Assembly (NCBI RefSeq): GCF_010548375.1
Contig: NZ_JAAGLY010000018.1
Coordinates: 62,001 to 126,000, forward strand
Length of the DNA: 64,000 nt
From: Streptomyces sp. SID13726
GTDB taxonomy: Bacteria; Actinomycetota; Actinomycetes; Streptomycetales; Streptomycetaceae
Direction of reading: 5' to 3'
Below the pieces are notes generated by a model. It searched no databases. It was not told the origin of the DNA and saw only the letters and a program-made list of their open reading frames with translations. Positions 1-64,000 of this stretch are shown here, piece after piece (within the stretch, counting starts at the first letter, position 1; each line of letters begins with the position of its first letter). Made by a program: the position numbers and the translations under genes.

Positions 1-363
1 CTGCGCTCCGCGGCGCTCGCGGCCGGAGAGGACCCGCGTGAACAGCTCTTCGGCATCTTCGTCGCGCTGGAAAAGACGGCACGAGAGGGCCGGCTGGGCT
101 GTGCGTTCATCAGCGCGGTGGCGGAATACGAGCCCGGCAGCGCCGTTCACGACGTCGCCGCCGAGCACAAGCGCACCGTCCGGGCCTGGGTGCGCGGCCT
201 GGCCGCCGCGGCCGGGGCCGCGGATCCCGACACGCTCTCATTCCAGCTGACGCTGCTCATCGACGGCACACTGGCGGCGACACGCGTCGAACACGCCGGC
301 GTCACCGCCGAGGCCGCCAAGCAGGCGGCACGCGCCCTGCTCGACGCCGCCTGCCCCCGATAG
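1..363 (+). CDS. TetR/AcrR-family regulator, C-terminal part (cut by window edge)
   Basis: The frame is open from base 1 to the TAG at 361-363 (120 codons). The residues read like the ligand-binding half of a TetR repressor: EQLFGIFVALEKTAREG, then GCAFISAVAEY, then an RGLAAAAGAADPDTLSFQL helix and a terminal ALLDAA helix. This is the segment where TetR proteins often have a GC.F motif after helix 6. The DNA-binding domain lies outside the window. The next gene in the same direction begins 124 bp later and has a pair of short inverted repeats in front of it, a plausible target of this repressor (inference). Confidence 0.75.
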   Translation: MRSAALAAGEDPREQLFGIFVALEKTAREGRLGCAFISAVAEYEPGSAVHDVAAEHKRTVRAWVRGLAAAAGAADPDTLSFQLTLLIDGTLAATRVEHAGVTAEAAKQAARALLDAACPR

Positions 364-403
364 TTCCTGGAGCTGGTCGTTCGCGGCTCGCTCCCGCACC
401 TGC

Positions 404-440
404 AAACAGACTTCTGCGTTCACTAAACAGACCTTTCTGT
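404..440. promoter_or_regulatory. Paired inverted repeats, candidate TetR operator
   Basis: The octamer AAACAGAC occurs at 404-411 and again at 425-432, 21 bp (two helical turns) apart. Each begins an inverted repeat: CAGA-CT-TCTG (407-416) and ACAGA-CCTT-TCTGT (427-440). The pair sits between the TetR tail and the reductase at 488. That the upstream TetR binds here is inference from position. Confidence 0.5.
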
Positions 441-487
441 ACACCATACCCGGAGCACCACCTCCCCACCGAAGGGACTTGATCCAC

Positions 488-1504
488 ATGTCCGAGCAGA
501 CCCTGCCCACCACCGCACGCGCCTGGCACCTGGACGCCCGTCCGGCGGGCATACCGGTCCCGTCCGACTTCTCGCTGCGTGAGGTGGAGCTCCCCACGCC
601 CGGCCCGGGGCAGCTCCTGGTCGCCAACGAGTACCTCTCGGTCGACCCCTACATGCGCGGCCGGATGAGCGACAAGAAGTCCTACATCGAGCCCTACGAG
701 GTCGATGCACCGCTGGACGGCCCCGCGGTCGGCCGCGTCCTGGCGTCCAACGCTGAGGGTTTCGCGCCCGGCGACCACGTGGTGCACGTCCTGGGCTGGC
801 GCGACCACGCGGTCCTCGACGCGGCGACCGCCCAGAAGGTTGACCCGAATCTGGCGCCCCTCACCGCCTACCTGGGCGTGCTCGGCGTCACCGGCCTCAC
901 CGCGTACATCGGGCTCGAACGGTTCGCGAAGATCAAGGAGGGCGACACAGTCTTCGTCTCCGGCGCGGCCGGCGCGGTCGGCAGCGTGGCCGGCCAGATC
1001 GCCAAGCTGAAGGGCGCCGGACGCGTGATCGGCAGCGCGGGCTCGGACGACAAGGTCAAGCTGCTGGTCCAGGAGTACGGCTACGACGCGGCGTTCAACT
1101 ACAAGAACGGGCCGGTCGCCGAGCAGCTGGCCCAGGCGGCGCCCGACGGCATCGACGTCTTCTTCGACAACGTCGGCGGCGAGCACCTGGAGGCGGCGAT
1201 CGGCGCACTCAAGCTGCACGCACGGATCGTCCTGAGCGGCATGGTCTCCCAGTACAACGACGAGAAGGTCGTGGGACCGCGCAACCTGTGGAACCTGTCC
1301 GTGACGCGTTCGGACATCCTGGCGTTCATGTTCAGCGAGGAGCTGGATCTCCAGCCGGACTTCGTCCGCGAGGTCGGCGGCTGGCTTGCCACGGGCAAGC
1401 TCCACTACCGCGAGACCGTGAAGGAAGGCCTCGACAACACCCTCGACGCCTTCCTCGCGATGATGCGGGGCGAGAACGTCGGAAAGATGATCGTCAAGCT
1501 CTGA
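488..1504 (+). CDS. NADP-dependent medium-chain oxidoreductase (curcumin reductase/PTGR type)
   Basis: This 338-aa protein belongs to the zinc-free MDR branch that reduces the C=C bond of enones (prostaglandin reductase, curcumin reductase CurA type). The N-terminal signature LSVDPYMRGRMS is characteristic of that branch; the Rossmann glycine motif follows as VSGAAGAVGSVAGQIAKLKG around residues 155-175, and FDNVGGEHL is the usual segment near residue 230. No zinc-ligand cysteines are seen. The ATG at 488 is chosen over the in-frame TTG at 479 because GAAGGGA ends 10 bp upstream. The likely role is reduction of an unsaturated ketone or aldehyde with NADPH in the cytosol; the substrate cannot be read from sequence. 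Confidence 0.9.
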   Translation: MSEQTLPTTARAWHLDARPAGIPVPSDFSLREVELPTPGPGQLLVANEYLSVDPYMRGRMSDKKSYIEPYEVDAPLDGPAVGRVLASNAEGFAPGDHVVHVLGWRDHAVLDAATAQKVDPNLAPLTAYLGVLGVTGLTAYIGLERFAKIKEGDTVFVSGAAGAVGSVAGQIAKLKGAGRVIGSAGSDDKVKLLVQEYGYDAAFNYKNGPVAEQLAQAAPDGIDVFFDNVGGEHLEAAIGALKLHARIVLSGMVSQYNDEKVVGPRNLWNLSVTRSDILAFMFSEELDLQPDFVREVGGWLATGKLHYRETVKEGLDNTLDAFLAMMRGENVGKMIVKL

Positions 1505-1875
1505 ACCTGCCGCCCAGGCAGCTGACCGAGGGCCCACCGAGCACACGGCGGGCCCCTCCACGGCCACGAGCTCCCGCTCGGGCCCAGCGCGTCGTGCCGC
1601 AGTCCCGTTCGTCGCCCACCGCACCGCTTCCGACCCGACGGATCCCGCCTGTCCCCCGCCTCGCCGGCCCTGGCGCATCGTCCTCGGCAGAGCACGGACT
1701 GCGGCGGGCGACCGGGCACGGGCCTCGCCGGCCTCACGGGTGCGGTCGGCCCGAGATCCTTCCTTCCCACTGAGTGACCTGCTACCGGCCCGGCCCGGTT
1801 CTCGTACCGGCGCGACGACCAGACGCGCGCGAATCACCTCCCGTCCGCCCTTCCCGGCACAGGAAGCAGTGAGAA
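1505..1875. other. 371-bp intergenic stretch with a possible terminator
   Basis: No convincing gene. A GGGCCC inverted repeat at 1530-1535 and 1550-1555, flanked by GAG and CTC, could form a terminator hairpin after the reductase gene, but no T-run follows. The rest is GC-rich without recognisable protein similarity. Confidence 0.4.
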
Positions 1876-3042
1876 ATGACAGGCAACACCGACAGTGACA
1901 GCGCCATCCGCCCGTTCCGCATCGACATCGCGCAGGCCGACCTGGACGACCTCCGCGACCGTCTCGGCCGCATCCGGCTGCCCGACGCGATCCCCGGCAC
2001 GGGATGGGAGATGGGCGTCCCGGTCGACTATCTGACCGAGTTGGCCGCGTACTGGCGCACCACCTACGACTGGCGCGTCTGGGAGCGGCGGCTGAACAAA
2101 CTGCCGCAGTTCACCACCACGATCGACGGCCAGAACATCCACTTCCTGCACGTACGCTCCCCCGAGGCCGACGCGACCCCGCTGGTCCTCACTCACGGCT
2201 GGCCCGGCTCGTTCCTCGAGTTCCTGGACGTCATCGGCCCCCTCACCGACCCTCGCGCGCACGGTGGCGACCCCGCCGACGCCTTCCACCTGGTCATCCC
2301 GTCCATCCCCGGCTTCGGGTTCTCCAACCCGGTCACCGAACGCGGCTGGGACCCCACCCGGGTGGCCGGTGCCTGGGCGCAGCTGATGGCCCGCCTCGGC
2401 TACGACCGCTACGGCGCCCAGGGCGGCGACTGGGGCTCGTTCGTCTCCAGGGCACTCGGCCTCGTCGACGCCGGCCACGTCATCGGCGTGCACGTCAACT
2501 TCCTGGAGACCGCCCCCTCCGGTATGCCCGGGGAGCTGGATCGCCTCAGTCCCGAGGAGCAGGCCCGGCTCGACCGCAACCTCCCACTCCAGGCCGACGG
2601 CGGCGGCTACTTCGCCCTCCAGGCGACCCGGCCGCAGACCATCGGGTTCGCGCTGGCCGACTCTCCGGCCGGGCAGCTCGCCTGGATCGCCGAGAAGTTC
2701 CAGGAATGGACCGACAATCCCACCGGTCGACCCGGGGGCGCAGTCGACCGCGACCGTGTGCTCACCGACGTCATGCTGTACTGGCTGACCAACAGCGCCG
2801 CCTCTTCGGCCCGCTTCTACTACGAGGTCACCCACTCCACGGTCTCCCCGGAGCGGTCACCCACCCCGCTGGGCGTCGCGGTCTTCCCGCACGACGTCCT
2901 GCCCATCCGCACCTTCGCCGAAAGCGCCGCCCACATCGTGCACTGGACCGAGTTCGACCGCGGCGGCCACTTCGCCGCCATGGAACAGCCCGAACTCCTC
3001 GTCGGCGACATCCGCGCCTTCTTCCGAGAACTGCCCCGCTGA
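1876..3042 (+). CDS. Epoxide hydrolase (EHN-type alpha/beta hydrolase)
   Basis: The 388-aa protein has the N-terminal EHN domain ([20 protein letters not shown] at the start) followed by an alpha/beta-hydrolase fold. Visible motifs are HGWPGS (oxyanion region, near residue 109), GGDWGS carrying the expected nucleophilic aspartate (about residue 185), and [11 protein letters not shown] carrying the catalytic histidine (about residue 363). Length and motif order match bacterial microsomal-type epoxide hydrolases, which open epoxides to diols through a covalent ester. The start ATG has AGGAAGC a little over ten bases upstream. It shares orientation with the reductase before it and the SDR after it but is separated by more than 150 bp on each side, so it is probably its own transcription unit. 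Confidence 0.9.
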
Positions 3043-3152
3043 TCGACTCGACGACGCCTCCCGCCCGCGGACCATGGGCAGCTTCGAACCCTGTCCACAA
3101 CAGCGTTTCTCCGGCGCAGCCCGCTTGCGATCACCGAGCCATCCCTCTTAAG

Positions 3153-3166
3153 ATTATGACCATACT
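3153..3166 (+). promoter_or_regulatory. Recurrent palindromic operator, site 1
   Basis: ATTATGACCATACT lies 30 bp before the SDR start. It is one of nine occurrences in this window of the pattern ATTAYGAYCNNNAT, whose best copy is the perfect palindrome ATTATGATCATAAT at 57759. The spacing to the start codon would place a bound repressor over the promoter. Regulator identity is inferred, not shown. Confidence 0.6.
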
Positions 3167-3195
3167 TCAATGACTCACTTCACCGGGAACCGTCC

Positions 3196-3894
3196 ATGGA
3201 CCTCTCCACCAGCACCGCCCTAGTGACCGGAGCCAACCGGGGCTTCGGCCGAGCCCTCGCCGCCGAACTTCTCAGCCGCGGCGCCACCGTCTACGCCGGC
3301 GCCCGCAACCCCGGTCAGGTCGACCTGCCCGGCGCGAAACCGATCGCGCTCGACATCACCGACCCCGCCTCCGTCGTCGCCGCCGCGGAGGCCACCGGCG
3401 ACGTGACCGTCCTCATCAACAACGCGGGATCCTCCACCGGCGCCGACCTGCTCGCCGCCGACCTGGACGACATCCGCCTGGAGATGGACACGCACTACTT
3501 CGGCACCCTGTCGGTGGTCCGTGCGTTCGCACCCCAGATCGCGGCCAACGGCGGCGGAACGATCCTCAACATCCTGTCCGGCCTGTCCTGGGTCAGCTTC
3601 CCGGAGCTCGGCGCCTACAGCGCCGCCAAGTCCGCCGAGTGGTCGCTCACCAACGCCATGCGTGTGCAGCTCGCCGACCAGAACATCCGAGTCGCGGGAC
3701 TGCACGTCGGCTACATGGACACCGACATGGTCCGTGACGTCGACGCCGCCAAGTCCGATCCGGCCGACATCGCCCGGATCGCCGTCGACGGCATCGCCGC
3801 CGGCGCCTACGAGATCCTCGCGGACAACGCCGCCCGCCAGGCGCAGGCGGCGCTGTCCGGAGGCGTCTCCGTGCTCTACCCGCAGCTCCCCTGA
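3196..3894 (+). CDS. SDR-family oxidoreductase
   Basis: A 232-aa classical short-chain dehydrogenase. It begins with the cofactor motif TALVTGANRGFGRAL, has an acidic LDITD segment after beta-3, the NNAG motif at about residue 75, and the active-site YSAAK at about residue 140. Arg residues in AGARNPGQ after beta-2 suggest NADP preference. It is short for the family because the C-terminus ends at LYPQLP. Related paralogs are present at 14357 and 55317. The operator at 3153 lies in its promoter, so it is a candidate member of the local regulon; its substrate is unknown. Confidence 0.9.
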   Translation: MDLSTSTALVTGANRGFGRALAAELLSRGATVYAGARNPGQVDLPGAKPIALDITDPASVVAAAEATGDVTVLINNAGSSTGADLLAADLDDIRLEMDTHYFGTLSVVRAFAPQIAANGGGTILNILSGLSWVSFPELGAYSAAKSAEWSLTNAMRVQLADQNIRVAGLHVGYMDTDMVRDVDAAKSDPADIARIAVDGIAAGAYEILADNAARQAQAALSGGVSVLYPQLP

Positions 3895-4021
3895 GGGCCG
3901 GCCACACAGCAATCCGCACCGAGCCGGTGGATGCCGGTGATCGCCACCGCACACCGTGCCCTCGCCCGCCGGCATCCGCGTCCATTGATCCATCGCCCAG
4001 CACGTCTGCCAAGGAAACGTC

Positions 4022-5458
4022 ATGAACCAGCACAGCAAGCAACCGGCTCGGCGCGGCAACGCGGTATGGGCCGTGGTCATCACCAGCATCGCCGGATTCA
4101 TCACCGCGCTCGACAACCTGATCGTCACCACCGCCCTCCCCTCCATCCGCAAGGACCTCGGCGGCGGCCTCGAAGACCTCGAATGGACCGTGAGCGCCTA
4201 CACCCTCACCTTCGCGGTCCTGCTCATGTTCGGCGCCTCCCTCGGCGACCGCTTCGGCCGCCGCAGACTCTTCGCCATCGGACTCGCGATCTTCACTGCC
4301 GCCTCGGCCGCGGCCGCACTCGCCCCCGGCATGGGTGAACTGATCGCCGCCCGCGCCGCGCAGGGCGTGGGGGCCGCGATCGTGACGCCGCTGACGCTCA
4401 CCCTGCTGGCAGCGGCCGTCCCCGCCGAGCGACGCGGCGCAGCCTTCGGCATCTGGGGCGCGGCCAGCGGCATAGCCGTCGCCACCGGACCGCTCATCGG
4501 CGGCACGCTCACCGAGCACCTCTCCTGGCAGTGGATCTTCTGGGTGAACGTCCCGATCGGCCTGGCGCTGATTCCCCTCGCCCTGCTGAGGCTGGACGAG
4601 AGCCACGGCCCGAACCCGAGCCTCGACCTGGCCGGAACAGTCCTGGCCAGCGGCGGCCTGTTCGGCATCGTGTACGCCCTGGTGCGCGGCAACGCCGACG
4701 GCTGGACCAGCACCCTGGTGCTGGGCGGCTTTATCGCGGGTACGGCTCTGCTCGTCGGCTTCGTCCTGTTCGAACTGCGGGCCGAGCACCCGATGCTGCC
4801 GATGAGGCTCTTCCGCCACCGTTCCTTCAGCGCCATCAACGCCGCCAGTCTGCTGATGTTCCTGGGCATGTTCGGGGCGATCTTCCTGCTCAGCCAGTAC
4901 CTGCAGACCGTGGGCGGCTACTCGCCAATGGAGGCCGGCGTACGGATGCTGCCCTGGACCGCCATGCCCATGATCGCCGGACCGCTGGCCGGGGCCCTGT
5001 CCGACCGCATCGGCGGCGCTCCCGTCGTCACGGTGGGCATGGCCCTGAACGCGATAGGCCTCGGGCTCTGGGCACTGGCGGTCGAACCGCAGGTGTCGTA
5101 CACCTCTCTGCTTCCGGCGCTGATCGTCTGCGGCATCGGCATGGGCATGTTCTTCGCCCCCAGCGCCAACCTCGTCATGAGCACCGTCCGCCCTCAGGAA
5201 CAGGGCATCGCCTCCGGCGCCAACAACGCGATCCGCGAGGTCGGCGGCGCCGTCGGCGTCGCGTCGCTGGCGGCCGTCTTCTCCGCCCAGGGCGGCTACG
5301 GCTCCGCGTCGCTGTTCGTGGACGGACTGAGGCCCGCGCTCTGGGTCGGGGCCGGTGCCGTCGCCCTGGCCGCGGCCCTGGCGTTGCTGATGCCCCGACA
5401 GCACAAGGCCGATGAATCGGCCTCCGACCTCGGCGGCGAAATCCCGGCCGCCGTCTGA
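4022..5458 (+). CDS. MFS drug/solute exporter, DHA2 (14-TM) family
   Basis: The 478-aa membrane protein opens with a short basic tail and a first helix containing the DHA signature ALDNLIVTTALPSI. Motif A appears as GASLGDRFGRRRLF between helices 2 and 3 and motif C as GIAVATGPLIGG in helix 5, which mark proton-driven exporters of the EmrB/QacA type. Length is right for 14 helices. The intergenic distance from the SDR (127 bp) leaves co-transcription open. It most likely exports a toxic hydrophobic compound or pathway intermediate. A broken copy of its last 35 codons lies at 6463. Confidence 0.9.
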   Translation: MNQHSKQPARRGNAVWAVVITSIAGFITALDNLIVTTALPSIRKDLGGGLEDLEWTVSAYTLTFAVLLMFGASLGDRFGRRRLFAIGLAIFTAASAAAALAPGMGELIAARAAQGVGAAIVTPLTLTLLAAAVPAERRGAAFGIWGAASGIAVATGPLIGGTLTEHLSWQWIFWVNVPIGLALIPLALLRLDESHGPNPSLDLAGTVLASGGLFGIVYALVRGNADGWTSTLVLGGFIAGTALLVGFVLFELRAEHPMLPMRLFRHRSFSAINAASLLMFLGMFGAIFLLSQYLQTVGGYSPMEAGVRMLPWTAMPMIAGPLAGALSDRIGGAPVVTVGMALNAIGLGLWALAVEPQVSYTSLLPALIVCGIGMGMFFAPSANLVMSTVRPQEQGIASGANNAIREVGGAVGVASLAAVFSAQGGYGSASLFVDGLRPALWVGAGAVALAAALALLMPRQHKADESASDLGGEIPAAV

Positions 5459-5609
5459 TCCCGCGCCAGATTTCGAGGTTCGGGTGGCTTGTCGGTGGCG
5501 CCCCTGCCGATCCCGCCCACTGAGTCCCGGACGTCACCAACACCGCAGCAGTGATCGGCCTCGACCTACCGCACCAATTCACCGACGGACGACCAGAAGG
5601 AGTAGAGCG

Positions 5610-6386
5610 ATGAGAGGCACAGTCACCATCATCGACAAGGGCAACGTGCGGGTGCACAGCTACATGGCTCCCGACACCGCCCTGAACGTAACCACCCAGC
5701 TGATCGAGACCCCGAGCCGGCTCATCGCGGTGGACGGCCAGGTCACGGTCGCGGACGCCGACGAGGTCGTCGAATACGCCAACGGGCTCGGCAAGCCGCT
5801 GGACCGGCTCATCATCACCCACGCGCACCCGGACCACTACCAGGGCGCACACCGCTTCAACGCACCCATCCACGCGCTGGCGGTCACCCGTGATGAGATG
5901 GCGGCACGGGGCGACCTCAAGGACCCGACCGGCATCCCGGTCCCGGCAGCAGAGACAGCCCCCACCGACCTGATCACCCCCGGCACCGAGGTCATCGACG
6001 GTGTCCCTTTCGTCTTCGAAGCCGTTTCCGGCGGTGAGACCACCGACCAGTTGCTGATCCGGCTGCCCGAACACGGCGTGCTGGTGGCACAGGACCTCAT
6101 CTACCACCACACTCATGTGTTCGTCGGAAACAACGACATCGCCCGCTGGCAGGACATCCTGCAGGAGCTCGTCGACCCGGCTTACGACACGGTCCTGCCC
6201 GGACACGGGCTGCCCGCAGGACAGGCTGTTTTCGCCGAGATGGCCGAGTACCTGGAGGCCGCCCGCGAGCTCCTCGGCGACGACGGCGAGGCCTACAAGC
6301 AGGCCATCATCGAGCGCTTCCCCTCCTACGGAAGCCCATTCGTGATCGACATCGGCAACTACTACCTGTTCGGCACCCCCTTCTAG
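5610..6386 (+). CDS. Metallo-beta-lactamase-fold hydrolase
   Basis: The 258-aa protein carries the binuclear metal motif THAHPDHYQG near residue 70, a later Asp in VLVAQDLIYHH and a C-terminal His in VLPGHGLPAG. These are the canonical positions for zinc ligands in the MBL superfamily. The ATG at 5610 is preceded by AGAAGGAG at 5595-5602. It follows the exporter by 151 bp in the same direction and might be co-expressed. Members of this fold hydrolyse thioesters, lactones or sulfate esters; the sequence does not decide among these. It is soluble, with no signal peptide. Confidence 0.85.
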   Translation: MRGTVTIIDKGNVRVHSYMAPDTALNVTTQLIETPSRLIAVDGQVTVADADEVVEYANGLGKPLDRLIITHAHPDHYQGAHRFNAPIHALAVTRDEMAARGDLKDPTGIPVPAAETAPTDLITPGTEVIDGVPFVFEAVSGGETTDQLLIRLPEHGVLVAQDLIYHHTHVFVGNNDIARWQDILQELVDPAYDTVLPGHGLPAGQAVFAEMAEYLEAARELLGDDGEAYKQAIIERFPSYGSPFVIDIGNYYLFGTPF

Positions 6387-6935
6387 ACCGGTGCAGATCG
6401 CGGGCCGTCGGCGGGCTACCGAAGAGTGCCGCAGCGCGGTAGTCCTCGATAGCCCGCCGCCCTCCCTGTTCGTGGACGGGCTCGTCCCCGCACTCTGGGT
6501 CAGAGCCGCGGTCGCCCGGTCGCGGCCCTGGCGCTGCTGATGCCCCGACAGCACACGCCGATAACCCGGCAACAGGCCTCGCCGCAGGGGACGCTCCGGC
6601 CGACGCCCTGATTGCTTTTGTGTCCGTCCTCAGGGTGAGCTCGACCGAAACCAACCCGCACTCGTGGGCACCTGATCGGTGCTCGGCCACTGGTGTCCGT
6701 CGGCCTTCGCTCCGGCGTTTTTGACCTGATTCCTCCCGCTTGGCGGGGTATCGGAGTCGCCGCCGGCGCAACTATGGCGGCGCTTGCCGCACTGGCGGAG
6801 GGTGCCTGTGCCCATGCCACCTCCCGGCCTCCCGCGGAGACACAACGGTTGTCACATGACACATCGAAGCCCTCGGGCCAGGGTCTCCGCCGTTCAGTCC
6901 CGCATCCGGAAGAGACGGGGCATTACGGTGATCGC
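6387..6935. other. Non-coding stretch holding an exporter-gene remnant
   Basis: Apart from the DHA2 remnant at 6463-6565 I find no gene. The open frames here lack family motifs. An in-frame extension of the next gene upstream of 6936 has no similarity to HAD proteins and is not accepted. Confidence 0.5.
6463..6565 (+). pseudogene. Remnant of a DHA2 exporter gene, 3' end only
   Basis: The DNA matches the last part of the exporter gene at 4022-5458. Both read SLFVDGL, then ALWV, then end in LLMPRQH at the protein level, but the copy has lost several bases in between and is out of frame. This indicates that a second exporter copy once lay here or that a duplication was mostly deleted. No start, promoter or upstream part remains. 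Confidence 0.75.
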
Positions 6936-7628
6936 GTGGACATCCGCGCTCTCGTATTCGATGTGTTCGGCACCGTCGTGGACTGGCGCTCCGGCGTCGC
7001 GCGCGACATCCGTCAGCTGGGATCCGGCGTGGACGCCGAGGCGTTCGCCGACGCCTGGCGCAGCCGGTACCTCCCGTCGATGGATCGGGTACGGGGTGGC
7101 GAGCTGCCCTGGACGAATCTCGACGACTTGCACCGGGCGTCACTCGACGAGCTGCTCGTCGAGTTCGAGGTGCCAGATGTGCCCGAGGACATGCGCACCG
7201 ACCTTGTGCTCGCCTGGCACCGGCTCGATCCCTGGCCAGACTCAGTCCCTGGCCTGGAACAGCTGAAGAGGCGGTTCATCATTGCGTCGCTGTCCAATGG
7301 CAACGTCGCACTACTCGTGGACATGGCCAAGCACGGCAGGCTGCCCTGGGACACGGTGCTGTCCGCAGAGCTCTTCGGGCACTACAAGGGGGACCCCGAG
7401 GTCTATCTGGGCGCCGCGCGGCTGCTTGGACTCCAGCCTCAGCAGGTCATGATGGTCGCCGCGCACATCGACGACCTCGCCGCGGCTCGGGCGTGCGGCC
7501 TGCGCACCGCCTACGTACACCGTCCGCAGGAGTACGGCCCGGCGGCTGCCCCGCCACCGGTTACCGATCCGGAGGCCGACATCTCTGTGGACTCGATGAC
7601 GGAACTGGCCGAGCGCCTGGACACCTGA
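6936..7628 (+). CDS. Type II haloacid dehalogenase
   Basis: A 230-aa HAD-superfamily enzyme of the L-2-haloacid dehalogenase subgroup. Motif I is LVFDVFGTVVDWR with the nucleophilic Asp near residue 9; motif II is SLSNGN; the motif III lysine is in FGHYKGDPEVY; motif IV is MVAAHIDDLAAARACGLRT, typical of type II haloacid dehalogenases. The enzyme would replace halogen at C2 of a short acid with hydroxyl. The GTG at 6936 is chosen because the recognisable fold begins at the next residues; GGGG precedes it at about 15 bp. A frameshifted, internally deleted relative is present at 54390. The gene is convergent with the amidohydrolase gene. Confidence 0.88.
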   Translation: MDIRALVFDVFGTVVDWRSGVARDIRQLGSGVDAEAFADAWRSRYLPSMDRVRGGELPWTNLDDLHRASLDELLVEFEVPDVPEDMRTDLVLAWHRLDPWPDSVPGLEQLKRRFIIASLSNGNVALLVDMAKHGRLPWDTVLSAELFGHYKGDPEVYLGAARLLGLQPQQVMMVAAHIDDLAAARACGLRTAYVHRPQEYGPAAAPPPVTDPEADISVDSMTELAERLDT

Positions 7629-7753
7629 AGGTCTTGCCGCAGACCAACCGGCACAACGGCACTGCAGGCTCAGTCCGTTGTCGCTCTCCAGTCGTTGCCA
7701 CCCGTCAACAGGGTAGGCCCATCCCGGGTCAAGCTACCGGCAGGAAGGAGCAG

Positions 7754-8608
7754 TCACGCTGGGGCGGCTCCCTGGTCCAGGACCTTGCGAGGACGTGCAG
7801 ACCAGCCGAACAGTCGCACCGGGTTGGCGCACAGGATCCGCTGAGCTTCGGTGGAGCTGACTTCCGCCGTGAGCCATGCCAAGGCCGTGCCGTAGTCACG
7901 GCCCTCCTCGTGCCGGGTCCAGGGCCAGTCACTCCCCCACAGCATCCGCTCGCCGCCTCTGGCGCGTAGCAGGTTTCGCAACATTGCGGTGGCCGCCTGC
8001 GGTGCCGAACGGTACGGTGCGGCCGCCTTCACCCACACATGCTGCGCGGCCAGCAGTCGGGAGAGCGCGGCGGAGCCGGGGTAGGACAGCGACGCGGCCG
8101 CAGGCAGGCCCAGGTGATCGACGACCACCGCGCCGGGCCAGCGGAGCAGCCACGATTCCAGCTCCTCCCACTGTCGTTGTTGTGCCTGCACTTCCAAGTG
8201 GAGTCCACGGGCGGCGAGTTCGTGTGCCAGTCGCTGCCAGAGCCGCCCGCCCAGCGGGGGCACCGGGCGGCTTATCAGGTTGAGGCGGATCCCGCACACG
8301 CCTGACTCCGCGAGCTGGTCGAGTTCCTCTCCCGTCGTCCGGGGGTCGATGACGGCCACGCCACGGAGGCGTTCCGGCGCCTTGCCGAGAGCTTCCAGCA
8401 GGTAGGAGTTGTCCGTGCCGAGGAAGCTCGGCTGCACCAGAACCCCCGCCGCAAGGCCATGCGCGTCCAGCAGAGAGAGATAGGCGTCTACCGCGGCGTC
8501 GTAATCCGGGCTGTACCTCCGCTCGCGCGCCAGCCGCAGTCCTTGCCTGAAGACGTGGGCGTGGGTGTCGAAGGCCGCGGTCGGCTGCTGAGGGTCGATG
8601 GAAGTCAC
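7754..8608 (-). CDS. Amidohydrolase-family TIM-barrel hydrolase (PDC hydrolase/lactonase type)
   Basis: The 284-aa protein starts FDTHAHVFRQGL (metal-ligand HxH motif at residues 16-18) and ends with MLWGSDWPWTRHEE, the signature of the 2-pyrone-4,6-dicarboxylate hydrolase (LigI) and related lactonase branch of the amidohydrolase superfamily. The likely chemistry is hydrolysis of a lactone to an open-chain acid. It is divergent from the GntR gene at 8673, and an inverted repeat lies between the two. With the MFS acid importer downstream of GntR it probably forms a small regulated catabolic unit. Confidence 0.82.
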   Translation of the reverse strand: MTSIDPQQPTAAFDTHAHVFRQGLRLARERRYSPDYDAAVDAYLSLLDAHGLAAGVLVQPSFLGTDNSYLLEALGKAPERLRGVAVIDPRTTGEELDQLAESGVCGIRLNLISRPVPPLGGRLWQRLAHELAARGLHLEVQAQQRQWEELESWLLRWPGAVVVDHLGLPAAASLSYPGSAALSRLLAAQHVWVKAAAPYRSAPQAATAMLRNLLRARGGERMLWGSDWPWTRHEEGRDYGTALAWLTAEVSSTEAQRILCANPVRLFGWSARPRKVLDQGAAPA

Positions 8609-8619
8609 GAACTAAAGAA

Positions 8620-8637
8620 TAGTCCTATGAAGGACTA
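8620..8637. promoter_or_regulatory. GntR-type operator between divergent genes
   Basis: TAGTCCT-ATGA-AGGACTA is a perfect inverted repeat with 7-bp arms, centred in the 64-bp gap between the amidohydrolase and gntR starts. One dimer bound here could silence both promoters. Assignment to the adjacent GntR protein is inference from position and symmetry. Confidence 0.75.
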
Positions 8638-8672
8638 GACGTCAGTAGGAATCGCGGCCATGCTTTCTCGCC

Positions 8673-9437
8673 ATGCAGTCCATCTCGCCCACGCCAGAGA
8701 GTCCTGGAGCGGCCGACCTTGCTCGGACCGACCCGCGCCTACCGCTGCACGCCCGGCTCCGGGAGGTGCTCGCCGAGCGCATCCGCTCCGGGGAGTGGTC
8801 TCCCGATCAGCCACTGCCCGCCGAGTCCGCCCTGGTCGAGCACTACGGGGTGTCCCTGGGGACGATGAGGCGCGTGTTCCGCGATCTCGTGGACGAGGGC
8901 CTGCTCGAGCGACGCCAGGGAACCGGGACGTTCGTCCGGAGGGCGTCCCTGGACGCCTCTCTCTTCCGCTTCTTCCGGTTCGGGACCGCGGGGAGCGGCT
9001 TTCCCCAGAGCCGCATCCTCTCCGCCGCCCGGCAGGTGAGTACGCCGGCCATCGCGTCCGCCCTCCGCATCACCACCGGAAGCGAGGTCCTTCACTTGCA
9101 CCGGCTGCGGCTCTACGAGGAGCAGCCCGTCCTCGTCGAGGACATCTGGCTTCCGCTGCCCCTGTTCGAGCCGCTCGAGGGGATCAGCACCGACGACCTC
9201 GGTGACCTGCTGTATCCGACGTACGAACGCTGCTGCGGACAGATCGTCGCAGCCGCCACGGAGGAACTCACCATCGAGACCGCCACCGCGGCCGACGCAC
9301 TGCTCCTCGGCTGCGGACGCTCCGAGCCCGTGGTCGTGGTCGAACGAGTTGCCCGCTCCCACGACGCGAGCCCGCTGGAGTACCGCCGCTCACGCGGCCT
9401 CGCGCACACCTTCCGCTACCGCATCGACATCCGCTGA
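8673..9437 (+). CDS. GntR/HutC-type regulator with UTRA ligand domain
   Basis: The 254-aa protein has a winged-helix N-terminus (LHARLREVLAERIRSGEW, then LPAESALVEHYGVSLGTMRR and the wing RRQGTGTFV, about residues 25-95). A UTRA-like domain follows, with the typical LHRLRLYEEQPVLVEDIWLP segment. HutC-type members bind small acids or sugars and leave DNA on ligand binding. The start ATG lies 36 bp past the palindrome at 8620-8637, consistent with autoregulation. The MFS gene begins 37 bp after its stop, so the two are probably co-transcribed. Confidence 0.88.
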   Translation: MQSISPTPESPGAADLARTDPRLPLHARLREVLAERIRSGEWSPDQPLPAESALVEHYGVSLGTMRRVFRDLVDEGLLERRQGTGTFVRRASLDASLFRFFRFGTAGSGFPQSRILSAARQVSTPAIASALRITTGSEVLHLHRLRLYEEQPVLVEDIWLPLPLFEPLEGISTDDLGDLLYPTYERCCGQIVAAATEELTIETATAADALLLGCGRSEPVVVVERVARSHDASPLEYRRSRGLAHTFRYRIDIR

Positions 9438-9474
9438 CCCGCCAGCGTTCCCCGCACACGAAGAGAGCCGCTTC

Positions 9475-10752
9475 ATGTTCGCTTGGTACAAGGACACCGA
9501 CAAACCGCAGAAACGAGCGTTCTGGGCCGCCTTTGGAGGCTGGACTCTCGAAGCCGCCGACGCCCAGATGTTCGGGCTCGTCCTGCCGACCCTGCTGGCC
9601 ACCTGGCACCTGAGTAACGGAGCCGCCGGCACGCTCGCCTCCGTCACCCTCATCTTCACCGCGTTCGGCGGCTGGCTCGCGGGCTGGGCCTCCGACCGCT
9701 ACGGACGCGTCCGGGTCCTGCAGTGGACGATCATCGTCTACTCCACCGCCACCGTCCTCATAGGGTTCACCACCGACTACTCCCAGCTGATGGTGCTGCG
9801 CAGCATTCAGGGCTTCGGTTTCGGCGGCGAGTGGGCAGCCGGAGCCGTCCTGGTCAGCGAGTACATGGGGACCCGCAACCGCGGCCGGGCGCTGGGCACC
9901 GTACAGAGCGGGTGGGCGCTGGGCTGGGGTCTCGCCCTGGCGACGTACACCGTCCTGTTCAGCCTGTTCCCGGAGGAGTGGGCCTGGCGGTCGATGTTCT
10001 GGCTCGGCGCGCTGCCCGCCGCCCTGGTCATCGTCATCCGCCGCAAGGTCACCGATCCGCCGCTCTACCGGCAGCGGGCCGCGAAGGCCGAGAACCGGGT
10101 GTCCCTGCTGCGGATCTTCAAGCCGGACCTGCTGCGGGTCACCCTGCTCGGCGCCCTGCTGGGCCTGGGCAGCCACGGCGGCTACTACGCGCTGACCACC
10201 TTCCTGCCCACGTACCTGCGCACCACCCACGGCCTGTCGGTCCTCAAGACCAGCGGCTATCTGGCCGTCTTCATCGTGGCCGCGTTCTTCGGGTACCTCA
10301 CCTCGGGCCTCCTGGCCGACCGGATCGGCCGCCGGAGGAACATCATGTTCTTCGCGGTGATGTGCCTGGCCTCGGTCGTGACCTACCTGTTCCTGCCGAT
10401 CAGCGACACCCAGATGTTCTTCCTCGGCATTCCGCTCGGTTTCTTCTCCGCCGGTATCCCCGCCGGACTCGGCTCGCTCTTCGCCGAGCTGTACCCGACC
10501 GCGATCCGGGGCACCGGGCAGGGCTTCTGCTACAACTTCGGCCGCATCGTCGCGGCGGCGTTCCCCGCCCTCGTCGGCTTCCTCAGCGACAGGCTCGGCA
10601 TGGGCGCAAGCATCGGCCTGTTCGCGGGAAGCGCCTACGGCATCGCCGTCCTCGCCGTCGCCCTTCTCCCCGAGACCTCGCACAAGGAACTTGACACCCC
10701 CGTACTCCCCACGGACGAAGAGACCGCGCCGTCGGTCACATCGGCTCGCTGA
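9475..10752 (+). CDS. MFS importer, acid:H+ symporter type
   Basis: A 425-aa transporter with about 12 hydrophobic helices. Motif A variants are GWASDRYGRVRVL and GLLADRIGRRRN; QGFGFGGEWAAGAVLVSEY in helix 4 is characteristic of the aromatic-acid and metabolite:H+ symporters. The ATG at 9475 follows GAAGAGAG. It lies directly behind the GntR gene and probably brings in the acid whose lactone or pyrone the divergent amidohydrolase acts on (inference from context). Confidence 0.85.
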   Translation: MFAWYKDTDKPQKRAFWAAFGGWTLEAADAQMFGLVLPTLLATWHLSNGAAGTLASVTLIFTAFGGWLAGWASDRYGRVRVLQWTIIVYSTATVLIGFTTDYSQLMVLRSIQGFGFGGEWAAGAVLVSEYMGTRNRGRALGTVQSGWALGWGLALATYTVLFSLFPEEWAWRSMFWLGALPAALVIVIRRKVTDPPLYRQRAAKAENRVSLLRIFKPDLLRVTLLGALLGLGSHGGYYALTTFLPTYLRTTHGLSVLKTSGYLAVFIVAAFFGYLTSGLLADRIGRRRNIMFFAVMCLASVVTYLFLPISDTQMFFLGIPLGFFSAGIPAGLGSLFAELYPTAIRGTGQGFCYNFGRIVAAAFPALVGFLSDRLGMGASIGLFAGSAYGIAVLAVALLPETSHKELDTPVLPTDEETAPSVTSAR

Positions 10753-10769
10753 ACCAGTCCGCCTCGGTA

Positions 10770-11156
10770 TGACCCGCACGCCTGGTCGCTGCTGCTGATC
10801 CCGACAGTGGTGATCATGGCGTTGATCGCTCTGCTCAACTCCCGACTTCGCACCCATCCGTTCATCGCGCTGGTCGTCGTCACCGTCGGCGGTGCCATGT
10901 TGCACCGGGAGCCATGCTCGCCCGCCCGCTGTCCGACTCGGGCGCGACCGTGCGATGACCAGGGATGTGAACAGCGACCTTTCTGAGCAGGTCGACGGGC
11001 TGACCGCGCGCTACAGGTGTCGGAAGTCGCAGTTCCGGTGCTTGTTGAGCACGATCGCGGTGGCCCTGGCCGGCCGGACCGGAGAGCGCCCCGCGGCCGG
11101 CTGCCGGTGCCGTGGATGCTCGCCAAGGCGATCGCCGATGCGCTCACGGACCGAAC
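10770..11156 (+). pseudogene. Degenerate gluconate/GntP-type permease fragment
   Basis: Short stretches in different frames read like a GntP-family permease: WSLLLIPTVVIMALIALLNS then RLRTHPFIALVVVTV (10778-10885), MLARPLSDSGAT (10912-10947), and a later AIADALTDR. These correspond in order to the first helices and the conserved LxDSGAT-like loop of the family, but no continuous frame joins them. The resemblance rests on a few motifs, so a different transporter is possible. It lies between the MFS gene and the convergent hydrolase. Confidence 0.42.
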
Positions 11157-11161
11157 CCGCG

Positions 11162-12034
11162 CTAACCAGCCCTCCCGTCAGCCAGGAAAGGCCGCAGATG
11201 CGCCAGCATCGCGGTCGGCTGCTCCTCCGGGATGAAATGGCCGCACTCCGGGATCTCGGCGCCGGTGACGTCGTCCGCGTACTCGCGCCAGATTCCCAGC
11301 GTCGGCAGGCGGGAGGGCAGCCCCACGGAACCCCACAGCGCCAGGACCGGCATGGTGAGGCGCCGGCCCTCGGCAGCATCGATATCGTCGAGGGCGACGT
11401 CCTGCTCCATGGCGCGGTAGTCGTCGAAACTCGCGCGCAGGGCACCCGGACGGGAGAACGCTCGGACATAGCCGTCGACCGCTTCGGGGGTCAGTCCGTG
11501 GCGGTTGTAGGTCCACCGCTCGAAGAAGTACTCGAGGTATCCGCGGATGTCGCGTCCCACGAGGCGCTCCGGAAGGTCGGGTTGCATCTGGAACAGCCAG
11601 TGCCAGTACCCGGAGGCGAGGGAGGCGTCCAGGCGGCGGAACATCTCCCGGGTGGGCACGATGTCGAGTACGGCCAACCGCTCCACCTGCTCCGGGCGGT
11701 CCAGCGCCCACCGGTGTGCCACACGGGCGCCGCGGTCGTGCCCCACGACCGCGGCCTTCTCGAAGCCGAGCGCTTCGACGAGACCGGCGATGTCGGCAGC
11801 CATCCGACGCTTGTCGTAGCCGGTCGTGGGCTTGTCACTCAGGCCGTAGCCGCGCAGGTCCGGGGCTACGACGGTGTGGTCGGCCGCGAGATCCGCCAGC
11901 ACCGGCCGCCAGCAGTCGGAGGTCTGCGGCCAGCCGTGCAGCAGCACGAGCAGGGGGCCGGATCCCGCTCGGGTGTAGTGCAGGCGAACCCCATCCACCT
12001 GCGTCACCCCGGTCGTCACTGTCGGCAGTCCCAT
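11162..12034 (-). CDS. Haloacetate (fluoroacetate) dehalogenase-like alpha/beta hydrolase, copy 1
   Basis: This 290-aa protein follows fluoroacetate dehalogenases closely in motif layout: HGWPQT (near residue 35), VAPDLRGYGLSDKP, the nucleophile elbow GHDRGARVAHR with Asp-Arg-x-x-Arg, VLDIVPTREMF, a His-Trp pair in YWHWLFQMQPDLPE that occupies the halide-binding position of that family, and the catalytic His in ECGHFIPEEQP. Related epoxide hydrolases share the fold but usually lack the paired arginines and His-Trp, so dehalogenation of a short halo-acid is the better reading. It is divergent from the CGNR gene with a near-palindrome between them; a close paralog lies at 22927. Confidence 0.82.
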   Translation of the reverse strand: MGLPTVTTGVTQVDGVRLHYTRAGSGPLLVLLHGWPQTSDCWRPVLADLAADHTVVAPDLRGYGLSDKPTTGYDKRRMAADIAGLVEALGFEKAAVVGHDRGARVAHRWALDRPEQVERLAVLDIVPTREMFRRLDASLASGYWHWLFQMQPDLPERLVGRDIRGYLEYFFERWTYNRHGLTPEAVDGYVRAFSRPGALRASFDDYRAMEQDVALDDIDAAEGRRLTMPVLALWGSVGLPSRLPTLGIWREYADDVTGAEIPECGHFIPEEQPTAMLAHLRPFLADGRAG

Positions 12035-12056
12035 AGATGCGCCTCCCCGGCATGAC

Positions 12057-12075
12057 TAACCGTCTTAGGCAGTTA
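12057..12075. promoter_or_regulatory. Imperfect 19-bp palindrome, CGNR-module operator copy 1
   Basis: TAACCGTCT-T-AGGCAGTTA has 9-bp arms with two mismatches. The matching position beside the paralogous hydrolase (23822-23840) holds a perfect version. It sits between divergent promoters of the hydrolase and the CGNR gene. Confidence 0.65.
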
Positions 12076-12097
12076 AGTTAACGTGCAGAATGGAGGC

Positions 12098-12703
12098 GTG
12101 GCAACGGACAACATGTGGATCTGGGACGGCGGGCGGGTGTGCCTGGACTTCACCAACACCCTCCGCTACCGGTGGCGGACCGCTCCGGAGGAGACTCTCC
12201 GGGATCCGGGCGACCTGGTTCTCTGGCTTCAGCGGGCCGGCCTGCTCGCACCGGGCATCCCGGACCCCGGCACTGCCGCGGTCCTGGCGTCGGGCCGACG
12301 ACTGCGCGAGACGGTCGACCGGGCCGTACTCGCGGTCGCCGACGGCCGAGTGCCCTTGTCCGGCGACGTCACCACGCTCAACCGATCAGCGGCGGAGGCT
12401 CCCCGGCCCGCCTTACAGATCGCCGTCTCGGAAGGGCGCCTGGAGCCCGCCGGAACCGCGAGCGTCGCCGCCGATGCCTCAGCCGCGCTGGCGCTGATCG
12501 CCCAGGACGCCGTGGAGCTGCTTCTGTCCGCCGAGATCCGGCGCGTCCGCGTCTGCGGGGCGGACCACTGCGCCCTGCGCTTCGTGGACCGCTCCCCCGC
12601 CCGCAACCGCCGCTGGTGCTCCATGTCCCGCTGCGGCAACCGCACAAAGGCCCGCCTCCACCAGGCCCGAGCCCGGCGTAGTGAGCGCCTCTTGGACGAC
12701 TGA
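12098..12703 (+). CDS. CGNR zinc-finger regulator (ABATE domain)
   Basis: The 201-aa protein has an N-terminal ABATE-type domain beginning WDGGRVCLDFTNTLRYR and a C-terminal CGNR zinc finger (VCGADHCALRFVDRSP, then RRWCSMSRCGNRTKARLHQ) with its cysteines intact. CGNR proteins are treated as transcription regulators in actinomycetes. The GTG at 12098 is chosen because the dead paralog at 23866 preserves the same GTG GCA ACG GAC opening; a GGAGG lies too close to serve it, so translation may be leaderless or use the ATG at 12113. It is divergent from the dehalogenase-like gene. Confidence 0.85.
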   Translation: MATDNMWIWDGGRVCLDFTNTLRYRWRTAPEETLRDPGDLVLWLQRAGLLAPGIPDPGTAAVLASGRRLRETVDRAVLAVADGRVPLSGDVTTLNRSAAEAPRPALQIAVSEGRLEPAGTASVAADASAALALIAQDAVELLLSAEIRRVRVCGADHCALRFVDRSPARNRRWCSMSRCGNRTKARLHQARARRSERLLDD

Positions 12704-13088
12704 CGGAGGAGTTCGTGCGGCTCATACGGAACGACAACGCTCCGCCTGCTCGGCGGACTTCACACGAAACGCAGGGCCTGAGTCAGCCTCGATGCCCTGC
12801 ACCCGCGCAGGGTGACCGGATGGCCACCGCATTCCACCCGGCACGCGGCAATTCCGTCGAGCGGGCACTCAGACGCAACGGCCATACGACGGACCGTCCG
12901 GTATGACGGGCAGCCAACCGGCCACGTCTGACCCGGCGGCGAACCGTCAAGCTGGCTGCTGCGACCGTGCACCACCAAGGCATCAATGCCGACTTACGAC
13001 GGGGTCCCGCCAAGACGCGCGTTCACCGCACCGTCGACCTAGCCATCGACAGGTCAACCCGCCAGCTCCCGACTGTCCTACGCCGCGC
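12704..13088. other. 385-bp gap without recognised gene
   Basis: Open frames on both strands lack family motifs, and no palindrome or obvious terminator stands out between the CGNR gene and the convergent GtrA gene. Confidence 0.4.
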
Positions 13089-13664
13089 TCACAGTGCCGG
13101 AATCGGGAGAGGCACGGACATCGCCCCCGATTCCCGAACCGGCGCGAGGCTCATGGCCCGCACGGCGGTCCGGGGGCGGCCACCGGCGAAGACGAACAGG
13201 CGCAGCACCAGGAAACGCCCGATACCAGCGAGCCCGGCGGCGCCAAGGTAAACGGCCTGCTCGGAGAGCAGGCCGGCCGACGGCTGCATCATGTGCAGGG
13301 CGAGCATCGCGACAGAGGTCGCAGCGTAGGCGGCCACAGCCGACCCGGCGGACTGCCAATGCTGGCGCCATCCGGCACGCCCCGTTCCAAAGGTGAAGCG
13401 TGAGTGGAGTTCCGTGCCGACGGCAGTTGCGATGCCGGTGATGAGCGCGTTCGCCGCGATCCAGGGCATGGGTCCGGTGAGCAGCGACACGGCACCGCTG
13501 GAAATGACCCCGACACCGCCGCCGAACAGAACGAACCGAGCGAATGAGGCAAGCGGCTCGGGAACACCCGGAGTCCGTCGCACCGCGGCCGTATCCGCCT
13601 GCGCCCGTTCCGCATCCGGCACCTCGTCCACCGTCGCCGACTTCGGCGAGAGCAGCGGCTTCAT
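13089..13664 (-). CDS. GtrA-like four-helix membrane protein
   Basis: A 191-aa protein with a polar N-terminus of about 45 residues and then four hydrophobic segments typical of GtrA/DPMS1-like flippases: FARFVLFGGGVGVISSGAV, MPWIAANALITGIATAVGTE with the conserved HSRFTF loop, a third helix in SAVAAYAATSVAMLALHM, and a fourth ending in RFLVLRLFVFA. GtrA proteins are linked to polyprenyl-linked sugar translocation. The start at 13664 (MKPLLSPK) has AAAGGG before it; an upstream in-frame extension overlaps the operator and is rejected. Two copies of the recurrent palindrome lie upstream, which is odd company for a sugar flippase. Confidence 0.8.
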   Translation of the reverse strand: MKPLLSPKSATVDEVPDAERAQADTAAVRRTPGVPEPLASFARFVLFGGGVGVISSGAVSLLTGPMPWIAANALITGIATAVGTELHSRFTFGTGRAGWRQHWQSAGSAVAAYAATSVAMLALHMMQPSAGLLSEQAVYLGAAGLAGIGRFLVLRLFVFAGGRPRTAVRAMSLAPVRESGAMSVPLPIPAL

Positions 13665-13742
13665 GGGAGGCCCTTTCGAATGAGCGATGACCTGTCGGGC
13701 GGCAGGGATCACAGAGCGCCGGCGCCCACTCTCAGGATTTAA

Positions 13743-13756
13743 ATTATGACCATATG
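13743..13756 (+). promoter_or_regulatory. Recurrent palindromic operator, site 2
   Basis: ATTATGACCATATG, 79 bp upstream of the GtrA start and 63 bp from site 3. Matches ATTAYGAYC with a degenerate right arm. Confidence 0.55.
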
Positions 13757-13805
13757 ACAATAGACAGAGGGGTGACGTCCGGGCAAGGAGTCTCGCCAGT
13801 TTTAG

Positions 13806-13819
13806 ATTATGACCGTACT
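13806..13819 (+). promoter_or_regulatory. Recurrent palindromic operator, site 3
   Basis: ATTATGACCGTACT, in the same orientation as site 2 and six helical turns away (63 bp start to start). It differs from site 1 at one base. Paired sites in phase can support cooperative binding or looping (inference). Confidence 0.55.
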
Positions 13820-14356
13820 CACATAGTCGCGGGAGCTGTGGCCCACGATGACGCCTCTACCCTCGGGGCCGACAACCGCCCAGTTGCTTGTGGGCGGGAC
13901 TGCGGCGCGGCCAGGCGGCGCAGCGATGTAACGACTGCTGCCGGACTCCCAGGCGCCGGGCTGCGATCATCCGGGCGCCCACATACATGTGCGGCGTCGG
14001 GCGAACGTGAATGAGGCCTGGTCGAAGTCGCGGCAGGCTTGGGTGGGGCCGCTGGACTTGCTGACGGCTTCACCGTTTCACCGGGGCCGCCGGTGGTCGT
14101 CGGAGCCACGCAGAGGCTCGCCAACCAGCGCCTCCAGCATCCGGCATAACCCGCGCATTCCTTTACCGCCGCTGTGATCGGCTCGCCCTGGTTCACGCCG
14201 CCGGCTCTGATTCGAGCAGACAGGGCTCCGCGGAAGAGAACCCGGCGAGTCGGTCCAACCCCAGGTGGACCCTGCCGGTGCTCAGCCCGCGACACATGCT
14301 GGCTCCAGAACCCGATCACCTGCGAGCCGTGATCAACCTCCGCGTTCCCTGCTCGC

Positions 14357-15085
14357 TCACGACTCAGCCGACTCCGACATATACGCCGCCGCAAACTGAT
14401 GTTCCAACGCCTTGATCACACCACCGCGCCAGCTCTCCGCCACTGATTGAGAAAGGGGATCGGGGAAGATGTCCTCGTCCCCGGCCTCCACTCCGTCGAA
14501 GATGCTTTGCGCGGCGGCCTCTGGGGTCTGCTTCGGTATGTCGAAGGTGCTGGTCATGTCCGTGTCCACGGGGCCGGGCAGGACGGCGTGTACGCTCACG
14601 CCCCGTTGTGCCAAGAGCGCTCGCCACGACTGCGACAGCGAGAACAGGGCCGCCTTGGAGATCGAGTAGCCCGCGGAGGCGGGCACGGCGGCCCAAGCCG
14701 CCATGGACGCGATATTGACGATGGCACCCCGGGAAAGGGTCAGCATCGGCAGGAAGACCTGGGTCACGTCGTACGTGCCGAAGAGGTTGACGGCGAGATG
14801 CTGTTCGAGCAGGCCGCGATCGCTCAGGTCGTCGGCGAGCCCGATGCCTGCGTTGTTGACGAGGACATCGAGAGACGCGACCTCCTCGGCGGCCGCGCGT
14901 ATCTGCACTGGGTCGGTCACGTCCAGGACCAAGGGCCTGACCCGCTCGTCTTCGTGGGCGATGGGTCGGCGCGTCCCGGCGTACACGCGCTTCGCGCCCC
15001 TCCGCAACGCCTCCTCGACCAGTGCCTGTCCGATACCTCGATTGGCCCCGGTGACCAGAACCGTCGCGTCTGCGATTTTGGACAT
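14357..15085 (-). CDS. SDR-family oxidoreductase
   Basis: A 242-aa classical SDR with TVLVTGANRGIGQAL at the N-terminus, LDVTDP, VNNAGIG near residue 78 and the active-site YSISK near residue 140. GTRRP after beta-2 suggests NADP. The ATG at 15085 is preceded by GAGGAG at good spacing. It follows the oxidoreductase gene at 15278 on the same strand after 192 bp, so it may be the last member of that unit or separate. The PGPVDTDM segment is typical of classical SDRs; the substrate is unknown. Confidence 0.88.
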   Translation of the reverse strand: MSKIADATVLVTGANRGIGQALVEEALRRGAKRVYAGTRRPIAHEDERVRPLVLDVTDPVQIRAAAEEVASLDVLVNNAGIGLADDLSDRGLLEQHLAVNLFGTYDVTQVFLPMLTLSRGAIVNIASMAAWAAVPASAGYSISKAALFSLSQSWRALLAQRGVSVHAVLPGPVDTDMTSTFDIPKQTPEAAAQSIFDGVEAGDEDIFPDPLSQSVAESWRGGVIKALEHQFAAAYMSESAES

Positions 15086-15277
15086 GCGATCTCCTCACTT
15101 GAGTGTGTATGCGAGCTGGGTGTCGCCCCGAGCCCCGAGCCCCGGTCGACGAGCCGGCAGGCTGGCACGGTGGCCCCGGCGTTCCGGCGGAGCACCGTCG
15201 GTGAATTCGGCGGCGCCGGTCGGTTCGGGGCGGGCGCGGCGGACGGCCTGTGGCCGAGAGGCGAAACCGCGGGGCCC

Positions 15278-18200
15278 TTATCGCGCCATCAGGTCTCGAA
15301 GCTCGGCCAGTCGCTGACGGTACGTCTCGACGTTGCCGAGCTTGATGTGCTCGTAGCCGCGCACCAGGTCGGGCAACTCGGCGATCTGTACGGCCAGTTC
15401 GTGGTTTGCCGGGGTCAGGGTGCTGATGAGTTCCTCGATCACCGTGGTGTACTCGGCGATCAGGTCGCGTTCGACGCGGCGGACCTTGGCGTAGCCGAAG
15501 AGGTCCAGCTTGGTGCCCCGGGTCCACTTCGCCCAGCGCAGGATGACGTAGAAGACGGTGAACCAGCGGCCGAGGGAGAGCTTGTTCTTCATGCCCATGG
15601 CCCGCAGTACGGGCGGGTGCAGCTTCCACCGGACCTTGGCGCCCTCGCCGAACTCCGCGGTGATGCGGGCGCGCTCGGTCTTGTCCAGCGAGAGCCGGGC
15701 GACCTCGTACTCGTCCTTGTAGGCCATCAGCTTGTGCAGGCAGAAGGCGACGGCCTCCGCGAAGCCGGTCCGGCCCGCAACGGCCTTCTGCTCCGCCCGG
15801 TGTGCCTTGGCGACGAGGTCGGTGTAGCGGGCGGCGTAGATCTCGTTCTGGTAGTCGATCAGGTCGGGTACCCGCACCTTCAGCGACGCTGCCAGCTCGC
15901 TGTCCGTCCCGGCGCCGACCGCCTCGATCAACTCGGCTGCACGCCCGGTCGGTTCAGGGGCCGCGGCCGGCCTGGGCCGCAAATCCTCGAGTGCGGTGGC
16001 CAGCGCCTCCGGGTCGGCGACGGCCTGACGGCCGCGCCGGAAGGCTTGGATGTTGGCCTCGACCGCGACGCCGTTGAGCTCGATGGCGCGCTCGATCGCC
16101 TCCTCCGTCAGCGGCAGGGCGCCGGCCTGATACGCGGCTCCGACGAGGAGCATGTTGGCGAACTGGTCGCCGCCGAGCAGTGCTGCGGCGAGGGCCTTGG
16201 CGTCGACGTAGGCGTTGCGTCCGGGGCGGGTCTTGGCGTCGATGGCCGCGGTGATCGGGTCGTGGTCCGGGAAGGCGGTCTCGGGCCGGCGGACCATCGC
16301 CCCGCTGGGCACGTCCGCAGTGGACACGATCGCCACGGTGCGGTCGCGATGCGCGGTCGCGAGGTTCTTCGGGTCGCCGCCCACGAGCACGTCGCAGCCC
16401 AGGTAGAGGTCACAGCCGGCGGTGCTGAGCTTCGGCGACAACGGCCGCTCCCCCACCGCGAACCTGAGGTCGGACACCACCGGACCGGCCTTCTGCGAGA
16501 GGCCGACCTGGTCGAGCCCGCGGGGGCTGAGTCCGTCGACGAAGCCGGCGGTGGCCAGCACCTGGGCGACGGTGACGATGCCGGTACCGCCGATTCCGGT
16601 GATCCGGACGGTGAATCCGTCCGGGGCGAACATCTGCCGGGGCTCGGGCAGCGCCGACGACTCCAGCGCGGGCGCGCGCCTGGCCTTGCGCTTGGTGACC
16701 GGGCCCGGGATGACCTCCATGAAGGACGGACAGTCTCCCTTGAGGCAGCTGTAGTCCTTGTTGCAGGACGCCTGGTCGATATGGGTCTTGCGGCCGAAGA
16801 CGGTCTCCACCGGGGTCACCGACAGGCAGTTGGACTTCTGCCCGCAGTCACCGCAGCCCTCGCACACCCGCTCGTTGATCATCACCCGCATCGCCGGGTC
16901 CGGGGCCTGGCCGCGCTTGCGCTTGCGCCGGAGTTCGGCCGCGCACGGCTGGTCGTGGATCAGCACCGTGGTGCCCTTGATCGTCCGCAACTCCTCCTGC
17001 GCGGTCATGAGCGCGTCCCGGTCGTGCACCGAGGCGACCTTGGGCAGCCGCACCCCGCGGTAGTTCTCCGGGTGGTCGGAGGTGATGACGATCTTCCTGA
17101 CGCCTTCGGCCTCCAGCGTCCGGGCCAGTTGCGGCACGGTGTAGCCGCCGACCGCGTCCTGTCCGCCGGTCATCGCCACCGCGGAGTTGTAGAGGATCTT
17201 GTAGGTGATGTCGGTACCCGCCGCGACGCTGGCCCGGATGGCCAGCAGCCCGGAGTGGGCGAGGGTGCCGTCGCCCAGGTTCTGGAAGCTGTGTCCGTCC
17301 GTGACGTAGTCCTGCTGGCCGATCCACTGGGCGCCCTCCCCGCCCATCTGCGTCAGCCCGGTGACCGTTCCGGTCTGGCTGGGCTCCATGAAAACGGTCA
17401 TGGCGTGGCAGCCGATGCCGCCGCCCATCAGCGAGCCCTCCGGCGCCTTGGTGGAGGTGTTGTGCGGGCAGCCAGAACAGAAGTACGGCGTGCGCTTCAC
17501 CGGCGTCAGCGTCAGTGTCAGCGGGCTGCGCGTGGGCGCGGTCAGCACGTCCAGCCGGGCCCGTACCGACGGCCGGTCGCCCAGCGCCAGCAGCCGGGGC
17601 GCGACCGCCTTGGTGATCGCGTCGGCGTCCACCGCCCCGAAGCTGGGCAGCAGCGGGGCACCGTCGGTGTCCCGGGTGCCGACCACGGCCGGCCGACGGG
17701 CCGAGTTGAACAGTTCGTCCTTGACCAGCTGCTCCAGGAACGGACCCTTGTCCTCGACCACGACGATCTCGTCGAGCCCGTCGGCGAACGCACGGACGAT
17801 CTGCGGCTCCAGCGGCCACACCAGGCCGACCTTGAGCACCCGTACCCCGGCGGCGGCGAGCTCGTCGTCAGTGACGAGACCCATGTCGGCCAAGGCCTGC
17901 CGCACCTCCAGGTAGGGCTCGCCGGTGGCCACGATGCCGATCCGGTCCTGCGGCCCGCGCGCCACGATCCGGTTCAGTCCGTTCAGGCGGGCGTACTCCA
18001 GCACCAGCGGCATCCGCACCTGGTGCAGGTTCTGCTCCATCGCCTCGGCCAGGGCCGCGCCCAGCTTGGTCGCCACCTGGTGCTCGTAGGGCCTACCTTC
18101 GTGCAGCGGCTGCCGGGGAGCGAACCCGTCGACGTCAAGGTGCACCACGCTGGAACCGTCGGCCACGTTCGTGGCGATCTTGACGGCCGTCCACAGCCCT

Positions 18201-18799
18201 GACGCGCGGGACATGGCGATCCCGTGCAGGCCGTAGTCCAGCACGTCCTGGCTGTCCGCCGGGGCGAGGGTCGGGATCAGCGCGGCACGCAGCACCGTCT
18301 CCGAGCCGCACGGCACGGTCGAGGACTTCGCCGTCGCATCGTCACCGCAGAAGGCCACTACGCCGCCGCTGGCGTGTGTGCCCATCAGGTTGCCGTGCCG
18401 GATGGCGTCCAGTGCCTGGTCGACGCCCGGCGCCTTGCCGTACCAGAAACCGGCGACACCGTGCAGTTCGGAGCCGAGCTGCGTCACCGCCTGGGTGCCC
18501 AGTACGGCCGTGGCGGCCATCATCTCGTTCATCCCGGGCCGGAAGTCGACGCCGTGGGACTCCAGCAGCTTGGTGATCGGCCGCATGGCGAAGTCCACCG
18601 TGCCCAGCGGTGAGCCCTGATAGCCGGTCATGAACGCCCGGGTGTCGAGGCCCCGGCGCTCGTCGACCCGCCGCACGTCCAGCGGGACCCGGCACACCGC
18701 CTGTACTCCGGTGAGCAGGGCGGGTCCGTGGGTTGCGGTGTAGCGCTCCTCGAGCCGGAACTCCCGCCGTGGGACCGGACGTTCGCTGGCGATGGTCAT
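15278..18799 (-). CDS. Fused indolepyruvate:ferredoxin oxidoreductase-family 2-oxoacid oxidoreductase
   Basis: The 1173-aa protein contains all IOR parts in one chain: an N-terminal pyrimidine-binding-like domain (TGYQGSPLGTVDFAM), a TPP-binding segment (GGIGCHAM, then GDGTLAHSGLLAIRAS and YNSAVAMTGGQ, about residues 460-545), cysteine clusters INERVCEGCGDCGQKSNC and CNKDYSCLKGDC (about 640-690), and a gamma domain opening ITGIGGTGIVTVAQVL near residue 733. Such fused enzymes oxidatively decarboxylate 2-oxoacids, often arylpyruvates or branched-chain ones, to acyl-CoA and pass electrons to ferredoxin. Its ATG overlaps the stop of the preceding dehydrogenase gene (ATGA), so it is translated in a coupled operon. 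No ferredoxin gene is adjacent. Confidence 0.9.
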   Translation of the reverse strand: MTIASERPVPRREFRLEERYTATHGPALLTGVQAVCRVPLDVRRVDERRGLDTRAFMTGYQGSPLGTVDFAMRPITKLLESHGVDFRPGMNEMMAATAVLGTQAVTQLGSELHGVAGFWYGKAPGVDQALDAIRHGNLMGTHASGGVVAFCGDDATAKSSTVPCGSETVLRAALIPTLAPADSQDVLDYGLHGIAMSRASGLWTAVKIATNVADGSSVVHLDVDGFAPRQPLHEGRPYEHQVATKLGAALAEAMEQNLHQVRMPLVLEYARLNGLNRIVARGPQDRIGIVATGEPYLEVRQALADMGLVTDDELAAAGVRVLKVGLVWPLEPQIVRAFADGLDEIVVVEDKGPFLEQLVKDELFNSARRPAVVGTRDTDGAPLLPSFGAVDADAITKAVAPRLLALGDRPSVRARLDVLTAPTRSPLTLTLTPVKRTPYFCSGCPHNTSTKAPEGSLMGGGIGCHAMTVFMEPSQTGTVTGLTQMGGEGAQWIGQQDYVTDGHSFQNLGDGTLAHSGLLAIRASVAAGTDITYKILYNSAVAMTGGQDAVGGYTVPQLARTLEAEGVRKIVITSDHPENYRGVRLPKVASVHDRDALMTAQEELRTIKGTTVLIHDQPCAAELRRKRKRGQAPDPAMRVMINERVCEGCGDCGQKSNCLSVTPVETVFGRKTHIDQASCNKDYSCLKGDCPSFMEVIPGPVTKRKARRAPALESSALPEPRQMFAPDGFTVRITGIGGTGIVTVAQVLATAGFVDGLSPRGLDQVGLSQKAGPVVSDLRFAVGERPLSPKLSTAGCDLYLGCDVLVGGDPKNLATAHRDRTVAIVSTADVPSGAMVRRPETAFPDHDPITAAIDAKTRPGRNAYVDAKALAAALLGGDQFANMLLVGAAYQAGALPLTEEAIERAIELNGVAVEANIQAFRRGRQAVADPEALATALEDLRPRPAAAPEPTGRAAELIEAVGAGTDSELAASLKVRVPDLIDYQNEIYAARYTDLVAKAHRAEQKAVAGRTGFAEAVAFCLHKLMAYKDEYEVARLSLDKTERARITAEFGEGAKVRWKLHPPVLRAMGMKNKLSLGRWFTVFYVILRWAKWTRGTKLDLFGYAKVRRVERDLIAEYTTVIEELISTLTPANHELAVQIAELPDLVRGYEHIKLGNVETYRQRLAELRDLMAR

Positions 18800-19758
18800 T
18801 TCTGGTGTCCTCCGGCGGTTTCGGGAACGGGCGTGAGGAGGGACCCGTCGGTCAGGTAGCTGTCGAGATTGCGCAGCGCGAGCTCGAGCATCGCCGTGCG
18901 GGTCTCGGTGGTGGCGCTGCCGATGTGCGGGAGCAGCACGACGTTGTCCGACTTGCGCAGTGCCTCGGGCACGTGTGGCTCGTCGGCGTAAACGTCCAGG
19001 CCCGCGCCGGCCAGCCCGCCGCCGGACAGCAGGTCGATCAGTGCCTGTTCGTCGACGACGCTGCCGCGGGCGACGTTGATCAGATAGCCCTGCGGCCCGA
19101 GTGCCTCGATGACCGCCCGGTCGACCAGGTTCTCGGTGCCGGCGCCGCCGGACACGGCGACCACCAGCACTTCGACCGCCCGCGCGAGGGCGAGCGGCGA
19201 TTCTGCGTAGGTGTAGGGCACGTCCGGAACCGGGCTGCGGGAGTGGTAGGTGATCGGGCAGCCGAAAGCGGTGAGCCGGGTGGCGATCGCCGCGCCGATC
19301 CGGCCCAGGCCGAGGATGCCGACGCGGCGGCCGCTGACCTTGGTGGCCGGCGGGAACTGCGGCTGCCTGGGCCAGAGCCCGTCGCGTACGAACCGGTCGG
19401 CGGCCGGGACGCGGCGCAGGGTGTCGATGAGCAGGCCGACGGCGGTGTCGGCGACACAGTCGGTGACCACATCAGGGGTGTTGCTCACGACGATGCCGTG
19501 CTCGGTCGCGTAGCCGACGTCGATGGCGTCGTAGCCGACGCCGATGTTGATCACCGCGCCCAGCGTGGGCAGCCTGGCCATCAGCGTGGCGTCGAGACCC
19601 GACACGCTCGTCGTCACCGCGGCCGTCACCGTCTCGGCGTGCTCGGCCAGGAAGCCGTCACGATCCGGGCCGCCGGGCAGTTCGACCACGTCGTAGCGGC
19701 TGCGCAGAACCTGCACGGCTGCGCTCGGCAGCCCGGCGGTGAGAACCCGTCCCGTCAC
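18796..19758 (-). CDS. D-2-hydroxyacid dehydrogenase
   Basis: A 320-aa NAD(P)-dependent dehydrogenase of the D-isomer-specific family. It has GVGYDAIDV, the Rossmann motif [19 protein letters not shown] near residue 145, the Arg-containing [15 protein letters not shown] near residue 235, and the His of [11 protein letters not shown] near residue 285; a Ser-Arg-Ser after beta-2 (HSRSP) points to NADP. This is the hydroxypyruvate/phenylpyruvate reductase group. The GTG at 19758 is chosen because it overlaps the TGA of the upstream dehydratase as GTGA, a classic coupling signal; longer in-frame starts run inside that gene. It would interconvert the 2-oxoacid used by the downstream enzyme and its 2-hydroxy form. 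Confidence 0.88.
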
Positions 19759-21464
19759 GTCTCCTCCACCAGTTCCTCGGGCCAGACCAGGGCGCCGCTG
19801 TGCGTGACCGCCCCCTGATGGGCGGGCCGGACGAGCCTGGCGTACTTCTCGGCGGCCCCGGCCAGCGGAACAGGACGCTCGGGCGGCTTCCACGCGTCAC
19901 GCCTGCGGGCCAGCTCCGCCTCGTCGACCAGCAGGTCGACGGTGCCGGCGTCGGCGTCGATCCGGATGCGGTCGCCGTCCCGCACCAGGGCGATCGGGCC
20001 GCCGTCGGCCGCCTCCGGGCAGACGTGCCCGACGCACAGCCCGCGCGTGCCGCCGGAGAACCGGCCGTCGGTGACCAGAGCGACCTTGTCGCCCATTCCC
20101 TGCCCGACGATCGCCGAGGTGGTGGACAGCATCTCGCGCATGCCCGGCCCGCCCCGCGGCCCCTCGTTACGGATGACGATCACGTCACCCTCGGTGTACT
20201 GCCGCCTGCGCACCGCGCGGAACGCGTCCTGCTCGGTGTCGAACACCCGCGCCGCGCCTTCGAACTGCCGGACGGCGGCCGCCGACACCTTGATCACCGC
20301 GCCGTCCGGAGCCAGGCTGCCCCGCAGGACCACCAGTCCGCCACTGGCGCTGATCGGGTCGGCCGTGGGCCGGACGACCTCGCCGTCCGGGGCCGGGGTG
20401 TCCGCGAGCGCCTCGGCCAAGGTGCGCCCGTCGAAGCTCAGCGCGTCACCGTGCAGGTAGCCGCCGTCCAGCAACGCCTTGAGCACCACCGGGGTGCCGC
20501 CCACCTGGTGCAGGTGGTGCGGTACGTAGGGGCCGCCCGGGGCGAGCGCCGCGATGTACGGAGTGCGGGCGAACACCTCGCCCAGGTCGGTGAGGGTGAA
20601 CTCGACGCCCGCCTCATGTGCGATGGCCGGCAGGTGCAGCGCGGCGTTGGTCGAGCCGCCCGTCGCCGCCACCACCGCCGCGGCGTTCTCCAGGCTGCGC
20701 CGGGTGACCAGCTCACGGGGCAGCGGCCCTCCGCGTTCCAGGTTGACCATCAGCTGCTCGGCCGCCGAGCGGGCCACGGCCTGCCGCTGCGAGTAGGGCG
20801 CGGGAATCGTGGCGCTGCCCAGCGGCGCCAGCCCCAGCGTTTCCGCGTAGGCGCCACCGGTGCCGGAGGAGAACTGTCCCGGACACGAGCCGAGCGTGCT
20901 CGTCATGTGCCGGGCGAAGTCCTCCAGTTCCGCCTCACTCATCTCTCCGGCCTGGACCTTGCCGACCGCCTCCAGCACGCCCAGCGGGTTGGTCTCCTTG
21001 CCCTGCCAGAAGGGCAGCAGCATGGTGCCGCCGTGCAGGAACAGGCTGGGCACGTTGAGCCGCACGATCGCCATCAACAGTCCGGGGATGGTCTTGTCGC
21101 ACGCGCCGACGCCTACCAGCGCGTCATAGTTCTGGGCGCGCATCACGATCTCGACCGAGTCCGCGATCGCCTCCCGTGACATCAGCGAGAACCGCATGCC
21201 CTCGTGGGCCTGGGTCAGCAGATCCGACACCGAGATGGTGGAGAACTCCCGCGCGGTGCCACCGCCCACCTCCACGCCGACTTTCGCCGCCGCCACCTGC
21301 GGCTGCAGCGACTGCGAGCACGGGGAGACCTCGCCGTAGGTGTGCGCCACGCCCACGAACGGACGCTCGATGGCGGCATCGGTCAGGCCGGTCGCGCGCA
21401 ACTGCCAGCGGTGAATGGTCCGGTGCAGGCCGGTGGTCACGATGCGGGACCGACGGTCAACCAC
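19755..21464 (-). CDS. IlvD/Edd-family dehydratase, divergent form
   Basis: A 569-aa dehydratase of the dihydroxyacid/sugar-acid type. The three Fe-S cysteines are in place: SPCSQS (residue about 49), GACDKTIPG (about 122) and [11 protein letters not shown] (about 194). Other family motifs are [26 protein letters not shown] and [17 protein letters not shown]. Unusual are SPCSQS in place of the common PCN and QFSSGTG in place of the usual GMFTANSM after the third cysteine, so the substrate is probably not that of housekeeping IlvD. It dehydrates a 2,3-dihydroxyacid to a 2-oxoacid, feeding the two downstream enzymes. The GTG start at 21464 has CTGGAGG about ten bases upstream. Confidence 0.87.
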
Positions 21465-21479
21465 TGCGGCCTCCAGTTT

Positions 21480-21507
21480 CGATAGGAAAATCTATCGGAT
21501 AGGAAAA
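21480..21507. promoter_or_regulatory. Inverted and direct repeats in the dehydratase/TetR intergenic region
   Basis: CGATAG-GAAAAT-CTATCG (21480-21497) is a perfect 6-bp-arm inverted repeat, and GATAGGAAAA recurs at 21481 and 21498, 17 bp apart. The cluster lies in the 86-bp gap between the divergent starts and is the obvious candidate operator of the adjacent TetR protein. Confidence 0.7.
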
Positions 21508-21550
21508 AGTATTGGATGCTAAAGTGGGCTCGTCAAGGGAGGAATCTCAA

Positions 21551-22156
21551 ATGCCGAAGGGGCCCACGAAGCGGCGACCGCAGACGAGGGCACGGCTGCT
21601 CGAGGCGGCAATGGACGCGTTCGCCGAGGCCGGCTTCGGCGCGACCTCGATCGACGAGATCTGCCGCCGCGCCGGCTATACGACCGGCGCCTACTACTCC
21701 AACTTCTCCAGCAAGGACGAGTTGTTCTTCGCCCTCTTCGACGAGCATGCCGCCCAGGCCCTGGACCGGCTCGTCAGCAAGGTGGCCGGCCTGGCCGACG
21801 GGAACCTCACACCGGAGGAGATAGCCGGCATCCTGGCCGACCTCAGTCCGGAGGAGCGCCGCTGGTACCTGGTCAGCACCGAGTTCACCCTCTACGCGAT
21901 GCGCAACCCCGAGGCCGCCGGGCTTCTCGCCGACCACGATGCCAGGGCCCGCGCCGAACTCGTCCGGATTCTGACTGCCTACCTCACGCGCATGGGACGC
22001 GAATCCGCTGTCGACCTTGACCTGCTCGCACGTCTGATCATTGCCATCCGCGAGGGCGCACTCCTGCAAAGCCTGGTCGAACCCGACGCCCTGCCCACCG
22101 GAACGCTCGAAGCGGCCTTCCTGCCCACCCTGCTCCGATCCCTCTTCCACGCGTAG
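21551..22156 (+). CDS. TetR-family regulator of the dehydratase/IOR operon
   Basis: The 201-aa protein has a clean TetR HTH: RARLLEAAMDAFAEAGF, then TSIDEICRRAGYTTGAYY and SNFSSKDELFFALF (residues 12-60). The C-terminal half resembles regulators whose ligand domain is rich in EFTLYAMRNPEAAG-type helices. The ATG at 21551 has GGGAGGAAT in front. Its divergent position to the dehydratase gene and the repeats between them make it the likely repressor of that operon and of itself (inference). Confidence 0.88.
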   Translation: MPKGPTKRRPQTRARLLEAAMDAFAEAGFGATSIDEICRRAGYTTGAYYSNFSSKDELFFALFDEHAAQALDRLVSKVAGLADGNLTPEEIAGILADLSPEERRWYLVSTEFTLYAMRNPEAAGLLADHDARARAELVRILTAYLTRMGRESAVDLDLLARLIIAIREGALLQSLVEPDALPTGTLEAAFLPTLLRSLFHA

Positions 22157-22205
22157 GAATGCCGGTCTGAGCCACCCCGGGTTCGCGAAGTCCGCTGATC
22201 TTGTT

Positions 22206-22900
22206 TCAGGCGGACTGAGGGGTTTGCTCCTCGGTCCGCCGGGAGGCTTCCTCGTACTCGGCCGGCGATATGCGGCCGAGGGCGGAGTGGAAGCGTTCTT
22301 CGGTGTACCACGTCATCCTGGAAGAGCGCCCGCTCGACCTGGTCGACGTCCTTCCAGGGACCTGCGTCTCGATCAGCTCGGCCGTGAAGCTGCCGTTCAG
22401 CGCTTTGGCCATGGCGTCGTCGTACGAGTCCGCCGCGGAACCGACCGACGCAAAGGCGCTGACGTCGGCGAGCCGGTCGGCATACCGAATGGACAGGTTT
22501 TGCGACTCGCGGACGCTGCTGTGATGAATGAGCCCGGAATCCTCCACAGCTCCATCTCCAGGGCATCCGGCGGGAGTTCGGTCCTCATGTGGCCGGCGAT
22601 CTGCCAGCCGGCGATCATCAGCGAGTACACGTCCAGGACAAAGGCCATAGGCCCATCTCGACCAGGTGCGGCGGGCGCTGGGCCGAGGGCTGCGGGACCG
22701 TCGCGCGGTGGCGCAGCCCTCGGATGACGGCCGCCTCTGCACCCCTTGCGCCTGAGCGCGCGGGCGATCCGGCGCGCCCCATAGGCGCCGCCGGACTCGG
22801 CGTGGATCTCCTCGATCACCGGCATGAGCTGTTCGTCGCGCAGCCGGCGGGTCGGCTCCGGCCGCTTCTTGCGGTGACCACGCCATCCTGGATCCGCGCT
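22206..22900 (-). pseudogene. IS3-family transposase remnant (OrfB), frameshifted and deleted
   Basis: On the minus strand, pieces of an IS3-type integrase appear in order but in several frames: an HTH_21-like piece (LRDEQLMPVIEEIHAESGG, then YGARRIARALRRKG), a core piece with FVLDVYSLMIAGWQI, then FASVGSAADSYDDAMAKALN, and finally WYTEERFHSALGRISPAEYE. At least two frameshifts and a missing stretch between the first two pieces make it inactive. No clear terminal inverted repeats were identified. It lies beside the second dehalogenase-like gene and may mark how that module moved. Confidence 0.85.
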
Positions 22901-22926
22901 GGGGAGGGTCCTCCCCAGCGGCGGTG

Positions 22927-23799
22927 TCAGCTGTTCGCCTTGCCGGCCAGGAAGTCGCGCAGATGAGCCAGCAGTGCCGCCGGCTGCTCCTCCGCGATGA
23001 AGTGGCCGCATTCGGGGATCTCGGCGCCGGTGACGTCGTCCGCGTACTCGCGCCAGATCTCCATGGCGGGAAGCCTGGCCGGTCCTCCTGCGGAACCCCA
23101 CAGCGCCAGCACCGGCATGGTCAGACGCCGGCCCTCGACGGCGTCCGTCTCATCGAGCGCGATGTCCTCTTCCATGGCGCGGTAGTCGTCAAGGCTGGCA
23201 CGCAGGGCGCCGGGGCGGGTGAAGGCACGAACGTAGCCGTCGACCGCTTCAGGTGGCAGACCGTGACGGTTGTAGGTCCACCGCTCGAAGAAGTACTCGA
23301 GATACCCGCGGATGTTCGGCCCCACAAGGAGTTCGGGCAGGTCGGGCTGCATCTGGAACAGCCAGTGCCAGTACCCCGAGGCGAGCGATGCGTTCATCCG
23401 GAGGAACATCTCCCGGGTCGGCACGATGTCGAGCACCGCCAGCCGCTCCACCTGGTCCGGACGGTCCAGTCCCCAGCGATGCGCCACCCGGCCGCCGCGG
23501 TCGTGACCCACGACCGTGGCCTTCTCAAAGCCCAGTGCCTCGACAAGCCCAGCCATGTCAGCAGCCATCCGCCGCTTGTCGTACCCCGCGGTCGGCTTGT
23601 CACTCAGCCCGTACCCACGCAGATCAGGAGCCACCACCGTGAACTCTGCGGCAAGCTCCGTCAGCACCGGCCGCCAACAGTCCGAGGTCTGCGGCCACCC
23701 ATGCAGCAGCACCATCAGCGGCCCAGACCCCGCTCGGAGATAGTGCAGGCGAACCCCATCCACCTGCACAACCCCCGTCCCCACCGTCGGCTGTCCCAT
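22927..23799 (-). CDS. Haloacetate (fluoroacetate) dehalogenase-like alpha/beta hydrolase, copy 2
   Basis: The 290-aa protein is a close paralog of the gene at 11162: same length, same HGWPQT, GHDRGGRVAHR nucleophile elbow with Asp-Arg-x-x-Arg, YWHWLFQMQPDLPE halide-pocket segment and ECGHFIAEEQP histidine. Differences are scattered conservative changes. It should be active on the reading of its motifs. Its divergent partner, a CGNR gene, is dead (23866), while the operator between them is the perfect palindrome, so control may come in trans from the intact CGNR protein at 12098 or be lost. Confidence 0.82.
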   Translation of the reverse strand: MGQPTVGTGVVQVDGVRLHYLRAGSGPLMVLLHGWPQTSDCWRPVLTELAAEFTVVAPDLRGYGLSDKPTAGYDKRRMAADMAGLVEALGFEKATVVGHDRGGRVAHRWGLDRPDQVERLAVLDIVPTREMFLRMNASLASGYWHWLFQMQPDLPELLVGPNIRGYLEYFFERWTYNRHGLPPEAVDGYVRAFTRPGALRASLDDYRAMEEDIALDETDAVEGRRLTMPVLALWGSAGGPARLPAMEIWREYADDVTGAEIPECGHFIAEEQPAALLAHLRDFLAGKANS

Positions 23800-23821
23800 G
23801 ATGTCTCCTCGTCACATGAGC

Positions 23822-23840
23822 TAACCATCTCAGATGGTTA
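23822..23840. promoter_or_regulatory. Perfect 19-bp palindrome, CGNR-module operator copy 2
   Basis: TAACCATCT-C-AGATGGTTA has 9-bp perfect arms. It occupies the same place as the 12057 palindrome in the paralogous module, upstream of the hydrolase start at 23799. Conservation of the site in a module whose regulator is dead suggests it still binds something. Confidence 0.75.
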
Positions 23841-23865
23841 AGCTAGCCTGCGGAATGGACGCGTG

Positions 23866-23995
23866 GCAACGGACGGCCTGCGGCTCTGAGATGGCAGCCG
23901 GGTCACCCTCGGCTTCGTCAACACCTGCCGCTACCGGTGGAAAACCGCCGCGCGAGTCGTTCTGGGAACCGGACGGCGTGGTGACCCGCAACCAT
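23866..23995 (+). pseudogene. CGNR regulator pseudogene (nonsense, frameshift, 3' deletion)
   Basis: The sequence parallels the intact gene at 12098 codon by codon: GTG GCA ACG GAC opens both, then the intact TGG of the IWDGGRV motif is TGA here. Reading through it gives DGSRVTLGFVNTCRYRWKT, matching DGGRVCLDFTNTLRYRWRT. After that the frame is lost by a small indel, and the zinc-finger half is missing entirely. The gene cannot make a regulator. Confidence 0.8.
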
Positions 23996-24273
23996 GCGGC
24001 GCTCGCCAGGACCGCAGACGCCGAGATCCGTCAGAAAGGTCCTGTTGTGTGTGCGCCTGCACCCGCTGCTCGCGCAGGCAGTACTTCCGTACGACCTCAA
24101 ACGCGCACCCCACACGTCAGGCGGAATGCGCCCGGCCCAAGCAGGCCACCCGGTCAATTCCGGGAGGCCGCCGGTCACCCCATGAAATGCGAACCGCCAC
24201 CGGAGTCGAGGCGCGCGAGGCCGACGCACAAGACGATCCCGCTGCAGGGGAAAGGTCCAGGGCCAGCCTGATG

Positions 24274-25287
24274 TCAGCGGTTGTCGGGCGCCATCGACAC
24301 CACGACCTTGCCGGCCTTGGTGCGGCCCTGCTCGACGTGCGCCATCGCCTCCAGCGTCCGGTCGAACGGGAAGACCTGGTCGATGACCGGGCGGAGCTTC
24401 CCGCTGTCGTACAGGGCGCCGAGCTTGCGCAGCTGGGAGCCGTTGGCCTCCATGAAGAAGAACTGGTAGCGCACACCCAGCTTCTTGGCCTGCTTGCGGA
24501 TCTTTCGGCTGAGCATATTCATGACCCCACCCATGAACCCCGGGGCACCGAGCTGCTTCGCGAATCCGGAATCCGGCGGGCCGACGACGCCGACGGCGAG
24601 GCCGCCGGGCTTCAGTACGGTCAGCGACTTCTCGAGGTTGGCCCCGCCAAGGGAGTCCAGCACGAAGTCGTACCCGGACAGGACCTTCGAGAAGTCCTCC
24701 TTGGTGTAGTCGATGACGACGTCGGCGCCGAGGCTGCGCACCAGTTCCTCGGTCGGAGTGTCCGTGGTCGTCGCCACCGTGGCACCGAGGTGCTTGGCGA
24801 GCTGAATGACCGTCGACCCGAGGCCACCGGCACCGGCGTGGATGAGTACCTTCTGGCCCGGCTTCACGCGGGCACGCTCGACGAGGATCTGCCAGGCGGC
24901 CAAGGCCACCAGCGGCACTGCGGCAGCCTCCTCCAGGGTGAGCGATGCCGGCTTGGGCGCGACGTCCTCCTGGTCGATCGCGATGAACTCGGCGAAGCCA
25001 CCGATCCGCAGGTCGCGCGGACGGGCGTACACCTCGTCGCCGACCTTGAAGCTGCGTACGGCGGAGCCGACCCGCGTCACGACGCCGGCCACGTCGTGGC
25101 CGAGCACGAACGGAGCCTTGTACTTCAGGAGCTGCTTGAACTCCCCGTTGCGGACCATCTTGTCCAGCGGGTTGATGCTCGAGGCACTCACCCGTACCAG
25201 GACGTCGCGGTCCCCGACGGTGGGCTCGGGTACGTCGGCGGCGGACACGCCGTCCTTGCCGTACTTCTCGACGACGAATGCCTTCAT
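24274..25287 (-). CDS. NADP-dependent quinone oxidoreductase-type MDR, copy 1
   Basis: A 337-aa zinc-free medium-chain reductase. It starts MKAFVVEKYG, has NPLDKMVRNGEFK and GHDVAGVVTRVG, the nucleotide-binding HAGAGGLGSTVIQLAKHLGA near residue 155, ADVVIDYTKEDF and DSLGGANLEKSL, and the lineage-specific RKIRKQAKKLGVRY segment. The family reduces quinones or activated alkenes with NADPH. Paralogs are the gene at 51545 and a broken piece at 60720. GAAGG precedes the ATG. The bipartite HxlR-type site at 25562 lies 275 bp upstream and could act on it. Confidence 0.9.
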   Translation of the reverse strand: MKAFVVEKYGKDGVSAADVPEPTVGDRDVLVRVSASSINPLDKMVRNGEFKQLLKYKAPFVLGHDVAGVVTRVGSAVRSFKVGDEVYARPRDLRIGGFAEFIAIDQEDVAPKPASLTLEEAAAVPLVALAAWQILVERARVKPGQKVLIHAGAGGLGSTVIQLAKHLGATVATTTDTPTEELVRSLGADVVIDYTKEDFSKVLSGYDFVLDSLGGANLEKSLTVLKPGGLAVGVVGPPDSGFAKQLGAPGFMGGVMNMLSRKIRKQAKKLGVRYQFFFMEANGSQLRKLGALYDSGKLRPVIDQVFPFDRTLEAMAHVEQGRTKAGKVVVSMAPDNR

Positions 25288-25593
25288 GTCAGCCAGCCTT
25301 CTGCGTGATCTTGTCGGGTCGTTTTCTCAGCGGTCGAGGTGAGGGGCGGTACGGATCTTCCCGTCGAGCCTCAAGCCGCCGCGGGAGCGGCCGGGAATTC
25401 ACCCGGCAGCCGCGCATGGGGGCGCGCGGGTGGCAATGCCGTTCACGACTCGGCGACCGCCGGTCAGATCAGCATTGGCTGCGCAAGCCTCTGCACCTCA
25501 GGACTCACAGCCATCGCGAGACCGCTCAGGCTTGCCGTCCTCAGGAGAGGAGACTATAGGCTGAGTATAGAAAAGTAAACTCAACCGGGCGGG
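25288..25593. other. 306-bp intergenic region with an HxlR-type operator
   Basis: No gene is visible. It carries the bipartite site at 25562-25583 and otherwise unstructured GC-rich sequence upstream of the quinone reductase gene. Confidence 0.5.
25562..25583 (-). promoter_or_regulatory. Bipartite TGAGTTTAC-N7-TACTCA site, copy 1
   Basis: Read on the minus strand this 22-bp element matches the one in front of the HxlR gene (31059-31080) at 20 of 22 positions. It lies 10 bp past the stop of the hydrolase gene at 25594 and upstream of the quinone reductase gene on the same strand, which is the more likely target. Confidence 0.7.
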
Positions 25594-26575
25594 TCATGTC
25601 GCAGACACCTTCCAGGCGGGAGCGCGGTCCTTGTCGACCAGGGCTGCGCGGACGCCCTCCAGGAAGTCCGGTGTGCGGATGATCGTGCGCGTGAGGGCGA
25701 GTTCGATGTTGAGACACTCGCGCAGCGTGTACTGCCTCCCCCGGGCCAGCAGAGCGTGAGTGATCTTCAGGCTCTGCGGTGAGGCCGCTTGCAGGGTGTC
25801 CAACGTGTCTGCCGCCCACGGGGTGTCGAGGTGGTGCAGGCGCTTCTCGATCTCGCCGAGGGTCGGGGCGCCGAATGCCCAGTCCACGTCTCCGCGCGCC
25901 TTCGCAAGCCTGCTGTCGGCCACTGGGGAGGGATCGGCGAGGCGGTTGAGGACGACGTCCACCGGGTCGCCGGGATTGTCGGACAGGGTGTCCCCGACCA
26001 GGTCGAGCTTGTCTCCGGGGACGAAGTGTGTGGCCAGCCCCGTGTACAGGGCGTCGGCCGCGTCGAGCCGGTGTCCGGTCAGGCCCAGGTACATGCCGAT
26101 GGCGCCGGGCAGCCTGGGCAGGAAGTAGCTGGACCCGACATCCGGAAAGAACCCGATTCCGGTCTCGGGCATCGCCAGCACCGCGTTCTCGGTGACGACG
26201 CGAAAGCTGCCGTGCACGGACAGGCCGAGGCCGCCGCCCATGCACAGGCCGTCGATGAGCGACACGACAGGGACGGGATACTCGGCGATCCTGGCGTTGA
26301 GCCGGTACTCGGTGGCGAAGAAGCGCTCGCTGGCCTCGGCGTTCCCGGCGAGGCTGTGCTCGCGGACCGTGCGGATGTCTCCGCCGGCGCAGAACGCCTT
26401 CGTGTTGGTGCTGGCGAACACCACGGCCGACAGTGGTGTCCCCTCCCATGCGGTCAGGGCGCGGTCGATGGCGGCGATCATGTCTGTCGTCAGGGCGTTC
26501 AGCGCCGTGGGGCGGTTCAGCAGGATGCGGCCGACGCCCCGGTGGACGTCGGCGAGAACCTCGACCGCAGCGGTG

Positions 26576-26583
<8 letters not shown>
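25594..26583 (-). CDS. 3-hydroxyisobutyryl-CoA hydrolase
   Basis: A 329-aa member of the enoyl-CoA hydratase superfamily, longer than ordinary hydratases. The oxyanion loops [13 protein letters not shown] (about residue 60) and [17 protein letters not shown] (about 105), followed by [20 protein letters not shown], are the hallmark of 3-hydroxyisobutyryl-CoA hydrolases, with the Glu and Asp used for thioester hydrolysis. The ATG at 26583 overlaps the end of the upstream gene as ATGGCTGA, implying translational coupling. With the two genes before it this gives the valine-degradation order hydrolase, alcohol dehydrogenase, semialdehyde dehydrogenase. Confidence 0.9.
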
Positions 26584-28093
<1,510 letters not shown>

Positions 28094-28115
28094 CAGGGTT
28101 CCTTGCTCGCCGGTG

Positions 28116-29276
28116 TCAGGCGTAGATCTGCGCGTAGAGATCGTGGATCTCGTCCGCGGTGGGTACGACGGGGTTGTTGGCGGGCGATCCGGACGCGAGG
28201 GCCTGCTCGGCCATGAGGGGCGCCAGGCGGAACCACTCGTCCTTGTCGATGCCGTGGGCCTGAGGCGTGGGCACCTCCAGGTCCTGGCACAGGATCCGCA
28301 GCTCCTCCACGAGCCTGTCGGCGGCCGTGGCGTCGCTGTCGTCGTCGGTAGCGACTGCGAGTGCGCGGGCACAGTCGGCGTACCGGCTCTCGGCGCCGGG
28401 CACAGAGAACGCGGTCACCGCGGGGAAGAGCATCGCGTTCGACAGACCGTGGGCGACGTGGAAGTGGGCGCCGATCGGGCGGCTCATGCCGTGCACAAGC
28501 GCCACGCTGGAGTTGGAGAAGGCGATGCCTGCCTGGGTCGCGGCAAGCATCATCGCCTCGCGGGCCTCGACGTCTCCCCCATCCGCGTAGGCGCGGCGGA
28601 GGTGCCGGCCGATGGTCCGGATCGCGTTCAGCGCGAGACCGTCGGAGAACGGATTGGCCTTGCGACTCACATAGGCCTCGACGGCGTGCGTGAGCGCGTC
28701 GACGCCGGTGTCGGCGGTCAGCCGGGCCGGCATCGACAGGGTCAGTTCGAAGTCGACGACGGCGGCGACCGGCAGGAACGCCGGCCCCAGGCAGAGCATC
28801 TTCTCGTCCGTGGCGCTGTCGGTGATGATGGTGAACTGGGTGGCCTCGGAGCCGCTGCCCGCGGTCGTCGGGATCGCGATCACCGGAAGCGCCGGACCGA
28901 GGTTGATACGCGGGGCCTTGTAGTCCCGCATCTGCCCGCCCTGGACGGCCAGCAGGCCGAGCGCCTTGGCGGTGTCCATCGGGCTGCCGCCACCGAACCC
29001 GATCACCGAGTCCGCCCCGTGCTCCCGCAGCGCGGCCAGACTTGCGCCGAGCGAGTCGGTCGTCGGATCCGGGACGGTGCCGGCGAACAGGCGTGGTCTC
29101 AGGCCGGCGTCCGTCAGCGCCGTCATCAGTCGTTCCGCGGCACCGGTTCCAGCGAGATAGGCATCCGTCACCAGGAGGGGGCGGCGCAGGCCCAGCCCGG
29201 TGATGACATCACCCAGCTCACCGACAGCGCCACGGCCGACGCGCAGGATCCGCGGGAGGGAAAGGCTGGCAACCAT
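28116..29276 (-). CDS. Iron-containing alcohol dehydrogenase (probable 3-hydroxyisobutyrate dehydrogenase role)
   Basis: A 386-aa type III alcohol dehydrogenase: [12 protein letters not shown] near residue 97 (NAD binding), [11 protein letters not shown], and metal-ligand regions [16 protein letters not shown] and [21 protein letters not shown]. It heads an operon with mmsA and the 3-hydroxyisobutyryl-CoA hydrolase gene, where the step between these two enzymes needs an alcohol dehydrogenase; the usual MmsB is absent from the cluster, so I infer that this enzyme fills it. The start at 29276 (MVASLSLP) is chosen over an upstream GTG-initiated extension that has no family similarity. It is divergent from the LysR gene. 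Confidence 0.88.
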
Positions 29277-29409
29277 GGAAGGCTCTTTCAGCAGGAGTAG
29301 CGGGGCATGTCGCGCCCACCGCCCTCGACTGTGCGGCCCTTTGCCATGTGCAATCAATCACCAATGACGCACACCCACTGTGCAGAAACGCAGATACGCA
29401 TATCGTGAC

Positions 29410-30375
29410 ATGATGCGTCCTCGGTCCCCGGACGAGAGTCCCGGCCCGCAGCCGGCCGGCCCTCATCGCGCCGTCGATCCGCGCAAACTCCGTGCGGACG
29501 ACCTGCGTTACCTGCTCGCGGTGGCCCGGACCGGGCGCCTCGTGGCAGCCGCCGACGCACTGGGCGTGGATCACACCACCGTGTCACGCCGTATCACCGC
29601 GTTGGAGAAGAGTGTCGGCCAGCGCCTCATAGAGCGCGGCAGGGACGGATGGACTCTGACGGACACCGGAAGAGCCGTCTCGGAGAACGCCCGCGCGATC
29701 GAAGAAGCCCTCAACCGCGTCGCCGACACCGTGGCCGGACAGGACTCACCGTCCCTGCACGGCACGGTACGCGTCACCGCGCCCGACGGCTTCGGCACCG
29801 CCTTCGTCACGCCGGCCCTGGTGCAGGTGCGCCGCCGGCACCCCCAGCTCCAGGTCGAACTCATCACCGCGACACGGCAGCTCGCCCTGCGCCCGACCGG
29901 ATTCGATCTCGCTCTCGTCATCGGCGTTCCCTCCAGCAGCCGCCTGGTGACCGAACACCTCACCGAATACACGCTGGGGCTCTATGCCTGTGACGACTAC
30001 CTCGCCCGGCACGGCCGGCCGCGGACGGTGGCCGAGCTTCGGGATCACGCCCTCGTCTTCTACATCGAGTCGATGCTGCAGGTCGGCGATCTCGACATCG
30101 AACGCCACCTGCCCGGAGCGGCCCCGGCGTTCTCCTCCACAAACGTCTTCGCCCAACTCGAAGCAACCTGTCAGGGGGCCGGCATCGGTGTTCTGCCGGC
30201 TTTCCTGGCTCAGCGGACACAGCTGCGCCGACTGCTCGCCGACGAGATCGACATCCGGCTTCCCATCACCTTGGCCGTCCGCCGTGAGGCGGTGACGCAC
30301 CCAGCCGTACGCGCCGTGTGGACCGCCCTGCGGCAGGAGGTCGCTGAGCGGAGCGCCGAGCTGATCCCGGGTTGA
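29410..30375 (+). CDS. LysR-family regulator
   Basis: About 321 aa from the ATG at 29410 (ATG ATG, so 29413 is equally possible). The HTH is DLRYLLAVARTGRLVAAADALGVDHTTVSRRITALEKSVGQRLIER, and the effector domain follows with GTVRVTAPDGFGTAFV and FDLALVIG. This composition resembles the branch that controls aldehyde and semialdehyde catabolism. It is divergent from the Fe-alcohol dehydrogenase/mmsA operon across 133 bp, the usual arrangement for a LysR activator and its target. An A/T-rich half-symmetric stretch around 29392-29410 could hold its box. Confidence 0.88.
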   Translation: MMRPRSPDESPGPQPAGPHRAVDPRKLRADDLRYLLAVARTGRLVAAADALGVDHTTVSRRITALEKSVGQRLIERGRDGWTLTDTGRAVSENARAIEEALNRVADTVAGQDSPSLHGTVRVTAPDGFGTAFVTPALVQVRRRHPQLQVELITATRQLALRPTGFDLALVIGVPSSSRLVTEHLTEYTLGLYACDDYLARHGRPRTVAELRDHALVFYIESMLQVGDLDIERHLPGAAPAFSSTNVFAQLEATCQGAGIGVLPAFLAQRTQLRRLLADEIDIRLPITLAVRREAVTHPAVRAVWTALRQEVAERSAELIPG

Positions 30376-30527
30376 AGGCCATGGAATGCCCGGTGGCGTG
30401 AGCGCACACCGTCAGCTGAGGCACACGTAGTCGGATGGTTCTCGCGGCGGCATCTGCGAGACGCACGTCCTGGAGCGCACCGCGGTACACCACCGTCAGG
30501 AACGCGGCCGTGTACCGCTCACCCGTC

Positions 30528-31037
30528 TCACTCGACTGGCTTCGTACGAAATCCAGGGCCAGGGAGGCGGTCCAGCTCCTCCACAGGCACAGCGTGACCT
30601 TCCTCGCAGCGCAGCTGGACGTCGACGCGCGCGCCGCACGCGTGATGACGCATCAGCACCGGTGGCCCGTCCGGGGCAGAGCAGTATTGATCGCCCCACT
30701 GCATGAGCCCCATCACGGCCGGCACCAGATCCATGCCCTTGGGAGTGATCACGTACATCGGCCGACTCCGCGAGCCGGGCTCCTTGTACATCTCAGTGGC
30801 CAGGATCCCTTCCTCGACCAGCATCCGCAGCCGCGCCGCGAGCAGGTTGCGAGGGCATCCGAGGATGCGTTCGAAGTCACTGAACCGGGACGAACCGTAC
30901 CAGATCTCCCGAAGGATCAGGATCGTCCACTTCTCCCCAACAATCTCCAGAGTCCGCGCGATCGTGCAGTTCGACATATCCCGCTCGAGACCAGGGGCCA
31001 AGTTGGCATCCGCACGAGCTTCATTCCACACATCCAT
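30528..31037 (-). CDS. HxlR-family winged-helix regulator
   Basis: A 169-aa HxlR protein. NCTIARTLEIVGEKWTILILRE opens the domain with the conserved cysteine (about residue 23), then SSRFSDFERILGCPRNLLAARLRMLVEEGIL is the recognition helix region and YVITPKGMDLVPAVMGLMQWGDQY closes it. A C-terminal tail with HHACGARVDVQLRCEEGH looks like a small cysteine-containing appendage. The ATG at 31037 has no good ribosome site and may be leaderless. The bipartite palindrome at 31059-31080 sits directly in front, between it and the divergent esterase gene. Confidence 0.88.
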   Translation of the reverse strand: MDVWNEARADANLAPGLERDMSNCTIARTLEIVGEKWTILILREIWYGSSRFSDFERILGCPRNLLAARLRMLVEEGILATEMYKEPGSRSRPMYVITPKGMDLVPAVMGLMQWGDQYCSAPDGPPVLMRHHACGARVDVQLRCEEGHAVPVEELDRLPGPGFRTKPVE

Positions 31038-31058
31038 AGGAGCGATACTAACCGAAGT

Positions 31059-31080
31059 TGAGTTTACTTTCCGATACTCA
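31059..31080 (+). promoter_or_regulatory. Bipartite TGAGTTTAC-N7-TACTCA site, copy 2 (HxlR promoter)
   Basis: The ends TGAGT and ACTCA form inverted arms. It lies 22 bp upstream of the HxlR start and 80 bp upstream of the esterase start. Near-identical copies occur at 25562 and 46408. Position suggests autoregulation by the HxlR protein. Confidence 0.75.
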
Positions 31081-31159
31081 GGGGGTAGCGTCACCGGCAC
31101 ATCGATCCGGCTGCCGCACGAACACCCGTCACGGCACCCATCTGAGAAGGAGCGCCACC

Positions 31160-32071
31160 ATGGGCGTCAGCAAAGAAGCACACGAGTTCGCGGAGTTCCT
31201 CGCCAGCGTGAGTGCGAAGTCGTCGACACCGGGCCTCGACCTCGCCGTCATCCGAGACATCGTCGACTCGAACCACAAGGCGTCGACCGAGCCGGAAGGC
31301 GTCACCTACGCCGAGGTCGACGCGGACGGCGTACCCGCCCTCTGGGCCATCCCCGAGGGCGCCGCCCCCGACAAGGCGCTGCTCCACTTCCACTTCGGCG
31401 GATCGGTCACCGCCTCGATGCACTCCGACCGCAAGGCCGCCGGCCACATCGCGAAGGCCGCCGGCGTCCGCTCACTCGTGGTGGACTTCCGCCTGGCGCC
31501 GGAGCACCCCTACCCGGCGCAGCTCGACGACGTCGAGACGGCCTACCGGTGGCTGCTCTCCCAGGGCTACGAGCCCCACAACATCGGCAGCACCGGCCAC
31601 TCCATCGGCGGCACGCTCGCGATCCTGCTCCCGCTGCGTCTGCTGGCCAAGGGCGAGCCCACCCCCGGTGCGATCGTCAGCGTCTCGCCCTGGACCGACC
31701 TCACCCTCCAGAACCCCGCAGTGGACGAAAACGAGACGAACGACAAGATGCTCAGCCGCACCACCCTCGAACTCTTCCGCGGAGCCTGGGTGCAGGACCC
31801 CGCCATCGACCCCGCCGACCCCCGGGTCAGCATCGCCAACGCCGACCTGACCGGCCTGCCTCCCACGCTCGTCTACTACGGCGAGTACGAGACCCTTGCC
31901 GACGACGGTGCCGAACTCGGGCGCCGGCTCGCCGACTTCAAGGTCACCTCCGAGACCCACGGGGTTCCCGAGGGCCAGCACTCGTTCGTCCTGGGCGCAG
32001 GCCGCGTGCCCGAGGTGAACGAGGCGATCGGGCGGATGGGGCAGTGGCTCCGCACGCACCTCGGCGCCTGA
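31160..32071 (+). CDS. HSL-type alpha/beta hydrolase (esterase or epsilon-lactone hydrolase)
   Basis: A 303-aa hydrolase-fold-3 protein. The oxyanion segment is HFHFGGSVTAS (the family's HGGG with a substituted lead), VDFRLAPEHPYPAQLDD is the strong HSL signature, the nucleophile is GHSIGG near residue 150, and late Glu and His are in YGEYETLADD and GQHSFVLG. Relatives include monoterpene epsilon-lactone hydrolases and short-chain esterases. The ATG at 31160 follows GAGAAGGAG. Divergence from the HxlR gene with the shared operator between them makes it the probable target gene. Confidence 0.87.
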   Translation: MGVSKEAHEFAEFLASVSAKSSTPGLDLAVIRDIVDSNHKASTEPEGVTYAEVDADGVPALWAIPEGAAPDKALLHFHFGGSVTASMHSDRKAAGHIAKAAGVRSLVVDFRLAPEHPYPAQLDDVETAYRWLLSQGYEPHNIGSTGHSIGGTLAILLPLRLLAKGEPTPGAIVSVSPWTDLTLQNPAVDENETNDKMLSRTTLELFRGAWVQDPAIDPADPRVSIANADLTGLPPTLVYYGEYETLADDGAELGRRLADFKVTSETHGVPEGQHSFVLGAGRVPEVNEAIGRMGQWLRTHLGA

Positions 32072-32250
32072 CCAGGACCTGAGGGCGGGGCCTGCCGACA
32101 GGGCTCGCTGACACCTCCGCGATGCCGGTGACCGGGAATCCGGTCTCCGGCATCCTGCTCGGCCATTCCGGCCAACCTGAGTATGCGTTTGGACAGCATG
32201 CTGCACGCCGCCCCCTCCCCCGGTCCCTGGATGCCACAAAGGAGTGCGCA

Positions 32251-34140
32251 ATGGGAATGTACGAGGACGTCTTCCGCGCCAGTACGGAAGACCCGGAGAG
32301 CTTCTGGCTGACGGCGGCGGAAGGCATCGACTGGGATGTCGCTCCGCAACGCGCCCTGGACGCCTCCGGCGCACCCTTCTACCGCTGGTTTCCCGACGGG
32401 CGGCTGAACGTCTGCTTCAACGCGCTCGACCGGCACGTCGAAGCGGGGCGCGGCGATCAACCCGCGCTCATCTACGACTCCCCGGTGACCGGCACCCGGC
32501 GCACCTACACCTACGCCCAGCTGAGGGACGAGGTCGCTGCCTTCGCCGGAGGGCTGACGCAACTGGGCGTGGAACAGGGCGACCGGGTGGTGATCTACAT
32601 GCCGATGGTCCCCGAGGCCGCCATCGCGATGCTGGCCTGTGCGCGGATCGGCGCGGTCCACTCAGTGGTCTTCGGCGGGTTCGCCCCGCACGAACTCGCG
32701 GTCCGAATCGACGACGCCGCTCCCAAGGTGGTGGTCTCCGCCTCCTGCGGCATCGAGGGCAAGCGGGTCATCGCGTACAAGCCGCTGCTCGACCGGGCCA
32801 TCGAACTCGCGGTCCACAAGCCTGAGAAGAACGTGATCCTGCAACGCCCACAGGAGCGGGCTGAGTTGGGGCCCGACGATGTCGACTGGGCCGATCTGGT
32901 CGCCACCGCACCGTCGGCCGACTGCGTTCCCGTTCCCGCGAACGACCCCTTGTACGTCCTCTACACGTCCGGAACGACCGGAAAACCCAAGGGAGTCGTG
33001 CGTGACTGCGGCGGCTACGCGGTAGCCCTGCACTGGTCGATGGGTGCCGTCTACGACGTGGGCCCGGGCGAGACGATGTTCACCGGCTCCGACGTCGGCT
33101 GGGTCGTCGGCCACTCGTACATCGTCTACGGCCCGCTCCTGGCCGGCGCCACGACGGTCCTGTACGAAGGCAAGCCGGTCGGCACCCCGGACGCGGGCCA
33201 GTTCTGGCGGGTGGCCGCCGAGCACCGGGCCAAGACCATGTTCACCGCGCCCACCGCCTTCCGGGCCATCCGCAAGGAGGACCCGAAGGGAGCGCTCACC
33301 GCCGACTACGACCTGACCGGCCTGCGCTACCTCTTCCTCGCCGGCGAGCGCCTCGACCCCGAGACGTACCACTGGGCGAGCACCCTTCTGGACATCCCGG
33401 TGATCGACCACTGGTGGCAGACCGAGACCGGCTGGCCCATCGTCGCCAACCCCATGGGCATCGAAGCCGCACCCGTCAAACCCGGCTCCCCGACCCGCCC
33501 GCTCCCAGGCTGGGACGTGCGCGTCCTCGACCGGTCAGGCGATCCGGTGTCCGCAGGCGTCGACGGCGCCATCGTCGTGAAGCTGCCCCTGCCGCCCGGC
33601 GCGCTGCCCACCCTCTGGAACGACGACGACCGCTACATCGCCTCCTACCTCTCCGCCTTCGACGGCTACTACCTCACCGGCGACAGCGGACACGTCGACG
33701 ACGACGGCTACGTCTTCGTCATGGGACGCACCGACGACGTCATCAACGTCGCCGGGCACCGGCTGTCCACCGGCAGCATGGAGGAAGCTCTGGCGGCTCA
33801 TCCCGATGTCGCGGAATGCGCCGTCATCGGGGTCTCCGACGCCCTGAAAGGGCAAGTACCGCGCGGTTTCGTCGTCCTCAAGGCCGGCATCAGCCGCGAG
33901 GCGACCGAGGTCGAGGCCGAACTCGTCCAACTCGTACGCGACCGCATCGGAGCCGTCGCCTCACTCAAGAGCGTCGCGGTCGTTGCCGCCCTGCCCAAGA
34001 CCCGCTCGGGAAAGATCCTGCGCAAGACGATGCGCGGCATCGCCGACGGCCACGACGAACCCATCCCCTCCACCGTGGACGACGCGAGCGTCATCGAGGC
34101 TCTTCGCCCTGTGCTTCGACGCGAAGATCTCACCCCATGA
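32251..34140 (+). CDS. Propionyl/acetyl-CoA synthetase-like acyl-CoA ligase
   Basis: A 629-aa AMP-forming ligase of the ACS/PrpE group: YTSGTTGKPKGVVRD (P-loop, about residue 235), GSDVGWVVGHSYIVYGPLL, DHWWQTETGWPI (about 390), and the C-terminal GRTDDVINVAGHRLSTGSMEE and RSGKILRKTMR with the acetylatable lysine. The SDVGWVVGHSYIVYGPL form is usual for propionyl-CoA synthetases. It activates a short acid to acyl-CoA with ATP. The ATG at 32251 has AAAGGAG well placed. It follows the esterase by 179 bp in the same direction, so the released acid could be its substrate (inference). Confidence 0.9.
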   Translation: MGMYEDVFRASTEDPESFWLTAAEGIDWDVAPQRALDASGAPFYRWFPDGRLNVCFNALDRHVEAGRGDQPALIYDSPVTGTRRTYTYAQLRDEVAAFAGGLTQLGVEQGDRVVIYMPMVPEAAIAMLACARIGAVHSVVFGGFAPHELAVRIDDAAPKVVVSASCGIEGKRVIAYKPLLDRAIELAVHKPEKNVILQRPQERAELGPDDVDWADLVATAPSADCVPVPANDPLYVLYTSGTTGKPKGVVRDCGGYAVALHWSMGAVYDVGPGETMFTGSDVGWVVGHSYIVYGPLLAGATTVLYEGKPVGTPDAGQFWRVAAEHRAKTMFTAPTAFRAIRKEDPKGALTADYDLTGLRYLFLAGERLDPETYHWASTLLDIPVIDHWWQTETGWPIVANPMGIEAAPVKPGSPTRPLPGWDVRVLDRSGDPVSAGVDGAIVVKLPLPPGALPTLWNDDDRYIASYLSAFDGYYLTGDSGHVDDDGYVFVMGRTDDVINVAGHRLSTGSMEEALAAHPDVAECAVIGVSDALKGQVPRGFVVLKAGISREATEVEAELVQLVRDRIGAVASLKSVAVVAALPKTRSGKILRKTMRGIADGHDEPIPSTVDDASVIEALRPVLRREDLTP

Positions 34141-34528
34141 CCGTCGGCTGACGGCCGCCTGGTCGCCGGTGGTGCAGCGGTGCCGGTGCACCACCGGGCC
34201 CCGGGGCCGGCCAGACCCTGGACGGCAGGTTCGGTTCAGGGACGTCGCCGCCGCGACAAGCAGGCGGAGTCGGCTCCGTCCGTTGATCACCACCATGATC
34301 CACTGACGGGACCCGACATGCCGCTTCACCGCGAACGTCCTGTGCCGTCGACCAACAGATCCGGCGCATCACGGTCTCCCTGCCCAACACGGATCGTGCT
34401 TGCCTTCACCGCTCAAGGAAATTAGATTACGATCACAATTCTAATGAGTTGCCGTCCCGGCCGCCCACGCCCACACGATGCCCGACCCATCCATGGCTGT
34501 CAGCCACCCAGATCCTGAGGAAACACCC
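34141..34528. other. 388-bp intergenic region with operator site 4
   Basis: No gene is visible. The only structured element is the palindromic site at 34426-34439, which is embedded in a larger imperfect repeat, TTAGATT to AATTCTAA. Confidence 0.5.
34426..34439 (+). promoter_or_regulatory. Recurrent palindromic operator, site 4
   Basis: ATTACGATCACAAT, 89 bp before the first ene-reductase gene. The outer flanks extend the symmetry as TTAG and CTAA. Confidence 0.65.
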
Positions 34529-35596
34529 ATGCTCAACGCCCTGTGGAACCCGACCGTCGCCGGCGAGATCCCCCTGCCGCACCGCCTGGCCATGGCCCCC
34601 CTGACCCGGAGCCGGTCCACCCCGGACGGCGTGCCGACCGAGCTGAACGCCGAGTACTACGCCCAGCGCGCCTCGCACGCCCTCATCATCACCGAAGGCA
34701 CCCAGCCCTCCGACGACGGCCAGGGCTACCCCGTGACCCCGGGCATCTACACGGTTGAGCACATCGACGGCTGGCGCAAGGTCACCGACGCCGTACACAA
34801 GGCCGACGGACGCATCGTCATCCAGCTCATGCACGCCGGACGCATCTCCCACCCGGACAACACCCCCCACCACCGGCAGCCGGTGGCTCCCTCGGCCATC
34901 AAGCCGCAGGGCCTCACGTTCACGCCCTCCGGGCCCCAGGAGATGCCCGTGCCGCGCGAGCTTTCCACCGAGGAGGTCGCCGAGACGGTCGACGACTTCC
35001 GCAGTGCCGCCGCGGCCGCCATCGCGGCCGGCGCCGACGGCGTCGAGATCCACGGGGCCAACGGCTACCTGGTCAACCAGTTCCTCTTCCCCAGCGCCAA
35101 CCAGCGCACCGACCAGTACGGCGGCTCCCTCGACAACCGCATCCGCTTCGCGGTGGAGGTCGCCACCGCCGTGGCCGACGAGATCGGCCCCGGCCGCACC
35201 GGCCTCCGGATCTCTCCCGGCAACCCGTTCAAGCTCAACGACCTCGTGGAGGACGACCCGCACGAGCTCTACCCGCACCTGCTGCGCGCCCTCGCGCCCC
35301 TCAACCTCGCCTACCTGCACATCGGCCACGACGGCGACGACGAACTCCTGTACACCCTCCGGAAGCTGTGGCCGACCACGCTGCTCCTCAACCGGGCCGG
35401 CACGGACATAGCCACCCGTGCCAAGGACATCGAGGACGGCCTGGCCGACGTCATCACCGTGGGCTCGATGGCACTCGCCAACCCCGACCTGGTCGAGCGC
35501 GTACGCGCCGACGCCCCGTTGAACACCCCCGACCCCGCCACCTTCTACGGCGGCGGCGCCGCGGGCTACACCGACTACCCCACCCACACCGCCTGA
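34529..35596 (+). CDS. Old Yellow Enzyme-family ene-reductase, copy 1
   Basis: A 355-aa FMN protein. [15 protein letters not shown] (phosphate/flavin edge) opens the barrel, [15 protein letters not shown] follows, [13 protein letters not shown] is near residue 100, and EIHGANGYLVNQFL then [17 protein letters not shown] near residues 180-210 are classic OYE motifs. The enzyme would reduce electron-poor alkenes or nitro compounds with NAD(P)H. The ATG at 34529 follows CTGAGGA. A very close paralog lies at 57922; both have an operator upstream and a near-identical terminator downstream. Confidence 0.93.
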   Translation: MLNALWNPTVAGEIPLPHRLAMAPLTRSRSTPDGVPTELNAEYYAQRASHALIITEGTQPSDDGQGYPVTPGIYTVEHIDGWRKVTDAVHKADGRIVIQLMHAGRISHPDNTPHHRQPVAPSAIKPQGLTFTPSGPQEMPVPRELSTEEVAETVDDFRSAAAAAIAAGADGVEIHGANGYLVNQFLFPSANQRTDQYGGSLDNRIRFAVEVATAVADEIGPGRTGLRISPGNPFKLNDLVEDDPHELYPHLLRALAPLNLAYLHIGHDGDDELLYTLRKLWPTTLLLNRAGTDIATRAKDIEDGLADVITVGSMALANPDLVERVRADAPLNTPDPATFYGGGAAGYTDYPTHTA

Positions 35597-35997
35597 GGAG
35601 AGCGTCAGGTGCCCGAGGAATCACCTCCCTCGGGCACCTCGACGTGCCTTCGGCGCAGGTGGCCCCGAGAAGTCACGGGGCCGCCGCTGTCCTCGACCTG
35701 GACATCAGAAGGCAGGCATCCAGGACAGGCATCCTTCCTGCCCGCCTCGTCGACTGCGCCGGGTCCGCGTACCGACAGTCACGGGAGTAACGAGCACGGA
35801 TCACCGCGAATCTGGACCCCGGCGGAACCACGGCGGCTACCCGCAGGCCCGTGGCCCGCTCGAAAGCTCACATCGGCAGCGGCACGCCGGCGGTGAAACG
35901 CGAAGTCCCGCCACTCGGCCCCCGAACGGGGAATTGCCGCACCGAATGTGGACGCGGACGAACCATCCATCCCCATGGCGGAAGACGAGGCATCGGC
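35597..35997. other. 401-bp intergenic stretch beginning with a terminator
   Basis: After the hairpin at 35607-35639 there is no recognisable coding sequence or operator before the SDR gene. Confidence 0.45.
35607..35639 (+). terminator. Hairpin terminator after ene-reductase copy 1
   Basis: AGGTGCCCGAGG (35607-35618) pairs perfectly with CCTCGGGCACCT (35628-35639), a 12-bp stem with a 9-base loop, starting 10 bp past the stop. There is no T-run, as is common in actinobacteria. The same hairpin with a 14-bp stem follows copy 2. Confidence 0.8.
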
Positions 35998-36843
35998 ATG
36001 ACTGCATACGAACTCGCCGGCAAGGTCGTACTCATCACCGGTGGCACCGGCGGGCTCGGGAGCGCGACGACCCGGGCTCTTCTTTCCCGCGGCGCGCGCG
36101 TCGGCATCGTGGATCTGCATCCGCACACGCCGGAGCTCGCAGAACGCATCTCACCGTCCGGCGTCGTCGGTTTCACTGCGGACGTCTGCGACCGCGACGC
36201 ACTCGACGATGCCGTAGCCCACATCTGTGAGCGGTTCGGGCGGGTCGACGTCGTCATCGCGAACGCCGGCATCATGGGGCGTGGCTCCACCTTTCGCACC
36301 ATGCCCGCACCCGCGATCGAAAAGGTGCTGGCGGTGAACGTCAACGGTGTCATCAACACCGTGAACGCGGCGATGAAGCAGATCGTGGAGAACCAGGGTC
36401 AGGTGGTGCTGATCAGTTCGGTGTTCGCCTTCGCCAACGGCATGGGGGCGATTCCCTACGCGATGAGCAAGGCCGCGGTCGAGCAGCTCGGACGCGGGCT
36501 CCGAGTGGAACTCGCCCAGCACGGTGCCTCCGCCACCACTGCCTACTTCGCACTGATTCAGACGGACATGATCAGAAACGGGGTCGACGAGGACCCCACG
36601 ATCGCCAAGCTCCTGTCCAGCACAGCGCCGCGACCACTGCTCAAGCGCCTCAAGCCGGACGAAGCCGCCCAGGCCATCGCGCGTGCCATCGAGCAGCGTT
36701 CGCCTCGGGTGATCCGCCCGACTCGCTGGACACCGCTGTCCGTGCTGCGAGGAGTGATCAACCCGGTGCTCGACGCGCGTCTGGCACGTGACCTCAAGGT
36801 CCGCGCGCTACTCGGCGAGCTCGAAGGACGTGCCGTCCTGTAG
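35998..36843 (+). CDS. SDR-family oxidoreductase
   Basis: A 281-aa SDR: VVLITGGTGGLGSATTRAL for cofactor, an Asp in GIVDLHPHT after beta-2 pointing to NAD, ANAGIMGRG near residue 93, LISSVFAF and the active site YAMSK near residue 155. The C-terminal extension VLRGVINPVLDARLARDLKV is typical of membrane-associated or steroid-type SDRs rather than of its shorter neighbours. It stands alone between the ene-reductase and a broken HxlR gene. Confidence 0.88.
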   Translation: MTAYELAGKVVLITGGTGGLGSATTRALLSRGARVGIVDLHPHTPELAERISPSGVVGFTADVCDRDALDDAVAHICERFGRVDVVIANAGIMGRGSTFRTMPAPAIEKVLAVNVNGVINTVNAAMKQIVENQGQVVLISSVFAFANGMGAIPYAMSKAAVEQLGRGLRVELAQHGASATTAYFALIQTDMIRNGVDEDPTIAKLLSSTAPRPLLKRLKPDEAAQAIARAIEQRSPRVIRPTRWTPLSVLRGVINPVLDARLARDLKVRALLGELEGRAVL

Positions 36844-36915
36844 CAAAGGGTTCACGGGGCCGGGCCGGAGGGAACGTCCTGGCCCGCGTGTTGGCCTGTC
36901 GGCGTCGTCAGTAAG

Positions 36916-37268
36916 GTGGAGGAGCGGTACGCAGGTACGGTCAGGCCTGTCCACTCGCAAGGGCGATGGACGTCCTTGGCGAGCGCTGGACCGTACTCAT
37001 CCTGCGCGAGCTGTTGCTGGGGCCGAAGCGGTTCACCAAGATCCTCGGCAGCATGGCGTCGATGGGACCGAATCGCCTCGCCGACCGGCTTCGCTCACTG
37101 CATACGATCGGTGCGGTCTCCAGGAGCGAGCCGACGCCGGAGTACTCCCTGACCGACTTCGGCGCAGGGCTGAGAAGCCTGGTCATCGGGCTCGGGCTGT
37201 GGGGCCTGGGGCTGATGAGCGAGGGTGTCGGTCCCTTGACTTCGGAAACGGACATCCGTTGTGCATGA
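36916..37268 (+). pseudogene. HxlR-family regulator, probably frameshifted near its start
   Basis: From ATG 36966 a 100-codon frame reads MDVLGERWTVLILRELLLG, then KRFTKILGSMASMGPNRLADRL, and YSLTDFGAGLRSLVIGLGLW: an HxlR domain. The conserved preceding residues CPLARA are present in the same frame but have no start; the only good start with a ribosome site (GTG 36916, reading MEERYAG) is in another frame, so a one-base indel near 36935 probably separates them. Downstream bits (GRLAVDGDAEAVDHLFAVF at about 37335) look like the lost C-terminal domain. It could still yield a truncated protein from 36966. Confidence 0.55.
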
Positions 37269-37509
37269 CCGTGGCGATCGCCCCCGGTCGGCTGGCCTGC
37301 CTGACTCTTGACTGCGAGGTCGGCGCCGACGAACGGGGCCGGTCGCCTCGCGGTAGACGGCGATGCCGAAGCCGTCGATCACCTCTTCGCGGTCTTCGCC
37401 GAGGCAGCCCGGCGGCTCATCCCCAATGGCCGGTCTGACCAAGCACCGGCGAGACAGCTGATACCGCTCGCGGCGATCCTGAGATCGCCGCGTGAACCCC
37501 CGGTGACCT

Positions 37510-38754
37510 TCAGGCCCCGCGTTTGCGGCGGAAGGACGTCCTGCCGTTGCGCCGCACCATCGAGATAGTGGTGGCCAGACGTCCGCGGCGCAGGTCGGGT
37601 TCGAGGCCGGCACCCAGTCGGTGCAGCTGATCGGCGTGCCAGCTGAGGTCGAGTACGCCGTCGAGTGCCTTGAGGTCGGCGACCTTGCCCAGTACGCGAC
37701 GCATCCCGTAGCGCAGCTGGTGTGCGACGACCGCTTCGGCGCGCCCCGTGAGGATCACGTCCGCGGCATCGGGCGTCGTGGCAGTGGGCCGCCCGATACC
37801 GACGACGTCGCACTCCTTCTCGGTGACGGCCTCCGCCATCGCGTCACGGGAGCGGAAGCCGCCCGTGACCGCCAGCGGGATGTCACCCACTAGGGCGCGC
37901 ACTGTGCGGGCGTAATCCAGGAAGTAGGCCTCGCGGGCACGCGTCGACACCGCTGAGGCGCCTGTCATCGCGGGCGACTCGTAGTTGCCGCCACTGACCT
38001 CGATCAGGTCAAGCCCTTCCTGCGCCAAGGCCGCGACCACTTGGCGGGACTCCGTCTCCGTGAAGCCTCCTCGCTGGAAGTCAGCCGAATTGAGCTTGAC
38101 CGCGACAGCGAAGATCGGCGACACCCGTGACCGTATGCGGCGCACGACCTCGAGGACGAAGCGCATCCGCCGCTCCGCATCACCGCCCCAGTCGTCGTCA
38201 CGCTGGTTCGACAGCGGGGACAGGAACTGGTTGACCAGGTAGCCGTGAGCCCCGTGGACCTGCACTCCGGCGAAGCCCGCCGCTTCACACACCTCGGCCG
38301 CGGTCGCGAACCGCTCGATGATGTCCTCGATCTGCGCGGACGTCAGCTCACGGGGCTTGGTGGCGCCGGGAAGTGAGAGCGGGATCGGGCTGGGTGCGAC
38401 CGGGGTGTGCCCGAGTGCGAGCAGGTTGGCCTGGCGGCCAGGGTGGTTGAGTTGCACCCAGGTCGGAATGCCGGCGTCCTTGGTCGTCGCGGCCCATCGG
38501 GTGAGCGCGGGGAGGTCGCGGTCGTCCTCGATGACGACGTTGCCCGGCTCGCCGAGCTGGTTGCGGTCGACCATGACGTTGCCGGTGATGATCAGGCCGT
38601 AGCCGCCCTTGCTCCAGGTCCGGTAGAGCTGTTCGAGGCGACGGTCCGGGGCGTTGTGCTGGTCGGCGAGTCCTTCGCTCAACGCGGACTTCATGATCCG
38701 ATTCGGCAGAACCTGGCCGTTGGGCAGGGTCAGGTGGTTGTGAAGAGACGTCAC
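37510..38754 (-). CDS. NADH:flavin oxidoreductase (OYE-like, 2,4-dienoyl-CoA reductase branch)
   Basis: A 414-aa FMN barrel protein: LPNGQVLPNRIMKSALSEGL at the start, IITGNVMVDRN, WVQLNHPGRQ near residue 100, VQVHGAHGYLVNQFLSPLSN near residue 175, and TGGFRSRDAMAEAV for FMN phosphate. It lacks the Fe-S and FAD domains of full dienoyl-CoA reductases. It starts at GTG 38754 with GAAGGAAAT upstream. It is distinct from the two classical OYE copies. The amidase gene ends 112 bp upstream of it on the same strand, so they may be co-transcribed. Confidence 0.9.
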   Translation of the reverse strand: MTSLHNHLTLPNGQVLPNRIMKSALSEGLADQHNAPDRRLEQLYRTWSKGGYGLIITGNVMVDRNQLGEPGNVVIEDDRDLPALTRWAATTKDAGIPTWVQLNHPGRQANLLALGHTPVAPSPIPLSLPGATKPRELTSAQIEDIIERFATAAEVCEAAGFAGVQVHGAHGYLVNQFLSPLSNQRDDDWGGDAERRMRFVLEVVRRIRSRVSPIFAVAVKLNSADFQRGGFTETESRQVVAALAQEGLDLIEVSGGNYESPAMTGASAVSTRAREAYFLDYARTVRALVGDIPLAVTGGFRSRDAMAEAVTEKECDVVGIGRPTATTPDAADVILTGRAEAVVAHQLRYGMRRVLGKVADLKALDGVLDLSWHADQLHRLGAGLEPDLRRGRLATTISMVRRNGRTSFRRKRGA

Positions 38755-38866
38755 GGGGGGAGATTTCCTTCAGTCGGGACGGGTTCGACGGCACAGGCGC
38801 GTGCGGGCGTTTTCGAGCAGAGCGGCATCGGCCGGATCGTTTGGCGGCCGAATGGGCCGAGCGCCG

Positions 38867-40351
38867 TCAGGCGAACGCCGGGGGCGGTACAAAGCCCTCC
38901 ACTTCGCGGCCGAGCAGGGCGGCGAACTCGATGGTGGTGAGATCGCCTGCGCTCGGTCCCAGGGCCTGCAGCCCGATGGGGAGTCCGCTCCTGCCCTTGC
39001 GCACCGGGATGGTTGTCGCCGGGCCGCCGGAGATGTTGGCGATGGCGTTCCACTTGACCTGGTCCCAGTAACTGCGTCGCACACCGTCCACGGCGAATGA
39101 CCGCCCGAACCGGTCGATGAGCTTGTTGTGGTGGGCCGGGGCGGCAGTGGGGGTGACCGGCATGAGGACGACGTCGAAGTCCTGGAAGAACTCGCACCAT
39201 CGCTGGCGGATTTCGTTACGCGCCGTGTGGGCCTGCAGCCACTGGTAATGGGTCTGGAAGGTGCCCCGCAGAGCGGGTCCGGCGTCGCCGCGTGGGTGCT
39301 GGACGAGCCGGGCCAGCAGCGCGGCGTTGGAGGCGGGGGTGAGACCGGTCCGGTCGTAGGTGAATGCGCCGTAGACCAGGGGGAGAAAGGCCTTGTGATG
39401 GTTGGTCGCGATGTCGACGGGAAGGCTCGCCGGCTGGATCACCACCTTGGCCCCCGCTGCCCTGAGTACCGTGACCACCTCCGACACGGCTTCCGCCACG
39501 TCGTCGTCGATGGGACACGACGGGTCCTCGCTCCATACGGCGACCCGGAAATCGGCGAGCTCGGTCGCGCGCGGAGGTGCGAGCGTGTAGGTGAAGCCGG
39601 CGTCGTAGTCCGCCGGCCCGACGACCGAGTGCAGGATCGGAACCAGGTCGCGTGGGTCGCGGACCTGTGCGCCGCCGCAGGCCATATCGGCCTCTGTCCA
39701 CCGGCCCGGGCCCGGGCCGTAGGGGACATGTCCGATGAGCGGGATCGACCGCCACGTCGACTTGTGCCCGTACAGGCCGGTGAAGTGGGACGGGATCCTG
39801 GTCGATCCGCCGATCTCCGAACCGAAGTCGAACGACGTGAGACCGGCAGCGGTCGCGACGGCGCCGCCTCCGGCGGACCCGCCCGAGGTACGGGTTCTGT
39901 CCCACGGATTCGATGAGGGGCCGAACACCGGGTTGTCGGCCTGGACGTCCTGGTTGCCCGGCGGCATGTTGCTCTTGCCCATGATGACGGCGCCCGCCGA
40001 GCGCAGCCGTCTGACCGCCTCGGCGTCCTGGTCGGGTATGTGGTCCTTCAGATCCGTGCGACCGCAGACGGTGCGCATCCCTGCCGTCTCGAAGCTGTCC
40101 TTGACCGTGACGGGTACGCCGTGCAGCGGGCCGAGGCGCTGGCCGGCCGCCCGCGCGGCGTCTGCTTCTGCGGCCTCACGTCGGGCGCGCTCGGGGTCGA
40201 GCGTGACCACCGCGTTCAGCGCGGGGTTGTGGGTGGAGATTCGCTCAAGGTAGAGCTCGACGAGTTCTTGACTCGAGACCTCGCCCGAGGCCATCGCGTG
40301 TGACTGATCCACAACGGATCTGAAGGCGACGTCGCCCACGGCATGCCTCAT
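38867..40351 (-). CDS. Amidase signature-family hydrolase
   Basis: About 494 aa from ATG 40351 (GTG 40366 or TTG 40378 are possible starts). The Ser-cisSer-Lys triad is visible: Lys in PVTVKDSFETAG (about residue 86), the glycine/serine stretch TSGGSAGGGAVATA, and the nucleophilic serine in GSEIGGSTRIPSHFTG (about 175). Members hydrolyse aliphatic or aryl amides. Operator site 5 lies just upstream of the start, and the TetR gene at 40474 is divergent, so the amidase is a likely target of that repressor (inference). Confidence 0.9.
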   Translation of the reverse strand: MRHAVGDVAFRSVVDQSHAMASGEVSSQELVELYLERISTHNPALNAVVTLDPERARREAAEADAARAAGQRLGPLHGVPVTVKDSFETAGMRTVCGRTDLKDHIPDQDAEAVRRLRSAGAVIMGKSNMPPGNQDVQADNPVFGPSSNPWDRTRTSGGSAGGGAVATAAGLTSFDFGSEIGGSTRIPSHFTGLYGHKSTWRSIPLIGHVPYGPGPGRWTEADMACGGAQVRDPRDLVPILHSVVGPADYDAGFTYTLAPPRATELADFRVAVWSEDPSCPIDDDVAEAVSEVVTVLRAAGAKVVIQPASLPVDIATNHHKAFLPLVYGAFTYDRTGLTPASNAALLARLVQHPRGDAGPALRGTFQTHYQWLQAHTARNEIRQRWCEFFQDFDVVLMPVTPTAAPAHHNKLIDRFGRSFAVDGVRRSYWDQVKWNAIANISGGPATTIPVRKGRSGLPIGLQALGPSAGDLTTIEFAALLGREVEGFVPPPAFA

Positions 40352-40384
40352 CTCTGACGGCGACACTATGGCCCCCAAAATTAC

Positions 40385-40398
40385 CTGCCGATCGTAAT
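40385..40398 (-). promoter_or_regulatory. Recurrent palindromic operator, site 5
   Basis: On the minus strand ATTACGATCGGCAG: the left half matches the consensus and the right half is degenerate. It overlaps a separate perfect 10-bp palindrome GTAATATTAC (40394-40403). It lies between the divergent amidase and TetR genes. Confidence 0.55.
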
Positions 40399-40473
40399 AT
40401 TACACACGTCAGACAATAGATTAGTATGGGCTTGCGTGGCAATGGCCCCGCGGAGCGAATGGAGGGAAACCCT

Positions 40474-41046
40474 GTGGCGCGCTACACCAAGGAGCACAAG
40501 CAGGTGACGCGGCAGCGGATCATCGAGAGGGCCGGCCAGCGGTTCAAGCTGGACGGGATCGACGGATCCGGTGTCTCCACGCTCATGTCGGATGCCGGGC
40601 TGACCAACGGAGCCTTCTACGCCCACTTCGAGTCCAAGGACGACCTCGTCGCGAACGTCGTAGCAGACCAACTGCGCACACAGGTGGAGCAGTACGGCAC
40701 GCTGCAGCCCGGCCGTGCAGGGCTCGAGGACCTCGTTCGCGAGTACCTGTCGCCCGAACACCGGGACCACCCCGGCACCGGCTGCCCCTCCGCCGCCCTG
40801 CTCGACGAGATCGGCCGCTGCGAGGACGGAGCCAAGCAGGCCTATACCGATGGCGCGAACGCCATCATGGATGAGATCGCCGCCCGCCTGACGCCAGGTG
40901 ACCCGCGGTCGGCGCGCGGCAAGGCGATCGCCCTCTACACCATGCTGGTGGGGACGTTGCAGCTGTCCCGTGCGCTCTCCGACCGGAAGTTCGCCGATGA
41001 GGTCCTTGAACAGGGCATTGAGAACGCCCTCACATTCCTGCGGTGA
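40474..41046 (+). CDS. TetR-family regulator, paralog A
   Basis: 190 aa from GTG 40474, which has GGAGGG at 40461-40466. The HTH reads TRQRIIERAGQRFKLDGIDG, then VSTLMSDAGLTNGAFYAHF and ESKDDLVANVV. The GCPSAALLDEIGR segment and the C-terminal DEVLEQGIENAL are shared with the regulator at 42710 and with a remnant at 60362, so the three form a local paralog set. In each case a copy of the ATTAYGAYC palindrome is nearby, which makes this protein type the best candidate for binding it. The type is common in actinobacteria and often represses divergent enzyme genes. Confidence 0.9.
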   Translation: MARYTKEHKQVTRQRIIERAGQRFKLDGIDGSGVSTLMSDAGLTNGAFYAHFESKDDLVANVVADQLRTQVEQYGTLQPGRAGLEDLVREYLSPEHRDHPGTGCPSAALLDEIGRCEDGAKQAYTDGANAIMDEIAARLTPGDPRSARGKAIALYTMLVGTLQLSRALSDRKFADEVLEQGIENALTFLR

Positions 41047-41318
41047 GCGTGTCGGCCCATCCCCGGAGGGCCGGTCGACGGCTGCCTGAGCCGGGCCATG
41101 CGCGAGGGCGCCGAGTTCAAGAGCGCAACCCCGGGTGACAGCTCGCGGTCTCCCCTGGGTTCGCCCGGTGGGCTTGAGCAATCCCCGCGTCTGGCGCATC
41201 CCGCCCGGTCGGCGGACTGGAAGACCCACGGCCCCACCGCCGCATTCTTGTGACGGGGAAGCCCAAGGCGTCACGACTCAGCAGCGTCCTCGGTTCAAGC
41301 AGCAGCCGTACTCCGCGC

Positions 41319-42188
41319 TTACTGCCGTGCAAGGAACTCGAGAGCCGTGTCCACGAACTGCTGGTGGAACTGGAAGATGCCACCGTGGCCGGCGTCCGGA
41401 TAGATCACCAACTCGGCGTTCGGCACTCGCTGCGCCAGGTCGTACGAGTTCTTCGACGGCACCATCCGGTCGCTCTCGCCGTTGGCGACGAGCACGGGCT
41501 GCCGGATGACGGACAGGTCCTGGGGCTGCTCCAGTCCCCAGCGGTGAATGGCCTTGAGCTGGGACCTGTACGCGGTGAGGGAGATGGCCTTGTCCCGGTC
41601 CTTGGTGCGCTCCTTCAGCCGGGCCAGGAACTCCTTGCCGGCCCGCCGCCCGTTCGCGGTGCGGGTGAAGAAGAGGAACTGCTTCGGGTCCTGCAGGGTG
41701 AACAGCGCTCGGACGGTGTCGATGTTGGACAGCCGGGTCACGTTCTTGATGCCCTCGCCACCCGCAGGACCGGTGCCCGTGAGGATCAGCCGGCGGACCA
41801 GCTGCGGGTCGGTCTGCACGACCACCTGAGCGATCATGCCGCCCATCGAGAAGCCGTGGATGTCCACGAGTTCAAGCCCGAGGGCCCGGATGAACGTGAC
41901 GGCGTCCTTCGCCATCTCCTGGATGGTCTTCGGGGTGGAACCGCTGGTGGCACCGACCCCCCGGTTGTCGAACGTGATGACCCGGTGCTTCGCCGCGAAA
42001 CCGTCGACGACGCGGGGGTCCCAGTTGTCGAGGACTCCTGCGAGGTGGTTGAAGAAGACCACCGGCGTACCGGTCCTGGGGCCGAGATCGCGGTAGGCGA
42101 ACGTCAACCCGCCGGCGGTCACGGTGCGGTTCGGCGCGAGCTTGTACGACGTCACCGCGTCGCCTCGTACACCCTGTGCGTCGTTCAT
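41319..42188 (-). CDS. Alpha/beta hydrolase, module copy 1
   Basis: A 289-aa hydrolase: VVFFNHLAGVLDNWDPRVVD (oxyanion region in place of HG), VITFDNRGVGATSG, nucleophile GFSMGG near residue 111, NGESDRMVPSKNS with the acid residue, and YPDAGHGGIFQFH with the catalytic His. Paralogs at 52590 and 60995 share the FLFFTRTA-type cap stretch and KERTKDRDK. Function may be ester, lactone or C-C bond hydrolysis, or non-haem haloperoxidase-like. Operator site 6 lies 123 bp upstream, in the gap before the TetR gene at 42710. Confidence 0.88.
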   Translation of the reverse strand: MNDAQGVRGDAVTSYKLAPNRTVTAGGLTFAYRDLGPRTGTPVVFFNHLAGVLDNWDPRVVDGFAAKHRVITFDNRGVGATSGSTPKTIQEMAKDAVTFIRALGLELVDIHGFSMGGMIAQVVVQTDPQLVRRLILTGTGPAGGEGIKNVTRLSNIDTVRALFTLQDPKQFLFFTRTANGRRAGKEFLARLKERTKDRDKAISLTAYRSQLKAIHRWGLEQPQDLSVIRQPVLVANGESDRMVPSKNSYDLAQRVPNAELVIYPDAGHGGIFQFHQQFVDTALEFLARQ

Positions 42189-42709
42189 TGTCGCCTCTCA
42201 ACATGCGGTTGCTGCGACGACTGCGGCTGCAGTCTGCGGGGTCGACGATCGAAGACCGGGAAGGCGGGCACCTTGCGTGGCCGAGCCCCTCGGAAACGCG
42301 CCGACCATTGAAGTATGACCATAATTTCATTGGGGCGCAAGCGGCGAGCGGAACGCATCGGCGTCGACATGGGCAGCGGACTGGCCGGCGGCAGTCGATT
42401 CCCCGTCGTCCGGGACGGGCGATCACCGCCCCAGCGGCTGCGGACCCGGACGCGGACGCCGCCTCGGCCGCACAGAGAAGACCGAGGGGCCAAGCATCTT
42501 CCGGCAGCAAGAGAGCCGTCATGCGGCGCGACGGCGAAGTCCGGTTCGACCGCAGGAGAGTCCGACACCAAGGGATACAAGGCCGACCGGGACGAGCCCC
42601 TCGCGAACGGCGACCGCCCACCCGCATCATTGAATTACATTCGAAATACAATACAGTGAGGGAGCCGGACCAAGGGCGAGCGGCCCTTCCGGCCATGAAG
42701 GAGCGCGTG
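42189..42709. other. 521-bp divergent intergenic region with operator site 6
   Basis: Contains site 6 and, near the TetR start, an AT-rich imperfect palindrome centred on TTCGAA at 42640-42645 (ATTACATTCGAAATACAAT). No gene is recognised between them. Confidence 0.5.
42312..42325 (-). promoter_or_regulatory. Recurrent palindromic operator, site 6
   Basis: On the plus strand AGTATGACCATAAT; on the minus strand ATTATGGTCATACT. It faces the hydrolase gene at 41319-42188. Confidence 0.6.
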
Positions 42710-43306
42710 ATGCGATACAGGAGTGAGCACAAGCAGGCGACCAGGCAGCGGATCGTCAAGACGGCCGGTCGCCGGTTCAAGCGACACGGCATCGACGGGT
42801 CGGGTATCTCGGCACTGATGAAGGACGCAGGCCTGACCAACGGCGCCTTCTACACGCACTTCACATCCAAGGACGACCTCGTCGCCACCGCGGTCGCCGA
42901 CCAACTGCAGGCACAGAACGCGACCATCGTCGCGCACGCGGCTCCCGGTCGCGCCGGGGTCGAACAGATCGTGCGCTGGTATCTGTCCCCCCAGCATCGG
43001 GACAGCCCGGATGACGGTTGCCCCTCCGCCGCCCTGCTCGACGAGATAGGGCGCTGCACGGACCCGATCAAGCAGGCGTACACCGACGGCGCGCTCACGG
43101 TCACCGACGGCATCGCCGCCCGCCTCGCACCGGACGATCCACTGTCGGTCCGCACCAAGACGCTCAGTGCCTACGCCATGATGGCCGGGACGCTGCAGCT
43201 CTCCCGAGCCCTCGCCGACACGCAGCTCGCCGATGAGCTCCTCGAGCAGGGCATCCACAACGCATTCGCACTGTTGGGCGTCGAACACGAACACGCAAGG
43301 CAGTGA
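42710..43306 (+). CDS. TetR-family regulator, paralog B
   Basis: 198 aa from the ATG at 42710, with AAGGAG six bases before it (an in-frame ATG at 42695 is less well placed). The HTH is TRQRIVKTAGRRFKRHGIDG, ISALMKDAGLTNGAFYTHF and TSKDDLVATAV, nearly superimposable on paralog A; GCPSAALLDEIGR and ADELLEQGIHNAF complete the match. It is divergent from the alpha/beta hydrolase with an operator copy between. A distinct palindrome right in front of it (42631-42653) may be for autoregulation. Confidence 0.9.
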   Translation: MRYRSEHKQATRQRIVKTAGRRFKRHGIDGSGISALMKDAGLTNGAFYTHFTSKDDLVATAVADQLQAQNATIVAHAAPGRAGVEQIVRWYLSPQHRDSPDDGCPSAALLDEIGRCTDPIKQAYTDGALTVTDGIAARLAPDDPLSVRTKTLSAYAMMAGTLQLSRALADTQLADELLEQGIHNAFALLGVEHEHARQ

Positions 43307-44083
43307 ACGGACGCACCTGCAGGCACGCCTGAGCGGGGCGCCTTCGCACGACCCCCAGAAGTGACAGATCGGCCGGCCCGGCCTGGCGATCCCCGACGTC
43401 CGGCTCGAGGCGGTGCCGCTCCCCGCCGTCCCCACCGTTGGGACCTCTCTGCGGAATGGGTCACTGAGCGGGCCGCCGAAGTGCCCCGAAGCACCGAGGA
43501 ATTGCCAGTGTCATGAGCACCCGCCGGGCAAGCAGACCCCGTTCGACCAGCTGGCGGTCAAATCCACTGGGCAGGTGGAGAGTCGGCGAGCACGCTCACA
43601 AGGCATGGAGCACTGACGCACCTGGACCGGTGGAGGCCCTGGTTGGCGCAGTCCGAGAATGCGCGCGGTCTCGGACGGCTTGCGCGTCCCGAAGTCTGGT
43701 TGGCATGCAGTGACATGTCGCACACATCTCACAGGCTGTTGACAGGCCATCACAGAGTCCGTGATTCTCCTGATCACAACATGGCGCATCACGGCAACAG
43801 CGGCTTGTAGGTACGCGCACGCTTTCGCGAGGTCCGGCTGGAACCTCACGGTCCGTGCCCAGCTCTTCGTCCGCGTTGGTCCGCCAAGCCCCCGACACAG
43901 CACCCTGTGCATCGAGTGGCAACGGATGCGAGCAGCCCCCATGTGCTGCGTGCCGTACTTCGCCTGGGCGCCACACCCGTTGGCCCTTGCTCACCACCGT
44001 CATGCCGTGGCCGGCGGGATCCTCCTGCCGGCATCGGACGCTGCGCGCTGCGCCGCTACCCACCCTCAATGCCCGGAGGTCCC
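43307..44083. other. 777-bp stretch without recognised gene
   Basis: Several overlapping open frames are present but none shows family motifs or a consistent codon pattern. A TTGACA at 43737-43742 could belong to a promoter for the DUF485/symporter pair, but the matching -10 is weak. Confidence 0.4.
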
Positions 44084-44467
44084 GTGCACTCGCATGTCCC
44101 CCCGAATCCCCCTGGCCGCCCGCCGGCGCCGCTCCAAACGCACCATGCCGGACGCTCACAGCACGTGAACAGGCTCCGCGAGACCGCGCATCGTGCGCAA
44201 CGCGACTTCGTTGTCGTCAACGGGATCCCCTTCGCCGTCGGCATCACGCTGTCCTGCTTCACCGACGTGCCCGCAGTGCAGGTGTACGGCGAGCTCACCC
44301 TGGGACTGGTATGGGGCGTTCTGCAATGCGCCCTGTTCATCGCCACTGCCTGGTTGTACGAGTTGCGGAGCACCCGGTCGGCCGACCCCCTCGAACAGGC
44401 TCTGACCACCGACGTACGCCACACGGATATCTCCGATGGTGCCTCCGTCGACGGTTCCCGGTGGTGA
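44084..44467 (+). CDS. DUF485-type small membrane protein
   Basis: A 127-aa protein with a proline-rich tail of about 30 residues, then RLRETAHRAQRDFVVVNGIP, FAVGITLSCFTDV, and a second helix GLVWGVLQCALFIATAWLYE. This two-helix pattern is the DUF485 family, which usually precedes an SSS-type acetate/monocarboxylate symporter gene, as here. The GTG at 44084 is preferred over the GTG at 44165 because GGAGG lies 4 bp upstream. The DUF485 protein is thought to assist its transporter. Confidence 0.78.
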   Translation: MHSHVPPNPPGRPPAPLQTHHAGRSQHVNRLRETAHRAQRDFVVVNGIPFAVGITLSCFTDVPAVQVYGELTLGLVWGVLQCALFIATAWLYELRSTRSADPLEQALTTDVRHTDISDGASVDGSRW

Positions 44468-44477
44468 CACGGTGACC

Positions 44478-46121
44478 ATGGACATCCTGGGCTCGGGCGT
44501 ACTCGACCCGATCGGTTCGGACGCGAGACGCCCCGTGATCATCGCCTTCCTCATCTTCATCGGGGTGGCCCTGCTGTGGCTCTTCACTCTCGCCACAGCG
44601 GAGGAGGAGAATCCGGAGCGGCTCTATGTCGCCAACCGGTCCCTCTCCCCGGTCGTCAACGGATTCGCCATGGCCGGCGAGCAGATCTCTGTCGTCACTC
44701 TGTTGACGGTCTCCGGTGGTGTCGCGCTGTTCGGTTACGACGGGTTCACGTACGCCCTCGACGGCCTGCTCATGCTCGGCGTACTGCTGCTCCTCGCACA
44801 GAAGATACGTACCACCGGTCGCTACACCCTCGGTGACCTCTTCGCCTTGCGGGCGCCAGGACGGGGGCCCCGTATCGCCGCGACCGCGGTGACGCTGGCC
44901 ATCACGGTCCCCCTCATCGTGATCCAACTGCGTGTCGCAGGCACCAGCACGGCTCTCCTGATCGGCACGACGACCGACGGGGCGCAGGTGGTGTGCACGA
45001 TCCTGATGGGCTGCCTCGTCGCCTGCTTCGCCGCGGTGGCGGGCCTGAGAGGCAACAGTTTCATGCATGTCGCGAAGGTGCCGCTGACCTTGGTGACGCT
45101 GGCGGTCATCACGCTGCTGGCCGTCAGAAAATTCGACTGGGATCCCGGATCTCTGCTCTCGGCCGCGGAGGACAACAGCATGGCGCCGGACAGATATCTG
45201 GAGCCGGGGTTCTGGCCGTACACGGCGAGTTTCGGCTCGCTCAACACCTTCGGCAATCACATCGTCTTCATCCTCGGCACGGCCATGATGCCTCACCAGA
45301 TCCTACGCATCAGCGCGTCCCGAACCGGACGCACGGCACGGCGATCCATGAGTATCGCCACGGGACTGGTCGGCGCCTTCGTCCTCCTGCTGATCGCCAC
45401 CGGCTTCGCATCAGCGGCCGTGTTGGGCGCGGCCGGTATCGGCGCGGTCGATGGCACCGGGCAGTTGTCCCCGATCCAGCTGGCCTCGGGCGTACTCCGT
45501 GACGGTTCAGCAGGTCGCGTCGTGCTCATCACCGTCCTGGCGTGCGTCGTGTTCCTCACTGTGCTCACAACCGTGACCAGTGTGACCTTCGCTGCCGCCG
45601 TCTCTCTCACCCACGATGTGCTCGCGCGAGGCAAGCGCCGTCGCACGGAAACCGGAGAGGTGCGGGCACTGCGCGTGGCCGCCGTCAGCGTGTGCGCGGT
45701 GGGCCTGTCACTGGCTGCTGCCATCCACCGGTATCCGACTGAATTCCTGGTCGCCTTCTCGATCAGTGTTGCGGCTACATGCGTCTTCCCCGCGTTGATC
45801 TACTCGTTCTTCTGGAGTCGCTTCAACCGTCGAGGACTCCTGTGGTCCGTCTACGGGGGACTACTGCTCTGCGCCGTCCTCACGGTCTTCTCGCCCATCG
45901 TCTCGGGAACCGCGTTCGCGCTGTGGCCGCAGGCGAGTTTCAACTGGTACCCGTTCCAGACCCCAGGCCTGGTTTCCGTGCCCGCAGCCTTCGCACTGGG
46001 GTGGTTCGGCAGCATTACCTCGCCTGGAGCCTCCGGAGTCGATTTTCGGCACGTGCAACAGGAAATCCTGGTGGGACAGACAGTCGGACGACTGGGTGCT
46101 GATCCGCATCCCGGCAGGTGA
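44478..46121 (+). CDS. Sodium:solute (monocarboxylate/acetate-type) symporter
   Basis: A 547-aa SSS-family transporter with about 13 helices. Typical segments are EENPERLYVANRSLSPVVNG, FAMAGEQISVVTLLTVSGG, YTLGDLFALRAPGRGPR, FILGTAMMPHQILR and the LTTVTSVTFAAAVSLTHDV helix. This pattern is close to cation/acetate symporters (ActP, MctC). The start ATG at 44478 is 10 bp after the DUF485 stop; the two form a pair. In context it may import short acids for the acyl-CoA ligase at 32251. Confidence 0.88.
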   Translation: MDILGSGVLDPIGSDARRPVIIAFLIFIGVALLWLFTLATAEEENPERLYVANRSLSPVVNGFAMAGEQISVVTLLTVSGGVALFGYDGFTYALDGLLMLGVLLLLAQKIRTTGRYTLGDLFALRAPGRGPRIAATAVTLAITVPLIVIQLRVAGTSTALLIGTTTDGAQVVCTILMGCLVACFAAVAGLRGNSFMHVAKVPLTLVTLAVITLLAVRKFDWDPGSLLSAAEDNSMAPDRYLEPGFWPYTASFGSLNTFGNHIVFILGTAMMPHQILRISASRTGRTARRSMSIATGLVGAFVLLLIATGFASAAVLGAAGIGAVDGTGQLSPIQLASGVLRDGSAGRVVLITVLACVVFLTVLTTVTSVTFAAAVSLTHDVLARGKRRRTETGEVRALRVAAVSVCAVGLSLAAAIHRYPTEFLVAFSISVAATCVFPALIYSFFWSRFNRRGLLWSVYGGLLLCAVLTVFSPIVSGTAFALWPQASFNWYPFQTPGLVSVPAAFALGWFGSITSPGASGVDFRHVQQEILVGQTVGRLGADPHPGR

Positions 46122-46407
46122 GTTGACTGACGGGAGTTTCTTGCGTCGTCGTCAGAATGGGCACCGATGCGCAGGTCGGATCAGCCGAGCAGATGCGGAT
46201 GAGAGTGATCGCGCCGCATGGGCATCTCGAAGGGACAGGGCACGAGTTCTGTGTCCGTTGGACGATCCAGCGGTGGCGCACGGTGAACTCGCCGTTTTCA
46301 TCGTGCGTTTGACATCTGACGGGTGAGGTCGGGCTTGCCGGCCACCCAGTGGACGAAGTGCCGGCAGCCTCGGCCCACGGATACCTGCGGTGACGCCACC
46401 GCTCCCC

Positions 46408-46429
46408 TGAGTTTACATACTCATACTCA
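46408..46429 (+). promoter_or_regulatory. Bipartite TGAGTTTAC-N7-TACTCA site, copy 3 (orphan)
   Basis: Both 9-bp and 6-bp end blocks are identical to copies 1 and 2; the 7-bp centre differs. No intact gene starts within several hundred bases on either strand. Confidence 0.65.
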
Positions 46430-46866
46430 GATGATAGCGTCGCGGTCAGCGCATCTGCCCGATCGCACACAAGAAAGCGGGCCCGCGCCGAGTTGCCGCA
46501 CCCTTCTGGCAGCTGCACCCACCGCTCCCGGTGCAAAGCCGTCCAGGCGAATCCGTCGATCACCTCACGGCGAGACCGTCAGGGCCCTCCCGCTCAGTGT
46601 CCGAACCAGCCACGGACGCTCAACACGGGCACCCACTGCGTGTGAGCCAATGATGCAAACGGGACAACAGCGATCCACACCGAACGGCCCAACTGTCGTG
46701 CCAAGCCCATGCGGTGGCCACCCGACTTCTTCAGCTGACTCGCCACGGGCACTTCGCGAACACCGCCCGTCGCGGACATCCAGGCTCTACTGAGCAGGAA
46801 AGGCCGAGTGGCGTCTGATGGGGACTGCACGACAGAGGGAGATCGGAAATCGGCGTACGGTCAACT

Positions 46867-46880
46867 ATTATGATCGGCGC
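46867..46880 (+). promoter_or_regulatory. Recurrent palindromic operator, site 7 (orphan)
   Basis: ATTATGATCGGCGC has a perfect left half and centre and a degenerate right half, like site 5. No gene follows closely. Confidence 0.45.
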
Positions 46881-47133
46881 CAATTGAGGACGCCCATCGT
46901 CCTTTGGGTTCGTCAATCAGCGCAAACAGGAACGAGGCTCTCTGTACATGCTCTTCTTCCAGTCAGCCGCGGATCAGGGCTTCGGCGCAGTCGCGTGACG
47001 TCCAGTTCGTGACGATCTGCAGGTCCACCAGATCTCCGGGTGTGGGACAGGCGCGGCTTCCAAGATCATGCGGTTCTCGACGCTCCATGATCCGAGTGGA
47101 AGACCGGGTGTTCCTTGGGTTGGTACCGGTGGT

Positions 47134-47745
47134 TCAGTCGGCGAGGCCGATGGTCACGGGGCCTGCGTTCCAGTCCACTGTGCGGAGCGGTCCGGAGGGA
47201 ACGCGGAACACGCGTCCTGGTGCGGCCGGCCGCCGAATCCGCCGGCGGGCCTCGATCCTGCCGTGCTGGCGCAGGACGAGTTCGACTTCTGCGCCGCAGA
47301 AGAAATCCTGGCAGCGGCCGTTGCGGGCGCGGGTCCTGCGCCGCAGGCCTTCGAGGGTGGCGGGGGGATGGGTGAGGTGAAGGTGTCGCGGATCTCGTCC
47401 GCGGTGAAGCGTTCGCAGACATAGACGATCTTGCCGTATGCGGGGTCGGCGGCAATCCGGTCGGCGTCCTGGTAGGGGCGCGGGAATGCTTCACCGATGC
47501 TGGGCATGCGGGGTGGTGGTGGCAGCTCTTCCCGTTCGGCGAGCTTGATCCCGCCGGAGCCTTTGAGCAGCCGGTGCACGTGTTCGGCTAGCGCCATGCC
47601 GGACGTCAGACCGGTCGAGCGAATGCCGCCGACCACGACGTACTGCTGCTCGGTGTCGACCTCGATGAGGTAGTCGGGGTGGTCGCTTGCCGCGCGCAGG
47701 CCTGCGTAAGCAGCGGTGACCTCTTCATCGAGAAGCTGGGGGCAT
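47134..47745 (-). pseudogene. FAD-dependent oxidoreductase remnant, 5' deleted and frameshifted
   Basis: The minus strand reads VTAAYAGLRAASDHPDYLIE, then VVVGGIRSTGLTSGMALAEHV, then KIVYVCERFTADEIRDTF: the C-terminal part of a glycerol-3-phosphate dehydrogenase/NAD(P)/FAD oxidoreductase with its BFD-like cysteine region. After SPIPP the frame breaks inside a C-run; adding one base restores TLEGLRRRTRARNGRCQDFF and CGAEVELVLRQHGRIEARR to a stop at 47134. The N-terminal FAD half is missing. Expected cysteines (CHC in relatives) are partly changed to YVC. Confidence 0.75.
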
Positions 47746-48270
47746 GATTCTCTCCGCTACGCCGGTCGCCGACGTCATCAACTGCGTGCCCAGGTCAACC
47801 GGGCGTCTCTCCCGCCGGACGCAGACCTCCGTGCGGCCTACGCGGAATACGCGGACTCACTCACGTGGCCGGGATTCCAGGAGCGTGTGCCGCGATTCGG
47901 TCAGGTCGCCGCGGAAACAGGTCCCGAGTTCGCGGAGCTCCGCATGGGCGAATTCCTCGGCCTCGTCAATCAGCAGCCGTAGTTCGAGCTAACCGCCTCC
48001 GGCGCCGTCGCCTCCTCAAGGGGCGGCATGAAGGACGTCACGGTCGCTCGGAAGGATCCTGCGCAAGACGTGCGCGGACCGCCGCCGGACACGACGGACC
48101 CACCCCTCTCAACGGTGGACGACCCCGGCGCCAGAGGACCTGCGCCCTGTCTCCGCCACGCCGGTCACACCGTGAACGGCTGCCCCACACCCCTGGCCGA
48201 GGGCGGGCGAGTGAGCCCGATGGACTCCGCGATCACGGCCCGTCGACCAGGGCGGGGGTACCTTGTGATT
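47746..48270. other. 525-bp region with an unrecognised open stretch
   Basis: A plus-strand frame to the stop at 47980-47982 contains SLPPDADLRAAYAEYADSL and WPGFQERVPRFGQVAAETG, with protein-like composition, but it has no start of its own and I do not recognise it. It may be a gene remnant. The rest is upstream sequence of the phosphatase gene. Confidence 0.35.
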
Positions 48271-50451
48271 ATGGGTACCGACGCCCGTGCCTTCCTCAGC
48301 GATCTCGCTCGGGGCCTCGCACCCCGAGCGGATCAATTGGTCGACGTGATATTGGAGCACCTGCGCGACGAGCTTCCCGATGTGTGGCAGTACGAGGACG
48401 TCGCCGCCCAGGCGCCAGTGGGGTTGTCCGAACACGTCGCGGCCAGTCTGGATTTCCTTGAGCGCGGTCTCGATATGGCCGAGGTCAGGACGCCACCAGG
48501 TGCCATCGAGTTCGCCTGCCGGCTCGCTGAGCTCGGGGTGCCGATCAGCCAGCTCCTTCGCGTCCATCGGCTCGTGCACGCGGGTCTGCTTGATCAGCTC
48601 TATGCGGAAATTGCCCGGGTCGCCGGGTCCCAGGAGCTGAGGAACTCGGCGACGGTCACCCTGAGCGCGATGGCCTTCGAGTACGTCGATCGCACGTCGG
48701 AACAGACTGTCGCTGCATACCAGAGTGCGCGCGACCGCTGGCTGCAGCGGCGGCTGCTGGTGATCAACGAGGCCGGGACACGGATCGGGACCACCCTGGA
48801 CATCACCCGCACGGCGCAGGAACTGGCGGACGTGGGTGCCGACCACCTCGCGGACCTCGTCACCGTCGACCTCCTTTCTTCCGCCTTCCAAGAGGAAGGA
48901 ACGTACGCGGTGGACGGTCCTGCGACGCTCCGCCGCACCGCCCAGGCGGTCTCGGACGGCTGTCCGGATCCAGCACCCGGTACAGGGCAGACGCACACCT
49001 ACCCGGAAGGCTCGGAGCCGGCTCGCGTTCTGGCCACCGGACAGCCCCTCCGGCTCCGCGTCACCGCCGACGACGTCCGGCTGGGGAGGTCGGCGGGCCA
49101 TGACCCCGCCCTGGGCGCCTCGGGCCTGCGCTCCATGCTCCTGGTCCCGCTGTGGGCCCGCGGAAGCCCGCTGGGACTCGCACAGTTCGTCCGCCGTCAA
49201 ACGGACCCCTTCGACGACGACGAACTGCTGCTCGCCCAGGAGATCGCCTCCAGAGCAGCGGTGAACATCGACAACGCCCGGCGTTACACCCAGGAGCGCT
49301 CCACCGCCCTCACCCTCCAGCGCAGCCTGCTGCCGCATCACGTGCCAAAGGAGACCTCTGTCGAGACCGCCTCTCGCTACCTGCCCAGCGGGTCAAGAGC
49401 GGGCGTGGGAGGCGACTGGTTCGACGTGATTCCGCTCTCCGGGGCCCGCGTCGCACTCGTCGTGGGCGACGTGATCGGTCACGGCCTGCATGCCGCGGCC
49501 ACCATGGGCCGGCTGCGGACGGCCGTGCGCACCCTGGCGGACATCGACCTGACCCCCGACGAACTGCTGACCCACCTCGACGACGTGGTCATCCGCCTGC
49601 AGCGCGAGGAGGAAGGCGACACGGACGAGATCAGCGCCACCTGCCTGTACGTGATCTACGACCCCGTCTCCCGCACGTGCTCCCTGGCCAGCGCCGGGCA
49701 CCTTCCGCCGGCCGTGGTGACTCCCCCGGCCGCCGTCGGCGACAACAGCCCCGCCTCCCGGGCGGTCGATTTCCCGGAGCTGCCGATCGGCCCGCCTCTG
49801 GGGCTGGGCGGGCTGCCTTTCGAAACCGCCCAGTTCGAACTGCCACCAGACAGTCGACTGGTTCTGTACACCGACGGCCTCATCCAAAGCCGCTCTCGTG
49901 ACGTCGAGCCCGCCCTCGCCCTGCTGCGCGACGTGCTTAGCCGGGCGCCGGCGTCGCTTGAGGAGACCTGCGACGAACTGCTGTCCGCGCTGCTGCCCAG
50001 CCGCCCCTCCGACGACGTCGCCCTCCTTGTGGCACAGACCAGAGCTCTTGACGCCGATCACGTCGCCACGTGGGACCTCCCCAGCGACCCGGCAGTCGTC
50101 TCCAAAGCCCGCCTCCACGCATCCGATCAGCTAACCGCCTGGGGACTGGAAGAACTGGCCTTCACCACCGAACTCGTGGTCAGCGAGCTGGTGACGAACG
50201 CCATCCGCTACGGCAAGAGCCCCATCCAGCTACGGATGATCCTTCAATCCGCTCTGACGTGCGAAGTGTCAGACGCCAGCAGCACGGCCCCGCATCTGCG
50301 CCGCGCCCGGGTCTTCGACGAGGGCGGCCGCGGCCTGCTCCTCGTTGCCCAGCTCACCGAACATTGGGGCACACGGCACAACCGCGAAGGCAAGGTCATC
50401 TGGGCAGAGCAACTGATTCCGGACTCCCCGGACGGATCTCATCTGCTCTGA
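48271..50451 (+). CDS. SpoIIE/RsbU-type PP2C phosphatase with GAF and anti-sigma-type ATPase domains
   Basis: 726 aa from ATG 48271 (GTG 48265 and ATG 48220 are alternatives). Order: an N-terminal RsbR/PucR-like helical sensor (AASLDFLERGLDMAEVR, then LGVPISQLLRVHRLVHAG), a GAF domain (about 165-330), a PPM phosphatase with GVGGDWFDVIPL, VVGDVIGHGLHAA, LYTDGLIQSR and SDDVALLVA (about 345-590), and a C-terminal HATPase_c domain with ELVVSELVTNAIRYG and DEGGRGLLLVAQL (about 600-715). This is a typical streptomycete fusion of phosphatase and kinase-like halves acting in partner-switching control of anti-sigma factors. It is a single gene with no sigma factor gene beside it. Confidence 0.9.
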   Translation: MGTDARAFLSDLARGLAPRADQLVDVILEHLRDELPDVWQYEDVAAQAPVGLSEHVAASLDFLERGLDMAEVRTPPGAIEFACRLAELGVPISQLLRVHRLVHAGLLDQLYAEIARVAGSQELRNSATVTLSAMAFEYVDRTSEQTVAAYQSARDRWLQRRLLVINEAGTRIGTTLDITRTAQELADVGADHLADLVTVDLLSSAFQEEGTYAVDGPATLRRTAQAVSDGCPDPAPGTGQTHTYPEGSEPARVLATGQPLRLRVTADDVRLGRSAGHDPALGASGLRSMLLVPLWARGSPLGLAQFVRRQTDPFDDDELLLAQEIASRAAVNIDNARRYTQERSTALTLQRSLLPHHVPKETSVETASRYLPSGSRAGVGGDWFDVIPLSGARVALVVGDVIGHGLHAAATMGRLRTAVRTLADIDLTPDELLTHLDDVVIRLQREEEGDTDEISATCLYVIYDPVSRTCSLASAGHLPPAVVTPPAAVGDNSPASRAVDFPELPIGPPLGLGGLPFETAQFELPPDSRLVLYTDGLIQSRSRDVEPALALLRDVLSRAPASLEETCDELLSALLPSRPSDDVALLVAQTRALDADHVATWDLPSDPAVVSKARLHASDQLTAWGLEELAFTTELVVSELVTNAIRYGKSPIQLRMILQSALTCEVSDASSTAPHLRRARVFDEGGRGLLLVAQLTEHWGTRHNREGKVIWAEQLIPDSPDGSHLL

Positions 50452-50766
50452 CGTGAGGTTCTGCGCGAGATTCAGGGAGTTCAACGGTCCAAGGTCTGGA
50501 CGGCGCAGCCCGCACGCTGGATCGGGCACGGGCGAACTGCGGTGCAGAGTCATCGTGCGGCAGGGCGACCGGTCGCGATACTCGGTGATTGCGACTTGTG
50601 CGCCGTAGTTCGCCAGAACGTAGGCGAACTCAATGTCCATGGGGCCAGCGCCGACGTACACGATCGCCCCCGGTAGCTCGCGGCTCTGTGCCTCGCAGGT
50701 GACGATGTGCTCGCTGAGTTCGACGCGGGCAGCAGACGCATGATGCTTCGCTCGTGAAGCGAGTGA
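50452..50766. other. 315-bp gap holding an Lpd remnant
   Basis: Besides the dihydrolipoamide dehydrogenase fragment there is no other gene between the phosphatase and the convergent TetR gene. Confidence 0.45.
50575..50735 (-). pseudogene. Dihydrolipoamide dehydrogenase-type flavoprotein fragment
   Basis: The minus strand reads LSEHIVTCEAQSRELPGAIV then YVGAGPMDIEFAYVLANYG and ITEYRDR. This matches the start of the NAD-binding domain of Lpd-type enzymes (LSxxVVTYEEQ, then VVGAGAIGMEFAYVLxNYG, then VEFLDR). The GxGxxG motif is damaged (GAGPMD) and neither end of the gene exists. Confidence 0.7.
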
Positions 50767-51393
50767 TCATGGGGCGCGGTGGTGGGGCGCCAGGATGGTG
50801 CGGATCTGGTCACGGATGTCGGAGAGGACGGCTTCGTCGCTGCGGTGCAAGTACACGGTGGCGGTGGTGCTGATGTGGATGATCGCGGTGATCACCCTCG
50901 CCAGCGTTGCCGCGTCAGCGGTGTCGATGTAGTCGTCGCGGGTGAGTAGGCCGGTGATGCCGTCCTCGAGGCTGGCGGCAAGGGCGAGGCCCATACGCCG
51001 GTAGGGCTCGGCCGGGTCGCCGAAGACCAGCTCGTGCAGGTACGTGCGGCCGTTCTCGATCTGCTCCCTCACGCACGCCACCACGGGACCGATGAGAGCG
51101 ATGACTCCCTCGAGTACACCGCCCCGCCCGGCGGCGGTGTTCGCGGCGGCGAGGCCGTCGTGGATGGCGGCGGCGAACTTCTCGTTCTGCACCATGATCA
51201 GCAACTCCGCCTTCGTGGACGCGTACCGGTACAGGGTGCCGATCGCTACGTCAGCCCGGTCGGCAATCTGCTGCGTCGTGACCCCGCTGACACCGTGTTC
51301 GGCGAACTGCTCACGGGCTGCGGTCATGATGCGCTCACGCTTGTCCTCCTTGGCCCGCTCCCGGCGTCCGATCGGTATGCGACCGCGTCCCAT
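50767..51393 (-). CDS. TetR-family regulator
   Basis: A 208-aa TetR protein: RRERAKEDKRERIMTAAREQ, VTTQQIADRADVAIGTLYRY and STKAELLIMV form the HTH (residues 12-60). A close relative is at 56196 (both have GRTYL in the ligand domain). The ATG at 51393 is preceded by AGGGGAGG. It is divergent from the quinone reductase/hydrolase operon at 51545 and probably controls it; the gap contains a TGAGT-GG-ACTCA palindrome. Confidence 0.88.
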   Translation of the reverse strand: MGRGRIPIGRRERAKEDKRERIMTAAREQFAEHGVSGVTTQQIADRADVAIGTLYRYASTKAELLIMVQNEKFAAAIHDGLAAANTAAGRGGVLEGVIALIGPVVACVREQIENGRTYLHELVFGDPAEPYRRMGLALAASLEDGITGLLTRDDYIDTADAATLARVITAIIHISTTATVYLHRSDEAVLSDIRDQIRTILAPHHRAP

Positions 51394-51419
51394 GGACAAC
51401 CTCCCCTTGCGAAAAATTC

Positions 51420-51431
51420 TGAGTGGACTCA
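51420..51431. promoter_or_regulatory. TGAGT-GG-ACTCA palindrome, candidate operator
   Basis: A perfect palindrome of 12 bp, followed within 10 bp by a second looser copy, TGAG-CTT-ACTC. It lies in the gap between the TetR start at 51393 and the quinone reductase start at 51545. It differs in spacing from the HxlR-type element although the half-sites look alike. Confidence 0.6.
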
Positions 51432-51544
51432 TAATTGAGCTTACTCGGATTCACTGAGCGAGGCGAGACCCCGACTGGTCAGCCGAACTAGCCAATCTGC
51501 CTACAAACACGGCTGACCAGGATGAAGACAAGGAGAGACGCCTC

Positions 51545-52540
51545 ATGAGAGCGTTCGTCGTCGCCAAGTACGGGGCGCCGCTGCAGGTGGCGGACGTTCC
51601 CGAGCCCATCGTCGGAGAGCACGACGTGCTGGTGCGGGTGGAGGCCGCCGGGCTGAACCCGCTGGATGAGAGGATCCGCGCCGGCGAGTTCAAGCAGGTC
51701 CTGCCCTACAAGCTGCCGCTGATCCTGGGCAACGACGTCGCGGGCACCGTCATCGGCGTCGGGACAGGAGTTCGGGGCTTCAAGCCCGGAGATGAGGTCT
51801 ACGCCCGGCCCGGCAAGGACCGCATCGGCACGTTCGCCGAGCGCATCGCCGTCGCGGAGGGCGACGTGGCGCTCAAGCCCGCGTCGATCAGCATGGAAGA
51901 GGCGGGCTCGCTGCCGCTGGTGGCTCTGACGGCGTGGCAGGCGCTGGTGGAGCGCGGGAGGGTGCGGCCGGGGCAGAAGGTTCTCATTCACGCCGGCGCC
52001 GGCGGGGTCGGTTCGATCGCGATCCAGCTCGCCTCGCACCTCGGTGCGAGCGTCGCCACGACCGCCAGCGGTTCCAACGCAGAATTCGTGCGCGCGCTAG
52101 GCGCGGACACGGTGATCGATTACCGCACCCAGGACTTCGAGCAGCTCCTGACCGGCTACGACTTGGTGCTGGACAGCCTCGGCGGGACGAATCTCGAGAA
52201 GTCCCTGCGAGTGCTGGGGCCCGGCGGCAAGACCATCGGGATCGCCGGTCCTCCGGACCCCGCGTTCGCCCGCGAGGCCGGTCTGAACCCGCTGGTGCGC
52301 CTGGCGGTCGCCGGCCTGAGCAGCAAGATCCGCAAGCAGGCGAAGCGGCTCGGCGTGACGTATGAGTTCCTGTCCATGCGCGCCAGCGGCGACCAACTCC
52401 GCCAGATCACCACCCTCGTCGACCAGGGCGTGGTGCGCCCGGTCGTGGGGAAGGTGGCCGGCTTCGACCAGATCCCGCAGGCGCTGCAGTCCCTGTCCCA
52501 GGGCGGCATCCGCGGTAAGGCCGTCATCGGCAACAGCTGA
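51545..52540 (+). CDS. NADP-dependent quinone oxidoreductase-type MDR, copy 2
   Basis: 331 aa, paralogous to the gene at 24274: MRAFVVAKYG, NPLDERIRAGEFKQVLPYK, GNDVAGTVIGVG, HAGAGGVGSIAIQLASHLGA near residue 154, DSLGGTNLEKSL and SSKIRKQAKRLGVTY. No zinc ligands. The start ATG at 51545 has AAGGAGAG in front. The hydrolase gene follows after 49 bp and the next after 34 bp, so it leads a three-gene operon divergent from TetR. Confidence 0.9.
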   Translation: MRAFVVAKYGAPLQVADVPEPIVGEHDVLVRVEAAGLNPLDERIRAGEFKQVLPYKLPLILGNDVAGTVIGVGTGVRGFKPGDEVYARPGKDRIGTFAERIAVAEGDVALKPASISMEEAGSLPLVALTAWQALVERGRVRPGQKVLIHAGAGGVGSIAIQLASHLGASVATTASGSNAEFVRALGADTVIDYRTQDFEQLLTGYDLVLDSLGGTNLEKSLRVLGPGGKTIGIAGPPDPAFAREAGLNPLVRLAVAGLSSKIRKQAKRLGVTYEFLSMRASGDQLRQITTLVDQGVVRPVVGKVAGFDQIPQALQSLSQGGIRGKAVIGNS

Positions 52541-52589
52541 CCCGCCGCGACCGCGACGGGCGATACGAAATACACAAGGAGAATCCATC

Positions 52590-53456
52590 ATGGGCAGCAC
52601 CGACACCCCGAATGAAGCCGTCATCACCTCCTACGCGAAGGCCCCGGCCCGTACCGTCAGCGCCGGTGGCGTCACCTACGCCTACCGCGAGCTGGGCCCG
52701 AAGGGCGGCATCCCCGTCGTCTTCTTCGTCCACCTCGCCGCGACCCTGGACAACTGGGACCCCCGCATCATCGACCCCATCGCGAAGGGCCGTCACGTCA
52801 TCGCCTTCGACCAGCCCGGGGTCGGGGCCTCCACCGGCCGGGTGCCGGACAGTGTCGAGGCGATGGCCGACGACGCCTACGCCTTCGTCAAGGCCCTCGG
52901 GTTCGACAAGATCGACATCTTCTCCTTCTCCCTCGGCGGCATGGTCGCCCAGGCCCTGGTGGTGAAGCATCCCGAACTCGTCCGCAAGCTCGTCCTCACC
53001 GGCACCGGGCCCAAGGGCGGCAAGGACATCGACAAGGTCGCCGGCACCACGTACGCGGACATGCTGCGCGCCGCCCTGACCCGGTCGGACCCCAAGGAGT
53101 TCCTGTTCTTCAACCGCAACGCCGCCGGTAAGCCCGCCGCGCGTGCGTTTGTCGGCCGACTGAAGGAGCGCACCGCCGACCGCGACGCGGAAATCAAGGT
53201 CAAGGCGTTCCAGACGCAGCTGAAGGCGATCAAGAAGTGGGGGCGCTCCGCCCCCGACGACCTGTCGAAGATCACCCAGCCCACTCTGATCGCCAACGGC
53301 GACAACGACCGCATGGTCCCCTCGGTCCTGTCGGAGGATCTGCACCGGCGCATCAAGGACAGCAAGCTGATCATCTATCCCGACTCCGGCCACGGCGGCA
53401 TCTTCCAGTATCACGAAGAGTTCGCCCCCGTCGCGGCCGAGTTCCTCTCCCGATAA
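52590..53456 (+). CDS. Alpha/beta hydrolase, module copy 2
   Basis: 288 aa: VVFFVHLAATLDNWDPRIID, VIAFDQPGVGASTG, nucleophile SFSLGG near residue 115, NGDNDRMVPSVLSED and YPDSGHGGIFQYH. It is the paralog of the genes at 41319 and 60995; the nucleophile elbow reads FSFSLGG, with Ser replacing the usual first Gly. The ATG at 52590 follows AAGGAG. It is the middle gene of the operon after the quinone reductase. Which substrate links the two is unknown. Confidence 0.88.
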   Translation: MGSTDTPNEAVITSYAKAPARTVSAGGVTYAYRELGPKGGIPVVFFVHLAATLDNWDPRIIDPIAKGRHVIAFDQPGVGASTGRVPDSVEAMADDAYAFVKALGFDKIDIFSFSLGGMVAQALVVKHPELVRKLVLTGTGPKGGKDIDKVAGTTYADMLRAALTRSDPKEFLFFNRNAAGKPAARAFVGRLKERTADRDAEIKVKAFQTQLKAIKKWGRSAPDDLSKITQPTLIANGDNDRMVPSVLSEDLHRRIKDSKLIIYPDSGHGGIFQYHEEFAPVAAEFLSR

Positions 53457-53490
53457 CCGCCCTCTGACCAAGGAAGAGCAGGGCAACACC

Positions 53491-54297
53491 ATGAGCACGA
53501 CACCGACCGCTGCACCCCTGGACGTGAAGAAGCACTTCACCTCCTCGATCCTGCTGTGGGTGCGTAACGACCAGCCACGCCAGACAGGCATGGACCACTG
53601 GAAGGGCCCGCACTCAGGGATCATTTCCGCCACTCCGGGCCTGGAGGAGTACCGGCAGATACACCTCGCCGAGGACAACCCGGGCCGGTGGCCTGTCACC
53701 GACGGGGTCCAGACCACGATCCCCGCCGACCGGAAGATCGACGGCGTCGCGGAAGTCACTTTCCAGTCGTCCCTCGCGCCCCTGAAAGGACGCGAGCAGA
53801 CGAAGCTGGCCTACGCCGACGAGATCAACGTGTTCCGCCGCACCCTGCTCTACGCCGGCCCGCCGAACTCCTCCCGCTGGTACGACGTCGCAGGTCCCGG
53901 ACAGACGGCCGGTGCCCGCGCCCTGATCTACCTGCGCCGCAGAGGCGGAGTCCACGCCGGCGAGTTCCGGAAGTTCGTCAACCAGCAGCTCGCTCCCTCG
54001 CTCGCCGGCACCGGAATGCTGAGGGAACTGCGCACGCAGACATTCCTGCCCTGGGTCGAAAAGCTCTGGGACACCCCGGACGTCGCCCACGACAACCCCC
54101 GCGACCAGCACTTCCACGCCTCAGTCAGCCTCGGGTTCGCCGACACCGCGGCACGGGAGGCCTTCTTCACCGGCGACGTGATCGAGGACCTGTCCAGCCA
54201 GCTGGCACCGCAGGTCTCCGCGATCCACGCCTACGACGTGGCCGCCGCCCTCACCTTCGTCAAGAACGGCGAGATCCTCCCGCACTACCAGGAGTGA
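53491..54297 (+). CDS. Uncharacterised 268-aa protein, possible EthD/dimeric alpha-beta barrel
   Basis: I do not recognise the family with certainty. The protein has two similar-looking halves: MDHWKGPHSGIISATPGLEEY early and GVHAGEFRKFVNQQLAP with LRTQTFLPW later. The repeated pattern of a short acid or aromatic motif plus a LEEYRQ-like helix is suggestive of tandem ferredoxin-like (EthD-type) domains. No signal peptide or membrane helix is seen. It is third in the operon with the quinone reductase and hydrolase, 34 bp after the latter, so it likely works on the same compound. Confidence 0.6.
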   Translation: MSTTPTAAPLDVKKHFTSSILLWVRNDQPRQTGMDHWKGPHSGIISATPGLEEYRQIHLAEDNPGRWPVTDGVQTTIPADRKIDGVAEVTFQSSLAPLKGREQTKLAYADEINVFRRTLLYAGPPNSSRWYDVAGPGQTAGARALIYLRRRGGVHAGEFRKFVNQQLAPSLAGTGMLRELRTQTFLPWVEKLWDTPDVAHDNPRDQHFHASVSLGFADTAAREAFFTGDVIEDLSSQLAPQVSAIHAYDVAAALTFVKNGEILPHYQE

Positions 54298-54389
54298 GCA
54301 GCGCAGGGGGAAAACGGGACCGCCGGACCTGCTCACCGATCCGCCCGCCCCAGACTTCCCGGCCGTACGCCCGCCCGCGTCGCCATCTG

Positions 54390-54905
54390 ATAACCATCAC
54401 CGTGGACCCAGACCATGAGCGGGTAAGGCACTGCCCACCAACATCGCGGTCGAATTCGAGCGCTCCGGGGCACAGGCCGAAAGCGCCTTGGCGATCGCTG
54501 GACGAACTGCACCGGAGGGTGCTCGGCGAAGTGCTCGCCGAGCACCGCCGGCCGCGTTGACCGAGCCGAACTCGTCGGGACTGGCACCGCCTGGCCCGAC
54601 AGCCCCGACGGTCTATCTCAGCTGCGCGAACCCATATCACCGCCAGCTTGTCCGATGACAGCACCGCGCTGCTCATCCGCCCTGCCCGCGTGGGCAGACT
54701 GCCGTTCGACACCATCCTGTCCGCCGAGGTACTGATCCACAGCTTCAAGGCCGGCCCGAAGATGTGCCTGATGGCCACCGGACTGCGCACCGCATACGTT
54801 CCGCGCCCGCTGGAATCAGGCCTCGCCCCCAGCGCGGGACTGGATCGGTCCCGCCGCCACCGACATCCCTGACCCGATCCGCCAACTCGCTCATAGCGGC
54901 TGGTT
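54390..54905 (+). pseudogene. Type II haloacid dehalogenase pseudogene
   Basis: Pieces match the intact gene at 6936 in order: WRSLDELHRRVLGEVLAEH (intact WTNLDDLHRASLDELL), WPDSPDGLSQL (WPDSVPGLEQL), SLSDDSTALLI with GRLPFDTILSAEV (SLSNGNVALLV with GRLPWDTVLSAEL), then ATGLRTAYVPRPLESG (ACGLRTAYVHRPQEYG). The frames change between pieces, and the motif III/IV block from GDPEVYLGAARLL to DDLAAAR is deleted. The N-terminal motif I region is missing. Inactive. Confidence 0.8.
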
Positions 54906-54959
54906 CGACGCCGTCAGGCCGATTTTTGAATCGCGGACGATGAAAATTCGTCGCCGCTT

Positions 54960-55050
54960 TTCCGATGTATGTCCTCATCGGAGTAGGCGAGGATCCCTGC
55001 CTTCGAGACCGGCACTCCGGCATTGTTGACCAGTGCGGCCACGCCACCAC
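54960..55050 (-). pseudogene. SDR gene fragment
   Basis: The minus strand reads VAALVNNAGVPVSKAGILAY then SDEDIHR, the conserved NNAG region of a short-chain dehydrogenase. No cofactor motif or active-site tyrosine segment can be joined in frame. Confidence 0.5.
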
Positions 55051-55316
55051 TGCGTGATGACCAACGCCGATTCCACGCGTCTGCTGTCGCGTCGGCACTG
55101 AAATGACAAGGCCGCCCTTCGACGCGGAGGTACCGCCGTCGGCCTCAACCACGACGGCGCCGCGCTGCTGATCGGGCTGCTGCCGGGTCGACCGCCGTAT
55201 CGTGGCGGCTCAACGACTACGCCGGTGCACGCCTCCTCGACACCAGTCAGCCGTTCGAGCGCCATGGATCATGGGGTCCCGGCGTGAAGAGATCACGTCG
55301 GGACCGAAGAACAGGC

Positions 55317-56030
55317 TCAGGCGTTGGTGGTGCTCAGGTCCGGGTAAAGCGCCTCGACCGGGCCGCTGAGAGCCGCCTTGACCTGCGCGGTCAACTCGTC
55401 GGCCAGGACCTCGTATTCGCCGGCCTCGACAGCGTCGTAGACCCTCGCCACAAGCTGGGCCGGCAGCATCTTGGGTCCGTCAGCGTGCGCAGCCATGCGG
55501 GTGTCGACGTAGCCCATGTGCACACCCGTCACGTGGACGCCCTTGGGCGCGAGCTCGATGCGCAATGAGTTGGTGGCCGACCACAGCGCAGCCTTGGACG
55601 CGCTGTAGATACCGCCGAAGGCGTACCAGCTGGCAACGGAGTGCACGTCGACGAGGACTGACTCCGGCTTGTCAGCGAGGATCGGTGCGAAGGCGCGGGC
55701 GAGGAAGACGGGTCCGAAAAAGTTCGTCTCCATGTTCGCCCGGATGTCCGCCTCGGTAACGTCCAGCAGGCTCGCGCTCGGCGGGTTCGCGCCCGCGTTG
55801 TTGATGAGCACGGTGACATCCGCCGCGGCGGTAACGGCTGCGTCGATCGACGCGCGGTCGGTGACATCGAGAGTCAGGGGGACGATGCGTTCATCGTCCC
55901 AGGCGCGGGGGGAGCGGGCGGTGGCGTAGACCTTGGCGGCGCCGCGGGCCAGGGCGTCGTGGACGAAGTGGGTGCCGATGCCGCCGTTGGCACCGGTCAC
56001 GAGGACGACTGCTCCATTGAGGGAGGGCAT
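55317..56030 (-). CDS. SDR-family oxidoreductase
   Basis: A 237-aa SDR from ATG 56030: VVLVTGANGGIGTHFV, ATARSPR after beta-2 (NADP-like), LDVTDRAS, INNAGANPP near residue 80, and the active-site YSASK near residue 140. VTGVHMGYVDTRM and EVLADELTAQVKAALSGPVE closely parallel the SDR at 3196 (LHVGYMDTDM, EILADNAARQAQAALSGGVS), so these are paralogs. It is divergent from the TetR gene at 56196, which probably controls it. Confidence 0.9.
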   Translation of the reverse strand: MPSLNGAVVLVTGANGGIGTHFVHDALARGAAKVYATARSPRAWDDERIVPLTLDVTDRASIDAAVTAAADVTVLINNAGANPPSASLLDVTEADIRANMETNFFGPVFLARAFAPILADKPESVLVDVHSVASWYAFGGIYSASKAALWSATNSLRIELAPKGVHVTGVHMGYVDTRMAAHADGPKMLPAQLVARVYDAVEAGEYEVLADELTAQVKAALSGPVEALYPDLSTTNA

Positions 56031-56144
56031 TGGTGTTCCTTCTTTCAAGGGCCGTAAAGCGCGTGGCTGCGCGTAGAGGGAGCCAACGGCTCCTTGCCTC
56101 GCCGTGGGAGAATGAGCGGAGCCACATTCGAGCCCACGCGTTAA

Positions 56145-56172
56145 TGACTGAAACCATAACTGAGCGCAGTCA
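56145..56172. promoter_or_regulatory. Inverted repeat between SDR and TetR genes
   Basis: TGACTG (56145-56150) and CAGTCA (56167-56172) form spaced inverted arms; a further CTGA/TCAG symmetry lies within. The element sits 24 bp before the TetR start and in the divergent gap of 165 bp. Confidence 0.55.
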
Positions 56173-56195
56173 GATTCTACCCGAAGGACACCGTC

Positions 56196-56798
56196 ATGCC
56201 TGTCGCCTCCCAGCCGGTCGGACGGCGCGAGCGGAACAAGCAGGACAAGCTCGACCGCATCATCGCTGCAGCCAGCGAGCTGTTCGCCGATCGCGGCATC
56301 GACGACGTCACAACCCAGGAGATCGCCGACAAGGCTGACATCGGCACCGGGACGCTTTTTCTTTACGCCAAGACCAAGGGCGAGCTTCTCCTGCTTGTGC
56401 AGAACACCAAATACGCCGAAGCGCTCGAGCAGGGTCGGGCAGACGCCGAGAGCACCCCAGGCGTGTTGGACGCGGTGCTGGCAATCGCCCGGCCGCTCGT
56501 GGAATGCAACCGCACCCAGATCGACAACGGACGCACCTACCTGCGAGAGATGGCCTTCGGCAACCCCGAAGAGCCGCGGCACGGCGAAGCACTCGCCATT
56601 GTCGCGCAGACCGAGGAGGCCATCGCCGCCGTAATACGCCGAGACGAGCGGGTCACCGAGGGCGATGCCGCGACGCTGGCACACATCGTGTCCGCCGTGA
56701 TGTTCCTCAGCATGGCAGCGAGCCCAAACATCACCTTGAGCGTCCAGGAGCTCATGCACGAAATCCGAGGGCAGGTTGCCGTCCTACTGCCTCGCTGA
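56196..56798 (+). CDS. TetR-family regulator
   Basis: A 200-aa TetR protein related to the one at 50767: RRERNKQDKLDRIIAAASEL, VTTQEIADKADIGTGTLFLY and KTKGELLLLVQ (HTH, residues 9-60), then QIDNGRTYLREMAFGNPEE in the ligand domain. The ATG at 56196 has GAAGGA upstream. Divergent from the SDR at 55317, its probable target. With the pair at 50767/51545 it shows that the same regulator type was combined with different reductases. Confidence 0.88.
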   Translation: MPVASQPVGRRERNKQDKLDRIIAAASELFADRGIDDVTTQEIADKADIGTGTLFLYAKTKGELLLLVQNTKYAEALEQGRADAESTPGVLDAVLAIARPLVECNRTQIDNGRTYLREMAFGNPEEPRHGEALAIVAQTEEAIAAVIRRDERVTEGDAATLAHIVSAVMFLSMAASPNITLSVQELMHEIRGQVAVLLPR

Positions 56799-57921
56799 AG
56801 CACGGCTCAGGTCGGGCTCCATCAACGAGCAGCAGGCACAGCTCAAGACGCGCGTCGCCGTAGTGAAGCCGCCAACAGCAGGGGCCACGCCGAGCCGAGC
56901 CGGTGATGTTCTCGCGCCCCCGCGGCGGCTTTCGTACGCTCGGACGCAGCGTGTCAGCCGTGGTGTTCTTCCGCGGCCGCCTTGCTGAGCACCTTCTCCC
57001 AGGCAGCCGATGGCCTGGGCAACTGCCGTCGTTCAGCAGCCCCGGCAGCAGCTCCGACCAGCCTCACCCTGAACAACAGTGGGGCGCACGCCTCCTCGAC
57101 CACCATGACCGCCCGCGAAGCTGAAGACGTCACCGTGTGCGCTGCGCGACCGCATCGACTCCTTCAACTCCGCCAGCAGTACCGGCGCTCCGCCCCGACC
57201 GAACTGTGCGCACAGCCAAGGCCACTTCCTCGATCGTCATTCAGCGACCAGCCGTTTCGGAAACCAGGCCGGTGGGGCGGATTCCCAGGGCCCACAGCAC
57301 CTTTGTGCACTTCTCACCGAGGCCGGCCTGGCACAGGCGGGCCTTCTGGACGCGACGGCCCTCGAGTTGGCTCGCCAGTTCCTGGGTGGGCAGTCGGCAT
57401 GCGGGCGTAGCCGATTCCCACCGGTCGCTCAGTGCTGGGCGCGGGCACCGGCGTCAGCCCCCGCTTCCAGTCGCGGCCGGGACCGCGATTGTCGGCACCG
57501 GGGCTTCGAGTTCGTCACACAGCGCGGGCACGAGGACGAAACACGGGTGTGGCACTTCGCCGCGGTCTTCCCGCCCCGGGGGCGGCAGGCACCGCCCGCC
57601 GGAACCTCACAATTCGGGCGCCACATCCACCTCAGAGCACCTCAGGATCCCGTAACACGCCAGTTACGAGAGGACTTTCACGAACGGCGACGTGCCAAAA
57701 ACACGACCACCTCCGCCACTCGCCCGGGCCCTACTTGCCGAACATCCGGCCGCATAGTATTATGATCATAATTTACAGGTCGTGCTGAGGACAGCTCGGC
57801 CGGCACAAGGCGTGACGGGTGCCTCGCCGGGCCCAAAAGCAGGAGGGCCCGGCGACCTCGTCCCCACGGTGCCCGCACTCGCCCCTTGGCGATCCATCGT
57901 TCATTACCTGAGGAATCACCC
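56799..57921. other. 1.1-kb intergenic region with operator site 8
   Basis: No recognisable gene despite several open frames; no family motifs found on either strand. The best palindromic operator copy lies at 57759, followed by a 150-bp leader before the second ene-reductase. Confidence 0.45.
57759..57772. promoter_or_regulatory. Recurrent palindromic operator, site 8 (perfect palindrome)
   Basis: ATTATGATCATAAT is the complete 14-bp palindrome that the other copies approximate. It lies 149 bp before the start of ene-reductase copy 2. Confidence 0.75.
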
Positions 57922-58983
57922 ATGCTCAACGCCCTGTGGAACCCGGCCGTCGTCGGAGAGATATCCCTGCCGCACCGGCTGGCGATGGCGCCTCTGACGC
58001 GGAACCGGTCCACCCCGGACGGTGTGCCGACCGAGTTGAACGCCGAGTACTACGCCCAGCGCGCCTCGCACGCCCTCATCATCACCGAAGGCACCCAGCC
58101 CTCCGACGACGGCCAGGGCTACCCCGTGACCCCGGGCATCTACACGGTTGAGCACATCGACGGCTGGCGCAAGGTCACCGACGCCGTCCACAAGGCCGAC
58201 GGACGCATCGTCATCCAGCTCATGCACGCCGGACGCATCGCCCACCCCGACAACACCCCCCACCACCGGCAGCCGGTAGCCCCCTCCGCCATCAAGCCGG
58301 CAGGCGAGATGTTCACCGCGACCGGTCTCAAGCCCATGCCCCTGCCCCGCGAACTGTCCACCGACGAGGTCGCCGCGACGGTCGACGACTTCCGCCGCGC
58401 CGCCGCGGCCGCCATCGCGGCCGGCGCCGACGGCGTCGAGATCCACGCGGCCAACGGGTACCTGGTGCACCAGTTCCTCGCCGACAACACCAACCAGCGC
58501 ACCGACCAGTACGGCGGCTCCATCGACAACCGCATCCGCTTCGCCGTGGAGGTCGCCACCGCCGTGGCCGACGAGATCGGCGCCGGCCGCACCGGCCTCC
58601 GGATCTCCCCCGGCAACCCCTTCAACGACATAGCGGAGAGCGACACCCACGAGCTGTACCCGGCACTTGTACGCGCCCTCGCCCCTCTCAACCTCGCCTA
58701 CCTGCACATCGCCCACGGCGGCGACGACGAACTCCTGCACACCCTGCGCAAGTTGTGGCCGACCACGCTGCTCCTCAACCGGGCCGGCACAGACATAGCC
58801 ACCCGCGCCAAGGACATCGAGGACGGCCTGGCCGACGTCATCACTGTCGGCTCGATGGCACTCGCCAACCCCGACCTGGTCGAGCGCGTACGCGCCAGCG
58901 CCCCGTTGAACACCCCCGACCCCGCCACCTTCTACGGCGGCGGCGCCGAGGGCTACACCGACTACCCCACCCACGCTGCCTGA
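57922..58983 (+). CDS. Old Yellow Enzyme-family ene-reductase, copy 2
   Basis: 353 aa, nearly the same protein as the gene at 34529: [57 protein letters not shown] and [17 protein letters not shown]. The DNA is identical over 151 bp (58037-58187 against 34644-34794) and diverges more in the middle, indicating recent duplication or gene conversion. The main protein difference is around residues 120-145 and 225-245, which form loops over the active site in this family. The ATG at 57922 follows CTGAGGA. Confidence 0.93.
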
Positions 58984-59297
58984 CAATAGGCGAGGTGCCC
59001 GAGGGAGTCACCGGCCTCGGGCACCTCGATGCATATGGCTGCGGCGCACGGCGGCGGGCGGTCCCGAAGAGTTACTGGCCGCCACCGACGTGCGCCGCAG
59101 CCGTTTCACCTCGCACTGCGGCGTTCTGCGCCGCAGTGCGAGGGAGTACGGCATCGCTGCACAGAGATCACTCTGCGCAGGTCAACAGCGACGAGGGGTG
59201 AGACGCCGAGGCGTCGCGGGCCAGGTCCGACTCACCGGTCGCCGCCAAGAGCCTGCGCCTCCTCCCGGCCAGGGGGAGACAGGCTCTGAAGGTCACC
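58984..59297. other. 314-bp stretch: terminator, then no gene
   Basis: Begins with the ene-reductase terminator and contains no recognisable coding sequence before the thioesterase gene, which converges on it. Confidence 0.45.
58991..59028 (+). terminator. Hairpin terminator after ene-reductase copy 2
   Basis: CGAGGTGCCCGAGG (58991-59004) pairs perfectly with CCTCGGGCACCTCG (59015-59028), a 14-bp stem with a 10-base loop. It is the same hairpin, slightly longer, as at 35607-35639, so the duplicated unit includes the terminator. Confidence 0.8.
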
Positions 59298-59792
59298 TCA
59301 AGAGGGAGGCGCGGGGAAGAGCATGCAGCTACTGGTGGCATGGGCGAGCAGACGGTCGTCCGCGTCGACCAACTGCGCCTGGGCGAGGGCGGTTTGACGG
59401 CTCTTGCTGACAACTGTGCCGATGGCGCGCACTGCGCCCGTGTCCACGGTGATCCGCCGGAGGAACTTCACCGTCAGGTCGAGTGAGGTGTACCCGACGC
59501 CTTGCGGAAGGGTGGAGTGGACGGCCGCGCCCGCCGCCGAGTCGAGCAAGGTGGCGAAGATGCCGCCGTGCACACTGCCGATCGGGTTGTAATGCTCCTC
59601 ACCCGGCGTCAGAGAGAAGACCACCCTGCCAGACTCCACCTCGTCCAGGGTGTAATCGAGGGTGTAGTTGATGGGCGGCCCGGGCAAGTCGCCTGTCCGA
59701 AGCGCGCGCAGGAAGTCGATGCCGGCCATGCGTCCGGCGGCTTCCGCCAGGGTCGCAGGATCGTCCCATTGATACGTGCGTGTGCGTCCCAC
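59298..59792 (-). CDS. PaaI-type hotdog thioesterase
   Basis: A 164-aa hotdog-fold protein with the family motif NPIGSVHGGIFATLLDSAAG near residues 69-88 and YTSLDLTVKFLRRI after it, the pattern of PaaI/acyl-CoA thioesterase family proteins acting on aryl- or short acyl-CoA. The GTG start at 59792 has GGGAGG upstream. It is divergent from a broken HxlR gene at 59886; the gap holds a GAGTTTATTTAATGAACC inverted repeat that may have been its operator. Confidence 0.85.
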   Translation of the reverse strand: MGRTRTYQWDDPATLAEAAGRMAGIDFLRALRTGDLPGPPINYTLDYTLDEVESGRVVFSLTPGEEHYNPIGSVHGGIFATLLDSAAGAAVHSTLPQGVGYTSLDLTVKFLRRITVDTGAVRAIGTVVSKSRQTALAQAQLVDADDRLLAHATSSCMLFPAPPS

Positions 59793-59885
59793 GGTCCAGC
59801 ACCTCCCGATCTGAGTTTATTTAATGAACCTAGCTTCTTGATCAGCCGACTGTCAACGGCGAAGTCGGGCCTTAACCGTGATGGG

Positions 59886-60301
59886 ATGAAGTGGCTTGAG
59901 GCGAGCCCCGGAGGACTGCCCCGTCCAGTGCACGCTCGACGCGGCCGGGGAGAAATGGACGCCGCTGATCCTGCGTGACACCCTCAGCGGAGTCCGCCGT
60001 TTCGACGACCTTCACCGCCACACCGGCCTGTCGGAAGCCGTCCTCAGCCACCGCCCCCGGAAGCTGACCTCGGCCGGCACCCTGAAGACGGTCTCCTACC
60101 AGGAGCCCGGCAACCGTTCCCGCACCGAATGTCGCCCGACCCACACTCCCGGCCCGGAGGGCCACGTCCTGGGCGTGCGCCACACCGACTGTGACGCTCC
60201 GGTCCGCGTCGTCGTCGAATGCCCAAGAGAGCACGTCACCCTCGCCTCCGGGGAAGTCATCGCCCGGCCGGGACCTGGCGCCCGGCCCCCGGTCGTAAGC
60301 C
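59886..60301 (+). pseudogene. HxlR regulator pseudogene (frameshift plus internal deletion)
   Basis: The frame from ATG 59886 starts MKWLEAS, the usual start of an HxlR subgroup, but the domain continues in another frame as EDCPVQCTLDAAGEKWTPL, so one base has been lost or gained around 59905. From there GVRRFDDLHRHTGLSEAVL and VSYQEPGNRSRTE are good matches. Then the block with the WPVLxALxQWGD helix is missing, and HTDCDAPVRVVVE with IARPGPGARP follow. Recognition helix residues are also altered (SHRPRKL where RLRKL is normal). A start at TTG 59896 would still lack the deleted helix. Confidence 0.7.
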
Positions 60302-60361
60302 ACCTTGCGGAACGCGCAAGCCAGAGAGTGATGGGGCATCAGCTGGCCCTACCCTCAGATC

Positions 60362-60452
60362 ACGGATCGCCTCCAGCCGTTCGCCGATGAACTCCTCGAG
60401 CAGGGCATCCACAACGCTCTCGCACTGCTGGGCGTCGAGCACGCGTGCGCCA
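60362..60452 (+). pseudogene. TetR remnant (C-terminal helix), paralog of 40474/42710
   Basis: In frame the plus strand reads TDRLQPFADELLEQGIHNAL then ALLGVEHACA. This matches the last helix of the regulator at 42710 (ADELLEQGIHNAFALLGVEH) and the one at 40474 (ADEVLEQGIENAL). Nothing upstream of it belongs to a TetR protein. It shows that this locus once held a third copy of the regulator. Confidence 0.75.
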
Positions 60453-60681
60453 CAACCTCGAACCGGCCTCCCCACAGGCCGCCCCGTTACACCTGATCGG
60501 CACACCGCTTGACCCCATCGCGCCAACTCCTCGCGCCAGAAGCCAGACGCCTCCGCGCGACCTCGAAGGCGGTCGCTCGGCCGACGCCCGGGGCCTCTCC
60601 GAATCAGCCACGCATCCGTCACGGGCGAGGCTCCCCGAGAGGGACGACCCTACTTGCGGTCCAACGACCGGAGCGCTTAAT

Positions 60682-60695
60682 ATTACGATCGCAAT
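60682..60695 (+). promoter_or_regulatory. Recurrent palindromic operator, site 9
   Basis: ATTACGATCGCAAT, one symmetric mismatch pair away from a perfect palindrome. It lies 25 bp before the quinone reductase remnant and 299 bp before the intact hydrolase gene, so it may now drive that gene. Confidence 0.65.
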
Positions 60696-60719
60696 CTAAT
60701 ACCTTTGCCCCCTCGGGGA

Positions 60720-60915
60720 GTCCGGGACGAACAGCATCCTGTTCATGAAGACCAGCGGCCACCAGCTGCGCGAACTCACCCCACTCGTCGAGGCCGGCAA
60801 GATCCGCCCTGTCGTCGACGCTGTCTTTCCGTTCGAGTCGGCCCGGGAAGCACTGGAGTACCTCGAAGCGGGCCGCGCAACGGCGGGCCAGGTCGTCGTC
60901 ACGATGGCGTCAGGG
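60720..60915 (+). pseudogene. Quinone oxidoreductase remnant (C-terminal part)
   Basis: The frame reads FMKTSGHQLRELTPLVEAGK, IRPVVDAVFPFESAREALEY and GRATAGQVVVTMA, matching the end of the gene at 24274 (FMEANGSQLRKLGALYDSGK, IRPVIDQVFPFDRTLEAMAH there with small changes). The N-terminal 250 residues, including the nucleotide-binding motif, are gone. The break lies just behind operator site 9. Confidence 0.8.
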
Positions 60916-60994
60916 CCCTCCCGCACACCGGAACGACCCGACACCGCCCGCGGCACGAAAAGCATCCTGAAACCCGTTACAGAAGGATCCGGAC

Positions 60995-61864
60995 ATGAGC
61001 ACACCGCGGAATTCCCCCTCCCCCTCGACGGCGTCGTACAAGAACGCGACGACCCGCTCCGTGTCCCTTCGCGGCGGGGACTTCGCCTACCGGGAACTCG
61101 GTCCCAGGGAAGGCGTACCGCTCATCCTCCTGGTTCACCTGGCCGGGGTGCTGGACAACTGGGACCCGCGCGTCGTCGACGGACTCGCCGCACGGCGTCG
61201 GGTCATCACCTTCGACAACCGCGGGGTGGGCGGATCGAGCGGCGCCACACCCGACACGATCGAGGCGATGGCCCGCGACGCCGTGTTGTTCATCCGCGCT
61301 CTCGGGTTCGACCAGGTCGATCTGTTCGGCCTGTCGATGGGCGGCTTCGTCGCGCAGGTCATCGCGGCGCAAGAGCCGCGCCTCGTCCGCAAGGTCATCC
61401 TCGCCGGCACCGTCCCCGCCGGGGGCGCCGGCATCGACAAGGTCCCGGCACTCACCATCCGGGCCACACTCAAGGGCGCCCTGACCCGTCAGGACCCCAA
61501 GCTCTCTCTCTTCTTCACCGACACCGCAGGCGGCCGGCAGGCCGGACGTGACTTCCTGGAACGGCTGAAGGAGCGCACACACGATCGCGACAAGGACATC
61601 TCGCTGCCGTCGTTCCGCGCGCAGCTGAGGGCCATCAAGCGATGGGGCCGCCAGGCGCCGTCGGACCTGTCGGTCATTCGCCAACCGGTCCTGGTGGCGA
61701 ACGGCGAGAACGACCGGATGGTGCCCAGCCCGAACACACTCGACCTGGCCGCCCGCCTGCCCCACAGCGAACTCATCCCCCTCTACCCGGACGCCGGGCA
61801 CGGCGGTGTCTTCCAGCGTCACGACGATTTCGTGCCCCGGGCGCTTGCATTCCTCGAATCCTGA
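60995..61864 (+). CDS. Alpha/beta hydrolase, module copy 3
   Basis: 289 aa: LILLVHLAGVLDNWDPRVVD, VITFDNRGVGGSSG, nucleophile GLSMGG near residue 117, NGENDRMVPSPNT and YPDAGHGGVFQRH. The nearest relative in the window is the gene at 41319, with which it shares LSVIRQPVLVANGE. The ATG at 60995 follows GAAGGATCCGGAC, a weak ribosome site. It is the only intact gene of a locus that once also had regulator and reductase genes. Confidence 0.88.
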   Translation: MSTPRNSPSPSTASYKNATTRSVSLRGGDFAYRELGPREGVPLILLVHLAGVLDNWDPRVVDGLAARRRVITFDNRGVGGSSGATPDTIEAMARDAVLFIRALGFDQVDLFGLSMGGFVAQVIAAQEPRLVRKVILAGTVPAGGAGIDKVPALTIRATLKGALTRQDPKLSLFFTDTAGGRQAGRDFLERLKERTHDRDKDISLPSFRAQLRAIKRWGRQAPSDLSVIRQPVLVANGENDRMVPSPNTLDLAARLPHSELIPLYPDAGHGGVFQRHDDFVPRALAFLES

Positions 61865-62011
61865 AGCCTGAGCGACTGTCACAGGAGTGGGGACTCATGG
61901 CCATCGAGTTGACGCCCGCCGACCAGCAGTACGCTGGGCCATCCGGCGCCGGACGGCGCCAGGCGGACGGGCGTCAGCGGGTCAGACCCCGCGCACGGTG
62001 GCCCGGCTCAG
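61865..62011 (+). other. Short gap with a possible truncated gene start
   Basis: An ATG at 61897 preceded by AGGAGTGGGG begins MAIELTPADQQYAGP and then runs into the antisense of the rhamnosidase gene without any recognisable continuation. The good ribosome site suggests a gene start whose body was lost. Confidence 0.35.
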
Positions 62012-64000
62012 TCATGGCGGGGGGATGTGACCGGCCGGTGTGGCCTCCGGTCGCCATGTGGTGGTGGTTCCGGTCGCGAGGACGGTGACGGCGCCATCGG
62101 GCCACTCGATCCGTGCTGTTGTCCCGATGGGTACCGTCGTGTGCACCTCGATACCCGAAGCATGCAGGTCCCACCGGATGGCAACACGGCCGTACGGTGA
62201 TTCGTGGGCGGCGCCGGCCCAGGTGATGCCGCCTCCTGGCCGTGGGCGGAAGACGATGTCGCGGTAGCCGGGTGAGGCGGCGCTCAGCCCGGCGACAGTG
62301 GTGTGCAGCCACTGGGCGACCGCGCCGAGGGCGTAGTGGTTGAAGGACGTCATCTCACCCGGATTGACGGTGCCGTCGGACAGCATGCTGTCCCAGCGTT
62401 CCCAGATGGTGGTGGCGTCGTGCTTCAACGCATACAGCCAGGAGGGGCACTCCTGTTGGAGGAGCAGGGTGTACGCGGTGTCGACGTGGTGGGTGGCGCT
62501 GAGCGCGGATGTCACGAGCGGTGTGCCGATGAAGCCGGTCTGGATGGTGTGCCCGCCTGCGCTGACCAGTTCGGCCAGGCGGTCTCCCGCGGCAATCCTG
62601 GCTGCTGGGTCGGGAAGCAGGTCGAACTGCAGGGCGACGGCGTAGGCGGTCTGGGTGTCGCTGGTCATCAGGCCGGAAGGCAGCACATAGGCGTCGATGA
62701 ACGCCTGGCGTACCCGGTGCGCGAGCTCCTCGTAGCTGCGCCGGTCCTCCTCGAACCCGAGGACGCCCGCGATCCACGCCGTGTGCCGCGCGGACCAGGC
62801 GTAGTAGGCGGTGGCGATGAGATGGCGGTCGGTGCGGCCGGCACCGGGATCCTCTGGAGGTGCGGACGGGTCGAGCCAGTCGCCGAGTTGGTAGCCGTCG
62901 TTCCACAGACCTGACGGGCCAGCGAGTCGGCTGATGAGGTCGACCCAGCGGCGTGCGCTGTCGTACTGGGCGGCCAGCAGCCCAGCGTCGCCGGAGTCCT
63001 GGTAGAGGGCCCACGGGGTCAGCGTCACCACGTCGCCCCAGCCGGCACCAGGCCTGGCAGGTGTCCACTGCGGGCCGCCGGGGATAGCCGGTACGTACCA
63101 AGGCACGGTGCCATCGTCGTGCTGCTCAGCGGCGACGTCGCGCAGCCAGGACGCGAGCATGCCGTGGCAGTCGTACAGGAAGGCGGCGGTGGGCGCGAAG
63201 ATCTGGATGTCGCCGGTCCAGCCGAGCCGCTCGTCACGCTGCGGGCAGTCGGTGGGGATGTCGACGAAGTTGCCGCGCAGGCTCCACACCACGTTCTCGT
63301 GCAGGCGGTTGACCTGCTCGTTGGAGCACTCGAACCAGCCGGTGCGGGCCATGTCGGTGTGGTGGACGCGGGCGACGAGATCGCGGTGCGGGTCGCCGCC
63401 GCGCCAGCCGGTGATCTCGGCGTAGCGGAACCCGTGGAGGGTGAAGCGCGGCTCCCAGGTCTCGGGGCCCGTGCCGCGCAGCACGTACCGGTCGGTGGAG
63501 ACGGCGTCGCGCAGGGGGCGGACGCACAGCTCTCCGTTTTGGAGCACCTCGGCGTGGCGGATGACGACCATGTGCCCGGCCGGACCGGACACGGTGACGC
63601 GGATTCTGCCGACGAGATTCTGCCCGAAGTCCACCAGGAGCCGGTCACCGTCGAGAGCGGTCACCCGGACAGGGGTGATCTCCTGCGTGCAGCGCACCGG
63701 CGGGCCGGTGGGCGCGATCAGGGTCGCCGGATCCCGGGCGACGATGTCCACCGACGACCAGTCGCCGTCGTCGAACCCGGGACTCGACCAGCCGGGCAGT
63801 TCGCCCCGCGCATCGTAGGTCTCGCCGTCGAGGAGCCCCGAGGAGAGCAGCGGCCCCCGCCCGGCCCGCCAGGAGGTGTCCGTGCCGACGACGGTGACGG
63901 TTCCGTCGCGGTGGACGATCTCCAGTTGGGCGATGAGGGCGAGGCGGTCGCCGTAGAGGTCGGCGTGGCCGCCGCCGAAGCCCAGCCGCCCTCGGTACCA
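62012..64000 (-). CDS. GH78 alpha-L-rhamnosidase, N-terminus cut by window edge
   Basis: The frame is open from base 64000 to the stop at 62012 (662 residues present). The visible start, WYRGRLGFGGGHADLYGD, is the beginning of the family's carbohydrate-binding region; then DFGQNLVGRIRVTVSG, GFRYAEITGW, the catalytic-domain signature DCPQRDERLGWTGD with its acidic residues, and further GDVVTLTPWALYQ and ERWDSML of the (alpha/alpha)6 barrel. A C-terminal beta-sandwich ends the protein. It releases terminal L-rhamnose from plant glycosides. Its relation to the neighbouring catabolic genes is not evident. Confidence 0.93.
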   Translation of the reverse strand, partial: WYRGRLGFGGGHADLYGDRLALIAQLEIVHRDGTVTVVGTDTSWRAGRGPLLSSGLLDGETYDARGELPGWSSPGFDDGDWSSVDIVARDPATLIAPTGPPVRCTQEITPVRVTALDGDRLLVDFGQNLVGRIRVTVSGPAGHMVVIRHAEVLQNGELCVRPLRDAVSTDRYVLRGTGPETWEPRFTLHGFRYAEITGWRGGDPHRDLVARVHHTDMARTGWFECSNEQVNRLHENVVWSLRGNFVDIPTDCPQRDERLGWTGDIQIFAPTAAFLYDCHGMLASWLRDVAAEQHDDGTVPWYVPAIPGGPQWTPARPGAGWGDVVTLTPWALYQDSGDAGLLAAQYDSARRWVDLISRLAGPSGLWNDGYQLGDWLDPSAPPEDPGAGRTDRHLIATAYYAWSARHTAWIAGVLGFEEDRRSYEELAHRVRQAFIDAYVLPSGLMTSDTQTAYAVALQFDLLPDPAARIAAGDRLAELVSAGGHTIQTGFIGTPLVTSALSATHHVDTAYTLLLQQECPSWLYALKHDATTIWERWDSMLSDGTVNPGEMTSFNHYALGAVAQWLHTTVAGLSAASPGYRDIVFRPRPGGGITWAGAAHESPYGRVAIRWDLHASGIEVHTTVPIGTTARIEWPDGAVTVLATGTTTTWRPEATPAGHIPPP

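Follow-up and report, generated by a model that had tools for sequence, protein, structure and literature searches.

What might a 268-residue protein do when its own sequence matches no family, and when its gene follows a reductase gene and a hydrolase gene and is flanked by regulators of the TetR family? We examine this question for P268, which is encoded in a 64,000-nucleotide stretch of Streptomyces sp. SID13726 DNA (hereafter the window, within which positions are counted unless another locus is named).

Organization of the locus

P268 is the third of three genes of the same orientation, QOR, ABH and P268 (Table 1). The intergenic gaps are 49 bp (QOR–ABH) and 34 bp (ABH–P268), and each gene start is preceded by a ribosome site of the AAGGAG or AAGGAA type. 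ABH begins at the ATG at 52590, and its stop codon ends at 53456. The coordinates and the gene order given by an earlier sequence-only reading of this DNA are confirmed, and Pfam agrees with it on the reductase, the hydrolase and the TetR regulator; the divergent TetR gene (TetR1) lies just outside the range 51545–54297. Two further features frame the locus. Upstream of TetR1, an 807-aa frame (48028–50451) carries GAF, SpoIIE phosphatase and HATPase domains (Pfam), and downstream of TetR2 there is a gene for an old-yellow-enzyme (OYE)-type ene-reductase (57886–58983; Pfam). An OYE-type gene is also found near the module in three other loci (L016, L033 and L034).

Table 1 Features of the P268 locus, in window coordinates
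Feature	Position	Strand	Evidence
TetR1, divergent TetR-family regulator	50767–51432	-	Pfam TetR_N, E 7.4e-15
Promoter/operator, double palindrome TGAGTGGACTCATAATTGAGCTTACTC, overlapping the -10-like CATAAT	51408–51453	+	Conserved in 19 Streptomyces loci
QOR, quinone-oxidoreductase-like medium-chain reductase, 331 aa	51545–52540	+	Pfam ADH_N, ADH_zinc_N_2
ABH, alpha/beta hydrolase, 288 aa	52590–53456	+	Pfam Abhydrolase_1, E 1.8e-28
P268, tandem EthD-like protein (predicted), 268 aa	53491–54297	+	Profile comparisons, Pfam matches of relatives, AlphaFold models
SDR oxidoreductase, 237 aa, divergent from TetR2	55317–56030	-	Pfam adh_short (part of a longer open frame)
Second, related operator-like site upstream of TetR2	56133–56178	+	One mismatch to the pattern
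TetR2, second TetR-family regulator	56196–56798	+	Pfam TetR_N, E 4.3e-13; synteny

The catalytic triad of ABH is intact, with residues S114, D238, D240 and H268 kept in all 36 orthologs, and its closest solved relative is 4pw0 (E 1.3e-61). No NCBIfam model was reached by ABH; PcaD, BioH and others score far below their cut-offs, and the reaction of ABH can therefore not be named. QOR does not contain any cysteine, and by sequence its closest PDB entries belong to the quinone/enone reductase group at large.

P268 as a doubled relative of EthD

The single sequence of P268 matched no Pfam family at E ≤ 1 (the cut-off of EthD, PF07110, was not reached) and no PDB sequence at E ≤ 10, and its match to NCBIfam TIGR02118, 'EthD family reductase' (E 0.11), falls far below the cut-off. 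To this extent the earlier statement that no family can be named holds. It fails once profiles of the relatives are used, and it is because of these relatives, not of the single sequence, that the family becomes nameable. The N-terminal half of P268 (approximately residues 14–134) matched the EthD profile with a probability of 96.5% (score 53.0, as compared with 20.4 for the best of 30 column-shuffled controls), and the C-terminal half (approximately residues 136–262) matched it weakly (36.4%, score 26.0; best control 8.0). In these comparisons the halves were taken from a 16-row alignment (A3) and the EthD side consisted of 12 sequences of related genomes. When ten relatives were scanned with Pfam, five exceeded the cut-off of EthD, namely four tandem proteins, of which two matched it in two stretches, and a single-domain EthD protein (L072); the other five scored below it. 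Among close orthologs, 5 of 27 (alignment A4) matched Pfam EthD at E ≤ 1, with a best E of 4e-4. A cyanobacterial plasmid protein with 25.8% identity over 96% of P268 is annotated as 'EthD domain-containing protein', so that the wider family already has a name in the databases. Searches of the PDB with profiles A3 and A2 (E ≤ 10) found no EthD, chalcone isomerase or other related structure; the two weak matches in one of these searches, a ribosomal protein and a globin, are unrelated to P268.

The halves are also related to each other, as the earlier reading had proposed. A local hhalign alignment of the N-half with the C-half reached 86.4% (score 38.0, 81 columns), above the best of 60 column shuffles (17.8) and the reversed control (14.0), and the global alignment (-glob) gave 52.6% (score 28.7). 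Judged from these profile comparisons, P268 is thus a divergent, distant and doubled relative of EthD, with a known superfamily and, as predicted, a known fold. The match is not to a known non-catalytic family, since the fungal EthD-domain proteins MdpH and ClaH are reported as decarboxylases (in the part consulted of PMC10890192). The corresponding part of a later review describes MdpH1 as a decarboxylase and MdpH2 as an anthrone oxidase (PMC9890505).

Five residues of P268 are invariant in the 16-row alignment: W37, H41, G85, D110 and R181. Two of them belong to an N-half motif, W37-x3-H41-x7-PG-x3-Y54, in which the Pro-Gly pair is P49 and G50. Its aromatic-x3-His-x7-Pro-Gly spacing is that of most EthD sequences compared, the EthD motif being derived from these sequences and not from a published definition. 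In both half–half alignments W37 lies opposite V163 and H41 opposite L167, a position occupied by Leu in 36 and by Val in 1 of 37 orthologs. An EthD-type W37/H41 site is therefore possible in the N-half only, and we infer that this site is catalytic. P268 accordingly shares with the EthD family (PF07110, TIGR02118; fungal MdpH/TpcK type) a homologous N-half and the motif spacing, and differs from it in being a fused tandem with the histidine in one half only, and in having a sequence that by itself stays below the Pfam and NCBIfam cut-offs.

Predicted structure and its nearest folds

AlphaFold models were obtained for the window P268 (31 sequences; mean pLDDT 64.4, pTM 0.70) and for the Devosia ortholog (27 sequences; mean pLDDT 65.3, pTM 0.70), with no gain in confidence from the latter. 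Both display two halves with a ferredoxin-like beta-alpha-beta-beta-alpha-beta order. The C-half is mostly confident in both models, the N-half has pLDDT values mostly below 60, and the helix that carries His41 is below 50. Full-length Foldseek matches are tandem dimeric-barrel proteins, at TM values of about 0.5 or less on these low-confidence models: the anthrone oxidase-like protein 5f9p, the chalcone isomerase (CHI) of E. ramulus, sulfur oxygenase reductase and putative monooxygenases. Together with the half–half profile match, the two models and the fold searches support the earlier guess of tandem ferredoxin-like domains. The structural matches support the fold class of the modelled protein without choosing a function.

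The best full-length structural rows were tandem anthrone oxidase-like proteins, PenE (9kdp; VIA on the first model, Z 11.7, rmsd 3.6, 184 aligned) and 5f9p (Z 11.4, rmsd 3.8, 192 aligned), both again among the top rows with the second model. On this basis P268 could be an oxygenase that needs no cofactor, of the kind seen in tandem anthrone oxidases, with quinols or anthrones as substrates that QOR would deliver in reduced form. However, many tandem barrels lie within 1–2 Z of these rows, on low-confidence models, and P268 has no profile match to ABM (PF03992). Its halves reached only 0.09% and 0.07% against the ABM profile, against the 96.5% of the N-half with EthD, and membership of ABM was rejected; in the same profile comparison, EthD and ABM matched each other at 89.7%. 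An oxygenase of this type seems quite unlikely.

The full-length match to E. ramulus CHI on the first model (Foldseek E 7.3e-5, 13% identity, TM 0.45, rmsd approximately 11; VIA Z 9.3, rmsd 4.8, 197 aligned) suggests a different chemistry. In the portions consulted of PMC9694015 and PMC8361940, bacterial CHI is described as having a catalytic ferredoxin-like domain, with His33 as the base, and a second, solvent-exposed one. The P268 models show two ferredoxin-like halves, the N-half has an invariant histidine, and a reductase is encoded in the operon. In a CHI-like reaction, His41 might open or close a ring of the flavanone or chromanone type, the enone might be reduced by QOR or by the OYE nearby, and ABH might cut a C–C or ester bond. 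Yet the match is weaker with the second model (Foldseek E 1.5e-3; VIA Z 8.6, rmsd 5.8, 197 aligned), the PDB profile searches contain no sequence signal to CHI, structural alignments show 9–14% identity without detectable sequence homology, and QOR is absent from six loci (see below). The hosts of bacterial CHI are moreover described as anaerobic, in the part of the literature consulted, a difference from the hosts of P268. The models make CHI-like chemistry possible, but we consider it very unlikely. A paper on an isoflavone catabolism cluster does not mention EthD, and we recognised no description of the P268 operon or of its operator among the papers listed from open-licence PMC text.

For the C-half alone, 4-methylmuconolactone methylisomerase (3hfk, 3hds) is among the best single-domain structural matches (VIA Z 10.3, rmsd 3.0, 111 aligned). 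This enzyme is a single domain, and the half of P268 that it matches is the one without the EthD-type histidine. The EthD structure 2ftr also matches the C-half only (Z 9.4, rmsd 3.1, 99 aligned).

Conservation and distribution of the module

A scan of genome contigs for close relatives yielded 37 loci (57–88% best-segment identity to P268), and whole-genome searches recovered more distant relatives, down to approximately 23–28% identity. In 36 of the 37 loci the gene immediately upstream of P268 is ABH, with a gap of −3 to 115 bp. The exception (L030) starts at the contig end, so that the pairing is found in 36 of 36 loci for which this DNA exists, and it spans ten genera, from Streptomyces to Devosia. 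At synteny identity thresholds of 60% (45% for QOR), a TetR2-type gene follows P268 within 4 kb in 34 of the 37 loci, QOR precedes ABH in 30, the SDR gene follows P268 in 23 and TetR1 is found ahead in 22. Six loci (Jiangella, Microbacterium, Promicromonospora, Nocardioides, Devosia and Aeromicrobium) have ABH–P268–TetR2 without QOR. The smallest conserved unit is thus ABH–P268–TetR2. The earlier claim of tight linkage to a reductase and a hydrolase stands for the hydrolase and is less universal for the reductase; because these six loci pair ABH and P268 without QOR, the reading of P268 as third enzyme of a compact pathway is right in part only.

The strict pairing with ABH also suits a reading in which P268 does no catalysis itself and instead assists or binds ABH or a redox enzyme, a role claimed for EthD of Rhodococcus sp. 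B2, which is reported in the part consulted of PMC7934444 as a ferredoxin in a P450 system. This reading, which we consider unlikely, has to face the strongly conserved polar residues of P268, including the invariant histidine in a known motif, and we recognised no P450 or ferredoxin gene in the operon.

Devosia is an alphaproteobacterium, and horizontal transfer of its module (L036) is therefore likely. In three loci (L039, L040 and L041) P268 is split or partial (near 6001–6720 in locus coordinates) while the upstream ABH is kept, so that P268 may be dispensable. Of 41 loci searched, 19 have a crotonase gene behind P268, whole in 17 of them. This gene is absent from the window (54297–55317), where the flanking DNA is still recognisable and only short flanks align. 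Elsewhere in the window, an 88-aa frame (47716–47982) resembles the C terminus of this crotonase (48%, E 1e-16).

The occurrence of the P268 gene is sporadic. Matches were found in 24 of 392 Streptomyces genomes (18 full length at ≥81%, the SID13726 genome included), in 14 of 394 genomes of the class and, with a distant profile and six candidates scored per genome, in at least 17 of 396 genomes of the phylum, of which 14 have nothing but short matches. Carriage on known plasmids was set aside: only 3 of 72,556 plasmid records hold P268 relatives, all of them remote (25–26%). No P268 relative was found in the phage collection.

A shared operator type

A block upstream of QOR is common to 19 Streptomyces loci, the window included. 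Its consensus is TTGACA (in the window, TTGCGA), followed after nine or ten bases by TGAGTGnACTCATArTTGAGTGTACTCGGATT, the first palindrome of which extends into a −10-like CATAAT/CATAGT. When 16 other loci were scored with a matrix built from these 19, 13 of them, among them Devosia, had a site of at least 13 before the first gene of the operon; no site was detected in L023 or L039, and the only one in L024 is weak and precedes TetR2. Nothing in five shuffled windows scored above −14.7. The window site before TetR2 scores weakly (−7.7), yet above the unrelated sites of the window. On the contig of Devosia ureilytica, the ABH–P268–TetR2 module is accompanied by the Streptomyces operator type.

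The strict two-palindrome pattern had no match in the window; a looser one had exactly two, a number reached in none of 100 shuffles. In the 10.9-Mb draft genome the looser pattern recovered the same two sites only, and none in the reversed control. With only two pattern sites in the genome, the regulon seems confined to the P268 locus, and the double palindromes are the putative binding sites of the TetR proteins.

Neighbours of distant relatives

In one distant locus (L061:6509–17391), three P268 paralogs occur within 10 kb, one of them with an open frame that starts 3 nt downstream of the gene for a BphC/HsaC-like extradiol dioxygenase. Next come a DmpE-like hydratase and a 4-hydroxy-2-oxovalerate aldolase (DmpG), and an FAD hydroxylase lies upstream; against NCBIfam, the aldolase is above its cut-off and the dioxygenase and hydratase are below theirs. 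In a second locus (L062), a P268 homolog is located directly before an SDR gene and approximately 3 kb from a 4-hydroxy-2-oxovalerate-type aldolase. These meta-cleavage-type neighbours point to aromatic catabolism for the relatives concerned, which have only 28–37% identity to P268. Among 60 genomes of the genus of L061, only its own has the meta-cleavage paralog, and the neighbours of the remaining distant relatives have no common theme.

Proposed function and significance

P268 probably performs one step in the breakdown or detoxification of a small compound. The explanation that we favour, and hold to be somewhat likelier right than wrong, is a small regulon, limited to this locus, for catabolism or detoxification, with P268 as a tandem EthD protein whose His41 carries out acid–base chemistry beside ABH. 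The fusion of the two halves would create a pseudo-dimer with one working pocket, where His41, aided by residues such as D110 and R181, would provide general acid/base catalysis for an enolisable carbonyl substrate. The reaction could be a double-bond shift, a decarboxylation or a ring opening. ABH would hydrolyse the substrate or the product, and QOR would reduce an activated double bond or a carbonyl. TetR1 and TetR2 would repress transcription by occupying the double palindrome at the −10 region and be released on binding the compound. The explanation draws on the profile match to EthD, the invariant residues, the pairing with an intact ABH, the operator sites and the meta-cleavage neighbours of distant relatives. 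Against it weigh the failure of P268 itself to reach any library cut-off, the empty PDB profile searches, the pLDDT below 50 in the His41 region, the three loci that keep ABH with a split or partial P268, the two loci without an operator (L023 and L039) and the ferredoxin role reported for a Rhodococcus EthD.

A more specific picture extends the comparison with CHI, and as a whole it is very unlikely in our estimation. In it, P268, ABH and the reductases would be the aerobic equivalent, in actinobacteria, of the chalcone isomerase/ene-reductase/hydrolase route of gut bacteria. A ring-opening EthD-type isomerase would feed the hydrolase in a route for flavanone- or chromanone-like compounds, and expression would be turned on when two TetR repressors leave one shared operator type.

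On the favoured explanation, a tandem EthD protein acting beside ABH, the locus bears on a family in which proteins with a known reaction are few. Because this doubled relative of EthD is associated with one hydrolase across ten genera and with one simple operator, the ligands of the TetR proteins could reveal its substrate. If the reaction proves to be a ring opening or a decarboxylation, P268 would provide a usable enzyme and an explanation for a sporadic trait of soil bacteria.
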